This document shows positions 1 to 64,000 of a stretch of 64,000 nt of DNA, one piece after another (the stretch's first letter is position 1; each line of letters begins with the position of its first letter). This DNA comes from Pseudoxanthomonas suwonensis (GTDB lineage Bacteria; Pseudomonadota; Gammaproteobacteria; Xanthomonadales; Xanthomonadaceae). The notes beneath the pieces are model-generated. The model made no database searches, was not told the DNA's origin, and saw nothing but the letters and a program-made list of their open reading frames with translations. A program made the translations under genes and the position numbers. The stretch lies in contig NZ_CP011144.1 of NCBI RefSeq assembly GCF_000972865.1, positions 1,488,001 through 1,552,000 of the forward strand, written 5' to 3'.

Positions 1-9318: not shown

Positions 9319-10290
9319 ATGGACGCTCTAGACGAGATCCTGAAATCCGTGCAGATATCGGGCACGTTCTTCGTCAGTGGCCGGTTCACGGCGCCGTGGT
9401 GCTACCAGTCCCCATGCGCCAGCGTCGCGGCCCCGTTCCTGGAACCGAAGGCCGAGAACGTGATCATCTTCCACCTCATCACGGAGGGCGAGTGCGTCGT
9501 CGAGATGGCAGGGCAGGAGCCCTTCGTCGCGAAGGAAGGGGAAGTGGTCATCTTCCCCAAGGGCGACGCGCATCGCATGGCTTCGGCGGCCGGGATCTGC
9601 CCGGCCAAGAGCTCCAACCTGTCGCGCCTCCTCGCGCACAAGCCGTGCCGGCTGTCGTACGGCGGCGGCGGGCCGCGCACGAGGCTGGTCTGCGGCTACC
9701 TGGCGTGCGATGCCGGCCTGGCGCGGCTGCTTCTCAGCGGCCTGCCGCCCGCGGTCCGGCTGGACATGCGGACGACGCCCGCGGGCACCTGGCTCGAATC
9801 GTCGATCAGCTATGCCTTGTCGGAAGCGAGATCGCCACGCGCGGGAGGCAGCAGCGTGATGTCGCGACTGGCCGAGGTCCTTTTCATCGAGATACTGCGC
9901 CAGTACGCGTGCACCGGCGCTGGCCGCATCGGGTGGCTTGCCGGACTTTCCGACAGGACGGTCGGCAAGGCCCTGAACGCGCTGCATGGCAATCCGTCGC
10001 GCGACTGGACGCTGGAAGAACTCGCGAGATCGATCGGATCGTCGCGCACGGTTCTGGCCGACAGGTTCCAGAAGATCATGGGCATCTCGCCCATGCTCTA
10101 TCTGACGCAGTGGCGGATGCTCATCGCCGCCAACATGCTGCGGCGCACTACGGCCTCGCTGACGAACATCGCCGAAGAGGTCGGTTACCAGAACGATACC
10201 TCTTTCAGCCGCGCATTCCGGCGCGAGTACGGGGTGCCTCCCGCCGCCTGGCGCCGCTCCCTGTCGGACCGGCACAAGTCCGCCGCATAG
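9319..10290 (+). CDS. AraC family transcriptional regulator with cupin sensor domain, 323 aa
   Basis: Predicted DNA-binding regulator. The N-terminal ~190 residues are an AraC-binding/cupin_6-type domain (VEMAGQEPFVAKEGEVVIFP). The C-terminal ~100 residues carry the double helix-turn-helix: LEELARSIGSSRTVLADRF and LTNIAEEVGYQNDTSFSRAF, followed by RREYGVPPAAWRR. Proteins with this layout often respond to small organic molecules and control a neighbouring enzyme. The frame is open further upstream, but the ATG at 9319 is right after the OsmC stop and gives the normal family length. Likely targets are the OsmC gene and/or the divergent methyltransferases; that is inference from position. Confidence 0.9.
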   Translation: MDALDEILKSVQISGTFFVSGRFTAPWCYQSPCASVAAPFLEPKAENVIIFHLITEGECVVEMAGQEPFVAKEGEVVIFPKGDAHRMASAAGICPAKSSNLSRLLAHKPCRLSYGGGGPRTRLVCGYLACDAGLARLLLSGLPPAVRLDMRTTPAGTWLESSISYALSEARSPRAGGSSVMSRLAEVLFIEILRQYACTGAGRIGWLAGLSDRTVGKALNALHGNPSRDWTLEELARSIGSSRTVLADRFQKIMGISPMLYLTQWRMLIAANMLRRTTASLTNIAEEVGYQNDTSFSRAFRREYGVPPAAWRRSLSDRHKSAA

Positions 10291-10329
10291 CGGCCGGGAA
10301 TGCCCGCGCGCGGCCCGCCACGCACCGGG

Positions 10330-10335
10330 TAAAAT
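10330..10335 (+). promoter_or_regulatory. -10 box of the yajQ promoter
   Basis: TAAAAT stands out in very GC-rich sequence 32 bp before the yajQ ATG and is close to the sigma-70 consensus. No strong -35 box was seen. Confidence 0.45.
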
Positions 10336-10366
10336 GCGCGCTCCACGCCCCTGCCGGACCGCGCCC

Positions 10367-10849
10367 ATGCCTTCCTTCGACATCGTCTCCGAAGTCGACA
10401 CCCACGAGCTGACCAACGCGGTCGACCAGGCCAGCCGCGAGCTGACCACCCGCTTCGACTTCAAGGGGGTGGACGCGAAGTTCGTGCGCGAGGACAGCGT
10501 CATCACCCAGTCCGCGCCCAGCGACTTCCAGCTCAAGCAGATGACCGACATCCTGCGCCAGCGCCTGACCGCGCGCGGCATCGACGCGCGCTGCCTGGAG
10601 TTCGGCGAGGTGGAGACCAACCTGGCCGGCGCGCGGCAGAAGGTCACGATCAAGCAGGGGATCGAGCGCGAGACCGCCAAGAAGATCCAGTCCGCGCTCA
10701 AGGACGCCAAGCTCAAGGTCGACAGCCAGATCGCCGGCGAGAAGCTGCGGGTCAACGGCAAGAAGCGCGACGACCTGCAGGAGGCCATCGCCCTGCTGCG
10801 CAAGGCCGACTTCGGCATCCCGCTGCAGTTCGACAACTTCCGCGACTGA
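10367..10849 (+). CDS. yajQ: YajQ family cyclic-di-GMP-binding protein, 160 aa
   Basis: Small cytosolic nucleotide-binding protein. Homologues in Xanthomonas and Pseudomonas bind cyclic di-GMP and influence virulence and biofilm genes through a transcription factor. The start MPSFDIVSEVD, the FDFKGVDA segment and the end PLQFDNFRD are characteristic, and the length equals the family norm. The ATG at 10367 is used, not the longer open frame, because the family starts with this sequence. It is followed after 11 bp by the DUF1415 gene on the same strand, a common pairing in this group of bacteria. Confidence 0.95.
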   Translation: MPSFDIVSEVDTHELTNAVDQASRELTTRFDFKGVDAKFVREDSVITQSAPSDFQLKQMTDILRQRLTARGIDARCLEFGEVETNLAGARQKVTIKQGIERETAKKIQSALKDAKLKVDSQIAGEKLRVNGKKRDDLQEAIALLRKADFGIPLQFDNFRD

Positions 10850-10860
10850 GCCGCGCCGCG

Positions 10861-11427
10861 ATGTCCGCCGACCACGACAGCCCGCTCCCCGGCGCGGACG
10901 AGGCCATTGCCGCCACCCGCCGCTGGGTGGAACGGGCGGTGATCGGCCTGAACCTGTGCCCGTTCGCCAAGGCGGTGTATGTAAAGGAGCAGGTGCGCTT
11001 CGCCTTCAGCGACGCGACCACGCCCGAACAGCTGCTCGAGCAGCTGGGCGAGGAACTGCTGCGGCTGCGCGACACCCCGGCCGAGCAGATCGACACCACG
11101 CTGCTGGTGCATCCGCACGTACTGCAGGACTTCCTCGACTACAACGATTTCCTCGACCAGGCCGACGCGCTGGTCGAGGCGCTGGAACTGGACGGCGAGC
11201 TGCAGGTGGCCAGCTTCCATCCCGATTACCAGTTCGCCGACAGCCGCCCGGATGACATCGAGAACTACAGCAACCGTGCGCCCTATCCGACCCTGCACCT
11301 GCTGCGCGAGGACAGCGTGAGCCGCGCGGTCGAGGTCTATCCGGACCCGGACTCGATCGTGGAGCGCAACTTCGCGACCCTGCGCGAGCTCGGCCACGAC
11401 GGCTGGCGCCGGCTGCTCGCGGACTGA
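10861..11427 (+). CDS. DUF1415 family protein, 188 aa
   Basis: Conserved protein of unknown function, widespread in proteobacteria. It is recognisable by the start RWVERAVIGLNLCPFAK and the internal LLVHPHVLQDFLDYNDFL and YPTLHLLREDSVSRAV. No signal peptide or membrane segment, so cytosolic. The conserved cysteine and lysine of NLCPFAK look like a functional site, but no reaction is known. It starts 11 bp after yajQ and is presumably in the same transcript. Confidence 0.9.
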   Translation: MSADHDSPLPGADEAIAATRRWVERAVIGLNLCPFAKAVYVKEQVRFAFSDATTPEQLLEQLGEELLRLRDTPAEQIDTTLLVHPHVLQDFLDYNDFLDQADALVEALELDGELQVASFHPDYQFADSRPDDIENYSNRAPYPTLHLLREDSVSRAVEVYPDPDSIVERNFATLRELGHDGWRRLLAD

Positions 11428-11528
11428 GTCGGGCGACCGGGCCGGTCGGCGCCGGCCGGCGCGGCTGCGCAGCGGGAAGGGTGCTAGGGTTGCGCGCGCC
11501 GCCTTCCCTCCCGCCAGGGGACTCCAGC

Positions 11529-12641
11529 ATGACCGGCAAGGTTTCGCGACACGGTTCCGGCTTGGCCGCGGCACTCGTGCTGGCGGTGCTGGCCGCCTCC
11601 CCGGCCCGCGCGCAGGAGGCCTGCACGCTGCCCGCCGGCACCGAGCCGTTCGCATTCGAGTCGGGCGGCAACCGCCTGCGCGGATTCGTCGATCTTCCCG
11701 AGGGTGCGGGCCCGCATCCGGCGGTCGTGTTCGTGCACGGCGCCGGACCGACCGACGTGAGCGGGCGCGACCCCGGGTTCAATGGCTCCTACGACAGGCT
11801 GCGGGCGGTCTTCCGCCGCACCGGGATCGCCACCGTGGCCTGGACCAAGGCCGGCGACGGCTGCAGCGAGGGCGGCTATGCCGCCGACGCGGTGCTGGTG
11901 GACAGGGCCAGCGAGACGGTCGCGGCGGTGGCGGCGCTGCGGCAGCGGCAGGACATCGATCCGGAACGCATCGGCTTGTGGGCGATCAGCCAGGGTGGCT
12001 GGATCGCGCCGATGGCGGCCGTGCGCGATCCACGGATCGCGTTCCTGATCGTGGTCAGCGGCCCGGGCCGGGAGGCCGGCGCGGACACCGCGTACCACTT
12101 CTCCCAGCTGCTGCGCAGGCAGGGCGTCGGCGACGCCGAGGCGGACCAGGCCGCCGCCACGCTGCGGCGTGCCCTGGCGATCGCGGGCGCCGGCGGATCG
12201 CGCGAGGAATTCCTCGCGGCGACCGCACCGCTGGAGCGGTATCCGCTGTTCGCCCGGATGGGTATCGGCGACACGGCGGAAACGGACTGGCTCGGACCCG
12301 ACCACCTCCTGCGCGCGGACACCTACCTGGCCCAGCTGCGACAGCCGACGCTGGCCATCTTCGGCGACCGCGACGTTATGGTGGACTGGCGGGCGAGCGT
12401 GGACGCCTACCGCGACGCGTTCGCCCGCGGCGGCAATCCCGCGCTGACGATCCGGGTCTTCGAGGGCGCCGACCACGGCCTGTTCCCGGCGATCGACCGG
12501 CCGCGCGATCGCGAGGAACGGGGCAGGACCGCCTACGTGGACGGCTATCCGGAACTGATGGCCGGATGGCTGCAGGAGCATGGATTTACCGGGACGACCG
12601 GGGCGACGCCCTCCCCTGTGCACGCCACCTCCCGGCCGTGA
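11529..12641 (+). CDS. Secreted alpha/beta hydrolase (dienelactone hydrolase-like), 370 aa
   Basis: Predicted exported serine hydrolase. A signal peptide (to SPARAQEA, ~residue 32) precedes an alpha/beta-hydrolase fold: oxyanion strand VVFVHGAGPTD, nucleophile elbow AISQGGW with the catalytic Ser, acidic residue in FGDRDVMVDW and catalytic His in EGADHGLFP. Such proteins are usually annotated as esterases or peptidases of the prolyl-oligopeptidase/acyl-hydrolase type; the substrate cannot be told. The ATG at 11529 is chosen because the signal peptide begins there. It stands alone between the DUF1415 gene and an SDR gene. Confidence 0.85.
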   Translation: MTGKVSRHGSGLAAALVLAVLAASPARAQEACTLPAGTEPFAFESGGNRLRGFVDLPEGAGPHPAVVFVHGAGPTDVSGRDPGFNGSYDRLRAVFRRTGIATVAWTKAGDGCSEGGYAADAVLVDRASETVAAVAALRQRQDIDPERIGLWAISQGGWIAPMAAVRDPRIAFLIVVSGPGREAGADTAYHFSQLLRRQGVGDAEADQAAATLRRALAIAGAGGSREEFLAATAPLERYPLFARMGIGDTAETDWLGPDHLLRADTYLAQLRQPTLAIFGDRDVMVDWRASVDAYRDAFARGGNPALTIRVFEGADHGLFPAIDRPRDREERGRTAYVDGYPELMAGWLQEHGFTGTTGATPSPVHATSRP

Positions 12642-12741
12642 ACCCGACGCGGCACAGGCCTGCGGCAATCCGCCGCCGCGCCCACGCCGGATGCACGCGC
12701 CGCGGGCGACACTGGCGCTCCCATCCATCGCCGGTTCGCCC

Positions 12742-13548
12742 ATGACCCTCGTGCCCGCCATCGAACCGTGGAATCCGGCGCCGCTGCAGGACCGCGTGGT
12801 CCTGGTCACCGGCGGCGCGCAGGGCATCGGCCGCGGCATCGCCCAGGCAGTGCTCGGTGCCGGCGGCCGCGTGGCGATCGCCGACCTGGACGCCGACGCG
12901 GGCCGTGCCTGCCTGCGCGACTGGGCACTGCCGCAGCGCAGCCTGTTCCGGCGCACCGACGTGGCCGGCGAGCGCAGCGTCGCCGCCTTCGTCGGCGCCG
13001 CACTCGAACGCTTTGGCCGCATCGACGGCCTGGTCAACAACGCCGGCATCGCCGACCCGCACGTGCCGCCGCTGGACGCCCTGGCGTTCGCCGAGTGGAA
13101 CCGGCGCCTGTCCAGCCTGCACGGCGCGTTCCTCTGCGCGAAGCACGCGTTGCCCGCACTGCGCCGGGCCAAGGGCGGCGGCGCGATCGTCAACATCGCC
13201 TCCACCCGTGCGCACCAGTCCGAACCGCACGGCGAGGCCTACGCCGCGGCCAAGGGCGGGCTGGTCGCGTTCACCCACGCACTGGCGCTGAGCGAGGGCC
13301 CGGCGGTGCGCGTGAACTGCATCAGCCCCGGCTGGATCGCCACCGAGGCCTGGCGCGGGCCGGCACGACGGCGCGCACCGAAGCTGTCGCGGCGCGACCA
13401 TGCCCAGCATCCGGCCGGCCGCGTCGGCATGCCGGAGGACATCGCCGCACTGGCGGTGTACCTGCTGGCGCCGGCGCTCTCGGGCTTCGTCACCGGCCAG
13501 GAGTTCGTCGCCGACGGCGGCATGACCCGCAAGATGCAGTACGCCTGA
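12742..13548 (+). CDS. SDR family oxidoreductase, 268 aa
   Basis: Classical short-chain dehydrogenase/reductase using NAD(P)H. The cofactor motif TGGAQGIG is at residues 23-30, NNAG at 99-102, catalytic Ser at 154 and YAAAK with Tyr167/Lys171. It ends in the common C-terminal motif ADGGMTRKMQYA. An aspartate after the second strand (ADLDAD) suggests a preference for NAD. The substrate is unknown; members with this tail are often called glucose or ribitol dehydrogenase-like. The next gene is on the opposite strand and converges on it with a gap of only 24 bp. Confidence 0.88.
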   Translation: MTLVPAIEPWNPAPLQDRVVLVTGGAQGIGRGIAQAVLGAGGRVAIADLDADAGRACLRDWALPQRSLFRRTDVAGERSVAAFVGAALERFGRIDGLVNNAGIADPHVPPLDALAFAEWNRRLSSLHGAFLCAKHALPALRRAKGGGAIVNIASTRAHQSEPHGEAYAAAKGGLVAFTHALALSEGPAVRVNCISPGWIATEAWRGPARRRAPKLSRRDHAQHPAGRVGMPEDIAALAVYLLAPALSGFVTGQEFVADGGMTRKMQYA

Positions 13549-13572
13549 GCAGGCGCCTTGCGTCGGGTCCGG

Positions 13573-14877
13573 TCAGCGCACCGTCGCGCCGCGCAGCACC
13601 GGCGCGCCATCGTGCACGTCGGTCCACACCAGCCAGGCGGCATCCCCGCTCCCCTGCAGGCGCGGCAGGCCGCTGGCGCGCCCGCGCGCGGACACCCCGG
13701 CGACCTCGATGCGCTCGCCGTGCGCCCAGTCGGTGTCGTAGCGGCCCAGCACCAGCCGCTGCGACGCCGGCGGAGCTTCCTCCAGCCACGCCGCCAGCAG
13801 CTGCTCGCCGCCGCGCGCGAGGGCCACGCGTCCCAGCACCTGCGGTCCCTTGGCCAGGGTCACCGGCGCGCCGAAACGGTCGCCGGCATCGTCCGAGCGC
13901 GCCGCGCGCAGTTCCGGCACGCCGTCGGCCTCGGTGTACCACGCGACCCAGACCCGGCTCCCGTCGGCGACCACCACCGGTCCGTTGACCGGGCAACCGG
14001 GGAAGCGCCAGCCGTCCGCGTGCACGTCGCGCGGCGCGGTCCAGGCCGCGCCGTCGAAGCGGACGAGGCGGGTGTCGCGGATCTCGTGCGCGTCGCGGCC
14101 GCGGTAGACCACCACCACGCCGCGGTCGGTCGATGCCGAGGCGGTCGTGCAGCAGTCGCAGGTCGAGGCGTCCAGCGGCCACTCGGCTTCCTGCGCGCCC
14201 TGCGGTCCGTGGACCGCGGCGCGCAGCATCATCGCCGGGCCGCCGTCCGCATGGTGGCCGTCATGCGCAGCCGCGCCGGGCGTGGCCGCGGCCTTCTGCC
14301 GGCTGTCGAGCCAGGCGATGCCCAGCCGGTCGTCGGCCTGCGCCCAGAAAGTCACGAAGCCGTGGTCGCCGCGCGTGCCCGGATGCACCGGCTGCGGCGC
14401 CGACCAGGTGTCGCCGCCATCGCCGGAGCGCACCAGCGCGATGCCGTAGTCCATCCGCGACGGGCCGGTGCTGCGCAGCCAGTGCGCCCACAGCGAGCCG
14501 TCGGGCAAGGCGTACACATGCGGCGTATCGGCCCAGTTGACGAACCAGTCGCTGCCGGCGGCCACGGTCTGCGGCTCGCCCCATGCCTGTGCGGCGCCGC
14601 CGGGCACGGTGGAGGCCAGGCGCAGGCGGTGGCCGCCGTCGGCGAGCGCCTCGATCCAGCTCAGCAGCAGGCGACCGTCCGGGGCCACGGCCAGGTCGGG
14701 CTGCGCTGCGCCCGCCGGTGCCGGCAGGATCCATTCGTCGATCTGCGCCGCGGCCGGCGACGATGGCGCGCCGGAGGCGGCGGATGGCGTGGACGCAGGA
14801 CCAGGGTCGCCACCACGCGAACAGGCCGCCAGCGCGAACAGCGATGCGGCGATCCATCGATGGCGGTGCTGCTGCAT
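13573..14877 (-). CDS. Sialidase-like BNR-repeat lipoprotein, 434 aa
   Basis: Predicted lipoprotein with a lipobox ending at Cys19 (ALAAC), so anchored in a membrane facing the periplasm. The body resembles a six-bladed sialidase-type propeller: Asp-box-like segments SGDGGDTWSAP and SDDAGDRFGAP are visible, plus repeated beta strands around WxxW. No set of sialidase arginines could be confirmed, so enzymatic sialidase activity should not be assumed. An unusual cysteine cluster STCDCCTT lies near residue 240, and a further Cys is in RFPGCPVNG. Neighbours do not point to a pathway; the gene converges with the SDR gene. Confidence 0.75.
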   Translation of the reverse strand: MQQHRHRWIAASLFALAACSRGGDPGPASTPSAASGAPSSPAAAQIDEWILPAPAGAAQPDLAVAPDGRLLLSWIEALADGGHRLRLASTVPGGAAQAWGEPQTVAAGSDWFVNWADTPHVYALPDGSLWAHWLRSTGPSRMDYGIALVRSGDGGDTWSAPQPVHPGTRGDHGFVTFWAQADDRLGIAWLDSRQKAAATPGAAAHDGHHADGGPAMMLRAAVHGPQGAQEAEWPLDASTCDCCTTASASTDRGVVVVYRGRDAHEIRDTRLVRFDGAAWTAPRDVHADGWRFPGCPVNGPVVVADGSRVWVAWYTEADGVPELRAARSDDAGDRFGAPVTLAKGPQVLGRVALARGGEQLLAAWLEEAPPASQRLVLGRYDTDWAHGERIEVAGVSARGRASGLPRLQGSGDAAWLVWTDVHDGAPVLRGATVR

Positions 14878-15035
14878 TGCGGCCTCGCTGCGGAACGGCC
14901 ACGCTACTTTCGCACCGGACGGAACGACAGTCCAAGAACGTCAAGCAAGGCGCCCCATCGCTTGTGGGTTGGAGAGCTGAAGCGAGGGGCAAACACTCGC
15001 GCTTCAAGTGCGCATGGAGCCCCCCTCAACCCCAA

Positions 15036-15070
15036 CCCTCTCTCCCATCGCCATGCGATGGGGGAGAGGG
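15036..15070 (-). terminator. Perfect hairpin downstream of the HAD phosphatase gene
   Basis: Two arms of about 15 bases (CCCTCTC... and ...GAGAGGG, reading ccatcg/cgatgg next to the loop) flank a 5-base loop, 50 bp after the stop of the minus-strand HAD gene. There is no T-run, so it may be a Rho-type or protective 3' hairpin, or a dispersed palindrome. Confidence 0.5.
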
Positions 15071-15119
15071 AGCGTTTCACCAGGCACTCCAGGGCCGCAG
15101 GCGAACGCGGCCGCGCGCC

Positions 15120-15809
15120 TCAGCCGATCGCCAGCCGCGCCTCCAGCAGCCGCTGCGCAGCGGCGAGCGAATCGACGATGCGATGCCGCAGCGCGCGCAC
15201 GTCGTCGTCCGGCTCGAGCATGTCCGGCACCTGGACCGGGGTCATGCCCGCGGCCAGCGCGGCGCGCACGCCGGTCGGCGAGTCCTCCAGCACCAGGCAC
15301 AACGACGGCGCCACGCCCAGGGTCGCGGCGGCGAGCAGGTACACGTCCGGTGCCGGCTTGGGCCGCGCGACGTCGCTGCTGGTGCAGACCGCGTCGAAGT
15401 ACCGCAGCAGCCCGGCGGCGGCGAGCTTGCGCATCGCCAGCGGCCGGCGGGTCGAGGTCGCCACCGCGCGCGGGATGCGGCGCGCGACCAGCAGTTCGAG
15501 CAGGTCGACGACGCCGGGCCGGTGGTCGATGCCGGCGTCGGCGACCGCGTCGTACATCGTCTCCACCCGCTCCAGCAGCACGACCGTCGCCGCATCGCCG
15601 ATGCGTTCGGCGAGCAGGCGCCGGCACAGGCCGTCACCGCCGCCGATCATCTGCAGCCACAGCGTCTCGGGCAGATCGTGGCCCAGTTCGAGCGCGGCGC
15701 GGGCCATGCAGGCGTTGATCGCGCGCTCGCTGTCGAGCATCAGCCCGTCCATGTCGAAGATCACCGCGTCAGGCAGGAACGGCAGCGGCGGGATGGCGAC
15801 GGGGCTCAT
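15120..15809 (-). CDS. HAD superfamily phosphatase (beta-phosphoglucomutase-like), 229 aa
   Basis: Cytosolic haloacid-dehalogenase-type phosphatase or phosphomutase. Motif I DMDGLMLDSE carries the nucleophile Asp19 and general acid Asp21. Motif II is the Thr/Ser in AVATSTRR. Motif III is Lys in DVARPKPAPD, and motif IV is LEDSPTG. The alpha-helical cap lies between motif I and II, as in subfamily IA. The ATG at 15809 overlaps the rsuA stop by four bases (ATGA), so translation is probably coupled; that also rules out the longer open frame. Substrate unknown. Confidence 0.88.
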   Translation of the reverse strand: MSPVAIPPLPFLPDAVIFDMDGLMLDSERAINACMARAALELGHDLPETLWLQMIGGGDGLCRRLLAERIGDAATVVLLERVETMYDAVADAGIDHRPGVVDLLELLVARRIPRAVATSTRRPLAMRKLAAAGLLRYFDAVCTSSDVARPKPAPDVYLLAAATLGVAPSLCLVLEDSPTGVRAALAAGMTPVQVPDMLEPDDDVRALRHRIVDSLAAAQRLLEARLAIG

Positions 15810-16528
15810 GCGGTCTCCGGGTTGAACAGGCGCTCCAGGTCGGCGGCGTCCAGCGCGCGCCACCGGCCTTCGGGCAGGTCGCCCAGGTCCAGTCCGCCGA
15901 CGCGCGGGCGGTGCAGCGCTTCGACGTGGTTGCCGGTGGCGGCGAACATGCGCCGCACCTGGTGGTAGCGGCCCTCATGCAGGGTCAGCCGCGCGCGGCG
16001 CGGGCCGAGCGCCTCGAGTTCCGCCGGCAGCAGCGGCGTGGTCTCCGACTCCAGCAGCAGCGTGCCGCTGGCGAACAGCGCCGCCTCGTCGCCGCGCAGG
16101 TCCTGCGCCAGCGCGGCCTCGTAGACCTTGGGCAGCCTGGACTTCGGCGAGACGATCCGGTGCAGCAGCGCGCCGTCGTCGGTCATCAGCAACAGGCCGG
16201 TGGTCTCGCGGTCCAGGCGGCCAACCGTGGACAACACCGGGTCGCGCAGGCGGAAGCGGGCGGGCAGCAGGTCGTAGACGATCCGGCCCTTGTCCTTGGT
16301 CGAGCAGGTATGGCCGGCCGGCTTGTGCAGCATCAGCGCCAATCCGGGCGGCGGATCCAGCGGCTCGCCGTCCACCCGCACGTTGTCGTGGTCGAGCGGA
16401 TCGTCGGCGTAGAGCACCTCGCCGGCCGCGTCGGTGACGCGGCCCTCGCGGAACAGCCAGGCCACTTCCTTGCGGCTGCCGTAGCCGAGGTTGGCCAGGT
16501 GCTTGACCAGCTTCATCGACTTGCTCAC
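15806..16528 (-). CDS. rsuA: 16S rRNA pseudouridine synthase RsuA-type, 240 aa
   Basis: Converts a uridine of 16S rRNA (U516 in E. coli) to pseudouridine during 30S maturation. An N-terminal S4-like RNA-binding segment (LVKHLANLGYGSRKEVAWL) is followed by the catalytic domain with the signature GRLDRETTGLLLMTDDG, where the Asp is catalytic, and by LHEGRYHQVRRMF. Length matches RsuA (231 aa in E. coli). The start overlaps the stop of the rsmC-like gene by four bases (16525-16528), and the stop overlaps the HAD gene, giving a tightly packed three-gene operon. Confidence 0.9.
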   Translation of the reverse strand: MSKSMKLVKHLANLGYGSRKEVAWLFREGRVTDAAGEVLYADDPLDHDNVRVDGEPLDPPPGLALMLHKPAGHTCSTKDKGRIVYDLLPARFRLRDPVLSTVGRLDRETTGLLLMTDDGALLHRIVSPKSRLPKVYEAALAQDLRGDEAALFASGTLLLESETTPLLPAELEALGPRRARLTLHEGRYHQVRRMFAATGNHVEALHRPRVGGLDLGDLPEGRWRALDAADLERLFNPETA

Positions 16529-17616
16529 CGCCCACCCTCCTTCACCGCCTCGATCGCCTTGAAGCCGCCCGCCTCGGCCAGCACCCGCTGCGAGGCGAAG
16601 CCGCGCGCCAGGGTCGCCTCGTACGGCAGGTGGCGGTTGGCGACCAGCAGCAGGCGTCCGCCGGGACGCAGCGCCTGCGCCGCCACCTCGATGAAGCGCT
16701 GGCCCAGCTCCGGCCGGTCACCGCGGTCGTGCGCGTGGAACGGCGGGTTGCTGACGATGAAGTCGTAGCCGTCCTGCGCCAGGCCGGCGGTCACGTCGTG
16801 CCAGTGGAAGCCGAGCGCGACGCGGTCGGCATGCGCGGCGAGATTGCCGCGCGCCAGCTCCAGTGCGCGCGCCTCGGCCTCGTACAGGTCCAGCGCCTGC
16901 ACGCCTGGCGCGCGGCGCAGCAGCTCGTCGGCCAGGTAGCCCCAGCCGGCGCCGAGGTCGGCGCCGCGGCCGCGCAGGCCGGTCGGCAGCTGCGCGGCCA
17001 ACAGCGCCGAAGCCGGATCGATCCGGTCCCAGGCGAACACGCCCGGGCGGCTGGTGTAGCGGCCGTCCAGGATCGGCCGCGGCGCATCGGCGCGCGACCA
17101 GCGCGCGGCCAGCGCGGTGTCATGCGTGCCTGACAGCGGTGGCGTCCAAAACACGCGGCAGTGGAACTTGGTCAGCGTGCCGTCGAGGCCGGCCAGCTGC
17201 TGCAGGTCGCGCTCGCGCGACTTGGCGCCCTCGTCGTTGGCCACCGCGACGACCACCCGCGCGCCGGGTGCGGCCAGCGCCACCGCGCGCGCCAGCAGCG
17301 CCTGCGCTTCATCGCGCTGCCGTGGCGGCAGGACCAGCACCAGCGACGCACCGCCCTCGTCTTCGAGCTCGGGCTGCACCTCCAGCCCGGCCTGGCGCAG
17401 GCCGTCGGCCAGCGGCTTGAAGCCCTGCTCGCACCGCAGCCGGTCCAGCGGATGGCGCCGCAGCGGCCAGCCGTCGCGCGCGCGCAGGAATGCGACCGGC
17501 CCCTGCGCCGGCCACGGCAGCGCGCCGCCGTCGAACGGCAGCAGCAGGGCCTTGAGCGGGTCGTCGTGGAGGGTCAAGCGGAGATGGGCGGCAATGGGCG
17601 GGCCATTATCCGCCAT
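16525..17616 (-). CDS. rsmC: RsmC-like 16S rRNA guanine-N2 methyltransferase, 363 aa
   Basis: Class I methyltransferase with the two-domain RsmC/RlmG layout: a degenerate N-terminal methyltransferase-like domain (~1-170) and an active C-terminal domain with SAM motif GADLGAGWGYLA and the catalytic N-P-P-F motif in FIVSNPPFHAHD. RsmC modifies G1207 of 16S rRNA in E. coli, and pairing with rsuA fits a small-subunit maturation operon. RlmG (23S rRNA) has the same architecture, so the exact base is not certain. It is the first gene of the operon, facing a 173-bp gap to a divergent gene. Confidence 0.8.
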   Translation of the reverse strand: MADNGPPIAAHLRLTLHDDPLKALLLPFDGGALPWPAQGPVAFLRARDGWPLRRHPLDRLRCEQGFKPLADGLRQAGLEVQPELEDEGGASLVLVLPPRQRDEAQALLARAVALAAPGARVVVAVANDEGAKSRERDLQQLAGLDGTLTKFHCRVFWTPPLSGTHDTALAARWSRADAPRPILDGRYTSRPGVFAWDRIDPASALLAAQLPTGLRGRGADLGAGWGYLADELLRRAPGVQALDLYEAEARALELARGNLAAHADRVALGFHWHDVTAGLAQDGYDFIVSNPPFHAHDRGDRPELGQRFIEVAAQALRPGGRLLLVANRHLPYEATLARGFASQRVLAEAGGFKAIEAVKEGGR

Positions 17617-17789
17617 CGTCGCGGCACGGTGACCGGGCAGGCGCCCGCCGGGTACGCGCAGGTCGCCCGCCGTTCACGGCAGGCGCGTCCCGCGGACGGC
17701 GGTCGGTGCTGCCGCCCCGGCGCCTGACCCAGGTCAAGGCGCCGACGGCCGCCTTGCGCAATCCTGCAAGCAGCCCCATGGAAGCTGCG

Positions 17790-18014
17790 ATGGACAGTCC
17801 CGCTCCCCCACTGGAAATCGACGGCGCGATGGTCGCGCGCGCGATCGGCCTGGAGGTGGCCGCGTTCCGGCAGTTGATGGCCGACGGCAAGATCACCGTG
17901 CTGTGCGAACGCGGCACCGGCGAGGATGCCGGTACCTGGCGCGCGTCGTTCTACTACGGCAAGCAAAGGGCGCGCTTCATCGTCGACGCGCGCGGCCATC
18001 CGCTGCCCGACTGA
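17790..18014 (+). CDS. DUF6522 family protein, 74 aa
   Basis: Small soluble protein of unknown function; LEIDGAMVARAIGLEVAAF and the end VDARGHPLPD recall DUF6522 proteins found in many proteobacteria. The start at 17790 is preferred because GGAAG lies 5 bases before it. An in-frame ATG at 17778 and a longer open frame upstream lack such a signal. No membrane segment or metal motif seen. It is divergent from the rsmC-rsuA operon. Confidence 0.6.
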   Translation: MDSPAPPLEIDGAMVARAIGLEVAAFRQLMADGKITVLCERGTGEDAGTWRASFYYGKQRARFIVDARGHPLPD

Positions 18015-18158
18015 GCCGCACCCGGGTGCGTGCCGGCATGGCCTGCATGCACGCTGGCCGGGATCACCGGCCTGTCCGATGCTGCGGCGCCAGCTCGTCC
18101 CGCTTGACGAGCGCGAGGGCTCCGCACCAGGCGCGCCCTCCTCCTGCGACTCCGGCGC

Positions 18159-18563
18159 TCATCCACGCCCGCGGACGCGCCCGCCGCGCGTCCGCGGGGG
18201 AACCGGCACCCCGGTCAGCGCCACCTGCCGCGTCCGGCTCAAGGTGCCCAACGCATGGCGGTACGACCAGTCAACCAGTTCGCCCAGGTACGCGCCCGGC
18301 AGGCTGCGCACGTCGACCACCGTCACCCACCGGTGCCGGCCCAGCCAGCGCGCCGGACGGATGCCGGGAATGTCGGTCAGTTCCAGGAAGTGTTCCGGCG
18401 ACGCCTTGAAGCTGAAGCGCCAGCGTTCCGGCTCGCTGGTCTTGAAATAGGCGAAGGTCTTGCCGCCGATCGCATACACCAGGATGTTCGCCGGCGCATC
18501 GAGCCGGCGTGCCTCGACGCCCGGCAGCCCGGCGCAGAACGCCTTGAGTCCCTCGGTATCCAC
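18159..18563 (-). CDS. MmcQ/YjbR family protein, 134 aa
   Basis: Small cytosolic protein of the MmcQ/YjbR (DUF419) family, with a CyaY-like fold and a proposed DNA-binding role that is weakly supported. Family features seen: LKAFCAGLPGVE near the start, GKTFAYFK in the middle, and W-x-T-V-V-D followed by the ELVDWSYRHAL end. The start is uncertain. GTG at 18563 places the family start correctly but lacks a strong ribosome-binding site; another in-frame GTG is at 18611. The C-terminal tail VPPRTRGGRVRGRG is an arginine/glycine-rich extension beyond the usual end. Confidence 0.75.
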   Translation of the reverse strand: MDTEGLKAFCAGLPGVEARRLDAPANILVYAIGGKTFAYFKTSEPERWRFSFKASPEHFLELTDIPGIRPARWLGRHRWVTVVDVRSLPGAYLGELVDWSYRHALGTLSRTRQVALTGVPVPPRTRGGRVRGRG

Positions 18564-18731
18564 GGCGCTATCCGCGCCGATCGTAACGGCGTGGGATCCG
18601 GTCTGGTTCACCTGCGTCCGACTGCGGCGTGAATGCGTGCCGGCAGGGCGCGGCGCTATGCTGGCCACGATGCGGCATGCGGCGCCATCCCGCGCGTCGC
18701 GCCACGACCTGCATTGCGGAGGAGCCTGGAC

Positions 18732-19595
18732 ATGGCGACTTCCCGATGGCTGCCGGCGGGCTTCACGCTCGCGGTCGGCCTGCTGTCCTGGACCACGGCC
18801 GCCGCCCAGGCCGGCGTCGAACTGCACCACGGCGCGGTCGCCGAAGCGGATTTCGGCGACGCAACCCTCAGCGCCCGCGTGGACGGCCTGCGCCTGCGCG
18901 CGCCGGAGTTCGGCCTGCTGCAGGGCCGGGCCACGCTCGGCGCCGACTATGCCTACACCCACTACGACTACACCGGCCTGCCCACCCGCAACCGCGACCT
19001 GCACCGGCTGGCGCTGCCGCTGCAATGGCGCCGCGACGGCGCCTATCTCGTGCGGTTGGTGGTGGCGCCGACCATCGCCAGTTCCTCCAACGTGTTCAAG
19101 GACCTGCCCTCGCGCGGCAGTAGCGACGACCTCGCGCTGTACGGCGGGGCCACCGTCGAGCGGGCCACGCCCGGCGGCTGGGGCTGGCGCGCCGGCGCCG
19201 GCTACGACGACCGCTTCGGCGATCCGCGGGCCTACCCGGTACTGGCCCTGCTGCACCGTGGCGCGCGCACCGACCTGGTCCTGGGCTGGCCGCGCAGCGA
19301 GGCCGGGTGGCAGCCGCATCCGCAGTGGCGCCTGCGGCTGGAAGTGGCGCCGGCGGGACAGCGCTGGCACGTGGTCAGCGACGAACGCGGCGGCGCAGAG
19401 TTCTTCTACGTCAGCGAAGCCTGGCGCGGAACGCTGGGCGCGGACTGGCACCCGAGCCGGCACTGGCGGTTGCGGCTGGAGGCCGGCTACGCGTTCGACC
19501 GCCGGCACGACCTGGTGGACGACACCGGCGCGCGCATCGAGCGCCGGGTCGCATCGGCGACGACGTACGCGCTGGCGTTGCGTTACGGGTTCTGA
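18732..19595 (+). CDS. Outer-membrane beta-barrel protein (DUF6268-like), 287 aa
   Basis: Exported protein with a cleavable signal peptide (to TTAAAQA, ~residue 27). It has many alternating hydrophobic/aromatic strands and ends in ALALRYGF, the terminal Phe recognised by the BAM machinery. The strand pattern and length suit DUF6268-type barrels of unknown function. AGGAG lies 9 bases before the ATG at 18732; an upstream in-frame ATG would add a non-signal extension. It is followed directly by a repeat array and is divergent from the YjbR gene. Confidence 0.75.
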   Translation: MATSRWLPAGFTLAVGLLSWTTAAAQAGVELHHGAVAEADFGDATLSARVDGLRLRAPEFGLLQGRATLGADYAYTHYDYTGLPTRNRDLHRLALPLQWRRDGAYLVRLVVAPTIASSSNVFKDLPSRGSSDDLALYGGATVERATPGGWGWRAGAGYDDRFGDPRAYPVLALLHRGARTDLVLGWPRSEAGWQPHPQWRLRLEVAPAGQRWHVVSDERGGAEFFYVSEAWRGTLGADWHPSRHWRLRLEAGYAFDRRHDLVDDTGARIERRVASATTYALALRYGF

Positions 19596-19617
19596 AGTGC
19601 CCGACCTTTCTCCGCTG

Positions 19618-20084
19618 TTGTAGGAGCCGGGTTCAGCCGGCGACACGACGCCGTCGGCACAGGCGACGCCCTCGTGATTCCGACGCCCGTGTCGCCGACT
19701 GAAGTCAGCTCCTACAGAAGAGCGGCCGCGCTGCGGCTGTTGTAGGAGCCGGGTTCAGCCGGCGACACGACGACGCCGGCACAGGCGACGCCCTCATGGT
19801 TCCGACGCCCGTGTCGCCGACTGAAGTCAGCTCCTACAGAAGAGCGGCCGCGCGGTGGCTGTTTGTAGGAGCCGGGTTCAGCCGGCGAAGCGACGCCGTC
19901 GGCACAGGCGACGCCCTCATGGTTCCGACGCCCGTGTCGCCGACTGAAGTCAGCTCCTACAGAAGAGCGGCCGCGCGGTGGCTGTTGTAGGAGCCGGGTT
20001 CAGCCGGCGAAGCGACGCCGGCGGCACAGGCGACGCCCTCATGGTCCCGACGCCCTTGTCGCCGGCTGAACCCGGCTCCTACAA
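19618..20084. repeat. REP/BIME-like array, four palindromic units (period about 122 bp)
   Basis: This fills the 548-bp gap between the barrel gene and the aldo/keto reductase gene. Each ~98-bp unit starts TGTAGGAGC and ends GCTCCTACA. The left arm has the hairpin GCCGG-GTTCAG-CCGGC; the right arm has GCCGAC-TGAA-GTCAGC. In the fourth unit the right arm has changed to GCCGG-CTGAAC-CCGGC, so it is self-complementary to its left arm. Units are separated by ~23-bp linkers containing agagcggccgcg. No gene is supported here. Confidence 0.9.
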
Positions 20085-20143
20085 CAGCAACCACGGCGAT
20101 GCGGCTGCATCGGCGATCCATCGCCTACTCCAACCGACTGCAC

Positions 20144-21178
<1,035 letters not shown>

Positions 21179-21379
21179 GATGGAGCCTCGGGGGAGGGAG
21201 ACGATGCGCCATTTCACTCCCCGGCAACGGACCGCTCAAGGCCACCGGCGGGAAGCTGGGTTGCGCCATCCCGCGCTGCACCACCGGAGCGACGGCCGTC
21301 CCCGCGTCGTAACGGAACGATGATGGCCCCCGGCGTATGTTCGACAGCGTCCCCACCGGCCACGAACAGGAGTCCCACC

Positions 21380-22159
21380 ATGCCGATCACACGCGCCCGT
21401 GCACAGGGCCTGTTGAACGCCACCGAGATGCGGCTGTACGACGACAGCCGCAGCAACGCGTTGCGCCAGCTGGACGCGGCCATGCTGAAGACCCGGGTCG
21501 AGCGGACCCGTCGTGCCCGCGAACGGGCACGCGACCTGGTCCAGCGGCAGAAGCTGGCCTCGCGCGCCACCACCGGCAGCAAGCGCGGACGCACCGGCCT
21601 GGCCAACCAGCGCAGCAAGGACAAGGCCGAACTGCTGGACGACATCCTCAAGCGCTTCGAGGGCGCGCTGAAGGCGGCCTCCGCCCGCAAGCCGGCGGCG
21701 AAGGTGGCAAAGGCGGCAAAGGCGACGAAGAAGCCGGCCGCAAAGAAGGCCGCGAAAAAGACCACGCGTACCACTGCGACGAAGAAGGCCGCCAAGCGCA
21801 CCGCATCCCGTGCGGCGCCGCGCAAGGTCGCCGGCGATGGCGCCGCCAAGGCAGCGGCGCCGCGCAAGAAGGCCACCCGCGCGCAGACCGCCGCCCGGAA
21901 GCGGGCCAAAGCGATCGCGGCCGAGAAGCAGCTGCTGGAAGAGAAGACCGCGCGCGACCGCGAGCCCAAGCCCTGGCAGGCGCTGGACACCACCGCCGCG
22001 CCTGCGGTCGCCGCCCCCGGCTTCCAGTCGGCCAGCGCGGCGAGCAAGGCCATGCGCCTGCATGCCGGCGAGAGCCGGATGAAGCCGATCCACGGCAGCG
22101 TCAGCACCCGCGGTCGCCGCAACCAGGGCAAGCGCGACCGCAGGAACAGCGCGGGCTGA
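21380..22159 (+). CDS. Histone H1-like lysine/alanine-rich DNA-binding protein, 259 aa
   Basis: Residues ~100-195 are an almost pure Lys/Ala/Thr/Arg tract with PAAKKAAKK-type repeats, like bacterial histone H1-like proteins and the tails of AlgP-type regulators. Such tails bind DNA without sequence preference and compact the chromosome or modulate transcription. The N-terminal ~95 residues (MLKTRVERTRRARERARD) look helical. The C-terminal end (KPIHGSVSTRGRRNQGKRD) is basic. AGGAG lies 7 bases before the ATG at 21380; the longer frame runs through the divergent reductase gene and is not real. Function is inferred from composition only. Confidence 0.75.
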   Translation: MPITRARAQGLLNATEMRLYDDSRSNALRQLDAAMLKTRVERTRRARERARDLVQRQKLASRATTGSKRGRTGLANQRSKDKAELLDDILKRFEGALKAASARKPAAKVAKAAKATKKPAAKKAAKKTTRTTATKKAAKRTASRAAPRKVAGDGAAKAAAPRKKATRAQTAARKRAKAIAAEKQLLEEKTARDREPKPWQALDTTAAPAVAAPGFQSASAASKAMRLHAGESRMKPIHGSVSTRGRRNQGKRDRRNSAG

Positions 22160-22270
22160 GCGTTGCCGCCGGCATCGGTGCGTCAGCGCCGGTGCCGGCC
22201 CCAGTCGCGCGCGAACCTGTCGCCGCGGCAACGGGCCGCACGGCAGTGCCGGACCGGTATCCTTGGCCGC

Positions 22271-23044
22271 ATGCCGCTGCGCCGCCTGTCCGCCACCCGC
22301 TACGTCACCCCGCTGCGCGAGGGCGGCTCGATGCCGGCCGTGGTCGAAGCCGACGACCAGGGGCTGTACGTGCTCAAGTTCCGCGGCGCCGGCCAGGGGC
22401 CGAAGGCACTGGTGGCCGAGGCCATCGCCGGTGGACTGGCGCGGGCGCTGGACCTGCCGGTGCCGGAAATCGTGCTGATGGACCTGGATGCCGAACTGGC
22501 CCGCACCGAGGGCGACCCGGAAATCCAGGACCTGATCCGCGCCAGCGCCGGCCTCAACCTGGCGATGGACTACCTGCCCGGTGCGGTCAACTTCGACCCG
22601 GTGGCCGAGCAGCCCGACCCGGAACTGGCCTCGCGCATCGTCTGGTTCGATGCCTTCACCAGCAACGTCGACCGCACTGCGCGCAACCCGAACATGCTGG
22701 TCTGGCATCGCCGGCTGTACCTGATCGACCACGGCGCGGCGCTGTACTTCCACCACGGCTGGGACGGCGACACGTCGCAGGCCAGTAGGCCGTTCGCGCT
22801 GGTCCGCGACCACGTGCTGCTGCGCTGGGCGACGCGGCTGGCGGAAATCGACGCATCGATGGCGCAGCGGCTGCAGGGCGACGCCATTGCCGACGTCGTC
22901 GCCCAGGTGCCGGACGACTGGCTGCAGGGCCCGGACGCGTTCGCCGACCCGGCCGCCCAGCGCGCGGCCTACGTCGACTACCTCACCCGGCGCCTGGCGC
23001 AGCGCGAAGGCTTCGTGCAGGAGGCGATCCGTGCACGCGCATGA
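22271..23044 (+). CDS. Small HipA-like kinase, 257 aa
   Basis: Resembles the kinase core of HipA, the serine/threonine kinase toxin that phosphorylates GltX, but at 257 aa it lacks HipA's N-terminal subdomain. An ATP-anchoring Lys occurs in LYVLKFRGAG. FDAFTSNVDRTARNPNML fits the catalytic loop (Asp, Asn) and LYLIDHGAALYF the metal-binding aspartate. It belongs to the HipA-like families that are usually found without a HipB antitoxin. The stop overlaps the start of a DUF3037 gene by 14 bases, so the two are translated together. Whether it is a toxin, a protein kinase or a small-molecule kinase is unknown. Confidence 0.8.
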   Translation: MPLRRLSATRYVTPLREGGSMPAVVEADDQGLYVLKFRGAGQGPKALVAEAIAGGLARALDLPVPEIVLMDLDAELARTEGDPEIQDLIRASAGLNLAMDYLPGAVNFDPVAEQPDPELASRIVWFDAFTSNVDRTARNPNMLVWHRRLYLIDHGAALYFHHGWDGDTSQASRPFALVRDHVLLRWATRLAEIDASMAQRLQGDAIADVVAQVPDDWLQGPDAFADPAAQRAAYVDYLTRRLAQREGFVQEAIRARA

Positions 23045-23435
23045 CACCTACGACTACGCGGTGATCCGCGTGGTACCGCGCGTGGAGCGCGAAGAGTTCG
23101 TCAACGTCGGCGTGATCCTCTCCTGCGAGCGCGCCGGCTTCCTGGAGGCACGCATCGAGGTGGACGAGGCGCGCCTGCGCGCGCTCGATCCGGGCATCGA
23201 CCTGGACCTGGTCTGCCGCCACCTGGCCGCGATCCCGGCGATCTGCCGCGGCGGCGAGGCCGCCGCGCCGATCGGGCTGCTGCCGCCGCGCGCACGCTTC
23301 CACTGGCTCACCGCCAAGCGCAGCGCGATCATCCAGACCTCGCCGGTGCACATGGGCCGCTGCGGCGGCGACCTGGCGGCCACGCTGGAACACCTGATGG
23401 ACCGGATGGTGCGGCCGCCGAAGCCGGCCGGCTGA
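23031..23435 (+). CDS. DUF3037 family protein, 134 aa
   Basis: Unknown-function protein recognised by YDYAVIRVVPRVEREEFVNV near the start, which is the DUF3037 signature. The GTG at 23031 is chosen because AGGAGG precedes it by 7 bases; it lies inside the end of the HipA-like kinase gene (14-bp overlap). DUF3037 genes commonly follow HipA-like kinase genes, suggesting a partner, substrate or inhibitor role for the kinase. No transmembrane segment. Its Cys residues (LSCERAG, DLVCRHL, PAICRGG, GRCGG) do not form an obvious metal site. Confidence 0.82.
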   Translation: MHAHDTYDYAVIRVVPRVEREEFVNVGVILSCERAGFLEARIEVDEARLRALDPGIDLDLVCRHLAAIPAICRGGEAAAPIGLLPPRARFHWLTAKRSAIIQTSPVHMGRCGGDLAATLEHLMDRMVRPPKPAG

Positions 23436-23515
23436 GCGTGGCCGCCTCCGAGGCACGCGACCCACGCCGCGCGCCCGGAACGGCATCGGCCGGCCGACGG
23501 ACAGCCCTCGCGTCT

Positions 23516-25024
23516 TCAGGTCGTGTCGCGGGAAGCGGGCGACACCGCATCGCCGGGCGCCGAGCCGACCGCCAACCGGACGATGCGATATCCGGTGATG
23601 CCCAGCAGCAGGGTCAGCACCGGCGCGGTGTAGTTGAACACCGCATACGGCAGGTAGGCGAGCGTGGAGATGCCCAGCACGGCCGACATGTAGGCCCCGC
23701 AGGAATTCCACGGCACCAGCGCCGAAGTGACGATGCCGGCATCGCCCACCGCCCGCGACAGGTTCTCCGGCGCCAGTCCGCGCTTGGCGAACTCGCCGCG
23801 GTACAGCCGCGTGGGCAGCAGCAGGGCGATGTACTGGTCGCCGGCGGCGATGTTCAAGCCGACCGCCGTGCCCACGACCGAGGCGAACAGCTTGCCCATG
23901 CTCCTGGCCTTGAGCAGCAGCGGCGCGACCAGCTTGTTGAGCAGGCCGAAATCATCGACCAGGATGCCGAACGTCACCGCACCGATGATCAGCCAGATGG
24001 TCAGCAGCATGCTGTCCATGCCACCGCGCGAAAGCAGCGCGTCGACCTCGGCCATGCCGGTGCTGGCCTGGAAGCCGTTGGCCATCGCCAGCCACACGCC
24101 CTTGATGGCGACGACCGGCGCCGACTGGTCAGGCGCGGCGACGAACTGCGCCACCGCCTGCGGCTGCAGGAACGTCGCCATGATCCCGGCCAGCAGCGCC
24201 GCGCACATGATCGCCAGCGGCGCAGGTACCTTGCGTATCGACATGCCCAGCAGGAACAGCAGCGGCAGCAGGTTCCAGGGCGTGATGTGGAACAGTCCTT
24301 CGATGTGCCCCAGCTCGGCCTGGATGATCGCATCATCCAGCCCGCCCTTCTGGGTCAGGCCGAGCACGACGAACACCAGCAGCGCGAACAGTCCGGCCGG
24401 GATCGTGGTCCAGGCCTGGGCACGGATGTGCTTGAACAGCTCCACGCCGTTGAGCTGGGCGGCCAGCACCGTGGTTTCCGACAGCGGCGAGATCTTGTCG
24501 CCCACGTAGGCGCCGGAGATCACCGCGCCGGCGGTCATCGCCGGCGACACGCCGATCATGTGCGCCAGGCCCATCAGGCCCACGCCCACCGTGCCGGCCG
24601 TGGTCCACGAACTGCCGATGCTCAGCGAGATGGCCGAGCAGACGATGAAGGCCACCGGCAGGAACCAGGTCGGGTCGATCAGCTTGATGCCGTAATACAC
24701 CAGCGTGGGGATGGTGCCGGACATGTTCCAGGTGCCGATCAGCGCGCCCACCGCCAGCAGGATGAAGATCGCACCGACCACCGTGGCCAGGCCCTTCTGG
24801 CCCGACTGCGCGATTTCCTCCCAGGCATGGCCGTTCTTGAGGATGACCGCCACGGCGACCATCGTGGCCAGGATCATGGCCACCTGCATCGGGCCGTTGA
24901 TCGCATCCAGGCCGAACAGCGCGACCGAGGTGCCGACCAGCACCACCAGGACCACGAGCGGGACGATCGCGTCCAGGTAGGACGGCGCCTTCGCCGTCCG
25001 CGGCGTTTCGGGTGCTTCGGCCAT
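23516..25024 (-). CDS. nhaC: Na+/H+ antiporter NhaC family, 502 aa
   Basis: Inner-membrane secondary transporter that exchanges Na+ for H+ (some family members exchange malate/lactate or arginine/ornithine). About 11-12 hydrophobic segments are spread over the protein. Conserved NhaC features include SIGSSWTTAGTVGVGLMGL, GAYVGDKISPLSETT and the late VPWNSCGAYMSAVLG. The ATG at 25024 is preceded by GGGGAGG with ideal spacing. The upstream extension of the frame is not supported. The gene lies just beyond the last attC of the cassette array and is probably native flanking DNA. Confidence 0.9.
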   Translation of the reverse strand: MAEAPETPRTAKAPSYLDAIVPLVVLVVLVGTSVALFGLDAINGPMQVAMILATMVAVAVILKNGHAWEEIAQSGQKGLATVVGAIFILLAVGALIGTWNMSGTIPTLVYYGIKLIDPTWFLPVAFIVCSAISLSIGSSWTTAGTVGVGLMGLAHMIGVSPAMTAGAVISGAYVGDKISPLSETTVLAAQLNGVELFKHIRAQAWTTIPAGLFALLVFVVLGLTQKGGLDDAIIQAELGHIEGLFHITPWNLLPLLFLLGMSIRKVPAPLAIMCAALLAGIMATFLQPQAVAQFVAAPDQSAPVVAIKGVWLAMANGFQASTGMAEVDALLSRGGMDSMLLTIWLIIGAVTFGILVDDFGLLNKLVAPLLLKARSMGKLFASVVGTAVGLNIAAGDQYIALLLPTRLYRGEFAKRGLAPENLSRAVGDAGIVTSALVPWNSCGAYMSAVLGISTLAYLPYAVFNYTAPVLTLLLGITGYRIVRLAVGSAPGDAVSPASRDTT

Positions 25025-25272
25025 GCGTGCCTCCCCTGGTGGTCGCGGATCGCCCGCACCACCGAGCGGATTCCATCCGCCCCTGCGCCGGGAATATGCG
25101 CCCACCCCTGGCCGGTGTCGAGCCAATGACACGCCTGCCTATCCCGCCGGAACAGACGGCCCTGCCTTTGCGTGGGCACGGCGTCCCACGGACCCATCTA
25201 CCCGCCTTCCGGCATCGCCTTCCATCCGCACATGCGGTTTCTATCAGCCCTCGCCCGCTTGGAGTTGTGAAT

Positions 25273-25332
25273 GGCTAACGCCTGAATCAAGCCGCGCCAA
25301 GATATGGCGACGGTTTGAATGAATTGTCAGGG
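25273..25332 (-). other. attC site 1 (distal end of the array, degenerate)
   Basis: Read on the minus strand, a CCCTGAC-type R'' box, a central imperfect hairpin (AAACCG...CGCGGCTTGA) and a GTTAGCC R' box are seen. Both outer boxes deviate from the RYYYAAC/GTTRRRY consensus, so recombination competence is doubtful. It ends the cassette carrying the OsmC-family gene. Confidence 0.8.
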
Positions 25333-25342
25333 CACGCTCGAC

Positions 25343-25750
25343 TCACAGCGAACTCTCGACTAAGACGACCGGAACACCCGAACGGACAGTATTGTGTACC
25401 TCCGCCACCGCGTCAGTTTGCCGAAGCAGAGCCACCACTGCAGTTGGATCAGCCGGCGAAGACACGTTGGCTCGATATCGAATGTTCCTGGCCGCAAGAC
25501 CAACACCCGGGAAGTCAGCCGTAGCCTCGACCTCAACCCCGGACAAGCTAATGCTCAAGCGCGCCGCTTCCCGGTAAAGATCATTGCAGTAGCAAGTCGC
25601 CAAAGCGAGGAGCAGCAACTCGCCGCCGTTCACACCGGAGCCTTGACCGGCAGCCTTGCCGGGGATGGCCAGCGCTTGAGTTGTGTTGTCGGTACGGACA
25701 GAGACGACATGTCCGGCTCCAGAGTTCTTGACGGTCGCCGAGATCTCCAC
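25343..25750 (-). CDS. OsmC family protein in an integron cassette, 135 aa
   Basis: Short OsmC-superfamily protein. The conserved centre is GGELLLLALATCYCNDLYRE, with the family cysteine in ATCYC, followed by VEVEATADFPGVGLAARNI, typical of OsmC-like domains. The GTG at 25750 has GGAGA six bases upstream and lies 30 bp inside the cassette boundary. The stop is 10 bp before the attC that closes the cassette. GC is lower than in chromosomal neighbours. A role in reducing hydroperoxides is possible but not shown, as a second redox cysteine is not evident. Confidence 0.8.
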   Translation of the reverse strand: MEISATVKNSGAGHVVSVRTDNTTQALAIPGKAAGQGSGVNGGELLLLALATCYCNDLYREAARLSISLSGVEVEATADFPGVGLAARNIRYRANVSSPADPTAVVALLRQTDAVAEVHNTVRSGVPVVLVESSL

Positions 25751-25779
25751 TTGCGCTCTCCGTTAGTGCTTGTAGCGGG

Positions 25780-25840
25780 CCCCAACTGCTGAATTGAGCC
25801 GACGGGCGAAGCCCGTTGGGCTTGAATGAATTGTTAGGTG
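25780..25840 (-). other. attC site 2
   Basis: Minus-strand reading: CACCTAAC R'' box, AATTCATTCAAGCCC arm, short hairpin loop, GGCTCAATTCAGCAG arm and a GTTGGGG R' box. The internal stem (ACGGGC/GCCCGT) is intact. It closes the cassette that contains the plus-strand hydrolase gene. Confidence 0.88.
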
Positions 25841-25887
25841 CCCCGGGGCGGTTTACGTGCCATCCTGATTGCGGGCTATCATTGCAG

Positions 25888-26787
25888 ATGATGACCGACC
25901 TCACCACGACGCTTCGAGAGCGCCTAGGGCTTGCGGACCCTGTTCCGGTGGCGTTCCAACGAGGCGACGTCGAAGAGGCCGACGGATTCGACCGGGAACG
26001 GATCGAGTACCGGGGACTCGAAGGCGACCTCATCCCGGCTTTCCTGTTCACGCCGAGAGGGCGCGATACGCTCGGCGGAGTGGTTGTCTTTCACCAGCAC
26101 AATGGGGAGTTCCATTTCGGCAAGAGTGAGGTAGCCGGCGAGGTGGGCGACGCGTTTCAAGCCTTCGGGCCGGCACTCGCTCGTAGAGGCCTCGCAGTCC
26201 TGGCCTCGGACTCCATCACTTTCGAGGATCGACGAGGAGCGGTTCAGGGAGTGGAACCGGATTATTACGATTGGCTTCAGCACTACAACGCCATGAGCTA
26301 CCGGCTGCTGGATGGCGACCTGCTGATGAGGAAGTGCCTGGATGACGCCCAACGGGCCCTGAGCGTTCTGGTCCAGGCCGCCGGGATAGACGAGCGGCTC
26401 GTGGGCGTGGCAGGACACTCGTACGGTGGTTACACGGCGCTCTACCACGCGGCAGTCGATGCACGATGCAGGTTCGCATGCGTCAGCGGTGCCGTATGCA
26501 GCTTCGAGACGCGCCGCCGGGAAGACACCGGGATCACCCTTTTCGAGACCGTGCCCGGGCTCGCTCGCCAGATCGACACGCACGATGTTCTTTCAGCCAT
26601 CGGACCTCGGCCGACAATGGTTGTGTCGGGTACCAAGGACAAGTATTCACGGGATGCAGACCAGGTCGTGGCCAAGGTCGCCGGCGACTTCATTACCGAG
26701 CTCCGCGTCGACCGCGGACACGCTCTCGATCAAGAGAGATTCGATGCGATCGTCGAGTGGATCGTCGACCGCGTATCCGATCAGTGA
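25888..26787 (+). CDS. Alpha/beta hydrolase (dienelactone hydrolase-like) in an integron cassette, 299 aa
   Basis: Cytosolic hydrolase (no signal peptide). The nucleophile elbow AGHSYGGYT carries the catalytic Ser, the strand GVVVFHQHNGEF provides the oxyanion region, GTKDKYSRD the acid and VDRGHALDQ the His. The family includes carboxymethylenebutenolidase-like and acetylxylan-esterase-like enzymes; the substrate is unknown. It is the only cassette gene encoded on the plus strand, against the cassette direction set by the attC sites, so it needs its own promoter. TATCAT at 25876-25881 is a possible -10 box. Two ATGs in tandem (25888, 25891) could start it; the longer frame runs through attC and is rejected. 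Confidence 0.82.
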   Translation: MMTDLTTTLRERLGLADPVPVAFQRGDVEEADGFDRERIEYRGLEGDLIPAFLFTPRGRDTLGGVVVFHQHNGEFHFGKSEVAGEVGDAFQAFGPALARRGLAVLASDSITFEDRRGAVQGVEPDYYDWLQHYNAMSYRLLDGDLLMRKCLDDAQRALSVLVQAAGIDERLVGVAGHSYGGYTALYHAAVDARCRFACVSGAVCSFETRRREDTGITLFETVPGLARQIDTHDVLSAIGPRPTMVVSGTKDKYSRDADQVVAKVAGDFITELRVDRGHALDQERFDAIVEWIVDRVSDQ

Positions 26788-26795
26788 GAAGGGAC

Positions 26796-26855
26796 GCCTA
26801 ACGCTTGAGTTAAGCCGACCCGTGAAGCGGGTTCGGCTTGAATGAATTATTAGGC
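26796..26855 (-). other. attC site 3
   Basis: Minus-strand reading: GCCTAAT R'' box, TTCATTCAAGCCGAACCCGC, loop, GGGTCGGCTTAACTCAAGC and GTTAGGC R' box. The internal stem is perfect apart from an extra A on the R'' side. It closes the cassette of the 139-aa unknown protein; that gene's stop codon lies inside the R'' box. Confidence 0.93.
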
Positions 26856-27269
26856 CTCATCATAGCTGCGCAAGAACTCTTGCTCTTGACTCTTGAGCGA
26901 TATGTGAAGCAACAGGGTCCGATCGAGATCGACTGTTGGATGCGATGCGGTGTGTTTGGAGAACCAGAACACCTCAGCCAACGGTTCGTCAGAGTGCCAA
27001 GTTGTCATTACAAACTGGTCCTCAGGAATGCCAGCCAGGCCGAATGGCTTGGCGTTGGCCAGGTCCACTGAGTCGTCCCAGGAGCTGCAATCTTGACCCC
27101 AAGCCATCATGTAGAGGCAGCCCGATTGAACGAGCCAGTCGCTAACAAGCGATTGCCATTGTGGCGAGACGTCAGCCTCGACAGCTACGACAGCTTTGAA
27201 TGGTCTGCTATCAAGCGGGCTCGGAGTGGCCCCGGGCTCAAGGTGCAGGTATTCGACGGAATCTGACAT
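26850..27269 (-). CDS. Unknown cassette protein, 139 aa
   Basis: Soluble protein of unknown function. No signal peptide or membrane helix. Notable segments are WLVQSGCLYMMAWGQDCSSW, TTWHSDEPLAEVFWF and the acidic, aromatic composition, which suggest a compact alpha/beta domain; I cannot name a family with confidence. The ATG at 27269 is only a few bases after the cassette boundary (GCTAGGC), leaving no room for a ribosome-binding site, and the TAA stop is formed by the attC R'' box. This is the normal layout of an integron cassette gene. GC is much lower than in housekeeping neighbours. Confidence 0.7.
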   Translation of the reverse strand: MSDSVEYLHLEPGATPSPLDSRPFKAVVAVEADVSPQWQSLVSDWLVQSGCLYMMAWGQDCSSWDDSVDLANAKPFGLAGIPEDQFVMTTWHSDEPLAEVFWFSKHTASHPTVDLDRTLLLHISLKSQEQEFLRSYDEA

Positions 27270-27272
27270 GAG

Positions 27273-27332
27273 GCCTAGCGCCTGAATTAAGCCGACCCGC
27301 GAATCGGGTTCGGCTTGAATGAATTGCTAGGC
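27273..27332 (-). other. attC site 4
   Basis: Minus-strand reading: GCCTAGC R'' box, AATTCATTCAAGCCGAACCC, loop, GGGTCGGCTTAATTCAGGC and GCTAGGC R' box. Both outer boxes carry the same C-for-T change relative to GTTAGGC, so they still pair with each other. It closes the cassette of the 155-aa membrane protein, whose last codons lie within the site. Confidence 0.93.
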
Positions 27333-27754
27333 ATCGCAGCGAGATCCCGACTGGACTTGGCGCGAATTGGTATTAAAACAAGAAGGGCAATATTGAGTGC
27401 TATGGCGCCAACTGGCGGCAACCCGACGAACAGCCAAACTAGTGCGGCCATTGCAAGCGAAATACTGGCTGGCAAGATAATGAACCACTTACGCAGATCA
27501 TCCTTGATCCAGACCCGATATGCGCCAAAGGCATACAAGGCACCCAAAGCCATACCGATGATCGCATCAAGAAGAAGTTGAGAGCCACCAAGGAGCTGCA
27601 TGGTACCCGCAGCTCCGTTGCTAAATGCTGAAAAGGCGAGAATGCCAAATGTCGCCATCATTACTTTGTAGTCGCGGCTCTCCAGCTGTCGACGACGATT
27701 GCGATAAGCAATCTCTGCCCGACGATCAGGAACTTCAATTACTACATCGGTCAT
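27287..27754 (-). CDS. Small membrane protein in an integron cassette, 155 aa
   Basis: Predicted inner-membrane protein with four hydrophobic segments (around VMMATFGILAFSAF, LLLDAIIGMALGALYAFGAY, WFIILPASISLAMAALVWLF and VGAIALNIALLVLIPI) after a charged N-terminus. Function unknown. The second ATG (27754) is preferred because GGAGGGG lies just before it. The protein ends in NSFKPNPIRGSA; these last 12 residues and the stop are encoded by the attC site, so the tail is a by-product of the recombination site and not a functional domain. AT-rich compared with the chromosome. Confidence 0.75.
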   Translation of the reverse strand: MTDVVIEVPDRRAEIAYRNRRRQLESRDYKVMMATFGILAFSAFSNGAAGTMQLLGGSQLLLDAIIGMALGALYAFGAYRVWIKDDLRKWFIILPASISLAMAALVWLFVGLPPVGAIALNIALLVLIPIRAKSSRDLAAMPSNSFKPNPIRGSA

Positions 27755-27839
27755 TGTCCCCTCCATAATGCCTAACGCCTGAATTAAGCCGTGCCGCGAA
27801 GCGGGTGGCAGTTCCTACGAAAAAGTGGACATCCATTTT

Positions 27840-28646
27840 CTAGCAGCACTGTTCGAACTCGACGGGTGAGCGATATCCCAGCGCCGAATGCAGCCGCTGA
27901 TGGTTGTAGAAACGGATGTAGTCACTGATCGCCATGCGCAGCGACCGGTCACTGTCGAAACTGCCGCGGTGGTACATCTCCGACTTCATCGACTTGTTCC
28001 ATGACTCCATGTGCGCGTTGTCGTTCATCCGCCGCGGCCGGTTGACCGACTGCACCAGTCCAGCGCTCCCCAGTCGGCGCCTGAAGTCACTGGCCATGAA
28101 CTCGATCCCCCGATCACTGTGGAACAGCGTATCGCACGCCGGCGCACGTGTCCGCAGGGCTGCCGCCAGGGCACGACGGGTCAGTGCCGCGGTGCGCTCG
28201 GCTCCCAGCGACCAGCCCAGCAGGCGCCGGGAATACCGGTCCATGACCGTGGCCAGGTAGCGCCACTGGCCACCGACCTTGAGGTAGGTCACATCGCCGA
28301 CACAGACCTGGTCGGGGCGGCTGGACGGCACGTCGTGGGCGCGGCTCGGGACGCTGTCCAGGAACCGGGTCAGTCCGGACCGTCGCCGATACAGCCGCGC
28401 CGAGCACGCGCGCACGCCTTCCTCGCGCATCAGCCGCTCCACGCGCCGGCGTCCCACCTGCTCACCCTGCCGCCGCAGCGCCGCATGCACCCGGGGACTG
28501 CCATAGGTTTCCCGGCTGGCGCCATGCACTTGGCGGATCTTCTCGACCAGCGCCGCGTCCTCGATCGCACGGGCGCTGGCAGGTCGCCGCACCCAAGCGT
28601 AATAGCCGGCGGCACTGACCCCGTAGAGGCGGCACATCGTCCTCAC
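27840..28646 (-). CDS. IS3-family transposase OrfB (DDE domain)
   Basis: Catalytic part of the transposase: HTH_21-like start ([14 protein letters not shown]) then an rve integrase core with the DDE residues in [20 protein letters not shown] and [11 protein letters not shown]. The ORF listed here begins at a GTG overlapping the orfA stop. The real product is more likely an OrfAB fusion made by -1 slippage at the seven A residues (minus strand, 28718-28724) within orfA, because the -1 frame from that point reads [20 protein letters not shown], the usual IS3 junction. The reading frame appears intact. Confidence 0.9.
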
Positions 28647-28999
28647 CGGGTACGTTTCCCGGTGGTGCTCGATGAAGGCGAAGATTTGGCCTTTCGATCG
28701 GAAGTGAACGCGATCGCTTTTTTTAAAAGGTCATGTTCGAGCTTCAACTGCTCGTACTGCTTCTTGACCCGCCGCAGCTCCTTGAGCTCGGCGGCTACCG
28801 CCGGATCCACATCCACACCCTTGGCCATGATCTGTCCCTCGCGCACCAGCTTGCGCCAACGAGACAACATGAAAGGATGGATGTAAAGCGACTCGGCGAC
28901 GTCACGGACGGCAACGCCCGGCAGTTGGCTCAAGCGGACAGCAGCCGCCTTGAAGGCATCGCTGTAGTGGTACGTCGTCCTGGGACCGGGCTTTGGCAT
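28643..28999 (-). CDS. IS3-family transposase OrfA
   Basis: 118-aa DNA-binding subunit with a helix-turn-helix ([20 protein letters not shown]) and a C-terminal leucine-rich coiled coil ([20 protein letters not shown]), as in all IS3 OrfA proteins. After the [13 protein letters not shown] segment, which is encoded by the slippery A-run, the frame continues for about 25 residues of no known function, the usual consequence of programmed frameshifting into orfB. Confidence 0.9.
28716..28726 (-). promoter_or_regulatory. Programmed -1 frameshift site of the IS3 element
   Basis: A run of seven A residues on the minus strand (A-AAA-AAG type heptamer with the following G) lies within the LLKKAIA codons of orfA. 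A -1 shift joins the OrfA leucine-zipper end to the OrfB sequence [19 protein letters not shown]. No downstream stimulatory hairpin was checked. Confidence 0.75.
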
Positions 29000-29085
29000 G
29001 GGAACACTCCTGAGGTTAGGTCAGGGTGTCCACTGGACCGAAGGAACTACCGCGTCGGCTTGAATGAATTGTTAGGTGCCGCAGG

Positions 29086-30161
29086 TTAACAAGGTAAGTG
29101 CAACACCTGCGCCGCCCATGGATGGAGAGGTGAGCTGGCAGACTGGAGGGGATCACTCGGCCAAGAGACGATCCCTCATGTACAGCCAGCTCACCGAGCC
29201 GGAACGATACACCTTGGGCGTCCTGAATCGACAGGGCCTGTCACGGCGCTCGATCGCCCGGATCCTGGGAAGGAGCCCCAGCACAATCAGTCGCGAGATT
29301 CGCCGCAATGCCTGTCACGCCACCGATGGTGCCTACCGGCCCAGCAAGGCCCAGGAGCGCACCAATGGCCGCCGCCGACGGTCGCGTCGCGTGCGCCACC
29401 ATGGCGAGGCCGTCTACGAAGCCATCGAGTACCTGCTCCAGCACGAGCAGTGGAGTCCCGAGCAGATCGCCCACTGGCTCGTGCTCAATGACGTGGCCCG
29501 GATCAGCCACATGACTATCTATCGGCACGTATGCCAGGACACCCGGTGCGGAGGCGTGCTGCGATCGTCCCTGCGCCAGGGAGGCAAACGACGTCGCAAA
29601 CGTGCCATCGGGCCCGAGAAGCGCGGGCGGCTGCAGGGTAAGCCCATGATCGACACCCGACCAGAAGTGGTCGAGACCAGACTTGAACCCGGCCACTGGG
29701 AAGGCGACACCGTCATCGGCACCGTCGACGAACGCGACTGCCTGCTCACGCTGGTGGAGCGCAGTTCCGGAATAGCCCTGGTCGCCAAGCTCCCTCATCG
29801 CACCGTCACTGCCGTGAACCGCGCCACGCTGAAACTCATCCGCGACAGCGGCATGCCTTTCAAGACCATTACCTGGGACAACGGCACCGAGTTCCATGGC
29901 TACAAAGCACTGGAAGACGCCACCGGAGTACGCTGCTACTTCGCCTACCCGCACCGCCCATGGCAGCGTGGCAGTAACGAGAACTTCAATGGTTTGCTTC
30001 GGCAGTACTTCCCAAAACGACGCAGCCTCGCACGACTACGGCAACACCACTGCGACCTCATCGCTCACAAGCTCAATTCCCGACCGAGGAAGCGCCATGG
30101 CTACAAAACGCCCATCGAACGAATCAAAGAGCTATGCGGGTCGTTGCACTTCGAGTGTTAA
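29086..30161 (+). mobile_element. IS30-family insertion sequence (about 1.08 kb)
   Basis: It is bounded by imperfect inverted repeats: TTAACAAGGTAAGTGCAAC at the left end and GTTGCACTTCGAGTGTTAA at the right end. It contains one transposase gene on the plus strand whose stop codon lies in the right repeat, as is common in IS30. It was inserted between the 128-aa cassette gene and its attC. No clear target duplication was seen. Confidence 0.88.
29178..30161 (+). CDS. IS30-family transposase, 327 aa
   Basis: DDE transposase. The N-terminal helix-turn-helix reads SRRSIARILGRSPSTISREI, followed by the IS30 catalytic core with Asp in GHWEGDTVIGT, Asp in TWDNGTEF and Glu in the WQRGSNENFNG motif, then YFPKRRSL. 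Length matches family members. The ATG at 29178 (MYSQLTEPERY) is the family start; a longer frame reaches back into the attC. No frameshift seen, so it may be active. Confidence 0.92.
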   Translation: MYSQLTEPERYTLGVLNRQGLSRRSIARILGRSPSTISREIRRNACHATDGAYRPSKAQERTNGRRRRSRRVRHHGEAVYEAIEYLLQHEQWSPEQIAHWLVLNDVARISHMTIYRHVCQDTRCGGVLRSSLRQGGKRRRKRAIGPEKRGRLQGKPMIDTRPEVVETRLEPGHWEGDTVIGTVDERDCLLTLVERSSGIALVAKLPHRTVTAVNRATLKLIRDSGMPFKTITWDNGTEFHGYKALEDATGVRCYFAYPHRPWQRGSNENFNGLLRQYFPKRRSLARLRQHHCDLIAHKLNSRPRKRHGYKTPIERIKELCGSLHFEC

Positions 30162-30171
30162 TTCACCTGCG

Positions 30172-30558
30172 CTATGGCTGACTGAAATGTGCGGCATAAA
30201 AAACACCAGCTTCCTCCCAGGAATCCTCGAATGCATCTAGAACATGGCCGAGACGTTGAATGCGATTCCAGTCATTTGAGACGACTGCATCCCGGGACAT
30301 TGACTCAAATTGTGCCTTGAGTTCAGGCCAGCGCAAGGCATGCACACAGAACTGGATAAACCACTCGTCACAGGCATCGGGCGTGTCGATGCCGCGCAGG
30401 AATGCCAAAGCAAAGGCCGGCCGCTCCTCTGGATAAGCCGATATCAGCTTTAGAGCGGCTTGGCCGAAAGGGACCACATCTGGTGCGTTGAAGGTAATCG
30501 CGAGGTGTGCGGTCGCAGCCTTAGAGATTTCCTGGAACTGCTCAACGGGTGAGGACAT
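30172..30558 (-). CDS. Unknown cassette protein, 128 aa
   Basis: Soluble, mostly helical-looking protein (EISKAATAHLAI, AALKLISAYPEERPAFALAF, DEWFIQFCVHALRWPELKAQ, VLDAFEDSWEEAGVFYAAHF) without known motifs. The pattern of short amphipathic helices could suit an immunity-like or HEAT-type fold, but that is a guess. It starts 16 bp inside the cassette. Its own attC is now about 1.1 kb away because an IS30 element lies 10 bp after the stop and an IS3 element splits the attC. The coding frame is intact. Confidence 0.68.
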   Translation of the reverse strand: MSSPVEQFQEISKAATAHLAITFNAPDVVPFGQAALKLISAYPEERPAFALAFLRGIDTPDACDEWFIQFCVHALRWPELKAQFESMSRDAVVSNDWNRIQRLGHVLDAFEDSWEEAGVFYAAHFSQP

Positions 30559-30567
30559 TTAGTGAGC

Positions 30568-30627
30568 GCCTAACGCTTGAGTTAAGCCGCGCCACGAAGT
30601 GGCGTCGGCTTGAACGAATGGTTAGAA
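30568..30627 (-). other. attC site 6
   Basis: Minus-strand reading: TTCTAAC R'' box, CATTCGTTCAAGCCGACGCC, loop TTCGTGGCGCGG, CTTAACTCAAGC arm and GTTAGGC R' box. The internal stem GCCAC/GTGGC is intact. It closes the cassette of the 146-aa membrane protein. Confidence 0.93.
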
Positions 30628-30628
30628 C

Positions 30629-31069
30629 TCACAGCGCGGACCATAACGCTGCGAGCACTGCGACAGTGTCACGCCAAAGAAGGGCAATTGAAAGAAGACC
30701 AACGACAAGAGGCCCTGCATAGGCGAAGAGCGAGAACGGCAAGAAGAAGGCAGAAACAATTCTTCTTGCCTTATCCGCATCATTCGGATTCTTAAGGCGC
30801 TCTAGTTGCGCTGGATCAGACACGAAGTAGTCAGCCGCTTCCGCTCGCGAGACGACGAGGGCCGCATAGGCGTAGATCAGCGCAAGACCAATGAGACCGG
30901 GAATCAATCGAGAGGATTCCGGGTCAAAGGTGACGCCCAGCACCTCCAGCTTGCTCAAATCAATGTTGAGCAGCTTGGTTAGGATGCCTAGCGCGGATAA
31001 AAAAAGCACGGATCTACCGATCTCGTAGTACTTCTCAGCGAGAATGTGCTTGGTCTGCGACGAGAGCAT
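30629..31069 (-). CDS. Membrane protein in an integron cassette, 146 aa
   Basis: Predicted inner-membrane protein: hydrophobic segments SVLFLSALGILTKLL (~20-35), LIPGLIGLALIYAYAALVV (~55-73) and a long C-terminal pair in FFLPFSLFAYAGPLVVGLLSIALLW (~107-131), with a charged loop (AADYFVSDPAQLERLKNPND) between. No recognised family. The TGA stop is 3 bp before the attC R'' box, and the ATG is 15 bp after the preceding attC boundary. Low GC. Confidence 0.72.
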   Translation of the reverse strand: MLSSQTKHILAEKYYEIGRSVLFLSALGILTKLLNIDLSKLEVLGVTFDPESSRLIPGLIGLALIYAYAALVVSRAEAADYFVSDPAQLERLKNPNDADKARRIVSAFFLPFSLFAYAGPLVVGLLSIALLWRDTVAVLAALWSAL

Positions 31070-31077
31070 CTTGTGAG

Positions 31078-31137
31078 TTCTAACGCTTGAGTTAAGCCGA
31101 CCCGCGAAGCGGGTTCGGCTTGAATGAATTGTTAGGT
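31078..31137 (-). other. attC site 7 (proximal)
   Basis: Minus-strand reading: CACCTAAC R'' box, AATTCATTCAAGCCGAACCC, loop GCTTCGC, GGGTCGGCTTAACTCAAGC and GTTAGAA R' box. It closes the first cassette of the array; that cassette's stop codon (TAA) is part of the R'' box. Confidence 0.94.
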
Positions 31138-31428
31138 GCCATCCTCTGCCCGGACTGAAGAGCGCGCACCAAAAAGCAAGCTAAAGATGCCACCAAGAAG
31201 AACACCAAAGCCGATCCCCATGCTGCCAATAACCCTAGAAGATGACGGCATGTCGAAGCCTCGAATTGCAGCAACGTGAATGGCAAATGGGACTGCAAGC
31301 AGCACAACTCCCAATATGCTTGCAACCATCGCAGCTTGGCGCTGCCTCAAACCCAGACATACCCAAGCGGTACCCGCACAGAAGGCCGCTGCACAAATCG
31401 CTAACCATAACCACTGGATGCTGGACAT
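31132..31428 (-). CDS. Small membrane protein in the first integron cassette, 98 aa
   Basis: Three predicted transmembrane helices (LWLAICAAAFCAGTAWVCLG, VASILGVVLLAVPFAIHVAA, IGSMGIGFGVLLGGIFSLLF) make this an inner-membrane protein of unknown function. The ATG at 31428 lies two codon lengths after the cassette boundary GTTAGGTGCC, so there is no ribosome-binding site. It may be translated without a leader if transcription begins at the junction, or through coupling. Its TAA stop lies in the attC. A longer frame reaches upstream across the boundary and is not favoured. Confidence 0.7.
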   Translation of the reverse strand: MSSIQWLWLAICAAAFCAGTAWVCLGLRQRQAAMVASILGVVLLAVPFAIHVAAIRGFDMPSSSRVIGSMGIGFGVLLGGIFSLLFGARSSVRAEDGT

Positions 31429-31431
31429 GGC

Positions 31432-31438
31432 ACCTAAC
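31432..31438 (-). other. Proximal recombination boundary of the cassette array
   Basis: GTTAGGT (minus strand) followed by GCCATG is the same junction sequence seen after attC 2, 5 and 7. No attC arm lies upstream of it, so this marks where the first cassette joined an attI or a secondary site. No integrase gene adjoins it. Confidence 0.65.
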
Positions 31439-31440
31439 TC

Positions 31441-31668
31441 TAAGTAGATCCCGTTTCCGGGGATATGCCCCGGATGTTCAGATGGTGCCGTAGACGTGTC
31501 AAGAAGGGACGCCACTGCCCTATCAATGGCTTGGCACTCCCATCGGCCGAACCGGTATCACCGGGTTCATCGAACCGGTATCACCGGGTTCATCGGCATT
31601 TATTCCACTTGGGAGGGGATATCTTTTATGACCCCGGGAACGAGGCGATATCCGGATATTCCCGCAAC
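31441..31668. other. Gap between alr and the cassette array with hairpins and a tandem repeat
   Basis: 228 bp without a gene. A perfect hairpin CCGGGG-ATATG-CCCCGG is at 31457-31473. Two adjacent copies of a 23-bp unit beginning GAACCGGTATCACCGG occupy 31549-31594, each able to form a small hairpin. No integrase or clear attI was recognised, and no T-run that would make a terminator for alr. Confidence 0.6.
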
Positions 31669-32739
<1,071 letters not shown>

Positions 32740-32804
32740 GGAGTGGCGGGAAATCCGGTCAGGCGTGGCGGGTATACGTGCTTGGGCGTCCGACGGCGCC
32801 GCGG

Positions 32805-32841
32805 AAAGTCGCTGGGTCCCCGCCTGCGCGGGGATGACGTT
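32805..32841. repeat. Solo arm of the GGGGACCCAG repeat family
   Basis: A 37-bp copy (aaagtcgctgggtcccc followed by gcctgcgcgggga) forming a CCCCGC-CTGC-GCGGGG hairpin, in the dadA-alr gap. It matches the right arm of the inverted repeat at 39.9 kb. Confidence 0.75.
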
Positions 32842-32888
32842 GGTTGGTTGATTGTCGTCGCTGCGGCGGTGGGTTGCCGCCGCAGCGG

Positions 32889-34196
32889 TCAGCCGATTGT
32901 CGCCGGAATCGCCTCGCCGGCGCCGTCCTCGGCGGGGCCGCGGCCATAGCGCGAGATGTCCAGGCCGTCGCGGCTGATCTGGGTCGGGCGGTGGGCGATG
33001 ACGTCGGCCAGGTAGCGGCCCGAGCCGCAGGCCATGGTCCAGCCCAGGGTGCCGTGGCCGGTGTTGAGGAACAGGTTGCGCAGTGCGGTGGCGCCGACCA
33101 CCGGGGTGCCGTCCGGGGTGGCCGGGCGCAGGCCGGTCCAGAATTCGGCGCGGGCCAGGTCGCCGCCCTTCGGGTACAGGTCGCCGACCACCTTCTCCAG
33201 GGTGGCGCGGCGGCGCGGGTCCAGCGACAGGTCGAACCCGGACACCTCGGCCATGCCGCCGACGCGGATGCGGCGGTCGAAGCGGGTGATGGCGATCTTG
33301 TAGGTCTCGTCCAGCACGGTGGACGCCGGCGCCATCGAGGCGTCGATGATCGGGATGGTCAGCGAGTAGCCCTTGAGCGGGTACACCGGCAGGCGGATGC
33401 CCAGCGGCTTGAGCAGCGTCGGCGACCAGCTGCCCAGCGCCAGCACGTAGCGGTCGGCGGTTTCGAGCCTGCCGTCGATGCGCACGCCGGTGACGCGCTC
33501 ACCGTCGGACTCGATCGCCTCGATCCGGGCGCCATAGCGGAACTCCACCCCGCGCATCTTCGCCAGCGCGGCCAGGCGCTCGCAGAACAGCTGGCAGTCG
33601 CCGGTCTGGTCGCCGGGCAGGCGCAGTCCGCCGACCAGCTTGTCGGCGGCGGCGGCCAGCGCCGGTTCGACCCGGGCCACGCCGGCGCGGTCGAGCACCT
33701 CGTAGGGCACGCCGGCCTCGTCCAGCACGGCGATGTCGCGCGCGGCGGCGTCGAGCTGGGCCTGGGTGCGGAACAGCTGGGTGGTGCCCAGGCGCCGGCC
33801 TTCGTAGGTCAGGCCGGTGTCGGCTCGCAGTTCGTCCAGGCAGTCGCGGCTGTACTCGGCCAGGCGGACCATGCGCTCCTTGTTCACCGCGTAGCGCCCG
33901 GCGGTGCAGTTGCGCAGCATCTGCGCCAGCCACAGGTACTGGTCCGGATCGAGCGTGGGCTTGATCGCCAGCGGCGCGTGCTTCTGGAACAGCCACTTGA
34001 TCGCCTTCAGCGGCACGCCCGGGGCGGCCCACGGCGAGGCGTAGCCCGGCGAGATCTGGCCGGCGTTGGCATAGCTGGTCGCCCGCGCCGGACCCGGCTC
34101 GCGGTCGACCACGGTCACCTCGAACCCGGCCTGCGCCAGGTACCACGCGCTGGTCACCCCGATCACGCCACCGCCCAGAACCAGAACCCGCTGCAT
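32889..34196 (-). CDS. dadA: D-amino acid dehydrogenase small subunit, 435 aa
   Basis: FAD-dependent membrane-associated enzyme that oxidises D-alanine (and other D-amino acids) to the oxo acid and ammonia, passing electrons to the respiratory chain. The dinucleotide motif [13 protein letters not shown] is at residues 4-16. Family signatures [35 protein letters not shown] and the C-terminal [18 protein letters not shown] are present. The ATG at 34196 (MQRVLVLGG) is the normal start. It is divergent from an Lrp-type regulator, which in related bacteria activates dadA in response to alanine. Confidence 0.96.
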
Positions 34197-34353
34197 CGCC
34201 CGAACCCTCGATTTAGGTGCTTCCACTGCCTGAACAGGGAAGATGCCGACAAGGCGCGCAGTATATTGACGAATATCCGGTTGTTTTTTCTGATTTATTG
34301 GCGTGTTAAGGTGGAATCGCCTTAACAATCAGGCTCCGACGGAGGTTTTTTTC
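34197..34353. promoter_or_regulatory. AT-rich divergent promoter region of dadA and the lrp-like gene
   Basis: This stretch is far more AT-rich than its surroundings. For the plus strand, TTGTTT (34281-34286) and TGTTAA (34304-34309) are 17 bases apart. A dyad TATTGACGAATA at 34264-34275 is a candidate Lrp-family binding site between the two promoters. GGAGG at 34341-34345 is the ribosome-binding site of the regulator. Confidence 0.55.
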
Positions 34354-34857
34354 ATGGCCGACCGCCCCGCCCGTTCCCGGACCGAGCGCAACCGCGACCT
34401 GGACCGGATCGACCGTCACATCCTGCGGATCCTCCAGCAGGAAGGCCGGATCTCCTTCACCGAACTGGGCGAGCGCGTCGGCCTGTCGACCACGCCCTGC
34501 ACCGAGCGCGTGCGCCGGCTGGAGCGCGACGGGGTGATCGAGGGCTACCACGCGCAGCTCAATCCGCAGGCGCTCAAGGCCGGGTTGCTGGTGTTCGTGC
34601 AGATCAGCCTGTCGTACAAGTCCGGCGACATCTTCGAGGAGTTCCGCCGCGCGGCGCTGAGGCTGCCCAACGTGCTGGAGTGCCACCTGATGTCGGGCGA
34701 CTTCGACTACCTGATCAAGGCGCGCATCTCGGAGATGGCGTCCTACCGCAAGCTGCTGGGCAGCAGCCTGCTGACCCTGCCGCACGTGCGCGAGTCCAAG
34801 AGCTACATCGTGATGGAAGAGGTGAAGGAGACGCTGGCGCTGGCGATTCCGGATTGA
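34354..34857 (+). CDS. Lrp/AsnC family transcriptional regulator, 167 aa
   Basis: DNA-binding regulator with an N-terminal winged helix (LDRIDRHILRILQQEGRISF, LGERVGLSTTPCTERVRRLE) and a C-terminal RAM ligand-binding domain (~80-155; VFVQISLSYKSG, LECHLMSGDFDYLIKARI). It is closer to Lrp than AsnC in the SGDFDYL motif. Divergence from dadA-alr makes it the probable alanine/leucine-responsive activator of that pathway. The ATG at 34354 has GGAGG eight bases upstream. Confidence 0.92.
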   Translation: MADRPARSRTERNRDLDRIDRHILRILQQEGRISFTELGERVGLSTTPCTERVRRLERDGVIEGYHAQLNPQALKAGLLVFVQISLSYKSGDIFEEFRRAALRLPNVLECHLMSGDFDYLIKARISEMASYRKLLGSSLLTLPHVRESKSYIVMEEVKETLALAIPD

Positions 34858-34872
34858 CCGCGCCGCGGCGGT

Positions 34873-34972
34873 TTGTAGGAGCTGACTTCAGTCGGCGACA
34901 GGGGCGTCGGAACCATGAAGGCGTCGCCTGTGCCGACGGCGTCGTGTCGCCGACTGAAGTCAGCTCCTACAG
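34873..34972. repeat. Single REP/BIME-like unit
   Basis: A 100-bp palindrome with both ends of the GCTGAC-TTCA-GTCGGC arm type (starting TTGTAGGAGC and ending GCTCCTACAG). It lies 16 bp after the stop of the lrp-like gene. Confidence 0.88.
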
Positions 34973-35026
34973 AAAGCAAAAAAAGCAAGAAAGCAGGGAA
35001 GCAGGCGCGGGGGCGGGGGCGGAGTG

Positions 35027-35056
35027 CGAAAAATGCATCGGCGGCCGAAGCCGCCT
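35027..35056 (-). terminator. Rho-independent terminator of prc
   Basis: On the minus strand, GGCGGC-TTCG-GCCGCC forms a strong hairpin, followed after GATGCA by TTTTT, 31 bp past the prc stop. The T-run is a little far from the stem, but the position and structure fit a terminator. Confidence 0.65.
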
Positions 35057-35086
35057 ATGCCCTTCCTTGCGGATCCCCGCTTTTCC

Positions 35087-37264
35087 TCAATCGGCCCAGC
35101 GCACCGCCGAGGCCGTCTTCGGCAGGACCTGCGCCGACATCGGCCGGTCCTGCTCGAGCAGGTCGATGGCGTTGGCCAGGATCGCGGCGGCCTCGCGCTG
35201 CAGCGGGTCCGGGCGCTTCTCGGCGGCCTTCTCGCGCGCGGCGTCCTTGATCACGTCGCGCTCGTTGGCGGTCAGGCCGTCGTCGGTCTCTTCGGCCAGC
35301 GGGTCCAGGTCCAGGCCCTTGTCCCTGCGGATCGCCTGGCGCTCCTTGCGCTGGGTTTCCTGGCGGTCGCGCTCGGCGCGGCGCTCGGCCTCGTTGAGCG
35401 AGAGGTACTTCTTGGCCGCCTCGGCGCGGTAGTGGGTGACGTCCTCGCTCCACCACTGGAACTCGAGGTCGTCGGCGATGCGCGCGGCGTGCATCTGCTG
35501 CAGGTGCGGCAGCAGCGGCGCGAAGTTGCCGTAGCGCGCGTGCGGCACGGCCGCGATCCGGGTCCACGGCAGCGCGTTGTCGTAGGTGCTCTCGCCGAAC
35601 TCGTTGGCGTCCACGCTCAGCGGATAGGCGATGTCCGGCACCACGCCCTTGTGCTGGGTGCTGCCGCCGTCGGCGCGGAAGAACTGGGCGATGGTCAGCT
35701 TGACCTGGCCGTAGCGCGGGCCCTCGCCCGCCGCCGGCCAGCGGTCCAGGTCGAGCAGGTTCTGCACCGTGCCCTTGCCGAAGGTGGTCTCGCCGATGAT
35801 CAGCGCGCGGCCGTAGTCCTGCATCGCGCCGGCGAAGATCTCCGAGGCCGAGGCCGAGCCGCGGTTGACCAGCACCGCCAGCGGGCCGTCCCAGGCCACG
35901 CCCGGGTTGCGGTCGCTGTAGACCTGCACGCGGCCGCCGGATTCGCGCTGCTGCACCACCGGTCCCTGGTCGATGAACAGGCCGGTCAGCTGCACCGCCT
36001 CGTCCAGCGAGCCGCCGCCGTTGCTGCGCAGGTCCAGGACCACGCCGTCCACGCCCTTGTCCTTGAACTCGGCCAGCAGGCGGGCCACGTCGCGGGTGGC
36101 CGAGGTGTAGTCGCTGCCGTTGCGGCGGCGGCCCTCGAAGTCCTGGTAGAAGGTCGGCAGTTCGATCACGCCGACCAGCCGCGCCGGCATGTCGCCGTGC
36201 GCCGGGATCGTGTAGGTCTTGCTCTTGGCCGCCTGCTCGGCCAGCTGCACGCGCTGGCGGGTCAGGGTCACGGTCTGGTGCTCGCCGTCGATGCCGCTCT
36301 CGGCCGGGATGTACTCCAGCTTGACCTGGGTGCCCTTGGTGCCGCGGATCTTGCCGACCACGTCGTCGATGCGCCAGCCGATCACGTCCTCGATCGGGCC
36401 GGTCTTGCCCTGGCCGACGCCGACGATGCGGTCGCCCGCCTTCAGCGTGCCGTCCAGCGACGCCGGGCCGCCGGGGATGATCTCGCGGATCACGATCACG
36501 TCGTCCTGGCGCTGCAGCTGCGCGCCGATGCCTTCCAGCGACAGCGACATCTGCTGGTTGAAGTTCTCGGCGCTGCGCGGGGTCAGGTAGTCGGTGTGCG
36601 GGTCGACCGAGGCGGTGTAGGCGTTGAGGAACAGCGAGAACACGTCCTCGCTCTTGAGCTGGCCCACCGAACGGACGATCTGCCCGTAGCGCTTGTCCAG
36701 GGTCTTGCGGATCTCGGCCGGCTCCTTGCCGGCGATCTTGAGCCGCAGCCAGTCGTTCATCACCGACTTGCGCCACAGCGCGTCCAGTTCGGCCTCGTCG
36801 GCCGGCCACGGCGCCTTCTCGCGGTCGTACTCCCAGCGCTCGTCGCCGGTGAAGTCGAAGTCCTGCTTGAGCAGCTTGCGCGCGTAGGCCACGCGCTGCT
36901 CCACCCGCTCGCGGTAGACGCCGAACATGGCGAAGGCCGCCGACGGGTCGCCCTGGCGCACGGCGTCGCCCATCGTGCCGCGGTACGGCTCGAAGCGGGC
37001 GATGTCGGCGGCGGTGAAGAACTGGCGGTTGCCGTCCAGCGATTCGACGTAGCGGCGGAAGATGTCCTCCGACAGGGCCTGGTCGGCCGGCCGCGGGCGG
37101 TAGGCCAGGCGGCTGTCGGACAGCGCGCCGTAGACCATCTTCGAGATCGTGGCCTGGTCGGCGGTGGGCGCGACCGTCACCTGGTCGGTGCCGGTGCGCG
37201 CTAGCAGCGCGAGCGGGGCGACCAGCAGGAAAGCGAACAGTGGGGCGGCGAATCTGCGGTTCAT
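35087..37264 (-). CDS. prc: Carboxy-terminal processing protease Prc/Tsp, 725 aa
   Basis: Periplasmic S41 serine protease that trims the C-termini of proteins (lipoproteins, PBP3, cell-wall hydrolases in E. coli). Signal peptide at residues ~1-22 (to LLARTG). A PDZ domain includes IGAQLQRQDDVIVIREIIPG and LKAGDRIVGVG. The protease core has the catalytic Ser in NRGSASASEIF (~470) and Lys in TFGKGTVQ (~496). The C-terminal DUF3340-type region is rich in KR/E (~560-725). Length (725) is near the Prc norm (~680-730). It is separated from lipA by about 230 bp and ends at a good terminator. Confidence 0.95.
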   Translation of the reverse strand: MNRRFAAPLFAFLLVAPLALLARTGTDQVTVAPTADQATISKMVYGALSDSRLAYRPRPADQALSEDIFRRYVESLDGNRQFFTAADIARFEPYRGTMGDAVRQGDPSAAFAMFGVYRERVEQRVAYARKLLKQDFDFTGDERWEYDREKAPWPADEAELDALWRKSVMNDWLRLKIAGKEPAEIRKTLDKRYGQIVRSVGQLKSEDVFSLFLNAYTASVDPHTDYLTPRSAENFNQQMSLSLEGIGAQLQRQDDVIVIREIIPGGPASLDGTLKAGDRIVGVGQGKTGPIEDVIGWRIDDVVGKIRGTKGTQVKLEYIPAESGIDGEHQTVTLTRQRVQLAEQAAKSKTYTIPAHGDMPARLVGVIELPTFYQDFEGRRRNGSDYTSATRDVARLLAEFKDKGVDGVVLDLRSNGGGSLDEAVQLTGLFIDQGPVVQQRESGGRVQVYSDRNPGVAWDGPLAVLVNRGSASASEIFAGAMQDYGRALIIGETTFGKGTVQNLLDLDRWPAAGEGPRYGQVKLTIAQFFRADGGSTQHKGVVPDIAYPLSVDANEFGESTYDNALPWTRIAAVPHARYGNFAPLLPHLQQMHAARIADDLEFQWWSEDVTHYRAEAAKKYLSLNEAERRAERDRQETQRKERQAIRRDKGLDLDPLAEETDDGLTANERDVIKDAAREKAAEKRPDPLQREAAAILANAIDLLEQDRPMSAQVLPKTASAVRWAD

Positions 37265-37498
37265 TCAGGGACTCTTGGCCGGCGGAAGGCCGGTCGGATC
37301 AGGCTGGACCAGCGCTGTGACCGTCTACCAGTGCCGGAAGTTGCAGGACGCGGGGACGGACGGTTCAGGCGCGTACCGAACGGTCCACCGCAGGCTAGCC
37401 GCTGCGGCGTAGGAAAAGGTGAATGGGCCGCGACAGGCGGGCATGGCGAAAACGGGGCGGCATCCGCCCGGCGGCACCGGCTTTTGCCGGCGCGGCGC

Positions 37499-38527
37499 TC
37501 AGGCCGCGACCCCGGCGCCGGCCGCCTGGCGGTCGGCGTGGTAGGACGAACGGACCATCGGGCCGGAGGCCACGTGGCTGAAGCCCAGGCCGTAGCCGTA
37601 GACCTCCAGCGCCTTGTACTCGTCCGGGGTCCAGTAGCGCATCACCGGGTGGTGGTGGGCGGTCGGCTGCAGGTACTGGCCGATGGTGACCATGTCCACG
37701 TCGTGGGCGCGCAGGTCGCGCAGGGTCGCCTGCACCTGCTCCATGGTCTCGCCCAGGCCGAGCATGATCCCGGACTTGGTCGGGATCGACGGGTGCTGGG
37801 CCTTGAACTTCTGCAGCAGGGTCAGCGACCACTGGTAGTCGGCGCCCGGGCGCACGTTCGGGTACAGGTCCGGGACCGTCTCGATGTTGTGGTTGAACAC
37901 GTCCGGCGGGTTGGCCGCCAGGATCTCCAGCGCCCGGTCCATGCGGCCCTTGCCGCGGAAGTCCGGGGTCAGGATCTCGATCCGGGTGCCCGGGGCGCGC
38001 TCGCGGATGGAAGCAATACAGTCGACGAAGTGCTGGGCGCCGCCGTCGCGCAGGTCGTCGCGGTCGACGCTGGTGACCACCACGTACTTCAGGCCCATGT
38101 CGGCCACGGTGTTGCCCAGGCTCACCGGCTCGTTCGGGTCCGGCGGCTTGGGCCGGCCGTGGGCGACGTCGCAGAACGAGCAGCGCCGGGTGCAGACCTC
38201 GCCCAGGATCATGAAGGTGGCGGTGCCGTGGCCGAAGCACTCGTGGATGTTCGGGCAGCTGGCCTCCTCGCACACGGTGACCAGGCGGTTCTCGCGCAGC
38301 TTGGCCTTGAGGTTGGCCACGGCATTCCCCGAGGGGATGCGCACCCGGATCCACGAGGGCTTGCGCAGCACCGGCGCGTCGGCGAACTGCACCGGCGAGC
38401 GGCCGATCTTGTCGCCGCCCAGCTGCTTCGCGCCGGTCTGGAGCGGGCCGGCTTGCAGCGGCGCCTGCGGCGTGGCCGGTTCGGACAGGACCTGGAGCGG
38501 GATGGTGCGGGGGGTGGAGGACGTCAT
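37499..38527 (-). CDS. lipA: Lipoyl synthase, 342 aa
   Basis: Radical-SAM enzyme inserting two sulfurs at C6 and C8 of protein-bound octanoate. The auxiliary cluster cysteines are C86, C91 and C97 ([12 protein letters not shown]), the radical-SAM cluster C112, C116 and C119 (CTRRCSFC). The conserved C-terminal serine motif is seen in [11 protein letters not shown]. The first ~50 residues are a low-complexity extension. It is the partner of lipB, 238 bp upstream, from which it is separated by a repeat unit. The ATG at 38527 was chosen; a longer frame overlaps the repeat. Confidence 0.96.
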
Positions 38528-38651
38528 GGCGGCTATTGTAGGCCCCGGGCGGACTGCTTGCCCGGTGCGGCGGGTGCCGGCGCCGCAACAGTCGGGCCGG
38601 CGAATGGAACGGGGGCAACGGCACGAAAGCCGGACCGACGCGCGGCGACTG

Positions 38652-38748
38652 TTGTAGGAGCGGGCATGACCGCGACCCGACGCCGCTGGGCGCAGGCGAC
38701 GCCCCCACTTCCTCGACGCCCCTGTCGCGGTCATGCCCGCTCCTACAA
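38652..38748. repeat. Single REP/BIME-like unit, third arm type
   Basis: A 97-bp palindrome (TTGTAGGAGCGGGCATGACC on the left, GGTCATGCCCGCTCCTACAA on the right) between lipB and lipA. The arm hairpin is GCGG-gCATGa-CCGC in place of GCCGG...CCGGC, so sequence changed while pairing was kept. Confidence 0.88.
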
Positions 38749-38764
38749 GGACGCCACCAGCAGG

Positions 38765-39472
38765 CTAGAGCTCCGGCAGGCCATCCTGCGGCCGCAACTC
38801 CAGGCCGAACTGGCGGGCGACGTGCTCCAGCAGTACCGGCTTGACTGCCTCCATCCCGGACGGGCCGCCCAGGTCCCGCACCGAGGTCACCTGCAGCCCC
38901 TGGTAACCGCAGGGATTGATCCGGTGGAACGGCTCCAGGTCCATGCCGATGTTGAACGCCAGCCCATGGAAGCTGCAGCCGCGGCGCACGCGGATGCCCA
39001 GCGCGGCGACCTTGGCCCCGGCCACGTACACGCCGGGCGCGCCCTCGCGGCGCTCGGCGCCGATGTTCCACTCGTCCAGGGTGTCGATGATCGCCTGCTC
39101 GATCCGGCACACGTATTCGCGCACGCCGACCTTGAGCCGGCGCAGGTCCAGCAGCGGGTACAGCACGATCTGGCCGGGGCCGTGATACGTGACCTGGCCA
39201 CCGCGGTCCACGTGCAGCACCGGGATCTCGCCGGGCGCGAGCACGTGCTCGGGCCGGCCGGCCTGGCCGAGGGTGAACACCGGCTCGTGCTCGACCAGCC
39301 ACAGCTCGTCGATGGTGTCGTCGCCGCGCGCGTCGGTGAAGCGCTGCATCGCGCGCCACACCGGCTCGTAGGGCTGGCGGCCGAGGTCGAACAGCTTCGC
39401 CGGCTGCAGCGCACGCCCCGGTGCTGCCGCCTCGCCCGCGCAGGCCGGCGCGGGCGACGGCGTGCCGCTCAC
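38765..39472 (-). CDS. lipB: Octanoyltransferase, 235 aa
   Basis: Transfers octanoate from acyl carrier protein to the lipoyl domains of 2-oxoacid dehydrogenases; the product is the substrate of LipA. Conserved motif [12 protein letters not shown] is at residues 90-101; the catalytic pair Lys154 (GAKVAALGI) and Cys188 (INPCGYQG) is present. The start is a GTG at 39472 overlapping the ybeD stop (GTGA), which fixes it despite a longer open frame. The N-terminal ~23 residues are an Ala/Pro-rich extension. Confidence 0.95.
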
Positions 39473-39747
39473 AGCGTCCACTTCACTTCCGGGTGGTCGC
39501 GCAGGGCCTGGTGGGCGGCCTCGTACTGCTCGCGGCTGTCGGCGCGGAAGCCGATCCGCACCGACACGTATTTGCCGTTGGTGGAGTGCTTCCACTGGAT
39601 GCTCTCCTCCAGCACTTCGATGCCGGCGTCGGACAGCAGTTTCGGCAGTTCGGTCTCCAGGCCCTTGTCGGCCGCGCCCATGGCGCTGAGCTCGAAGGTG
39701 CCGGGGAACTGGAAGCCGTGCTCGGGGTTGTCGGACTTGATCTCCAT
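39469..39747 (-). CDS. ybeD: DUF493/YbeD family protein, 92 aa
   Basis: Small cytosolic ACT-like protein of unknown function. [13 protein letters not shown] at the start and [20 protein letters not shown] in the middle are characteristic. In enterobacteria it sits between dacA and lipB, and here it is immediately upstream of lipB with a four-base overlap. A regulatory role in lipoate synthesis has been proposed but not proven. Confidence 0.93.
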
Positions 39748-39891
39748 GCCGGCATTATCGGGGCGCGGGAGCGGTATCCCAAGTGACGGCAGACGGGGAC
39801 AGACGGGGCAGTCGCAGCCATCGTGGAGACCGGCTCAACCGCCCTGCGGGTCGCAGCGCCGGTCTGCCGGTTCGGCAGGAACCCCACCACT

Positions 39892-40004
39892 CGTCGTCCC
39901 CGCGCAGGCGGGGACCCAGTGACTTGGCTTTTGCCTTCCGGCTGCGCATGCGACCTGATCCGGCGCGAAAAGTCGCTGGGTCCCCGCCTGCGCGGGGACG
40001 ACGG
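39892..40004. repeat. Inverted-repeat element of the GGGGACCCAG family
   Basis: Two arms of ~34 bp (cgtcgtccccgcgcagg... and its complement) flank about 45 bp of unrelated sequence. Each arm also forms its own CCCCGC-GCAG-GCGGGG hairpin. It fills most of the 326-bp gap between ybeD and the glycoside hydrolase gene; nothing else was seen there. Confidence 0.85.
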
Positions 40005-40073
40005 GGATTGTGGGGACGCGGGAGCTGATGGAGGGGTACGTGAATCGAGCTCCCGGGTCCTCCGCGCCGCCAA

Positions 40074-41918
40074 TCAGCGCGCCTCGTCCGCCTTGCGCCG
40101 GTAATAGTCGCGCAGGACCAGCGCCGCCTGCTTCGGCACGCCCTTCTCCGACAGCACGCCCTTGCGGTTGTAGTCGTCCTGGACGCCCGGCAGGACCCGC
40201 CGCGGCGAGCGGAAGTCGGCCAGGATCCACGGCGAGGTGCCGACGTAGCCGTCGATCCGGTCGAGCATCGCCAGGGTCCGGCGGTACAGGTCCGCCTGGT
40301 ACTCCTCGGTCCAGATCGCACCGGGATCGGCGTGCAGGCCCTGGCCGGCATCGGCGCCGAACTCGCTGACGAATACCGGCTTGTCGTACGGGATCTGCCA
40401 GCGCACCCGGTCGATCTTGTCCAGCGATCCGTCGTACCAGCCGATGTACTGGTTGAAGCTGACCAGGTCGACCAGCTCGGCCAGCGGATCCTCCACCACC
40501 GCCACGTCCGGATCGTCCTCGCGGTAATGCTTCTCCATCGCCGCGCTGAGCAGGCGGCTGCCGTCCAGCGCGCGGGCCCGGGCCGCCAGCCGCGACAGGA
40601 AGCGGTTGCGCGGCTCCGACACCGGCGTCTCGTTGGCCAGCGACCAGACCACCACCGAGGCGCGGTTGATGTCGCGGCCGATCATCGCCTCCAGCTGCGC
40701 CTGCGCGTTGCGGTAGGTGCCTTCGTCGTTCCAGTCGATGGTCCAGTAGACCGGGATCTCCGACCAGACCAGCAGGCCCAGCTCGTCGGCCAGGCGCACC
40801 ATGTGCTCGTTATGCGGGTAGTGCGCCAGGCGCACGAAGTTGGCGTCCAGCTGCCGGGCCCAGAGCAGCAGCTGCTTCGCCTCTTCCGCGTTGCGCACGC
40901 GCCCGCCGCCGTCGGCCGAATACTCCTCGTGGACCGAGATGCCGCGCAGGAACAGCGGCTCGCCGTTCAGCAACAGCTGCTTGCCGCGGGTGGCGATGGT
41001 GCGCAGGCCGACGCGGTCGGCCAGGGTGTCGTCGGTGGTGGCGATCTCCAGCCGGTACAGGCGCGGGTCCGTCGGCGACCACAGCTGCGCGTCGGGCACC
41101 CGGAAGCGGAAATCGGCGCGGCCTTCCGCGGTCGCGGCGGCGGTCTCGCGGATACCCAGTTCCGGCAGCGACAGCGTGACCTTCTCCCCGCCGCGGGCGC
41201 CGTCGAGCTGCACGCTGGCGGCCACCTCGCGGTCCTCCAGCGACTCCAGCGCGATCCGGTAGTCGCGCACGAACACCGCCGGCACCACCGCCAGTTCCAC
41301 CGAACGGGTGATGCCGCCGTAGTTCCACCAGTCGGTGTTGAGGGTGGGCACGCCGTCGGCGCGGCGCTTGTTGTCCACCTTCACCACCAGCGAGTTGTCG
41401 CGGTCCTGCAGCCGGTCGCCGACCTCGAAGCGGAACGGGGTGAAGCCGCCCTCGTGCACGCCGAGCTTGCGGCCGTTGAGGTAGACGTCGGCGCGGTAGT
41501 TGGCCGCGCCGAATTCGAGGAAGACGCGGTCGGAAGGCCGGCGCGCCGGCGCGTCGAAGCGCTTGCGGTACCAGACGGTGCCCTCGTAGTAGTAGAGCTT
41601 CGGGTCCTGCGTGTTCCAGTCGCCGGGCACCTGCAGCGACATGGCCTGGTCGAAGTCGTACTCGATCAGCTCCGTGGGCGAGGCCGGCTTGGCGTCCATG
41701 AAGTAGGCGCCGCGCGGCGGCTCGGCGCGCTGGTCGAAGGGCTGGTAGCGGTAGTCGTAGTAGCCGTTCTCGTAGGGATCGACGATGGCTTTCCACTCGC
41801 GGTCGAGCGTGTGCGTGGCGCGGGTGTAGACCTGCATCGGCGCTTCGGTGGCGAAGGCGGGGACGCATGCGCTCCACAGCAGCAGGAGCGGGCACAGACC
41901 GGTCAGGCGGACTCTCAC
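40074..41918 (-). CDS. Glycoside hydrolase family 2 protein, beta-glucuronidase-like, 614 aa
   Basis: Exported hydrolase: signal peptide to ACVPAFA, then a GH2 sugar-binding jelly roll (~50-215), an immunoglobulin-like domain (~215-310) and a TIM barrel. The acid/base Glu is in VVWSLANETPV (~427), the nucleophile Glu in VFVSEFGAD (~517). The N-x-K motif (DYNRKG) near the end is the one that binds the glucuronate carboxylate in beta-glucuronidases, which favours uronide cleavage, although galacturonidase cannot be excluded. The GTG at 41918 has GGGGGAG upstream and a signal peptide after it. It separates dacC from ybeD and has repeats on both sides. Confidence 0.88.
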   Translation of the reverse strand: MRVRLTGLCPLLLLWSACVPAFATEAPMQVYTRATHTLDREWKAIVDPYENGYYDYRYQPFDQRAEPPRGAYFMDAKPASPTELIEYDFDQAMSLQVPGDWNTQDPKLYYYEGTVWYRKRFDAPARRPSDRVFLEFGAANYRADVYLNGRKLGVHEGGFTPFRFEVGDRLQDRDNSLVVKVDNKRRADGVPTLNTDWWNYGGITRSVELAVVPAVFVRDYRIALESLEDREVAASVQLDGARGGEKVTLSLPELGIRETAAATAEGRADFRFRVPDAQLWSPTDPRLYRLEIATTDDTLADRVGLRTIATRGKQLLLNGEPLFLRGISVHEEYSADGGGRVRNAEEAKQLLLWARQLDANFVRLAHYPHNEHMVRLADELGLLVWSEIPVYWTIDWNDEGTYRNAQAQLEAMIGRDINRASVVVWSLANETPVSEPRNRFLSRLAARARALDGSRLLSAAMEKHYREDDPDVAVVEDPLAELVDLVSFNQYIGWYDGSLDKIDRVRWQIPYDKPVFVSEFGADAGQGLHADPGAIWTEEYQADLYRRTLAMLDRIDGYVGTSPWILADFRSPRRVLPGVQDDYNRKGVLSEKGVPKQAALVLRDYYRRKADEAR

Positions 41919-42024
41919 GGCAGGCTCCCCCAGTGGATCAATGGATCGATGGACGGGATGCGGACAGCCGGCCGGAGGATACCCCACACCGCATCGGACG
42001 CAGTGCGCCGCAGCGAAGCGGCCT

Positions 42025-42610
42025 TTGTAGGAGCCGGGTTCAGCCGGCGACACGGGCGTCGGGATCATGAGGGCGTCGCCTGTGTCGACGGCGTCGTGTC
42101 GCCGGCTGAAGCCAGCTCCTACAACAGCAACAGCGCCGCCGCTTTGTGTAGGAGCCGGGTTCAGCCGGCGACCAGGGCGTCGGGATCATGAGGGCGTCGC
42201 CTGTGTCGACGTCGTCGTGTCGCCGGCTGAAGCCAGCTCCTACAACAGCAACAGCGCCGCCGCTTTGTGTAGGAGCCGGGTTCAGCCGGCGACCAGGGCG
42301 TCGGGATCACGAGGGCGTCGCCTGCGCCGACGGCGTCGTGTCGCCGGCTGAAGCCAGCTTCTACAACAGCAACAGCGCCGCCGCTTTGTGTAGGAGCCGG
42401 GTTCAGCCGGCGACCAGGGCGTCGTGGTCATGAGGGCGTCGCCTGTGTCGACGGCGTCGTGTCGCCGGCTGAAGCCAGCTCCTACAACAGCAACAGCGCC
42501 GCCGCTTTGTGTAGGAGCCGGGTTCAGCCGGCGACCAGGGCGTCGGGATCACGAGGAAGTCGCCTGTGCCGACGGCGTCGTGTCGCCGGCTGAAGCCAGC
42601 TCCTACAACA
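42025..42610. repeat. REP/BIME-like array, five units (period about 121 bp)
   Basis: Five palindromic units occupy most of the 810-bp gap between the glycoside hydrolase and dacC. Left arms are GCCGG-GTTCAG-CCGGC type; right arms GCCGGC-TGAA-GCCAGC. Linkers read caacagcgccgccgctttg. The remaining ~120 bp next to dacC hold a terminator. Confidence 0.92.
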
Positions 42611-42665
42611 GCAGCGCCAGCAGCGTTGCAGAGGGCACGGACGTCGGAAACATGGTGCACTCGCC

Positions 42666-42697
42666 CACAAACGAAGCGCGGCCCCGAAGGGCCGCGC
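42666..42697 (-). terminator. Terminator downstream of dacC
   Basis: Minus-strand hairpin GCGCGGCCC-TTCG-GGGCCGCGC (nine perfect pairs, TTCG loop) followed by TTCGTTTGT, 32 bp after the dacC stop. Confidence 0.75.
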
Positions 42698-42728
42698 GCG
42701 TGTCATCGACGGACCGGCATGCCGGGTC

Positions 42729-43958
42729 TCAATCCGACTCCCACCACATCCAGAACGCGTCCCACAGCCGCTTGAAGAAGCCGGCCTCCTCCACCGTGTT
42801 GATCGCCACCAGCGGCGCCTGCGCCACGACCTGGTCGTCCAGGCTCACCTTCACCGTGCCGATCTCCTGCCCGGCCGCGATCGGCGCCACCAGCGACTTG
42901 GGCACCTCCATCACCGGCTTCAGCTCGCCGTAGCGGCCGCGCGGCACGCTGACCAGCAGCGGCTCGGCCACGCCCAGCTGCACCTGGTCGGCCTTGCCCT
43001 TCCACACCTTCAGCTGCGCCACCGGCTTGCCCGGCTCGTACAGCTTGTGGGTCTCGTAGAAGCGGAAGCCCCAGTTGAGCAGGGCCAGGCTGTCGTCGGC
43101 GCGCTGGCGCTCGGAATTGGAACCCATCACCACCGCGATCAGGCGCTGGTCGCCGCGCTTGGCCGAGCTCATCAGGCAGTAGCCGGCGCCGGAATGGTGG
43201 CCGGTCTTGATCCCGTCCACGCTCGGGTCGCGCCACAGCAGCAGGTTGCGGTTGGGCTGGGTGATGCCGTTGACCGTGAACTCCTTGATGCTGTTGAACG
43301 CGTACGCCTCCGGGTAGTCGCGGATGAAGGCCCGGCCCAGCAGCGCCAGGTCGTGCGCGGTGCTGTAGTGCTCCGGCGACGACAGGCCGTGGGCGTTGAC
43401 GAAGCGGGTGTTCTTCATCCCGATCCGGGCCGCGTAACTGTTCATCAGGTCGGCGAACGCCTCCTGGGTGCCAGCCACGTGCTCGGCCAGGGCGATGGCG
43501 GCATCGTTCCCCGACTGCACGGCCATGCCCTTTTCCATGTCCAGCAGCGACGCGCGCTGGTTCACGGGGAAGCCGCTGAAGCTGCCGTCGGTGCGGGCGC
43601 CGCCCTCGCGCCAGGCGCGCTCGGACATCAGCACCTGGTCGTCGGGGCCGACCTTGCCGGCGGCGGTCTCGGCGGCGACCACATAGGCGGTCATCACCTT
43701 GGTGATGCTGGCCGGCTCCACCCGCGCGTCGATGTTCTCGCCGGCCAGCACTTGGCCGGTGGCGTAGTCCATCACCAGCCAGGCGGTGGACTGGGCCGGC
43801 CTGGGTGCGTCGGGGATGGCGACCGCGGCCGGCGCCGCGGCGGCCGGTTGCGGTGCCGGCGCGGGTGCCTGGGCCAGGGCCAGGCCGATCGAGAACGTCG
43901 CGGCCAGGGCGGCGGCGAACACGCCGACGGGCGCGCCGGTGGCGGAACGGAACTTCAT
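42729..43958 (-). CDS. dacC: D-alanyl-D-alanine carboxypeptidase (PBP5/6 family), 409 aa
   Basis: Periplasmic penicillin-binding protein that removes the terminal D-Ala from peptidoglycan pentapeptides. A signal peptide (to LALAQA, ~31) is followed by an Ala/Pro-rich linker, the SxxK motif SITK at 84-87, SGN at 149-151 and KTG at 251-253. A beta-rich C-terminal domain follows, and the amphipathic anchor helix FFKRLWDAFWMWWESD attaches the protein to the inner membrane. GGAG lies 11 bases upstream of the ATG. It is 121 bp after rlpA in the cell-wall cluster and ends at a strong terminator. Confidence 0.95.
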   Translation of the reverse strand: MKFRSATGAPVGVFAAALAATFSIGLALAQAPAPAPQPAAAAPAAVAIPDAPRPAQSTAWLVMDYATGQVLAGENIDARVEPASITKVMTAYVVAAETAAGKVGPDDQVLMSERAWREGGARTDGSFSGFPVNQRASLLDMEKGMAVQSGNDAAIALAEHVAGTQEAFADLMNSYAARIGMKNTRFVNAHGLSSPEHYSTAHDLALLGRAFIRDYPEAYAFNSIKEFTVNGITQPNRNLLLWRDPSVDGIKTGHHSGAGYCLMSSAKRGDQRLIAVVMGSNSERQRADDSLALLNWGFRFYETHKLYEPGKPVAQLKVWKGKADQVQLGVAEPLLVSVPRGRYGELKPVMEVPKSLVAPIAAGQEIGTVKVSLDDQVVAQAPLVAINTVEEAGFFKRLWDAFWMWWESD

Positions 43959-44079
43959 GCGGATGCGGACTCCTGCATTGGCCGGCGCGGCGGCCGGCGG
44001 GACTGACGGATCGCGGCGGCCGGGAACGGCGCCGGGAACGGGACGGGAATTGTACGGGCCACGGCCGCGGGCCGCCGGT

Positions 44080-45285
44080 TCATTCGCGGACCAGCTGCGG
44101 CGTCCCGAATCCGAGACCGGCGATGCGGCCGGCAAGTTCCGTCGCATCGGCGCCGCCGGGTGCCACCCGCAGGCGCCAGAAGGTGCGGCCGCCGGTGACC
44201 ACGTCGTCCAGCCGCGCCCCGGGGATGCCCGCAGCCAGCAGCCGGTCCAGCGCGCGGCGGGCGTTGTCCAGGCTGGAGAAGCTGGCCACCTGCAGCACCG
44301 GCGCGGCCGCCGCCGGCGGCGGGTTGCCGGCCGGAGCGTAGCTGCCGGACTGCGGTACCGGCAGCGGTCCGGCCGGGGCGGTCGCATCGGCGACGGTGCC
44401 CGTCGCAGCGGTCGGAACCATCGCCACGCCCGGCGCGGGCGCCGCCGGCCCGGTGCTGGACGGCAGCGCCTGCACCAAATGGTCCAGCCCGGTCGCCGGG
44501 GTGGCCGCCGCGGTGGTCGCGGCCACCGGCGCGGGCCGGGCCGGCTCGCGCTTCGGCGCGGCCCCGGCCTGCCGCGGCAGGTCGGGGTCACCCGGGGCCA
44601 GCGCGCGCACCTCCACCCGGCCGGTGCCGCGGGCGATGATGCCCAGCTTGACCGCCGCGGCATAGCTGAGGTCGACCACCCGGCCCTCGTGGAAGGGACC
44701 GCGGTCGTTGACCCGCACCACCACCGACTGGCCGTTGTCCAGGTTGGTGACCCGGGCGAAGCTGGGCAGTGGCAGGGTCTTGTGCGCGGCGGTGAAGGCG
44801 TACATGTCGTACACCTCCTGGTTGGAGGTGCGGCGGCCGTGGAACTTGGCGCCGTAGTAGGACGCCGTGCCCTGCTCGACATAGCCCTTGGGCCGGTCCA
44901 TCACGTAGTACTGCTTGCCCAGCACCGTGTACGGCGAGCGGTTGCCGACCGGCGAGCGCGGCTCGTCGGTCACGATCGGCTCGGGGATGCAGGCCACGTT
45001 GGGCACGTACTCCGGGGTGGTGTCGCGGACCCCCGGCTTGTACAGGCCGCCGGCGACATAGTCGCCGCGGGTGGACGGGTCCTCCTGCGCCGGCGCGTAG
45101 GGCGACACGCCGCTGCAATCGGCCGGGACGCCTGCCACAGCTTTGCCCGCCTTCGCGCCAGCGACCGGCTTGCCCGGTGCGCCGGCCGTCGGCTTCTTCG
45201 GCACACTGCCGCACGCCGCCAGCGCCAACACCGCCAGCGCCAGCACCGCCAACCGCGGGACCGCGCGCGGCCGCCAGCCGTTCAT
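44080..45285 (-). CDS. rlpA: RlpA septal-ring lytic transglycosylase-type lipoprotein, 401 aa
   Basis: Outer-membrane lipoprotein (lipobox ALAAC, Cys25) that acts on denuded glycan strands at the division site in Pseudomonas. The double-psi beta-barrel (~135-225) includes GTASYYGAKFHGRRTSNQE and VNDRGPFHEGRVVDLS. The C-terminal SPOR domain (~320-401; LQVASFSSLDNARRALDRL) binds denuded peptidoglycan. Between them is a ~90-residue Ala/Pro-rich linker. The ATG overlaps the mltB stop (ATGA), so the two are translationally coupled. Confidence 0.93.
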   Translation of the reverse strand: MNGWRPRAVPRLAVLALAVLALAACGSVPKKPTAGAPGKPVAGAKAGKAVAGVPADCSGVSPYAPAQEDPSTRGDYVAGGLYKPGVRDTTPEYVPNVACIPEPIVTDEPRSPVGNRSPYTVLGKQYYVMDRPKGYVEQGTASYYGAKFHGRRTSNQEVYDMYAFTAAHKTLPLPSFARVTNLDNGQSVVVRVNDRGPFHEGRVVDLSYAAAVKLGIIARGTGRVEVRALAPGDPDLPRQAGAAPKREPARPAPVAATTAAATPATGLDHLVQALPSSTGPAAPAPGVAMVPTAATGTVADATAPAGPLPVPQSGSYAPAGNPPPAAAAPVLQVASFSSLDNARRALDRLLAAGIPGARLDDVVTGGRTFWRLRVAPGGADATELAGRIAGLGFGTPQLVRE

Positions 45286-46412
45286 GCCGGCGGGATCTCG
45301 CGCCCGGCGATCGCCTGCGACAGCTGGTACACGGCCATCGCGTACATCTTGGAGATGTTGTAGCGGGTGATCGCGTAGTAGTTCTGGAAGCCGAGCCAGT
45401 ACTGCGGGCCGGCGCTGCCTTCCAGCGACACCGGGGTCGCGGCGATGCCGGCCGGCACCGGCTGCTGCGGCGTGTAGCCGCGCGCGGCCAGGTCGGCGAG
45501 CGCGTAGGTCGGCGTCCAGTCCTCGGGGTTGAACGGCTCGCGTCCCGGCGCCAGCGTGGCCGGCACCGCGACCGGGCCGCCGGCGACCCAGCCGCCCTTC
45601 TTCACGAAGTAGTTGGCGATCGAGGCGAACACGTCGTCCAGGCTGCCGAACAGGTCGCGGCGGCCGTCGCCGTCGCCGTCCACCGCGAAGTCGCGGTAGC
45701 TGGACGGCATGAACTGGCCCATGCCCATCGCCCCGGCGTAGCTGCCCTTGAGCGTGGCGATGTCCAGGTTCTCCTCGCGCGCCAGCGCGAACAGCTGCGC
45801 CAGCTCGTCGCGGAAGAACAGTTCGCGGCGCACCTCGCGTTCGAGCCGGGCCGGATCGCCGCTGCGCGGGTAACGGAACGCCAGCGTGTACAGCGCGTCG
45901 AGCACCGAGTAGCGGCCGGTGTTGCCGCCGTAGCTGGTCTCCACGCCGATGATCGCCACGATCAGCTCGGCCGGCACCCCGGTGCGCGCCTGCACCTTCT
46001 CCAGCGCCTCGCGATGCTGGGCCAGGAACCGGCGCCCGCCGTCGATCCGGGCCTGGCTGATGAACATCGGCCGGTACTCGTGCCACGGCTTGACCCGCTC
46101 GGCCGGGCGCGACATCGCGTTGACCACGCTGTCGAGGAAGTTGGCGCGGGCCAGGGTCGCCTCGATCTCGGCGGCGGGGATGCCGTAGCGCGCGGAGGTG
46201 TCGCGGACGAAGTTGGCGCGCGCGGTCTCGAACGGCACCGGGGTCAGGTCCACCGCCGGCGCGGCCGCCTTCTCCGGCACGGCCTCGGCCGGCACCGGTG
46301 CGGCCGGGTTCGCGGCGGGGACGGCGGGCGGCGGAGAGGCCACCTGCGCCTCCTTCGGCACGCAGCCGAGGAGGACGAGGGCGAGCAGACCGGTCAATGC
46401 AGGCTTCGTCAT
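45282..46412 (-). CDS. mltB: Membrane-bound lytic murein transglycosylase B, 376 aa
   Basis: Outer-membrane lipoprotein (lipobox LLGC, Cys17) that cleaves peptidoglycan glycan strands to 1,6-anhydro ends. The catalytic acid is Glu158 in IGVETSYGG. Other family features are RELFFRDELAQLF, KGSYAGAMGMGQFMPSSYR and FASIANYFVKKGGW. A ~35-residue Ala/Pro linker follows the lipobox. It starts the mltB-rlpA-dacC group, 393 bp downstream of rodA. Confidence 0.95.
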   Translation of the reverse strand: MTKPALTGLLALVLLGCVPKEAQVASPPPAVPAANPAAPVPAEAVPEKAAAPAVDLTPVPFETARANFVRDTSARYGIPAAEIEATLARANFLDSVVNAMSRPAERVKPWHEYRPMFISQARIDGGRRFLAQHREALEKVQARTGVPAELIVAIIGVETSYGGNTGRYSVLDALYTLAFRYPRSGDPARLEREVRRELFFRDELAQLFALAREENLDIATLKGSYAGAMGMGQFMPSSYRDFAVDGDGDGRRDLFGSLDDVFASIANYFVKKGGWVAGGPVAVPATLAPGREPFNPEDWTPTYALADLAARGYTPQQPVPAGIAATPVSLEGSAGPQYWLGFQNYYAITRYNISKMYAMAVYQLSQAIAGREIPPA

Positions 46413-46805
46413 CGACGGCAGATTAGCACCGCGGGCAAACGCGCGGAACCGGCGGGATTTTCCACGTTGCGGCCAAGCAACCGATGAACGACTTCGCCCG
46501 TTCGCCCGTCATTCCCGCGTCGGCGGGAAATGCTTCGGTGGGCCGCTGCCCTGAACCGCGACCTTCGATGGGCTCCTTGTAGGAGCGGGCATGACCGCGA
46601 CACCGACGACGTCGGGATCACGGGGGAGTCGCCTGTGCCGATGGCGTCGGTGTCGCGGTCATGCCCGCTCCTACAAAATCCGCCCGGGTCGAGCGAAGCG
46701 ATGGACTGCACGGTCACCGAAAGCCGCGACGATCGGCGCTCCTGCCGTTGCCGTTGCCCCCAGTGTCGGCTACCCCTCTGCATCCAGATGGGCGGAACCT
46801 GTTCT
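46413..46805. other. Non-coding gap between rodA and mltB
   Basis: 393 bp containing a short hairpin gtcattcccgcgtcggcggg near 46508-46530 and the REP-like unit at 46577-46677. The rest shows no convincing gene. A promoter for mltB must lie in its left part but was not identified by eye. Confidence 0.6.
46577..46677. repeat. Single REP/BIME-like unit, third arm type
   Basis: A 101-bp palindrome with GCGG-gCATGa-CCGC arms (starting TTGTAGGAGCGGGCATGACC), the same type as the unit between lipB and lipA. Confidence 0.88.
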
Positions 46806-47927
46806 CTAGCGGTACCCGTGCACCGGCCGGTGCGCACGCACCGCCATCACCAGCCCCAGTCCGGCCAGCAGCGACACCGCCGAGGTGCCACCGTAGCTGA
46901 GCAGCGGCATCGGCACGCCGACCACCGGCAGCAGGCCGGAGACCATGCCGCCGTTGACCAGCACGTAGACGAAGAAGGCCAGGCCCAGCGCGCCGGCGAG
47001 CAGGCGCGAATAGGTGTCGCGCGCCTCCATCGCGATCCACAGGCAGCGCCCGACCACGAACAGGTACAGCGCCAGCGCCGTGGCCACGCCGATCCAGCCG
47101 AACTCCTCGCTGAGCACGGCGAACACGAAGTCGGTGGTCTGCTCGGGGATGAAGTTCAGGTGCGACTGGCTGCCCTCGCCCCAACCCTTGCCGGTCAGCC
47201 CGCCCGAGCCGATCGCGATCTTGGACTGGATGATGTTCCAGCCGGTGCCCAGCGGGTCGCGCTCCGGCTCGAGGAAAGTCAGGATGCGGTCCTTCTGGTA
47301 GGGCCGCAGCAGCCAGAACCAGGCCGCCGGCGCGACCGCGGCCAGGCCGCCGATCGCCACGCCCACCCACCACCACGGCAGCCCGGCCAGCAGCAGCGCG
47401 AACACGCCGCTGGCGCCGATCAGCATCGCCGTGCCGAAGTCCGGCTGCAGCAGGATCAGCGCGGTCGGCACGGCGATCAGCACGCCGGTGGCCAGCACCG
47501 TGTCGATCCGCGGCGGCAGCGGCCGCTTGTGCAGGTACCACGCCACCACCATCGGCAGGGTGATCTTCAGCAGTTCCGACGGCTGCAGGTAGAACACGCC
47601 CAGGTCGAGCCAGTGCCGGCCATGCTTGCCGGTGCCCACCAGCAGCACCGCCACCAGCGGCAGCAGCGACAGCACGTACACCCCCGGCGACCAAGCGCGC
47701 AGCCGGATCACCGAGACCCGCGACAGCGCCCACATCGCCACCAGGCCGACCACGAAGCGCGCGCCCTGGGCCTTCATCAGCGCCGGCCCGCTGCTGGCGC
47801 CGCCGGCGCTGTACAGCACCGCCAGGCCGAATCCCATCAGCGCCACCAGCGCCAGCAGCAGCGGCCAGTCCAGGGTGCGCGTGGCGCGTCCGGCCAGGTC
47901 CAGCAGCCAGCGCAGGAAATCCTTCAC
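46806..47927 (-). CDS. rodA: Rod-shape-determining peptidoglycan glycosyltransferase RodA, 373 aa
   Basis: Inner-membrane SEDS polymerase that makes glycan strands for cell elongation together with PBP2. About ten transmembrane segments; SEDS signatures are GKHGRHWLDLGVFYLQPSE, LLQPDFGTAMLIG (containing the essential Asp of the family), FIPEQTTDFVFAVLSEEFGW and VGVPMPLLSYGGTSAVS. The start is a GTG at 47927 overlapping the mrdA stop (GTGA), so synthesis is coupled to PBP2. Length matches the family (370 aa in E. coli). Confidence 0.95.
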   Translation of the reverse strand: MKDFLRWLLDLAGRATRTLDWPLLLALVALMGFGLAVLYSAGGASSGPALMKAQGARFVVGLVAMWALSRVSVIRLRAWSPGVYVLSLLPLVAVLLVGTGKHGRHWLDLGVFYLQPSELLKITLPMVVAWYLHKRPLPPRIDTVLATGVLIAVPTALILLQPDFGTAMLIGASGVFALLLAGLPWWWVGVAIGGLAAVAPAAWFWLLRPYQKDRILTFLEPERDPLGTGWNIIQSKIAIGSGGLTGKGWGEGSQSHLNFIPEQTTDFVFAVLSEEFGWIGVATALALYLFVVGRCLWIAMEARDTYSRLLAGALGLAFFVYVLVNGGMVSGLLPVVGVPMPLLSYGGTSAVSLLAGLGLVMAVRAHRPVHGYR

Positions 47928-50074
47928 CGGTCGACCTCGCGTTCGTCTTCTTCGTCGCCGACGCCGCTCCCGTCGCGTGCCGGTGCCGGTGCATCGTCGC
48001 GGCGGACGGCCTCGGTCGCGGGCGTGGTGGCCGGCGCGGGAGGCGGTGCAGGATCGACAGGCGCGCTGCCAGGCGTGGCCGGGGAAGCGGGACGGTCGAC
48101 CAGGACGCGCACGTCCGCCCCGGGTGCGGCGGTGGCTGGCCGTGTCGCGACGGCGGCCGCCGCTTCGATGCAGGCGGCATCGCCGGCCACGCATGGCGCC
48201 GCCGGTTTCGGCCCGTCGATCGGTTCCAGGCCGTCGGGCAGCTTGCCCAGCAGCCAGGCATCGAAGATCTTGCGCGCGATCGGCGCGGCGGTGCTGCCGC
48301 CGTAGCCGCCGCCTTCCACCGCCACCGCCACCGCGATCTGTGGATCCTCGGCCGGGGCGTAGCCGATGAACAGCGCGCGGTGGCGCAGGTGCATCGGCAG
48401 GCTGCGCGGGTCCACCGCGGCGGTGCCGCGGCGGCTGACCACCTGCGCGGTGCCGGTCTTGCCGGCCATGCGGTAGGGCGCGCCGACGCTCATCGCGCGC
48501 GCGGTGCCGCCGGGGCCGTGCACCGTCATGGTCATGCCCTCGCGCACCACCTGCAGGTTGGCCGGGTTGTCGCTGATCGCGGTCGGTGCCGGCTGCGGCA
48601 GCGGCGTCCACGGCGCGTCGAAGCGGTCGCGCCGGGCCTGCACCAGGTGCGGCCGGCGCAGGTGGCCGTCGGCCAGCGCACCGGTGCCGCGCACCATCTG
48701 CAGCGGCGTCACCCGCCAGTCGCCCTGGCCGATGCTCATGTTGACCGTGTCGCCCGGATACCAGCGCTCCTTGCGGTTCTTCAGCTTCCACGCCGGGTTG
48801 GGCAGGATGCCGGTGTTCTCGCCGGCCAGGTCGACCCCGCTGGGCTGGCCGAACCCGTAGCGGGCCAGGTACTGGTCGACCCGGGCGATGCCCATGTCCA
48901 CGGCGAGCTTGTAGTAATAGGTGTTGACCGAATCGGCGATCGACTTGCGCGCGTCGGTCCAGCCGTGGCCGCCGCGGTGCGAGTCGCCCCAGCCGCGGCT
49001 GGTGCCCGGCAGGTAGAACATGCCGGTGGACAGGGTGCGGTCCTCGGGCCGGCGGATGCCACTGTCCAGCCCGGCCAGCGCCAGGAACGGCTTGAGCGTG
49101 GAGCCCGGCGCCACCCCGCCGAGCACGGCGCGGTTGAACTGCGGGCGCGAGGGGTTGTCGCTCAGCGCGCGGTAGTCGGCATGCGAGATGCCGTGGACGA
49201 ACAGGTTGGCGTCGTACGAGGGCAGGCTGACCATGGCCAGGATCTCGCCGGTGCGCGGATCCATCGCCACCGCGGTGCCTTCCAGCTCGCCGAACGCGGC
49301 CACGGTGGCGCGCTGCAGTTCGGCGTCGATCGACAGGCGCAGGTCGGCGCCGGGCCGCGCCGGGACCCGGCCGATCGTGCGCAGCGCGCGGCCCTGCACG
49401 TTGGTCTCGATCTGCTCGTAGCCGACCTGGCCGCGCAGCACTTCCTCGTAGGCGCGCTCCACCCCGGTCTTGCCGATGTGGCTGAGCGCCGCCCCGCCCT
49501 CGCCGAGCTTGGCCAGGTCGTCCTCGTCGATGCGGCCGACGTAGCCGACCACGTGCGCGAGCAGGTCGCCGTAGGGATAGTGCCGGGTCAGGTAGGGCTG
49601 CAGCTCCACCCCGGGGAAGCGCCAGCGGTTGACCGCGAAGGCGGCCATCTCCTCGTCGCTCAGGCGCAGCTTCAGGGTGATCGGCAGGAAGCTGCGGCCG
49701 GCCTTGCGCTCCTTGCGGAAGTGCGCGATCTCGTCCTCGCTCAGCGCGATCACCTGGCCCAGTTCGGCCAGCAGCCTGTCCAGGTCGCCGGCCTTGTCGG
49801 GGGTGACGTCGAGGCGGAACGCCGGCAGGTTCTCGGCCAGCAGCCGGCCGTGGCGGTCGTAGATCATGCCGCGCGCCGGCACGACGGGCTTTGGCCGGAT
49901 CCGGTTGGCCTCCGAGCGGGTGGCGTAGTCGGCGTGCTCGAGCACCTGCAGCTTGAAGTACCACGCGCCCAGGCCCAGCAGTGCCAGCGCCACGGCGATG
50001 AAGCCGAGCACGGCGCGGCGGCGGAACTGCTCGGCTTCCGCGTGCGGGTTCTTAAGCGGGCGACGGCTGTTCAT
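47924..50074 (-). CDS. mrdA: Penicillin-binding protein 2, 716 aa
   Basis: Class B transpeptidase that cross-links peptidoglycan during elongation; anchored by one N-terminal helix (~21-39). The pedestal domain includes RGMIYDRHGRLLAEN. The transpeptidase motifs are SxxK Ser325 (GSTLKP), SVN at 382-384 and KTG at 539-541. Residues ~625-716 are a Pro/Ala-rich, then acidic tail (ending GDEEDEREVDR) beyond the usual end of PBP2. It sits between mreD and rodA, separated by 3 bp from the mreD stop. Confidence 0.95.
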   Translation of the reverse strand: MNSRRPLKNPHAEAEQFRRRAVLGFIAVALALLGLGAWYFKLQVLEHADYATRSEANRIRPKPVVPARGMIYDRHGRLLAENLPAFRLDVTPDKAGDLDRLLAELGQVIALSEDEIAHFRKERKAGRSFLPITLKLRLSDEEMAAFAVNRWRFPGVELQPYLTRHYPYGDLLAHVVGYVGRIDEDDLAKLGEGGAALSHIGKTGVERAYEEVLRGQVGYEQIETNVQGRALRTIGRVPARPGADLRLSIDAELQRATVAAFGELEGTAVAMDPRTGEILAMVSLPSYDANLFVHGISHADYRALSDNPSRPQFNRAVLGGVAPGSTLKPFLALAGLDSGIRRPEDRTLSTGMFYLPGTSRGWGDSHRGGHGWTDARKSIADSVNTYYYKLAVDMGIARVDQYLARYGFGQPSGVDLAGENTGILPNPAWKLKNRKERWYPGDTVNMSIGQGDWRVTPLQMVRGTGALADGHLRRPHLVQARRDRFDAPWTPLPQPAPTAISDNPANLQVVREGMTMTVHGPGGTARAMSVGAPYRMAGKTGTAQVVSRRGTAAVDPRSLPMHLRHRALFIGYAPAEDPQIAVAVAVEGGGYGGSTAAPIARKIFDAWLLGKLPDGLEPIDGPKPAAPCVAGDAACIEAAAAVATRPATAAPGADVRVLVDRPASPATPGSAPVDPAPPPAPATTPATEAVRRDDAPAPARDGSGVGDEEDEREVDR

Positions 50075-50077
50075 CGA

Positions 50078-50563
50078 TCAGTCGCCGCGGCGCCCCAGGC
50101 GCAGCGCGTCCAGCAGCAGGAACAGCGGCGGCCACAGCAGCATGCCCAGCAGCGGCGCCCACCAGTAGTGCCAGGGCAGGGTCGGCTGGCCCAGCGCCAG
50201 GTGGATGGCGGCGTCGACGATGCGGTCGTTGAGCAGCAGCGCGCCGATCGCCAGCGCCTGCTGCGACAGCGGGAAGAAGCGCAGCCGCGCGCGGAAGCGC
50301 TGCAGGATGAAGGCCATGATCACCAGCCGCAGCGCCTGCTCGCCGAGCAGGCCGCCGTAAACGAGGTCGGCGGCCAGGCCGACGCAGAACGCCAGGCCCA
50401 GGCCGGCGCGCGAAGGCGCCTCGATCACCCAGTACGCCAGCACCAGCGCCAGCCAGTAGGGACGCAGCGGCTGCAGCGGCTCCGGCAGCGGCAGCAGGCC
50501 CAACAGCAGGGCCACGAACAGGCTCGCCGGCAGGATCCAGCCGCCATCGCGCAGGCGGCTCAT
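50078..50563 (-). CDS. mreD: Rod-shape-determining protein MreD, 161 aa
   Basis: Small inner-membrane subunit of the elongasome with about five hydrophobic segments (WILPASLFVALLLGLLPLP, PYWLALVLAYWVIEAP, GLGLAFCVGLAADLVYGGLL and others). The LxADLVxGGLLGEQAL pattern is typical. The ATG overlaps the mreC stop by four bases. Function: links MreC and MreB to the PBP2-RodA synthase. Length is close to the family norm (162 aa). Confidence 0.93.
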   Translation of the reverse strand: MSRLRDGGWILPASLFVALLLGLLPLPEPLQPLRPYWLALVLAYWVIEAPSRAGLGLAFCVGLAADLVYGGLLGEQALRLVIMAFILQRFRARLRFFPLSQQALAIGALLLNDRIVDAAIHLALGQPTLPWHYWWAPLLGMLLWPPLFLLLDALRLGRRGD

Positions 50564-51621
50564 CGCGGCGTCTCCGGGCGTGGCGGGGTCGACGACGGCG
50601 GGGTGCGCGGCGAAGCGTCGGCTGGCGCCTGGGCAGGCGTCGACGACGGCGTGGACGCGGGCGAGGTGCCGCGGCGCGGCGCGGCGGTCGCGCTGCCGCC
50701 CGCTGCGGTCGGCGATGGCGCGGCGTCGGCCGCGGCGCCTGCCGGCGGTACGTCCGTGGCCGGATCGGCCGTACCGGGCGGCAGCGGCGAGCCGGGACGC
50801 AGCAGCAGCACGTCGCGGCCGCGGTCCAGCTGCGCGGCCGGGGCCAGCTCGCCGACCAGGAAGGCCTGGCTCTCGTCCGTGCGCAGCGCGGTGATCGTGG
50901 CCACCGGGAAACCGGGCGGGAAGCGCCCGCCCAGGCCGGAGGTGACCAGCACGTCGCCGACCTGCACGTCGCGGTTGAGCGGCACGTCGCGCAGTTCCAG
51001 CCGGTCGCCGCCGCCGTAGGCGATCAGGCGCACGCCATTGCGCGAGATCATCACCGGCACCGCGTGGTCCGGGTCGGTCAGCAGCAGCACGGTGGCGTGC
51101 AGCGGGGTGACCTCGACCACCTGGCCGAGCAGGCCGCCGGCGTCGATCACCGCCTGGCCCAGCTGCACGCCCTCGCGGCTGCCGGCGGCCAGCACCAGCC
51201 GCTGCCGCGACCGCGCCAGGTCGATGTCCAGGATCGGCACCAGCTGCACGTCCAGGCCGCTGCGCTCGGCCACGCCAAGCAGGTCGCGCAACTGGGCGTT
51301 GTCGATGGCGGCGTTGCGCAGCCGGGTCAGGCGCGCGTTGGCCAGCAGCAGGTCGTTGCGCAGCTGCCGGTTCTCCTCCAGCAGCAGTTCGCGCGAAGCC
51401 AGCGAATCGCGCAGGCCGCCGCCGAGCCGCCCCGGCAGGCCGGCCAGCGCCCACACCGGCTGCGCCAGCAGGCTGGCCTGGACGCGCACCTGGCGCAGCC
51501 AGCCGCCGCGGTGGTCGAGCACCAGCAGGGTGATGGCCAGCGCGAGGTAGGCCAGCAGCCGCAGCGTGCCGGCGGTGTCACCGGGTCGGGCGGCGGCGGG
51601 AGGTCCGGAAAAGGACGACAC
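50560..51621 (-). CDS. mreC: Cell-shape-determining protein MreC, 353 aa
   Basis: Periplasmic scaffold anchored by one helix (~21-36, LLAYLALAITLLVLD), then a coiled coil (~75-105; RELLLEENRQLRNDLLLANA) and the twin beta-barrel domains (~115-270). It activates PBP2. Residues ~280-353 form a Pro/Ala/Thr-rich tail not found in E. coli MreC. The start is a GTG at 51621 without a clear ribosome-binding site, and no better start was found. It lies 99 bp after mreB and overlaps mreD. Confidence 0.92.
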   Translation of the reverse strand: MSSFSGPPAAARPGDTAGTLRLLAYLALAITLLVLDHRGGWLRQVRVQASLLAQPVWALAGLPGRLGGGLRDSLASRELLLEENRQLRNDLLLANARLTRLRNAAIDNAQLRDLLGVAERSGLDVQLVPILDIDLARSRQRLVLAAGSREGVQLGQAVIDAGGLLGQVVEVTPLHATVLLLTDPDHAVPVMISRNGVRLIAYGGGDRLELRDVPLNRDVQVGDVLVTSGLGGRFPPGFPVATITALRTDESQAFLVGELAPAAQLDRGRDVLLLRPGSPLPPGTADPATDVPPAGAAADAAPSPTAAGGSATAAPRRGTSPASTPSSTPAQAPADASPRTPPSSTPPRPETPR

Positions 51622-51720
51622 GGAAGGCGGTCAGGGGCGCGGCGACGGGAAGGGCAGTATGGCGGCTGGAACGGGCGTGCGCCCGGCGCCGCGCCGCGGC
51701 GGCGCCGGCCGGGCCTGCGC

Positions 51721-53106
<1,386 letters not shown>

Positions 53107-54039
53107 ATGTCCACCCTGATCTGTGGTTCCCTCGCCTACGACACCATCATGGTGTTCCCGGACCAGTTCAAGAACCACATCCTGCCGGACAAGGTCCACA
53201 TCCTGAACGTGTCGTTCCTGGTGCCGCGGATGCGCCGCGAGTTCGGCGGCTGCGCCGGCAACATCGCCTACAACCTCAAGCTGCTGGGCGGGGAACCCGT
53301 CCCGATGGCCACCGTCGGCCAGGACTTCGGCCCGTACCGCGAGCACTTCGAGCAGCAGGGCATCCGCCTGGACCAGGTCAAGGTGATCGACGAGCTGTTC
53401 ACCCCGCAGGCGTTCATCACCACCGACCACGACAACAACCAGATCACCGCCTTCCACCCGGGTGCGATGATGCGCAGCTACGAGAACCACGTGAAGGACG
53501 TGGCCGGCGTCGGCTTCGGCATCGTCAGCCCGGACGGGCGCGAGGGCATGCTGCAGAACGCGAAGGAGTTCGCCGAGGCCGGGATCCCGTTCATCTTCGA
53601 CCCCGGCCAGGCGATGCCGCTGTTCAACGGCCAGGAGCTGCGCGACTTCATCGAGCTGGCCGACTACGTCACGGTCAACGACTACGAGTCCAACCTGCTG
53701 CAGGAGCGCACCGGCTGGACCGAGAAGGAAATCGTGTCGCGGGTGAAGGCCTACATCGCCACCCAGGGCCCGAAGGGCGCGCTGGTGCACACCCCGGAAA
53801 AGACCTACGACATCCCGCCGGCGCACGAGCGCCGGGTCACCGACCCGACCGGCTGCGGCGACGCCTTCCGCGCCGGCCTGATCTTCGGCATCCAGCGCGG
53901 CTACGACTGGCTGACCATCGGCCGCATGGGCAACCTGATGGGTGCCCTGAAGGTGGAACACCCGGGCACCCAGAACCAGCGCTTCGACTTCGACGGGTTC
54001 AACGAGCAGTTCAAGCAGCAGTTCGGGTATTCGCTGTAG
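53107..54039 (+). CDS. PfkB family carbohydrate/nucleoside kinase, 310 aa
   Basis: Cytosolic ribokinase-fold kinase. The substrate-side GG motif FGGCAGNIAYNLKLLGG is at ~46-62. The ATP-site/anion-hole signature DPTGCGDAFRAGLIFG with catalytic Asp is at ~251-266. The sequence type (MSTLICGSLAYDTIMVFPDQF) is usual for adenosine-kinase-like proteins in gammaproteobacteria; the substrate (adenosine or a sugar) is not decided. The ATG at 53107 fits the family start. It is divergent from mreB and followed by a low-GC region. Confidence 0.88.
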   Translation: MSTLICGSLAYDTIMVFPDQFKNHILPDKVHILNVSFLVPRMRREFGGCAGNIAYNLKLLGGEPVPMATVGQDFGPYREHFEQQGIRLDQVKVIDELFTPQAFITTDHDNNQITAFHPGAMMRSYENHVKDVAGVGFGIVSPDGREGMLQNAKEFAEAGIPFIFDPGQAMPLFNGQELRDFIELADYVTVNDYESNLLQERTGWTEKEIVSRVKAYIATQGPKGALVHTPEKTYDIPPAHERRVTDPTGCGDAFRAGLIFGIQRGYDWLTIGRMGNLMGALKVEHPGTQNQRFDFDGFNEQFKQQFGYSL

Positions 54040-54186
54040 CGACCAGAAGCTTACGGTAAAGCAATGGATCCTGCGCTAGAAGCAAGAGCATATACCCCCT
54101 CACGGGCTCATGAGCCAAACGGGCACTTCTCCCGCGCAGCAAACATCAGGCTAGCTTTCCCGAGTATTCGTCGGCGCGTAATCCGT

Positions 54187-55131
54187 TCACGGGGTCACAG
54201 GAATCGGCGGATCCTGATACGGAACCTCCGCAGCTGAGACGCGAAAGTAGATTCGATAAGCACCATCCCCCTTTACGTCCAAAGTGTAGTTGTACTTGAT
54301 TCCCTTCGGTCCGGTCTTGAGCTTGGCGACAAACTCTTCCTGGGATAGTGCTGCGAGCTTCTTAAGATCACTGACGTTAATCTCGCAACTACTATAGCCA
54401 ACCGCATCATCCTCAACTAGGGAAGCGATCCCGAAGGAAAGCACCTCGATGAAGAGCTGGAACTCGGGAGACCCTAGAATTCCAGCCGACTCCGTGCCGG
54501 CATCAAGCGCATTTCCAATTGCCTGGCTTATTTGCTTTGCCTTCTCCCGCAGATATCCCTCTATTTCTTTCGCGACCTTATCGGGATCCCCCGAGTCCTC
54601 CTCATACGCGAATATAGCGACTTTGATCCCTGTTCCACCAATCAGCATCCCGTTCTTCCATACCGTCCTTGTGTCTGCAAAGACATAACCTCTTTTGTGA
54701 TCCTCCCCAGGGACCTTAATAAACTGCGAAGCAACGAGCTTGTCGGCGTTCTCGTCATCACCGAATTCTGGCGCCAGCGTCACCACCGACATAACCATGT
54801 AGGGCTCGTCATATGTTTCATTTGTTTCAACTATCTCAAGCCCAACGAACTGAACGATAATTCTGAACGCCACCTTCGGCGTGGCCTTAAATTCACGCAC
54901 TTCGATCCCACCGAGATCCGTAGTAAGGAAATATCCGTATTCGGTGGGGGCTATCGGGCCACTTGCCGCCCCGAGCAGGCCGAACTCGTTATAGTGTTTG
55001 CGATGACACTCTCTAGCCACGACTGAAGCCAACAGCGCGCGTGCGCTGTCAACGCCATGGACGTTGGCTTGGCCTTGCAATCCCTGGCTTACAACCAACG
55101 GGGCCAAGCTTCTGATGGATAGTGCTGTCAT
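54187..55131 (-). CDS. Unknown protein in a low-GC island, 314 aa
   Basis: No family recognised. The protein is acidic and soluble-looking, with no convincing signal peptide and no transmembrane helix. Residues ~55-185 appear beta-rich (YGYFLTTDLGGIEVREF, VAFRIIVQFVGLEIVE, YMVMSVVTLAPEF, GTGIKVAIFAYEED), then a helical segment (DKVAKEIEGYLREKAKQISQ), and a C-terminal beta-rich part (YSSCEINVSDLKKL, KYNYTLDVKGDGAYRIYFRV). GC is clearly lower than in neighbours, suggesting acquisition. It follows another low-GC gene by 135 bp on the same strand. The ATG at 55131 is preferred; the longer frame has no support. Confidence 0.65.
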   Translation of the reverse strand: MTALSIRSLAPLVVSQGLQGQANVHGVDSARALLASVVARECHRKHYNEFGLLGAASGPIAPTEYGYFLTTDLGGIEVREFKATPKVAFRIIVQFVGLEIVETNETYDEPYMVMSVVTLAPEFGDDENADKLVASQFIKVPGEDHKRGYVFADTRTVWKNGMLIGGTGIKVAIFAYEEDSGDPDKVAKEIEGYLREKAKQISQAIGNALDAGTESAGILGSPEFQLFIEVLSFGIASLVEDDAVGYSSCEINVSDLKKLAALSQEEFVAKLKTGPKGIKYNYTLDVKGDGAYRIYFRVSAAEVPYQDPPIPVTP

Positions 55132-55266
55132 GGATTTCTTCTCGCATCTGTTGGCACTATGCAATCGACTGGAAGACTCCTTTCGCTTGCTTGCTGTAAG
55201 CATAGAGTCCAAGTCAACCGGCATTGCCGAGTGAGGGCGCCAAGAGTGATTCCGGTGGCGAATGGA

Positions 55267-55716
55267 TCAAATGGTTCCTTCCACTGCTTTTCCGTGAGAG
55301 ATGGGGACCCAATATGATCCGGACTTTCCTGAAACGGTCGCTGCCGATGAAGGACCGATACAAAGCCATAGCGTGACTTGCATACCCAGATGCTTCCCCT
55401 CGATCACAGTACGACTATCAGTGACGATTAGATCGCCAATCGTTCCGTCTTTCGGCAGCTGCCGGCTTTGCTGAAGGGTAGCGAGGTTAATTCGGGCGTT
55501 GCGAATGCTGACTCCACCCGTGTAATCCCCATTAAAGTTCACAACCAAGCGATCACCATTGGCATGCACCAGTGCCCTGCGATGGCTTCCTTTCGCGCCT
55601 CCACGACGCTGCTTGGAGTCAAGATGTAGATCGGCACCGTTTACTTTCAGTGCACTGGCATCGATAGATACCCAACTCTTGTCGGGACCATCATCCAGGC
55701 GGACATCGGTATTCAT
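55267..55716 (-). CDS. Unknown protein in a low-GC island, 149 aa
   Basis: No family recognised. It is basic in the middle (KQRRGGAKGSHRRALVHANG) and beta-rich elsewhere (DRLVVNFNGDYTGGVSI, GTIGDLIVTDSRTVIEG, LGMQVTLWLCIGPSS). No signal peptide. AGGAG lies seven bases before the ATG at 55716, a better signal than for the next in-frame upstream ATG. It is first of a two-gene unit with the 314-aa protein, and shares its low GC. A two-component toxin/immunity or defence role is possible for such a pair, but nothing in the sequence proves it. Confidence 0.6.
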   Translation of the reverse strand: MNTDVRLDDGPDKSWVSIDASALKVNGADLHLDSKQRRGGAKGSHRRALVHANGDRLVVNFNGDYTGGVSIRNARINLATLQQSRQLPKDGTIGDLIVTDSRTVIEGKHLGMQVTLWLCIGPSSAATVSGKSGSYWVPISHGKAVEGTI

Positions 55717-55790
55717 TTCTATCTCCTTGCAGTTGTGTTGTGATCCATCTATCCGGATCGGTGCGTTCAACCGCTACTGGCTATGCGCCG

Positions 55791-56501
55791 TCAGAAGCGG
55801 TAGCGCAGGCCGACGTCGAGGTTGTGGCCGGAGGTCTCCCGGCTGATCCGCTCGCCGCGCATGTCCACGGTCTCGGCGTCGGCGGCCTCGAACCAGCGGT
55901 AGCGCACGGTCAGCGCCAGCTTCGGGTTGAAGTCGTAGGCGATGCCGGCGATGAGCTGGTAGGCCAGCACCGTGTCGTCACCGTCGATCATCTTCATCGG
56001 CGGCACGGTCGGCGGCGCGGGGGCCGGGCGGCCGAAGGCGTAGAGGGTGACGTCGGCCCAGCCGGCGCCGAAACCGAGGTGCGGGTTCCAGCGGTTGTCG
56101 GCCAGGTCCAGGTGGGTGTTGACCATGTAGCGGGTGACGTCGAACCGGCCTTCCTGCGGGCGGGTGACCTGGACCGGCGAGACCGTCGTGTAGCTGTCGC
56201 CGTCGTTGCGGGTGGTGCCGACCTCGGCCTCCACCCGGAACCGCCCGGACCGGTAGCCGAAGGCCAGCAGCCCGCCCCAGCCGTCGTCGACGCTGTTGAC
56301 CAGGTGCAGGGTGGTGGGCGGCACACCCGGGAACGCGGCGTTGGCCACGGTGCCGGCCGAATCCTTGGGCATCGACCAGGTCAGCGCGCCCTCCACGTAC
56401 CAGCCGTCCGTCCGCTCCTGCGCCTGCGCGGCACCGGCCGCCAGCATCGCCAGTCCGCCCAGCGCGATCGCGCGGACACCGGATTCCAGGTAAGCGTTCA
56501 T
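55791..56501 (-). CDS. Outer-membrane beta-barrel protein, 236 aa
   Basis: Exported protein with a signal peptide (to GAAQAQE, ~29), then an eight-stranded-type barrel: alternating strands such as GWYVEGALTWSMP, FRVEAEVGTTRND, ALTVRYRWFEAAD and the C-terminal GHNLDVGLRYRF with terminal Phe. It resembles OmpA-like/surface-antigen barrels of unknown function (opacity-type fold). The ATG at 56501 begins the signal peptide; the long upstream frame is not real. It is divergent from a CadC-like regulator gene across 238 bp, suggesting that this regulator may control it. Confidence 0.82.
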   Translation of the reverse strand: MNAYLESGVRAIALGGLAMLAAGAAQAQERTDGWYVEGALTWSMPKDSAGTVANAAFPGVPPTTLHLVNSVDDGWGGLLAFGYRSGRFRVEAEVGTTRNDGDSYTTVSPVQVTRPQEGRFDVTRYMVNTHLDLADNRWNPHLGFGAGWADVTLYAFGRPAPAPPTVPPMKMIDGDDTVLAYQLIAGIAYDFNPKLALTVRYRWFEAADAETVDMRGERISRETSGHNLDVGLRYRF

Positions 56502-56739
56502 CGTTTCGTCTCCTTGGCAGGTCGGGACGCGCAACGTGCGCATCCACCACGCCGATCCTTGGCGCGCGGGCGCGGCGCGGAAACACGCCCGACCTGATGG
56601 ATCACTGATGGTTGGCTGACATGTCGGGCATCGGCGGCGCCGGGCGACGCCGCAGCCTCCCGCCGGCCGCATGGCACCGTCGCATCGTCGGTGATACCGT
56701 CTGCCGCCCAGGGAAACCACGGAAGCCGGGGAGCCATCG

Positions 56740-58719
56740 ATGGCGAAGCCGTCCGACGCGTCCGCCGAACCGGTCGTGCTGGCCCGCGTCCCCGCGTTCC
56801 GCCTCGGCGCGGTCCAGGTCGATCCGCCGCTGCTGCAGGCGGTGTGCGGCGACCGCAGCGAGACCCTGGAACCGCGGGTGATGCAGGTGCTGGTCGCCCT
56901 GGCCGAGGCCCGCGGCCGGATCGTCACCCGCGATGAACTGATCGCCCGCTGCTGGGACGGCCGCGTGGTCGGCGAAGGCGCCATCCACCGGGTGACCTCG
57001 CGGATCCGCCACCTGGCCGCCGATCTGGGCGGCGGGTCGTTCCAGCTCGAGAACATTCCCCGGGTCGGCTATCGCCTCCTCGAGGACGGACGTCCGCTTC
57101 CGCCGGCGGACCGTGCAGCGGACGTCGACACGCCGGCGGCCGGGACGGCGCAGGCCGGTGCAGCGGATCCCGCGGCGCCTGGGCCTGCGGCGGACGCCGG
57201 GACCCCGCGGCGCCCGCGCCGGATCCCGGTGCTGGCCGTGCTGGCCACGGTGCTGGCCCTGCTGGCCACCGCGGTGTGGTGGCCGCATCCGCCGGCGCAG
57301 TCGCTGCCGGACGCCCGGCCGATGCCCGCGCTGGCGGTGCTGCCGTTCCGCACGCTGGCTCCCGGCGCGCGCGACGAGCTGCTGGAACAGGGCATGGCCG
57401 AGACCCTGATCGCGCAGCTGTCCGCCTCCGACGCGATCCGCGTGCACGCGCTCGGATCGGCGCAGCGGCTGGCCATGCAGAACCCCGATCCGCTGCGGGT
57501 CGCGCAGGCGCTGCAGGCCGACTACGTGGTCGACGGCACCGTCCAGGCCCGCCAGGACCGGGTCCGGGTCAACGTGCGCCTGCTGTCGATGCCGCAGGGC
57601 ACCGTGGCCTGGAGCGACACCTTCGACGCCGACGCCGGTGCGGTATTCGGCCTGCAGGATGACATTGCCGGCGCCGTCTCGCAGGCACTGGCGCTGAAGC
57701 TGCCCGCGCCGTCGCTGGCGCACCGCAGTCCCTGCGACGGCGGCGACGCCGCGCTCTACCGGCAGTACCTGGGCGCGCGCCACCTGCTGCACGCGCCGAC
57801 GCCCGAGCGCCTGCACCGCGCGATCGCCATGTTCCGCCAGATCCTGGAACGCGACCCGCTGTGCGCGCGCGCCTGGGCCGGCCAGGCCTTCGCCTGGCGC
57901 ACGCTGGCCATCATCGGCGAGAACCCGCCCGCGCAGAGTTTCCCGCTCGCCGAGGCGGCGATCGAGCATGCGCTGGCGCTGGATCCAAACCTGGTCGAGG
58001 CGCACGCCGAGATCGGCTTCAAGCGGTTCTGGTTCGACTGGGACTGGGCCGGTGCCGAACAGGCACTGCAGCGCGCCATCGCGCTCAACCCCAGCTCCGT
58101 CGACGCGCGGCGCGCCTATGCGCACCTGCTCAGCAACCTCGGCGAGGGCGAGCGCGCCCTGGAGCAGATGGAACTGGCGCGGCGGCTCGATCCGATGTCG
58201 CCGCTGAACAACGCCCTGTACGGCCAGTTCATGGCCGCGGCCGGGCGCGCCGACCAGGCCCGGCACCAGCTCGACCACACCTTGCAGCTGGCGCCGGACT
58301 TCTGGATCGCGTTGCTGCACCTGGGCGGCATGGAAATGCAGCGCGGCGATTTCGAGGCCGCCATCGCCAGCCTGACCCGCGCCACCGAGCACTCGGGTCG
58401 CAATGCCGTGGCGCTGAGCGCGCTGGCCAGCGCCCATGCGAAGGCCGGGCAGCGCGACCGTGCCGAGGCGATCCTGCGCGAACTCGAGCAGCGCGCGGCC
58501 ACCAGCTACGTGCGGCCGTCGCGCCTGGCGGCGGTGGAGGTGGCGCTGGGCCGGCACGAACGCGCGCTGGACCTGCTGGAACAGGCCTACAGGGAACGCG
58601 ACCTGGGACTGACCTTCCTGCGCGTCGACTCGGGCTGGAACCCGCTGCGCCAGGAACCGCGCTTCATCGCGCTGTCGGAGCGCATGGGGCTGTATGCCGA
58701 GCATGCGGTGGGCTGGTGA
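56740..58719 (+). CDS. CadC/ToxR-like transcriptional regulator with TPR region, 659 aa
   Basis: Membrane-bound regulator. The N-terminal OmpR-type winged helix (~20-115; VLVALAEARGRIVTRDELI, GAIHRVTSRIRHLAADLGGG) is followed by a flexible Ala/Pro linker, one transmembrane helix (~165-184), a TolB/FlgO-like periplasmic domain (~190-310; ALAVLPFRTLAPGARDELLE, ADYVVDGTVQARQDRVRV) and TPR-like repeats to the end (~330-640). Proteins of this layout sense periplasmic or envelope signals and activate neighbouring genes. The ATG at 56740 fits. Its probable target is the divergent barrel gene. Confidence 0.88.
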   Translation: MAKPSDASAEPVVLARVPAFRLGAVQVDPPLLQAVCGDRSETLEPRVMQVLVALAEARGRIVTRDELIARCWDGRVVGEGAIHRVTSRIRHLAADLGGGSFQLENIPRVGYRLLEDGRPLPPADRAADVDTPAAGTAQAGAADPAAPGPAADAGTPRRPRRIPVLAVLATVLALLATAVWWPHPPAQSLPDARPMPALAVLPFRTLAPGARDELLEQGMAETLIAQLSASDAIRVHALGSAQRLAMQNPDPLRVAQALQADYVVDGTVQARQDRVRVNVRLLSMPQGTVAWSDTFDADAGAVFGLQDDIAGAVSQALALKLPAPSLAHRSPCDGGDAALYRQYLGARHLLHAPTPERLHRAIAMFRQILERDPLCARAWAGQAFAWRTLAIIGENPPAQSFPLAEAAIEHALALDPNLVEAHAEIGFKRFWFDWDWAGAEQALQRAIALNPSSVDARRAYAHLLSNLGEGERALEQMELARRLDPMSPLNNALYGQFMAAAGRADQARHQLDHTLQLAPDFWIALLHLGGMEMQRGDFEAAIASLTRATEHSGRNAVALSALASAHAKAGQRDRAEAILRELEQRAATSYVRPSRLAAVEVALGRHERALDLLEQAYRERDLGLTFLRVDSGWNPLRQEPRFIALSERMGLYAEHAVGW

Positions 58720-58780
58720 ATGCCTCCGGCGCGGTCCGCTGCATTTCGACGGGCCGTCCAGGCGGCAGTCCGGTCATTCG

Positions 58781-59705
58781 CTGCAGGAGCCGGGTTCGGC
58801 CGGCGACCGGGCGCCGTCGGCACAGGCGACGCCCTCGTGGTTCCGACGCCCGTGTCGCCGACTGAAGTCAGCTCCTACAGAGAGCGACCACGACGCAGCT
58901 GTTGTAGGAGCCGGGTTCAGCCGGCGACGCGGCGCCGCCGGCACAGGCGACGCCCTCATGGTTCCGACGCCCGTGTCGCCGACTGAAGTCGGCTCCTACA
59001 GAGAGCGGTCGCGACGCAGCTGTTGTAGGAGCCGGGTTCAGCCGGCGACGCGGCGCCGCCGGCACAGGCGACGCCCTCATGGTTCCGACGCCCGTGTCGC
59101 CGACTGAAGTCAGCTCCTACAGAAGAGCGGCCGCGCCGCGGCTGTTGCAGGAGCCGGGTTCAGCCGGCGACACGACGCCGTCGGCACAGGCGACGCCCTC
59201 ATGGTTCCGACGCCCGCGTCGCCGACTGAAGTCAGCTCCTACAGAGAGCGACCACGACGCAGCTGTTGTAGGAGCCGGGTTCAGCCGGCGACACGACGCC
59301 GCCGGCACAGGCGACGCCCTCATGGTCCCGACGCCCGTGTCGCCGACTGAAGTCAGCTCCTACAGAGAGCGGCCACGACGCAGCTGTTGTAGGAGCCTGG
59401 TTCAGCCGGCGACGCGACGCCGTCGGCACAGGCGACGCCCTCATGGTCCCGACACCCGTGTCGCCGACTGAAGTCAGCTCCTACAGAGAGCGACCACGAC
59501 GCAGCTGTTGTAGGAGCCGGGTTCAGCCGGCGACGCGGCGCCGCCGGCACAGGCGACGCCCTCATGGTTCCGACGCCCGTGTCGCCGACTGAAGTCAGCT
59601 CCTACAGAGAGCGGCCGCGCCGCGGCTGTTGCAGGAGCCGGGTTCAGCCGGCGACACGACGACGCCGGCACAGGCGACGCCCTCGTGATTCCGACGCCCG
59701 TGTCG
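58781..59705. repeat. REP/BIME-like array, seven units plus one truncated
   Basis: Eight palindromic units with a period of 120-122 bp fill the 987-bp gap after the CadC-like gene. Left arms are GCCGG-GTTCAG-CCGGC (first copy TTCGGC), right arms mostly GCCGAC-TGAA-GTCAGC. Linkers alternate agagcgaccacgacgcagctgt-like and agagcggccgcgcc-like versions, which allows duplication steps to be traced. The last unit stops abruptly at TGTCG, where the stop codon of the next gene begins. Confidence 0.93.
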
Positions 59706-59706
59706 A

Positions 59707-59988
59707 TCAAGACGGCGACAGGGAAGCGGTGCGGCCCGCCGTTTCCGCATCGGCCCGATAGCCGGCCGCTTCCCGTTCCAGCCAGGCCGGCAGGTCCCGA
59801 CGCCGTACCCGCTCGCGCCTGGACTGGGCCAGCCGCTCCAGCATCCACGCCCGCTTGCCGGAATCCTCGCCGGCCAGCGACAGCGCCAGGTCGCGGTCCA
59901 TCCAGCGCCGGACCAGCAGGTACAGCACCACGTGCAGGGCGAGCGCCGGCACGGTGACCGCGGCCACGATCAGGTAGTCGATGTTCAC
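59707..59988 (-). CDS. Small membrane protein, 93 aa
   Basis: Unknown function. One N-terminal transmembrane helix (YLIVAAVTVPALALHVVLYLL) followed by a charged cytoplasmic segment rich in Arg/Glu (RRWMDRDLALSL, RLAQSRRERVRRRDLPAWLE). It begins 21 bp after the stop of the lipoprotein gene, suggesting an operon. Its last codons touch the truncated end of the repeat array, so the C-terminal end may have been changed by the repeat. Confidence 0.65.
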   Translation of the reverse strand: MNIDYLIVAAVTVPALALHVVLYLLVRRWMDRDLALSLAGEDSGKRAWMLERLAQSRRERVRRRDLPAWLEREAAGYRADAETAGRTASLSPS

Positions 59989-60009
59989 GACGGCTCGCCG
60001 CGGCGCGGC

Positions 60010-60750
60010 TCAATCCCAGCCCGGCATCTGGCTGCCGTCCAGGCCACCGACCTCGAACGTGGCGGTGCGGGTGCCGCCGGCCTTCACCGGGAACTCGACC
60101 TGCAACCGCTGCGCCTGGCGCATCTGCCTCCACAGGCCGCGGTAGTCTTCGATGAACATGGCGATGGCCTCGTCGGTCTTCGGCCGCCACGCGGACATCG
60201 ACTTCGGCGCCGCGTCGTCGAACGTCACCCGGACCTTGCAGCCGCCGTAGCAATTGAAGTCCCCGCCCTGCAGCACCAGGTAGGCGCTGCGCTTCCACTC
60301 GGGATGGTCGCGGATCACCAGCTGCACCGTGGCCGGCGCGCTGCCGCCGGTATCGACCGGCTCGGCGCTGAGGATCGCCGCCGTACGCTGCTCGCCCTTG
60401 CCGGCAGCCACCCGCGCGTAGTTCCAAAGCGCGGCCAGCCGGCGCTGCTCGCGCGCGGCCTCGGCCCGGGCGGCGACCTCGGCCAGCGCGGGCTCGACCT
60501 CCGCCGCGGCCGGCGTGCCGGGGTACTGCGCCAGCAGCGCGGCGCCGTGTACGCGGGCCAGTTCCCAGTTGTTGGCGGCCACCGCCGCGTCGTACTCACG
60601 CTGCAGCTGCGCGGCGGCCTGCTCCTTCGCCTGTGCCTCGGCCGCCAGCTGCGCCTGGCGCTGGGCCTCGCGGTCGGTGCAGGCGGTGGCGGCGAGCGCG
60701 GCGGCCGCCAGCAGCATGGCACGAGCCAAGCGGGACGTGGTCGGGGTCAT
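60010..60750 (-). CDS. Predicted periplasmic lipoprotein, 246 aa
   Basis: A signal peptide with a possible lipobox (LAATAC) is followed by a helical, Ala/Gln/Glu-rich region (~30-110) that may form a coiled coil. The C-terminal beta-rich domain (~130-246) contains the cysteine pair FNCYGGCKV, conserved-looking and likely metal- or disulfide-linked. Function unknown. The ATG at 60750 starts the signal peptide; the longer frame enters a repeat element. The small membrane protein gene follows. Confidence 0.7.
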   Translation of the reverse strand: MTPTTSRLARAMLLAAAALAATACTDREAQRQAQLAAEAQAKEQAAAQLQREYDAAVAANNWELARVHGAALLAQYPGTPAAAEVEPALAEVAARAEAAREQRRLAALWNYARVAAGKGEQRTAAILSAEPVDTGGSAPATVQLVIRDHPEWKRSAYLVLQGGDFNCYGGCKVRVTFDDAAPKSMSAWRPKTDEAIAMFIEDYRGLWRQMRQAQRLQVEFPVKAGGTRTATFEVGGLDGSQMPGWD

Positions 60751-60792
60751 GGCCGTGCTCCTGTACGGAAGGTCGCGATGCAGTTCGATTCC

Positions 60793-60876
60793 CGTCATCC
60801 CCGCGGAGGCGGGGATCCAGTGACTTCAAGCTTCGCTGGCTAAAGTCACCGGGTTCCCGCCTGCGCGGGAACGACG
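60793..60876. repeat. Inverted-repeat element of the GGGGACCCAG family
   Basis: Arms cgtcatccccgcggagg and its partner at 60846-60876 flank about 20 bp (CTTCAAGCTTCGCTGGCTAA). It lies in the 144-bp gap between the lipoprotein gene and the aminopeptidase stop codon and could act as a bidirectional terminator hairpin. Confidence 0.8.
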
Positions 60877-60894
60877 GCATTGCAATAAGCGTTG

Positions 60895-62865
60895 CTACGG
60901 TTGCCCGGACTGTTCCGGAGTTTCAGCAGCGGCCCGGCCCGGCAAGACAGCACCGGCCCTGGCCAGCACCGCCTCGACCGAGGCGGTGGTGATCGGGTGG
61001 TAGCCCGGACGGGCGCGCTCGAATGCCTCGCGGGCGAAGGCCAGGCCGTCCGGCGTCTTCGCCAGTTCCTCGTAGATCGGCAGGATCAGCTTGCGCCGGC
61101 CGACGCGCTCGATGAACTCGCCCGCTGCCGGGCGCGCCTCCAGGTAGCCGCTGCGCAGCGCCAGCGGGTACCAGCGCATGGCGATCTCGCCATTCGGCGT
61201 GCCGCTGAATCCGTAGGCAGCGTCGAGCTGGGCCAGCTGTTCCGGCTTGAGCGTGTTGCCCATGCCTTCCAGGAAGTGCACCCAGGCCTGGGTGCCCCAG
61301 TCGACGGTGATCTGCGGGTTGGGCAGCTGGGCGCTGCCGCGCCAGGCGATGCGCGCGGTGTCGACGTTGGAGAACATGCGCGACCTGGCCGGGGGGGCGA
61401 ATGCCGGGATGCCCGGCTGGTTGAGCCAGGCATCCAGTTCTTCCGGGAGCACCGCGTTGGGATTCTTCGGCAGCAGGTTCTGCTTCAGGTACGCGACGAA
61501 CTGGTCGGTGTCTGCGCTCTGGAAGGCGTGGTCGTCGAACCAGCCGCGCAGGAACGGATCGAACACCTCGCGGCCGAAGCGCTGCTCCAGGAACTGCAGG
61601 AACCAGGCGCCCTTGACGTAGGCCACCTCGCTCAGCGCCTCGTCCGGGTCACGCTCGGCCAGCGGCGGCAGGGCCAAGGCCTGGTCGGCCGGGCTCATGC
61701 CGGCCAGGTCCTTCTTCAGCCCGGCCTGGTCGATCTGGCGCTCCATCTCGGCCATCTCCTCGCCGTACAGCGCCTCGGTGATGCGGCCCTGCACGTAGGT
61801 GGTGAAGCCTTCGTTGAGCCAGATGTCCTTCCAGGTGGCGTTGGTCACCAGGTTGCCGGACCAGCTGTGCGCCAGTTCATGGGCAATCAGCGAGACCAGC
61901 GACTTGTCGCCGACGATGACGGTCGGGGTGATGAAGCTCAGGCGCGGGTTCTCCATGCCGCCGAACGGGAACGACGGCGGCAGCACCAGCATGTCGTAAC
62001 GCTCCCAGCGGTACGGGCCATACAGCTTCTCGGTGGCGGCGATCATCTGCTCGGTATCGGCGAACTCGGCGGTGGCGCGCTCGACCATCGCCGGCTCGGC
62101 CCACACGCCGCTGCGCGCGGAGATCGGCTTGAACACCAGGTCGCCGGCGGCGATCGCCAGCAGGTACGACGGGATCGGCTGCGGCATCGAGAACACGTAC
62201 TCGCCGTCACGCACCGCGGCCGGGTCGTTGTCGGCGCTCATCAGCACCATCACGTCGGGCCGGGTGTTGACCCTGGCGCTGTAGGTGAAGCGCACGCTCG
62301 GGGTGTCCTGCAGCGGCACCCAGCTGCGCGCGTGGATCGCCTGCGACTGGCTGAACATGAAGGGCAACTCCTTGCCCTCGGTCATCGACGGCTCCAGCCA
62401 CTGCAGGCCCGAGGCGGTCGGCGCGGTGTGGTAGCTGACGCGGATGCGCGGGTTGCGCTGCGGCGCCTCGATGGTCAGCTTGCTGCCGAACACCGGATCG
62501 GCGTCAGCCAGCGTGAACGGCAGCGGTGCCCAGGCGCCGTCGGCCTCGCCGTCGACCTGCCGGATGGTCAGCTCGCGGGTGTCGAGCACCAGCGCGGTGG
62601 CCTTGGGATCGGTCCAGTCCAAGGTGTAGGTGGCGGTGCCGGCCAGCTGCTTCTGGTCGAAGTCCAGGTTCAGGTCCAGGGCCAGGTCGGTGATCCGGAC
62701 CTTGCCGGGCTCGGCGTAGGAGCTTTCGTCGTGGCGGCGCGCGGAAGCGGGGGCTTCCCTGGCGGGCTTGGCGGCGGGCTGGGCGTCGGCCGGACCGGCC
62801 TTGTCGCCGGAGCAGCCGCTGGTGGCGGCGATCATGGCAAGGGAGAACAGGAGGGGAAAGCGCAT
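60895..62865 (-). CDS. M1 family metallopeptidase lipoprotein, 656 aa
   Basis: Predicted lipoprotein (lipobox TSGC, Cys18) with the M1 aminopeptidase/LTA4-hydrolase fold. The N-terminal beta domain is at ~50-220. The exopeptidase motif GGMEN is at ~298-302, and the zinc site HELAHSW...NEGFT at ~322-350 with a distal Glu. The proton-donor Tyr in EVAYVKGAWF (~410) and a C-terminal helical domain (~500-640) resemble LTA4H-type aminopeptidase B. It likely cleaves N-terminal residues from peptides in the periplasm. The ATG at 62865 begins the signal peptide; the longer frame enters the repeats upstream. Confidence 0.92.
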   Translation of the reverse strand: MRFPLLFSLAMIAATSGCSGDKAGPADAQPAAKPAREAPASARRHDESSYAEPGKVRITDLALDLNLDFDQKQLAGTATYTLDWTDPKATALVLDTRELTIRQVDGEADGAWAPLPFTLADADPVFGSKLTIEAPQRNPRIRVSYHTAPTASGLQWLEPSMTEGKELPFMFSQSQAIHARSWVPLQDTPSVRFTYSARVNTRPDVMVLMSADNDPAAVRDGEYVFSMPQPIPSYLLAIAAGDLVFKPISARSGVWAEPAMVERATAEFADTEQMIAATEKLYGPYRWERYDMLVLPPSFPFGGMENPRLSFITPTVIVGDKSLVSLIAHELAHSWSGNLVTNATWKDIWLNEGFTTYVQGRITEALYGEEMAEMERQIDQAGLKKDLAGMSPADQALALPPLAERDPDEALSEVAYVKGAWFLQFLEQRFGREVFDPFLRGWFDDHAFQSADTDQFVAYLKQNLLPKNPNAVLPEELDAWLNQPGIPAFAPPARSRMFSNVDTARIAWRGSAQLPNPQITVDWGTQAWVHFLEGMGNTLKPEQLAQLDAAYGFSGTPNGEIAMRWYPLALRSGYLEARPAAGEFIERVGRRKLILPIYEELAKTPDGLAFAREAFERARPGYHPITTASVEAVLARAGAVLPGRAAAETPEQSGQP

Positions 62866-63197
62866 GCGGACATGGAGCCTGGATCGGGGAAGCGGGCAGT
62901 TTACCTTGCACGCCCTGTCCGGCCGTTGACGCCCTGCCCGACCCGCGTCGCACTTTCTGCAGGAGCCGGGCTTGCGCGACGCCGTCGACACAGGCGACAT
63001 CCTCATGGTCCCGACGCCCGTGTCGCCGACTGAAGTCAGCTCCTACAGAAGAGCGGCCGCACCGGTGCTGTTGCAGGAGCCGGGTTCAGCCGGCGACCCG
63101 ACGCCGTCGGCCCAGGCGACTCCCTCGTGGTCCCGACGCCCGTGTCGCCAGCAAGCTGGGCTCCAAGGACAGGACCGACCGCGCGTCGCGCGGCACT
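62866..63197. other. Non-coding gap between ubiE and the M1 peptidase gene
   Basis: 332 bp. It holds two REP-like units (62957-63166), the left arm of the first being worn (GGGCTTGCGCGAC). No gene is supported; open frames here are translations of the repeats. Confidence 0.7.
62957..63166. repeat. Two degenerate REP/BIME-like units
   Basis: The unit at 62957-63047 has an intact right arm (GCCGAC-TGAA-GTCAGC, CTCCTACAG) but a shortened left arm. The second, from 63071, has an intact left arm (GGAGCCGGGTTCAGCCGGCG) and a decayed right end (GCCAGCAAGCTGGGCTCC). These look like older copies than those in the arrays. Confidence 0.8.
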
Positions 63198-63959
63198 TCA
63201 GACCCTGTAGCCGGTATGCACCGCGACGATGCCGCCGCTGAGGTTGACGTAGCCGCAGCGCGACAGCCCCGCCGCTTCCATCATCGCCTGCAACTGCTCC
63301 TGCGGCGGATGCTGGCGGATGCTCTCGGCCAGGTACTGGTAGCTGCCGGCGTCGCCGGCGAACAGCTGGCCCAGCTTCGGCAGCACCTTGAACGAATGGA
63401 AGTCGTACAGCGGCTTGAACCAGTCCGCGCGCACTTCCGAGAACTCCAGCACGCGCGCCTGCCCACCCACCCGCAGCACCCGCGCGATCTCGCGCAGCGC
63501 CGCGTCCTTGTCGGTGACGTTGCGCAGGCCGAAGGCCATGGTCACCAGGTCGAAGCTGGCGTCCGGGAACGGCAGCTTCTCGGCGTTGCACTGCACGTAC
63601 TCCAGCCCGGCGACCAGGCCGCGGTCGGTCAGCCGGTCGCGGCCGACCGAGAGCATGCCGGCGTTGATGTCGCCAAGAACGATAGAGCCGGCCTCGCCCA
63701 CGCGCGGCTTGAGCAGCGCGGCGATGTCGCCGGTGCCGCCGGCCAGGTCGAGCACGCGGTCACCCGGCTTGGCCTGGCAGGTGGCGACGAAGTAGCGCTT
63801 CCACACCCGATGGATGCCCAGGCTCATCAGGTCGTTCATCAGGTCGTACTTGCCCGCGACCGAAGTGAAGACCTCGCCGACCAGCTTCTGCTTCTCGCCG
63901 GCCGGCACGTCCCTGAAGCCGAAATGGGTGGTGCCGCGCTCGTAGGGGGATTCGTTCAT
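63198..63959 (-). CDS. ubiE: Ubiquinone/menaquinone biosynthesis C-methyltransferase UbiE, 253 aa
   Basis: SAM-dependent C-methyltransferase acting on demethylmenaquinol and 2-polyprenyl-6-methoxy-1,4-benzoquinol. Hallmarks: FGFRDVPAGEKQKLVGEVF at the start, VAGKYDLMNDLMSLGIHRVW, SAM motif VLDLAGGTGD, FPDASFDLVTMAFGLRNV and the end GIVAVHTGYRV. Length equals the family norm. The ATG at 63959 (MNESPYERG) is the usual start. The two other methyltransferases in the window share the fold but lack these signatures. Confidence 0.96.
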   Translation of the reverse strand: MNESPYERGTTHFGFRDVPAGEKQKLVGEVFTSVAGKYDLMNDLMSLGIHRVWKRYFVATCQAKPGDRVLDLAGGTGDIAALLKPRVGEAGSIVLGDINAGMLSVGRDRLTDRGLVAGLEYVQCNAEKLPFPDASFDLVTMAFGLRNVTDKDAALREIARVLRVGGQARVLEFSEVRADWFKPLYDFHSFKVLPKLGQLFAGDAGSYQYLAESIRQHPPQEQLQAMMEAAGLSRCGYVNLSGGIVAVHTGYRV

Positions 63960-64000
63960 GCGCCGATTATGGCACCGGACGCCGACCACACGGGTGCAAC

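Follow-up and report, generated by a model that had tools for sequence, protein, structure and literature searches.

An integrase-less, attI-headed cassette array in a Pseudoxanthomonas chromosome and its probable service in trans by the resident integrase

The cassette array between alr and nhaC in the stretch of 64,000 nucleotides analysed here (the window) probably represents an integron platform without an integrase gene, served in trans by the IntI resident in the same chromosome. It consists of an attI, accompanied by a Pc-like promoter element, and seven minus-strand cassettes behind it, and it probably derives from an integron that lost all of intI but a short 5' stretch, or from part of such an integron. 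A diverged copy of this attI lies beside the resident intI, whose product would integrate and remove the window cassettes in trans, and one IntI would serve several attI platforms in one chromosome. An earlier note on this DNA had described the locus as a CALIN, a cluster of attC sites lacking an integrase. This stands insofar as there are at least two attC sites and no neighbouring intI, but the locus is not a mere attC cluster: an attI of its own, a conserved -35-like element and a 5' remnant of intI make it a platform rather than a plain CALIN. The note was accurate about the attC sites, although it missed these three features (the attI lies at 31438) and the IS3 and IS30 insertions. Its statement that no integrase is present is correct for the window, whereas a genome-wide intI search leads to a complete integron elsewhere; the full-length IntI encoded there makes mobilisation of the array in trans, which the note had envisaged, plausible.

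attC sites, cassettes and insertion sequences

An Rfam search of the window gave no match, and a dedicated attC covariance model was therefore built solely from eight attC sites of another array of the same genome (A2). Of the seven attC-type sites that had been proposed, all of which are present, this independent model recovers six: the intact minus-strand sites score 53-82 bits (E 9e-20 to 7e-12). The seventh, at 27770-27830, is split by an IS3 element (~27805-29052), with its second half at ~29053-29077, and for that reason scores no more than 16.7 bits (E 0.08). The fold of the model is kept in the intact sites, with 93% of cells paired. Two-sided changes occur in 7 of 20 pairs, against a shuffle mean of 3.1 and at least seven in 3 of 500 shuffles, and the covariation score is 0.347 versus 0.177 in shuffles, none of the 500 scoring as high. 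On the bottom strand, the fold of five of the six sites beats every one of 200 shuffles, and that of the remaining site beats 197; the R boxes are unpaired in the minimum-energy fold of two (25273 and 25780), and some depart from the consensus (GCTAGGC, GTTGGGG). With their R''/L''/L'/R' arms and conserved fold, the window sites are attC sites. Genome-wide, scoring of 150 of 816 first-look candidates yielded 27 matches with E <1e-6, confined to five places.

The array reads on the minus strand from its head at 31438 to attC7. Cassette 1 (31084..31437) encodes a 98-aa protein (31132-31428; attC1 31078-31137), cassette 2 (30574..31083) a 146-aa protein (30629-31069; attC2 30568-30627), and the cassette 3 gene (30172..30558) a 128-aa protein; none has a Pfam match, nor does the 159-aa product (27287-27766) of cassette 4 (27279..27775; attC4 27273-27332). 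Cassette 5 (26802..27278; attC5 26796-26855) carries a DUF7684 protein (26850-27269; PF24733, E 1.6e-63), and cassette 7 (25279..25785; attC7 25273-25332) an OsmC-like protein (25343-25750; PF02566, E 1.6e-13). As the earlier note had said, the cassette genes are almost all on the minus strand (six of seven); the exception is the plus-strand alpha/beta hydrolase gene (25888-26787; PF00326, E 1.6e-6) of cassette 6 (25786..26801), which runs opposite to the array, its attC6 (25780-25839) itself reading minus. The genes are also low in GC, as claimed (51.5-62.4% versus 69.4% for the window), and a PADLOC search matched none of the seven cassette proteins at E 0.01.

Next to the cassette 3 gene lies an IS30-family element on the plus strand (29085..30164; NF033563, E 8e-83; transposase frame 29076-30161), followed by the minus-strand IS3-family element (27805..29052; NF033516, E 1.5e-81), the ends of both being judged by eye, and by the R' half of attC3 (27770..27804, minus strand), whose R'' half is the part beyond IS3. 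A match of 1116 bp at 99.9% identity links the IS30 region of the window to the resident integron, and the genome holds two full copies and one 48-bp match. Each full copy is separated from an attC by 6 to 8 bp; targeting of attC by IS30 was considered, and two copies are too few for such a claim.

The flanks proved to be alr (354 bits against an NCBIfam cut-off of 168) and nhaC (365.8 bits, just under the cut-off of 370), as described. Identical gene order is not found across the relatives: a search of the 5 to 15 kb surrounding alr in 16 other genomes of the genus (L056-L071) gave no attC at E 0.1, and in G009 only ~135 bp separate alr from nhaC.

The array head: attI, Pc-like element and intI remnant

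By homology, the array is headed by an attI (31438..31497, minus strand), in which a CCCC-GGAAAC-GGG stretch is followed by CTACTTAGAG|TTAGG, with the crossover after the G at 31438, a position that coincides with the end coordinate given in the earlier note. It matches the resident attI at 86% over 56 bp (31433-31488; E 4e-11), and the similarity stops exactly at the start of the first cassette. Drift from the resident attI amounts to 78% similarity over the last 60 bp and 56% over 200 bp.

A Pc-like element (31474..31502, minus strand) consists of TTGACA (31497-31502), a 16-nt gap and TGAACAT (31474-31480). A sigma-70 consensus scan found no promoter at this element; its TTGACA nevertheless occupies a conserved place, at -65 from the crossover. 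TTGAC is found at -64 to -66 in 20 of 21 intI-less attI sites and at -62 to -66 in all 22 intI-linked ones (L104 and L118, with partial intI, are grouped with the latter), against 2.5% of random 55-bp windows; the 43 loci include orthologues (L094/L109, L103/L121, L017/L112) and are thus not all independent. The element is a candidate Pc that may drive the window array.

Adjoining it are a leader and a decayed intI 5' remnant (31503..31660, minus strand), with the former start codon at ~31621-31623 now ATC and a 23-bp tandem duplication at 31548-31593. With an nhmmer model of 17 intI-attI regions, model positions 1061-1262 were matched at -223..0 from the crossover (E 4.6e-13). Neither tblastn nor nhmmer found intI sequence around the window attI beyond this 5' remnant, apart from which intI is absent in cis at the array. 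One doubtful attI (L130) was left out of the remnant and -35 counts.

Integrase-less attI sites in the genome and in relatives

The genome is a single Pseudoxanthomonas contig of 3.89 Mb, and its sole full intI belongs to the complete integron 1.35 Mb from the window array. Within the window, as the earlier note had stated, there is none (best tblastn match with the resident IntI, E 2.9). A weak TIGR02249 match at 1,554,867 was rejected as XerC (358 bits, above cut-off), and another at 2,718,744 is presumably XerD, judging by its score. The core pattern finds three attI of this type in the genome, one of them with intI, and a second integrase-less attI platform lies elsewhere in the chromosome. 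In a tree of attI regions of ~235 bp, the window attI groups with those of array 1, array 3 and P. sp. NC8 (support 0.947), supports within this group being 0.02-0.21. Arrays 1 and 3 have two neighbouring cassettes in common (93.5%). No cassette of at least 75 bp is common to the window array and arrays 1 or 3, which share only the IS30 copy and attC-like sequence, and for this reason trans activity leaves no direct trace at the window array; IntI may still act on the attI of this array.

Integrase-less attI sites recur in relatives. In the genus, 13 of 17 genomes together carry 19 attI; intI accompanies 12 of these, in 12 genomes, and is missing beside the other seven, in six genomes. The pattern fails on three intI-bearing genus genomes (G001, G008, G009) and on most of the family, so the counts are valid for this attI lineage only; reversed as a control, it occurs in 0 of 17 and 0 of 197 genomes. 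A strict version yields 18 unique sites, spread over 12 of 197 genomes (24 rows before duplicate rows for the same site were dropped), intI being present in 140 of the 197; seven of these sites lack intI (two in G000, one each in G004 and G015, three in G180). Among named genomes, tblastn leaves 19 of 39 attI without intI, a figure that includes the doubtful L130, which has no TTGAC, L113, with only 684 bp upstream, and four genus loci already counted (L103, L109, L121, L123). With L130 excluded, attC lie downstream in 12 of 18; of the other six, four have <1 kb of downstream sequence and two have 1.7 and 2.9 kb with no attC.

Some of these sites share a cassette with another platform or differ from one by exactly one cassette. 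In P. kaohsiungensis the same cassette stands exactly at an intI-linked and an intI-less attI: the two agree at 93.8% over the first 240 bp past the crossover and are unrelated (48%) over the following 300 bp, and on the attI side similarity is 84% over the last 60 bp and 70% over the last 200 bp; therefore the cassette, not the whole block, was shared. At one locus common to two species (G004 and G010), intI-less platforms have collinear upstream DNA, and G010 carries exactly one additional 347-bp cassette between attI and the first cassette of G004. Because of this sharing and this one-cassette difference, it is concluded that intI-less attI sites in relatives have worked, most simply with IntI acting in trans; cassette gain or loss is seen in G004 and G010, not in the window itself. 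When intI-linked and intI-less arrays were compared in eight genomes, common downstream DNA was found in three (P. kaohsiungensis, bin.379 and G000, checked as cassettes in P. kaohsiungensis and G000 only) and none, over stretches of ~0.5-10 kb, in five (P. koreensis, P. suwonensis J47, PMG_145, Dokdonella and G006).

Alternative readings and relation to known systems

The attI-like sequence is short, ~56 bp, and might be a chance or unrelated promoter motif; this is scarcely credible given its E value, the extended homology through the remnant, its position exactly at the array start, and a pattern that lies beside intI in most genus genomes and never appears when reversed. Hardly more probable is that the cassettes simply entered a non-attI site in the alr-nhaC gap: relatives without an array at the alr locus would fit, and CALINs reportedly arise by attG insertion (Loot, 2024), but the attI and intI remnant at the array head contradict it. 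A dying integron, in which attI and Pc survive deletion of intI as fossils still to be erased and the array is frozen, deserves more weight and is nonetheless unlikely. The two insertion sequences, the split attC, the off-consensus R boxes and the lack of a cassette common to other arrays of the genome speak for it, as do reports that most Xanthomonas integrase genes are broken and arrays were dynamic before inactivation (PMC12444791) and that an intI-less array was termed static (PMC3607928). Against it stand the full-length intI in the same genome, TTGAC and attI core at exact spacing although intI is nearly erased, and the cassettes shared by, or differing at, attI of relatives' intI-less platforms.

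The preferred reading, a platform served in trans, is compatible with an origin by movement, in which IntI would have joined an attC to a secondary attG-like site in the intI 5' end and the freed piece (intI 5' end, Pc, attI and cassettes) re-inserted elsewhere; we regard this as possible, if doubtful. In an alignment by eye, an attC of array 3 ends where sequence alignable with the intI 5' end begins (..CAAGCG|ATATCC..), a junction G|ATAT that we take to fit the attG consensus GWTMW. A second, 3' intI match was found in 0 of 21 platforms up to 2.5 kb upstream, each having one match, at its attI end, whereas in a leave-one-out control 17 of 17 intact integrons gave near full-length matches; remnant left ends also fall into clusters, with 8 of 21 at model 1058-1064 and another 5 of the 21, from three loci, at 903-909. 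Yet the first cluster falls in a hypervariable stretch, where alignments would tend to end, the nhmmer left end in array 3 continues through attC and is not an independent boundary, attC abuts the remnant at only one junction, and L104 (~88 intI codons left) and L118 (~237) fit stepwise loss. A single common site for all left ends was rejected, these forming three groups and two singles, with one group in the hypervariable stretch (model 1051-1065).

It is tempting, if tentative, to hypothesize that integrons in Lysobacterales are distributed: one intI with several intI-less Pc-attI platforms that selection maintains, that receive their cassettes in trans and that IntI spreads via the secondary site in the intI 5' end, many CALINs being such satellites. 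CALINs are interpreted as degenerate integrons or as stray insertions; should some of them retain a functional attI and promoter, they would be extra docking and expression sites for the cell's one integrase, and new cassettes could take the first position at several loci. IntegronFinder, according to PMC9024848, detects no attI other than those of class 1, so that such platforms would presumably be filed as CALINs, of which one survey counted 2961 against 2760 complete integrons (PMC9024848), and such docking sites would escape notice. With the attI pattern described here, the distributed-platform idea becomes testable in Lysobacterales.

An intI-less attI platform gaining cassettes was not found in searches of open-access literature or in sections of PMC12901181, PMC12444791, PMC9024848, PMC11023631, PMC3607928, PMC8876359 and PMC9668308, subscription papers being outside the scope. 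Like CALINs, whose cassettes are thought mobilisable in trans (parts of PMC12444791 and PMC9668308), the window array has several attC and no neighbouring intI, but it differs in its attI, Pc-like element and intI remnant. With the sedentary chromosomal integron of the genus it shares attI and attC type and the order of attI then cassettes, without intI in cis. Xanthomonas CALINs, described in part of PMC12444791 at seven loci, e.g., beside lamG, secF and recD, are likewise arrays away from the intI locus; attI there is a prediction, not mentioned in the sections of that paper available. Treponema phagedenis also retained attC and cassettes after intI loss, but its array is called static in the relevant part of PMC3607928, whereas the window genome has a full intI elsewhere. 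Delta-attI-type cassettes of mobile integrons similarly place an attI usable by IntI1 away from its usual location; in them, according to PMC12901181, a truncated attI replaces attC at the cassette end, whereas the window attI heads an array.

Architecture of the window array and its attI

The cassette array between alr and nhaC is, judged from its sequence, an integron platform (attI, a promoter-like element and cassettes) lacking its integrase, and it is one example of an arrangement that is recurrent in Lysobacterales. The seven attC-type sites claimed in the earlier note were borne out by a repeat search, which returned a 65-nt family with seven copies in the window, and by an independent covariance model, built from eight attC of another array of the genome and none from the window, which recovered six of them at 53-82 bits, all on the minus strand. 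The seventh reached only 16.7 bits with the same model and is split by an IS3 element (window 27805-29052) lying inside its stem. The fold is kept by the six sites, with a covariation score exceeding all 500 shuffles; as bottom strands they fold well, the best fold lacking R-box pairing in two. Given the attC orientation, the cassette nearest alr, at the highest coordinates, is the first. Of the seven cassettes, four encode proteins for which Pfam gave no match; the other three encode a DUF7684 protein, an OsmC-like protein and an abhydrolase, whose gene lies on the strand opposite to the others, and PADLOC returned no matches among the cassette proteins. ORFs entering attC, at window 27287-27766 and 31092-31325 and at L091:12446-12874 (a compared locus), end in NSFKPNPLRGSA-like peptides that are the translation of attC.

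The reading of the array as a cluster of attC sites without an integrase (CALIN) holds in outline and is incomplete, since the array is headed by an attI with a 5' remnant of intI, and a resident intI exists elsewhere. The attI, with its crossover G at 31,438, was recognised by the match of window 31,433-31,488 to the attI of the resident integron (L007:13,683-13,738; 86%, E 4e-11). TTGACA lies at -65 from the crossover, and the decayed leader upstream can be aligned with the 5' region of intI as far as roughly codon 13; within this leader a perfect 23-bp tandem duplication occupies window 31548-31593.

Searching the genome, a single contig (C1) of 3,891,720 bp in which the window spans 1,488,001-1,552,000, with the window attI yielded three sites: the window, the resident integron and 2,467,501-2,467,549 (84%). 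The last belongs to array 3 (L055:7304-10119, equal to C1:2,467,303-2,470,118), which is headed by an attI of its own, includes eight attC matches, and gave no intI by tblastn. Its upstream gene resembles, by eye, a B12-type ribonucleotide reductase, no long frame being listed there. The genome has one full integron integrase, at C1:172,573-173,508 (479 bits), and the window platform is one of two intI-less ones found; as each attI heads an array and intI lies beside the resident one alone, three attI-headed arrays stand against one intI.

Recurrence of attI without intI

Across 17 genomes of the genus, 13 contain the core pattern GGGNNCTACTNNNAGTTA, with 19 sites in total, and none of the 17 contains its reversed control. 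Twelve of the 19 sites have an intI match some 200 bp away, and seven lack such a neighbour: two in the window genome and one each in G004 (P. kaohsiungensis), G005 (P. koreensis), G006, G010 and G015 (P. suwonensis J47). The five outside the window genome offered between 2.4 and 13.5 kb of upstream sequence, and tblastn detected no intI around them; attC follow downstream at four, and at the fifth the G006 contig has only 520 bp left there. The core-pattern search found no attI of this type at the attC matches lying off the arrays of the window genome, two at C1:1,363,313-1,363,990 and a lone one at C1:1,480,150-1,480,208.

A stricter pattern retrieved 39 loci from a named collection, which may omit records of the window's own genome; these loci come from Lysobacterales, from MAGs and from a single assembly labelled Candidatus Paracaedibacter. 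By tblastn 19 of these lack intI, a count that includes a doubtful locus (L130), one with just 684 bp upstream (L113), four repeat genus loci and a nearly identical pair (L122 and L131); at least 1.6 kb upstream was searched at every one except L130 and L113. Among 197 family genomes the strict pattern gave 18 unique sites in 12 genomes, seven without intI, and its reversed control gave none. Draft assemblies make up most of the comparison set, and the window genome consists of a single contig. At L100 (Vulcaniibacterium tengchongense) tblastn recovers intI in four pieces, and frameshifts may have broken the gene.

Remnants and origin of the intI-less platforms

A model built from 17 intI-attI regions gave nearly full-length matches in 17 of 17 leave-one-out trials. 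Against 21 intI-less platforms it gave a single match each, always to the attI end, with left ends (model length 1262) at 903-909 in five, 989-1028 in six, 1058-1064 in eight, and 1078 and 1146 in one each; no second, 3' intI match appeared at E 0.01 in any of the 21 (up to 2.5 kb searched, 684 bp at L113). By eye, seven of them, spread over several loci, show one identical substitution in what used to be the intI start codon, where CAT has become GAT as read on the array strand, giving GATATC (window 31621-31623; L103, L115, L120, L121, L123 and L124). At loci selected independently of the motif, 20 of 21 intI-less platforms have TTGAC at -64 to -66 and all 22 intI-linked attI have it at -62 to -66, against a presence in 2.5% of random 55-bp windows. 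The kept TTGAC and attI look like the outcome of selection on promoter and attI, or of a loss too recent for erasure; very recent loss is disfavoured because intI has already decayed.

On one reading, intI was shortened from its 3' side and the platform left behind, as is suggested by the roughly 237 and 88 intI codons remaining at two loci (L118 and L104). Tentatively, and with rather low probability, the platform may instead have been moved by IntI, through recombination between an attC and a secondary site within intI: in array 3 an attC ends where the intI 5' homology begins, just upstream of attI. Searches around alr in 16 genus mates (L056-L071) returned no attC.

Proposed cassette exchange in trans

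CALINs are defined by absent intI and viewed as degraded integrons or trans-mobilisable arrays (PMC9024848, PMC12444791, PMC9668308), and the standard tool ignores attI other than class 1 (PMC9024848); in the openly available literature searched, uptake of cassettes by an attI platform lacking intI was not found described. In P. kaohsiungensis the same 240-bp cassette follows the intI-less and the intI-linked attI, 93.8% alike, the likeness starting at the attI crossover and stopping at the attC crossover, with unrelated DNA beyond. The attI sides of the two platforms are 84% alike over 60 bp and 70% over 200 bp, and further downstream the arrays have a second, 195-bp stretch 97% alike. DNA upstream of the intI-less platform is collinear between G004 and G010, and G010 carries, relative to G004, one additional 347-bp cassette exactly between attI and the common cassette. 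The simplest reading of this difference is that, once intI had been lost, a cassette was inserted or excised at that attI; as a MAG, G010 may have a misassembled array.

Five of the eight genomes in which intI-linked and intI-less arrays were compared, over stretches of about 0.5-10 kb, show no array DNA in common. In the window genome, array 3 and array 1 (the resident integron) have two adjacent cassettes in common (93.5%), and the only thing that the window array shares with array 1 is IS30. The genome holds only two full IS30 copies (window 29085-30164 and L007:16161-17276), one in each of these two arrays, and in both cases 6 to 8 bp separate the element from an attC. Tandem copies of a unit of 121-122 bp that contains TGTAGGAGCCGGGTTCAGCCGGCGA occupy window 19614-20083, 42026-42613 and 58785-59705, and related sequence also lies near the resident integron.
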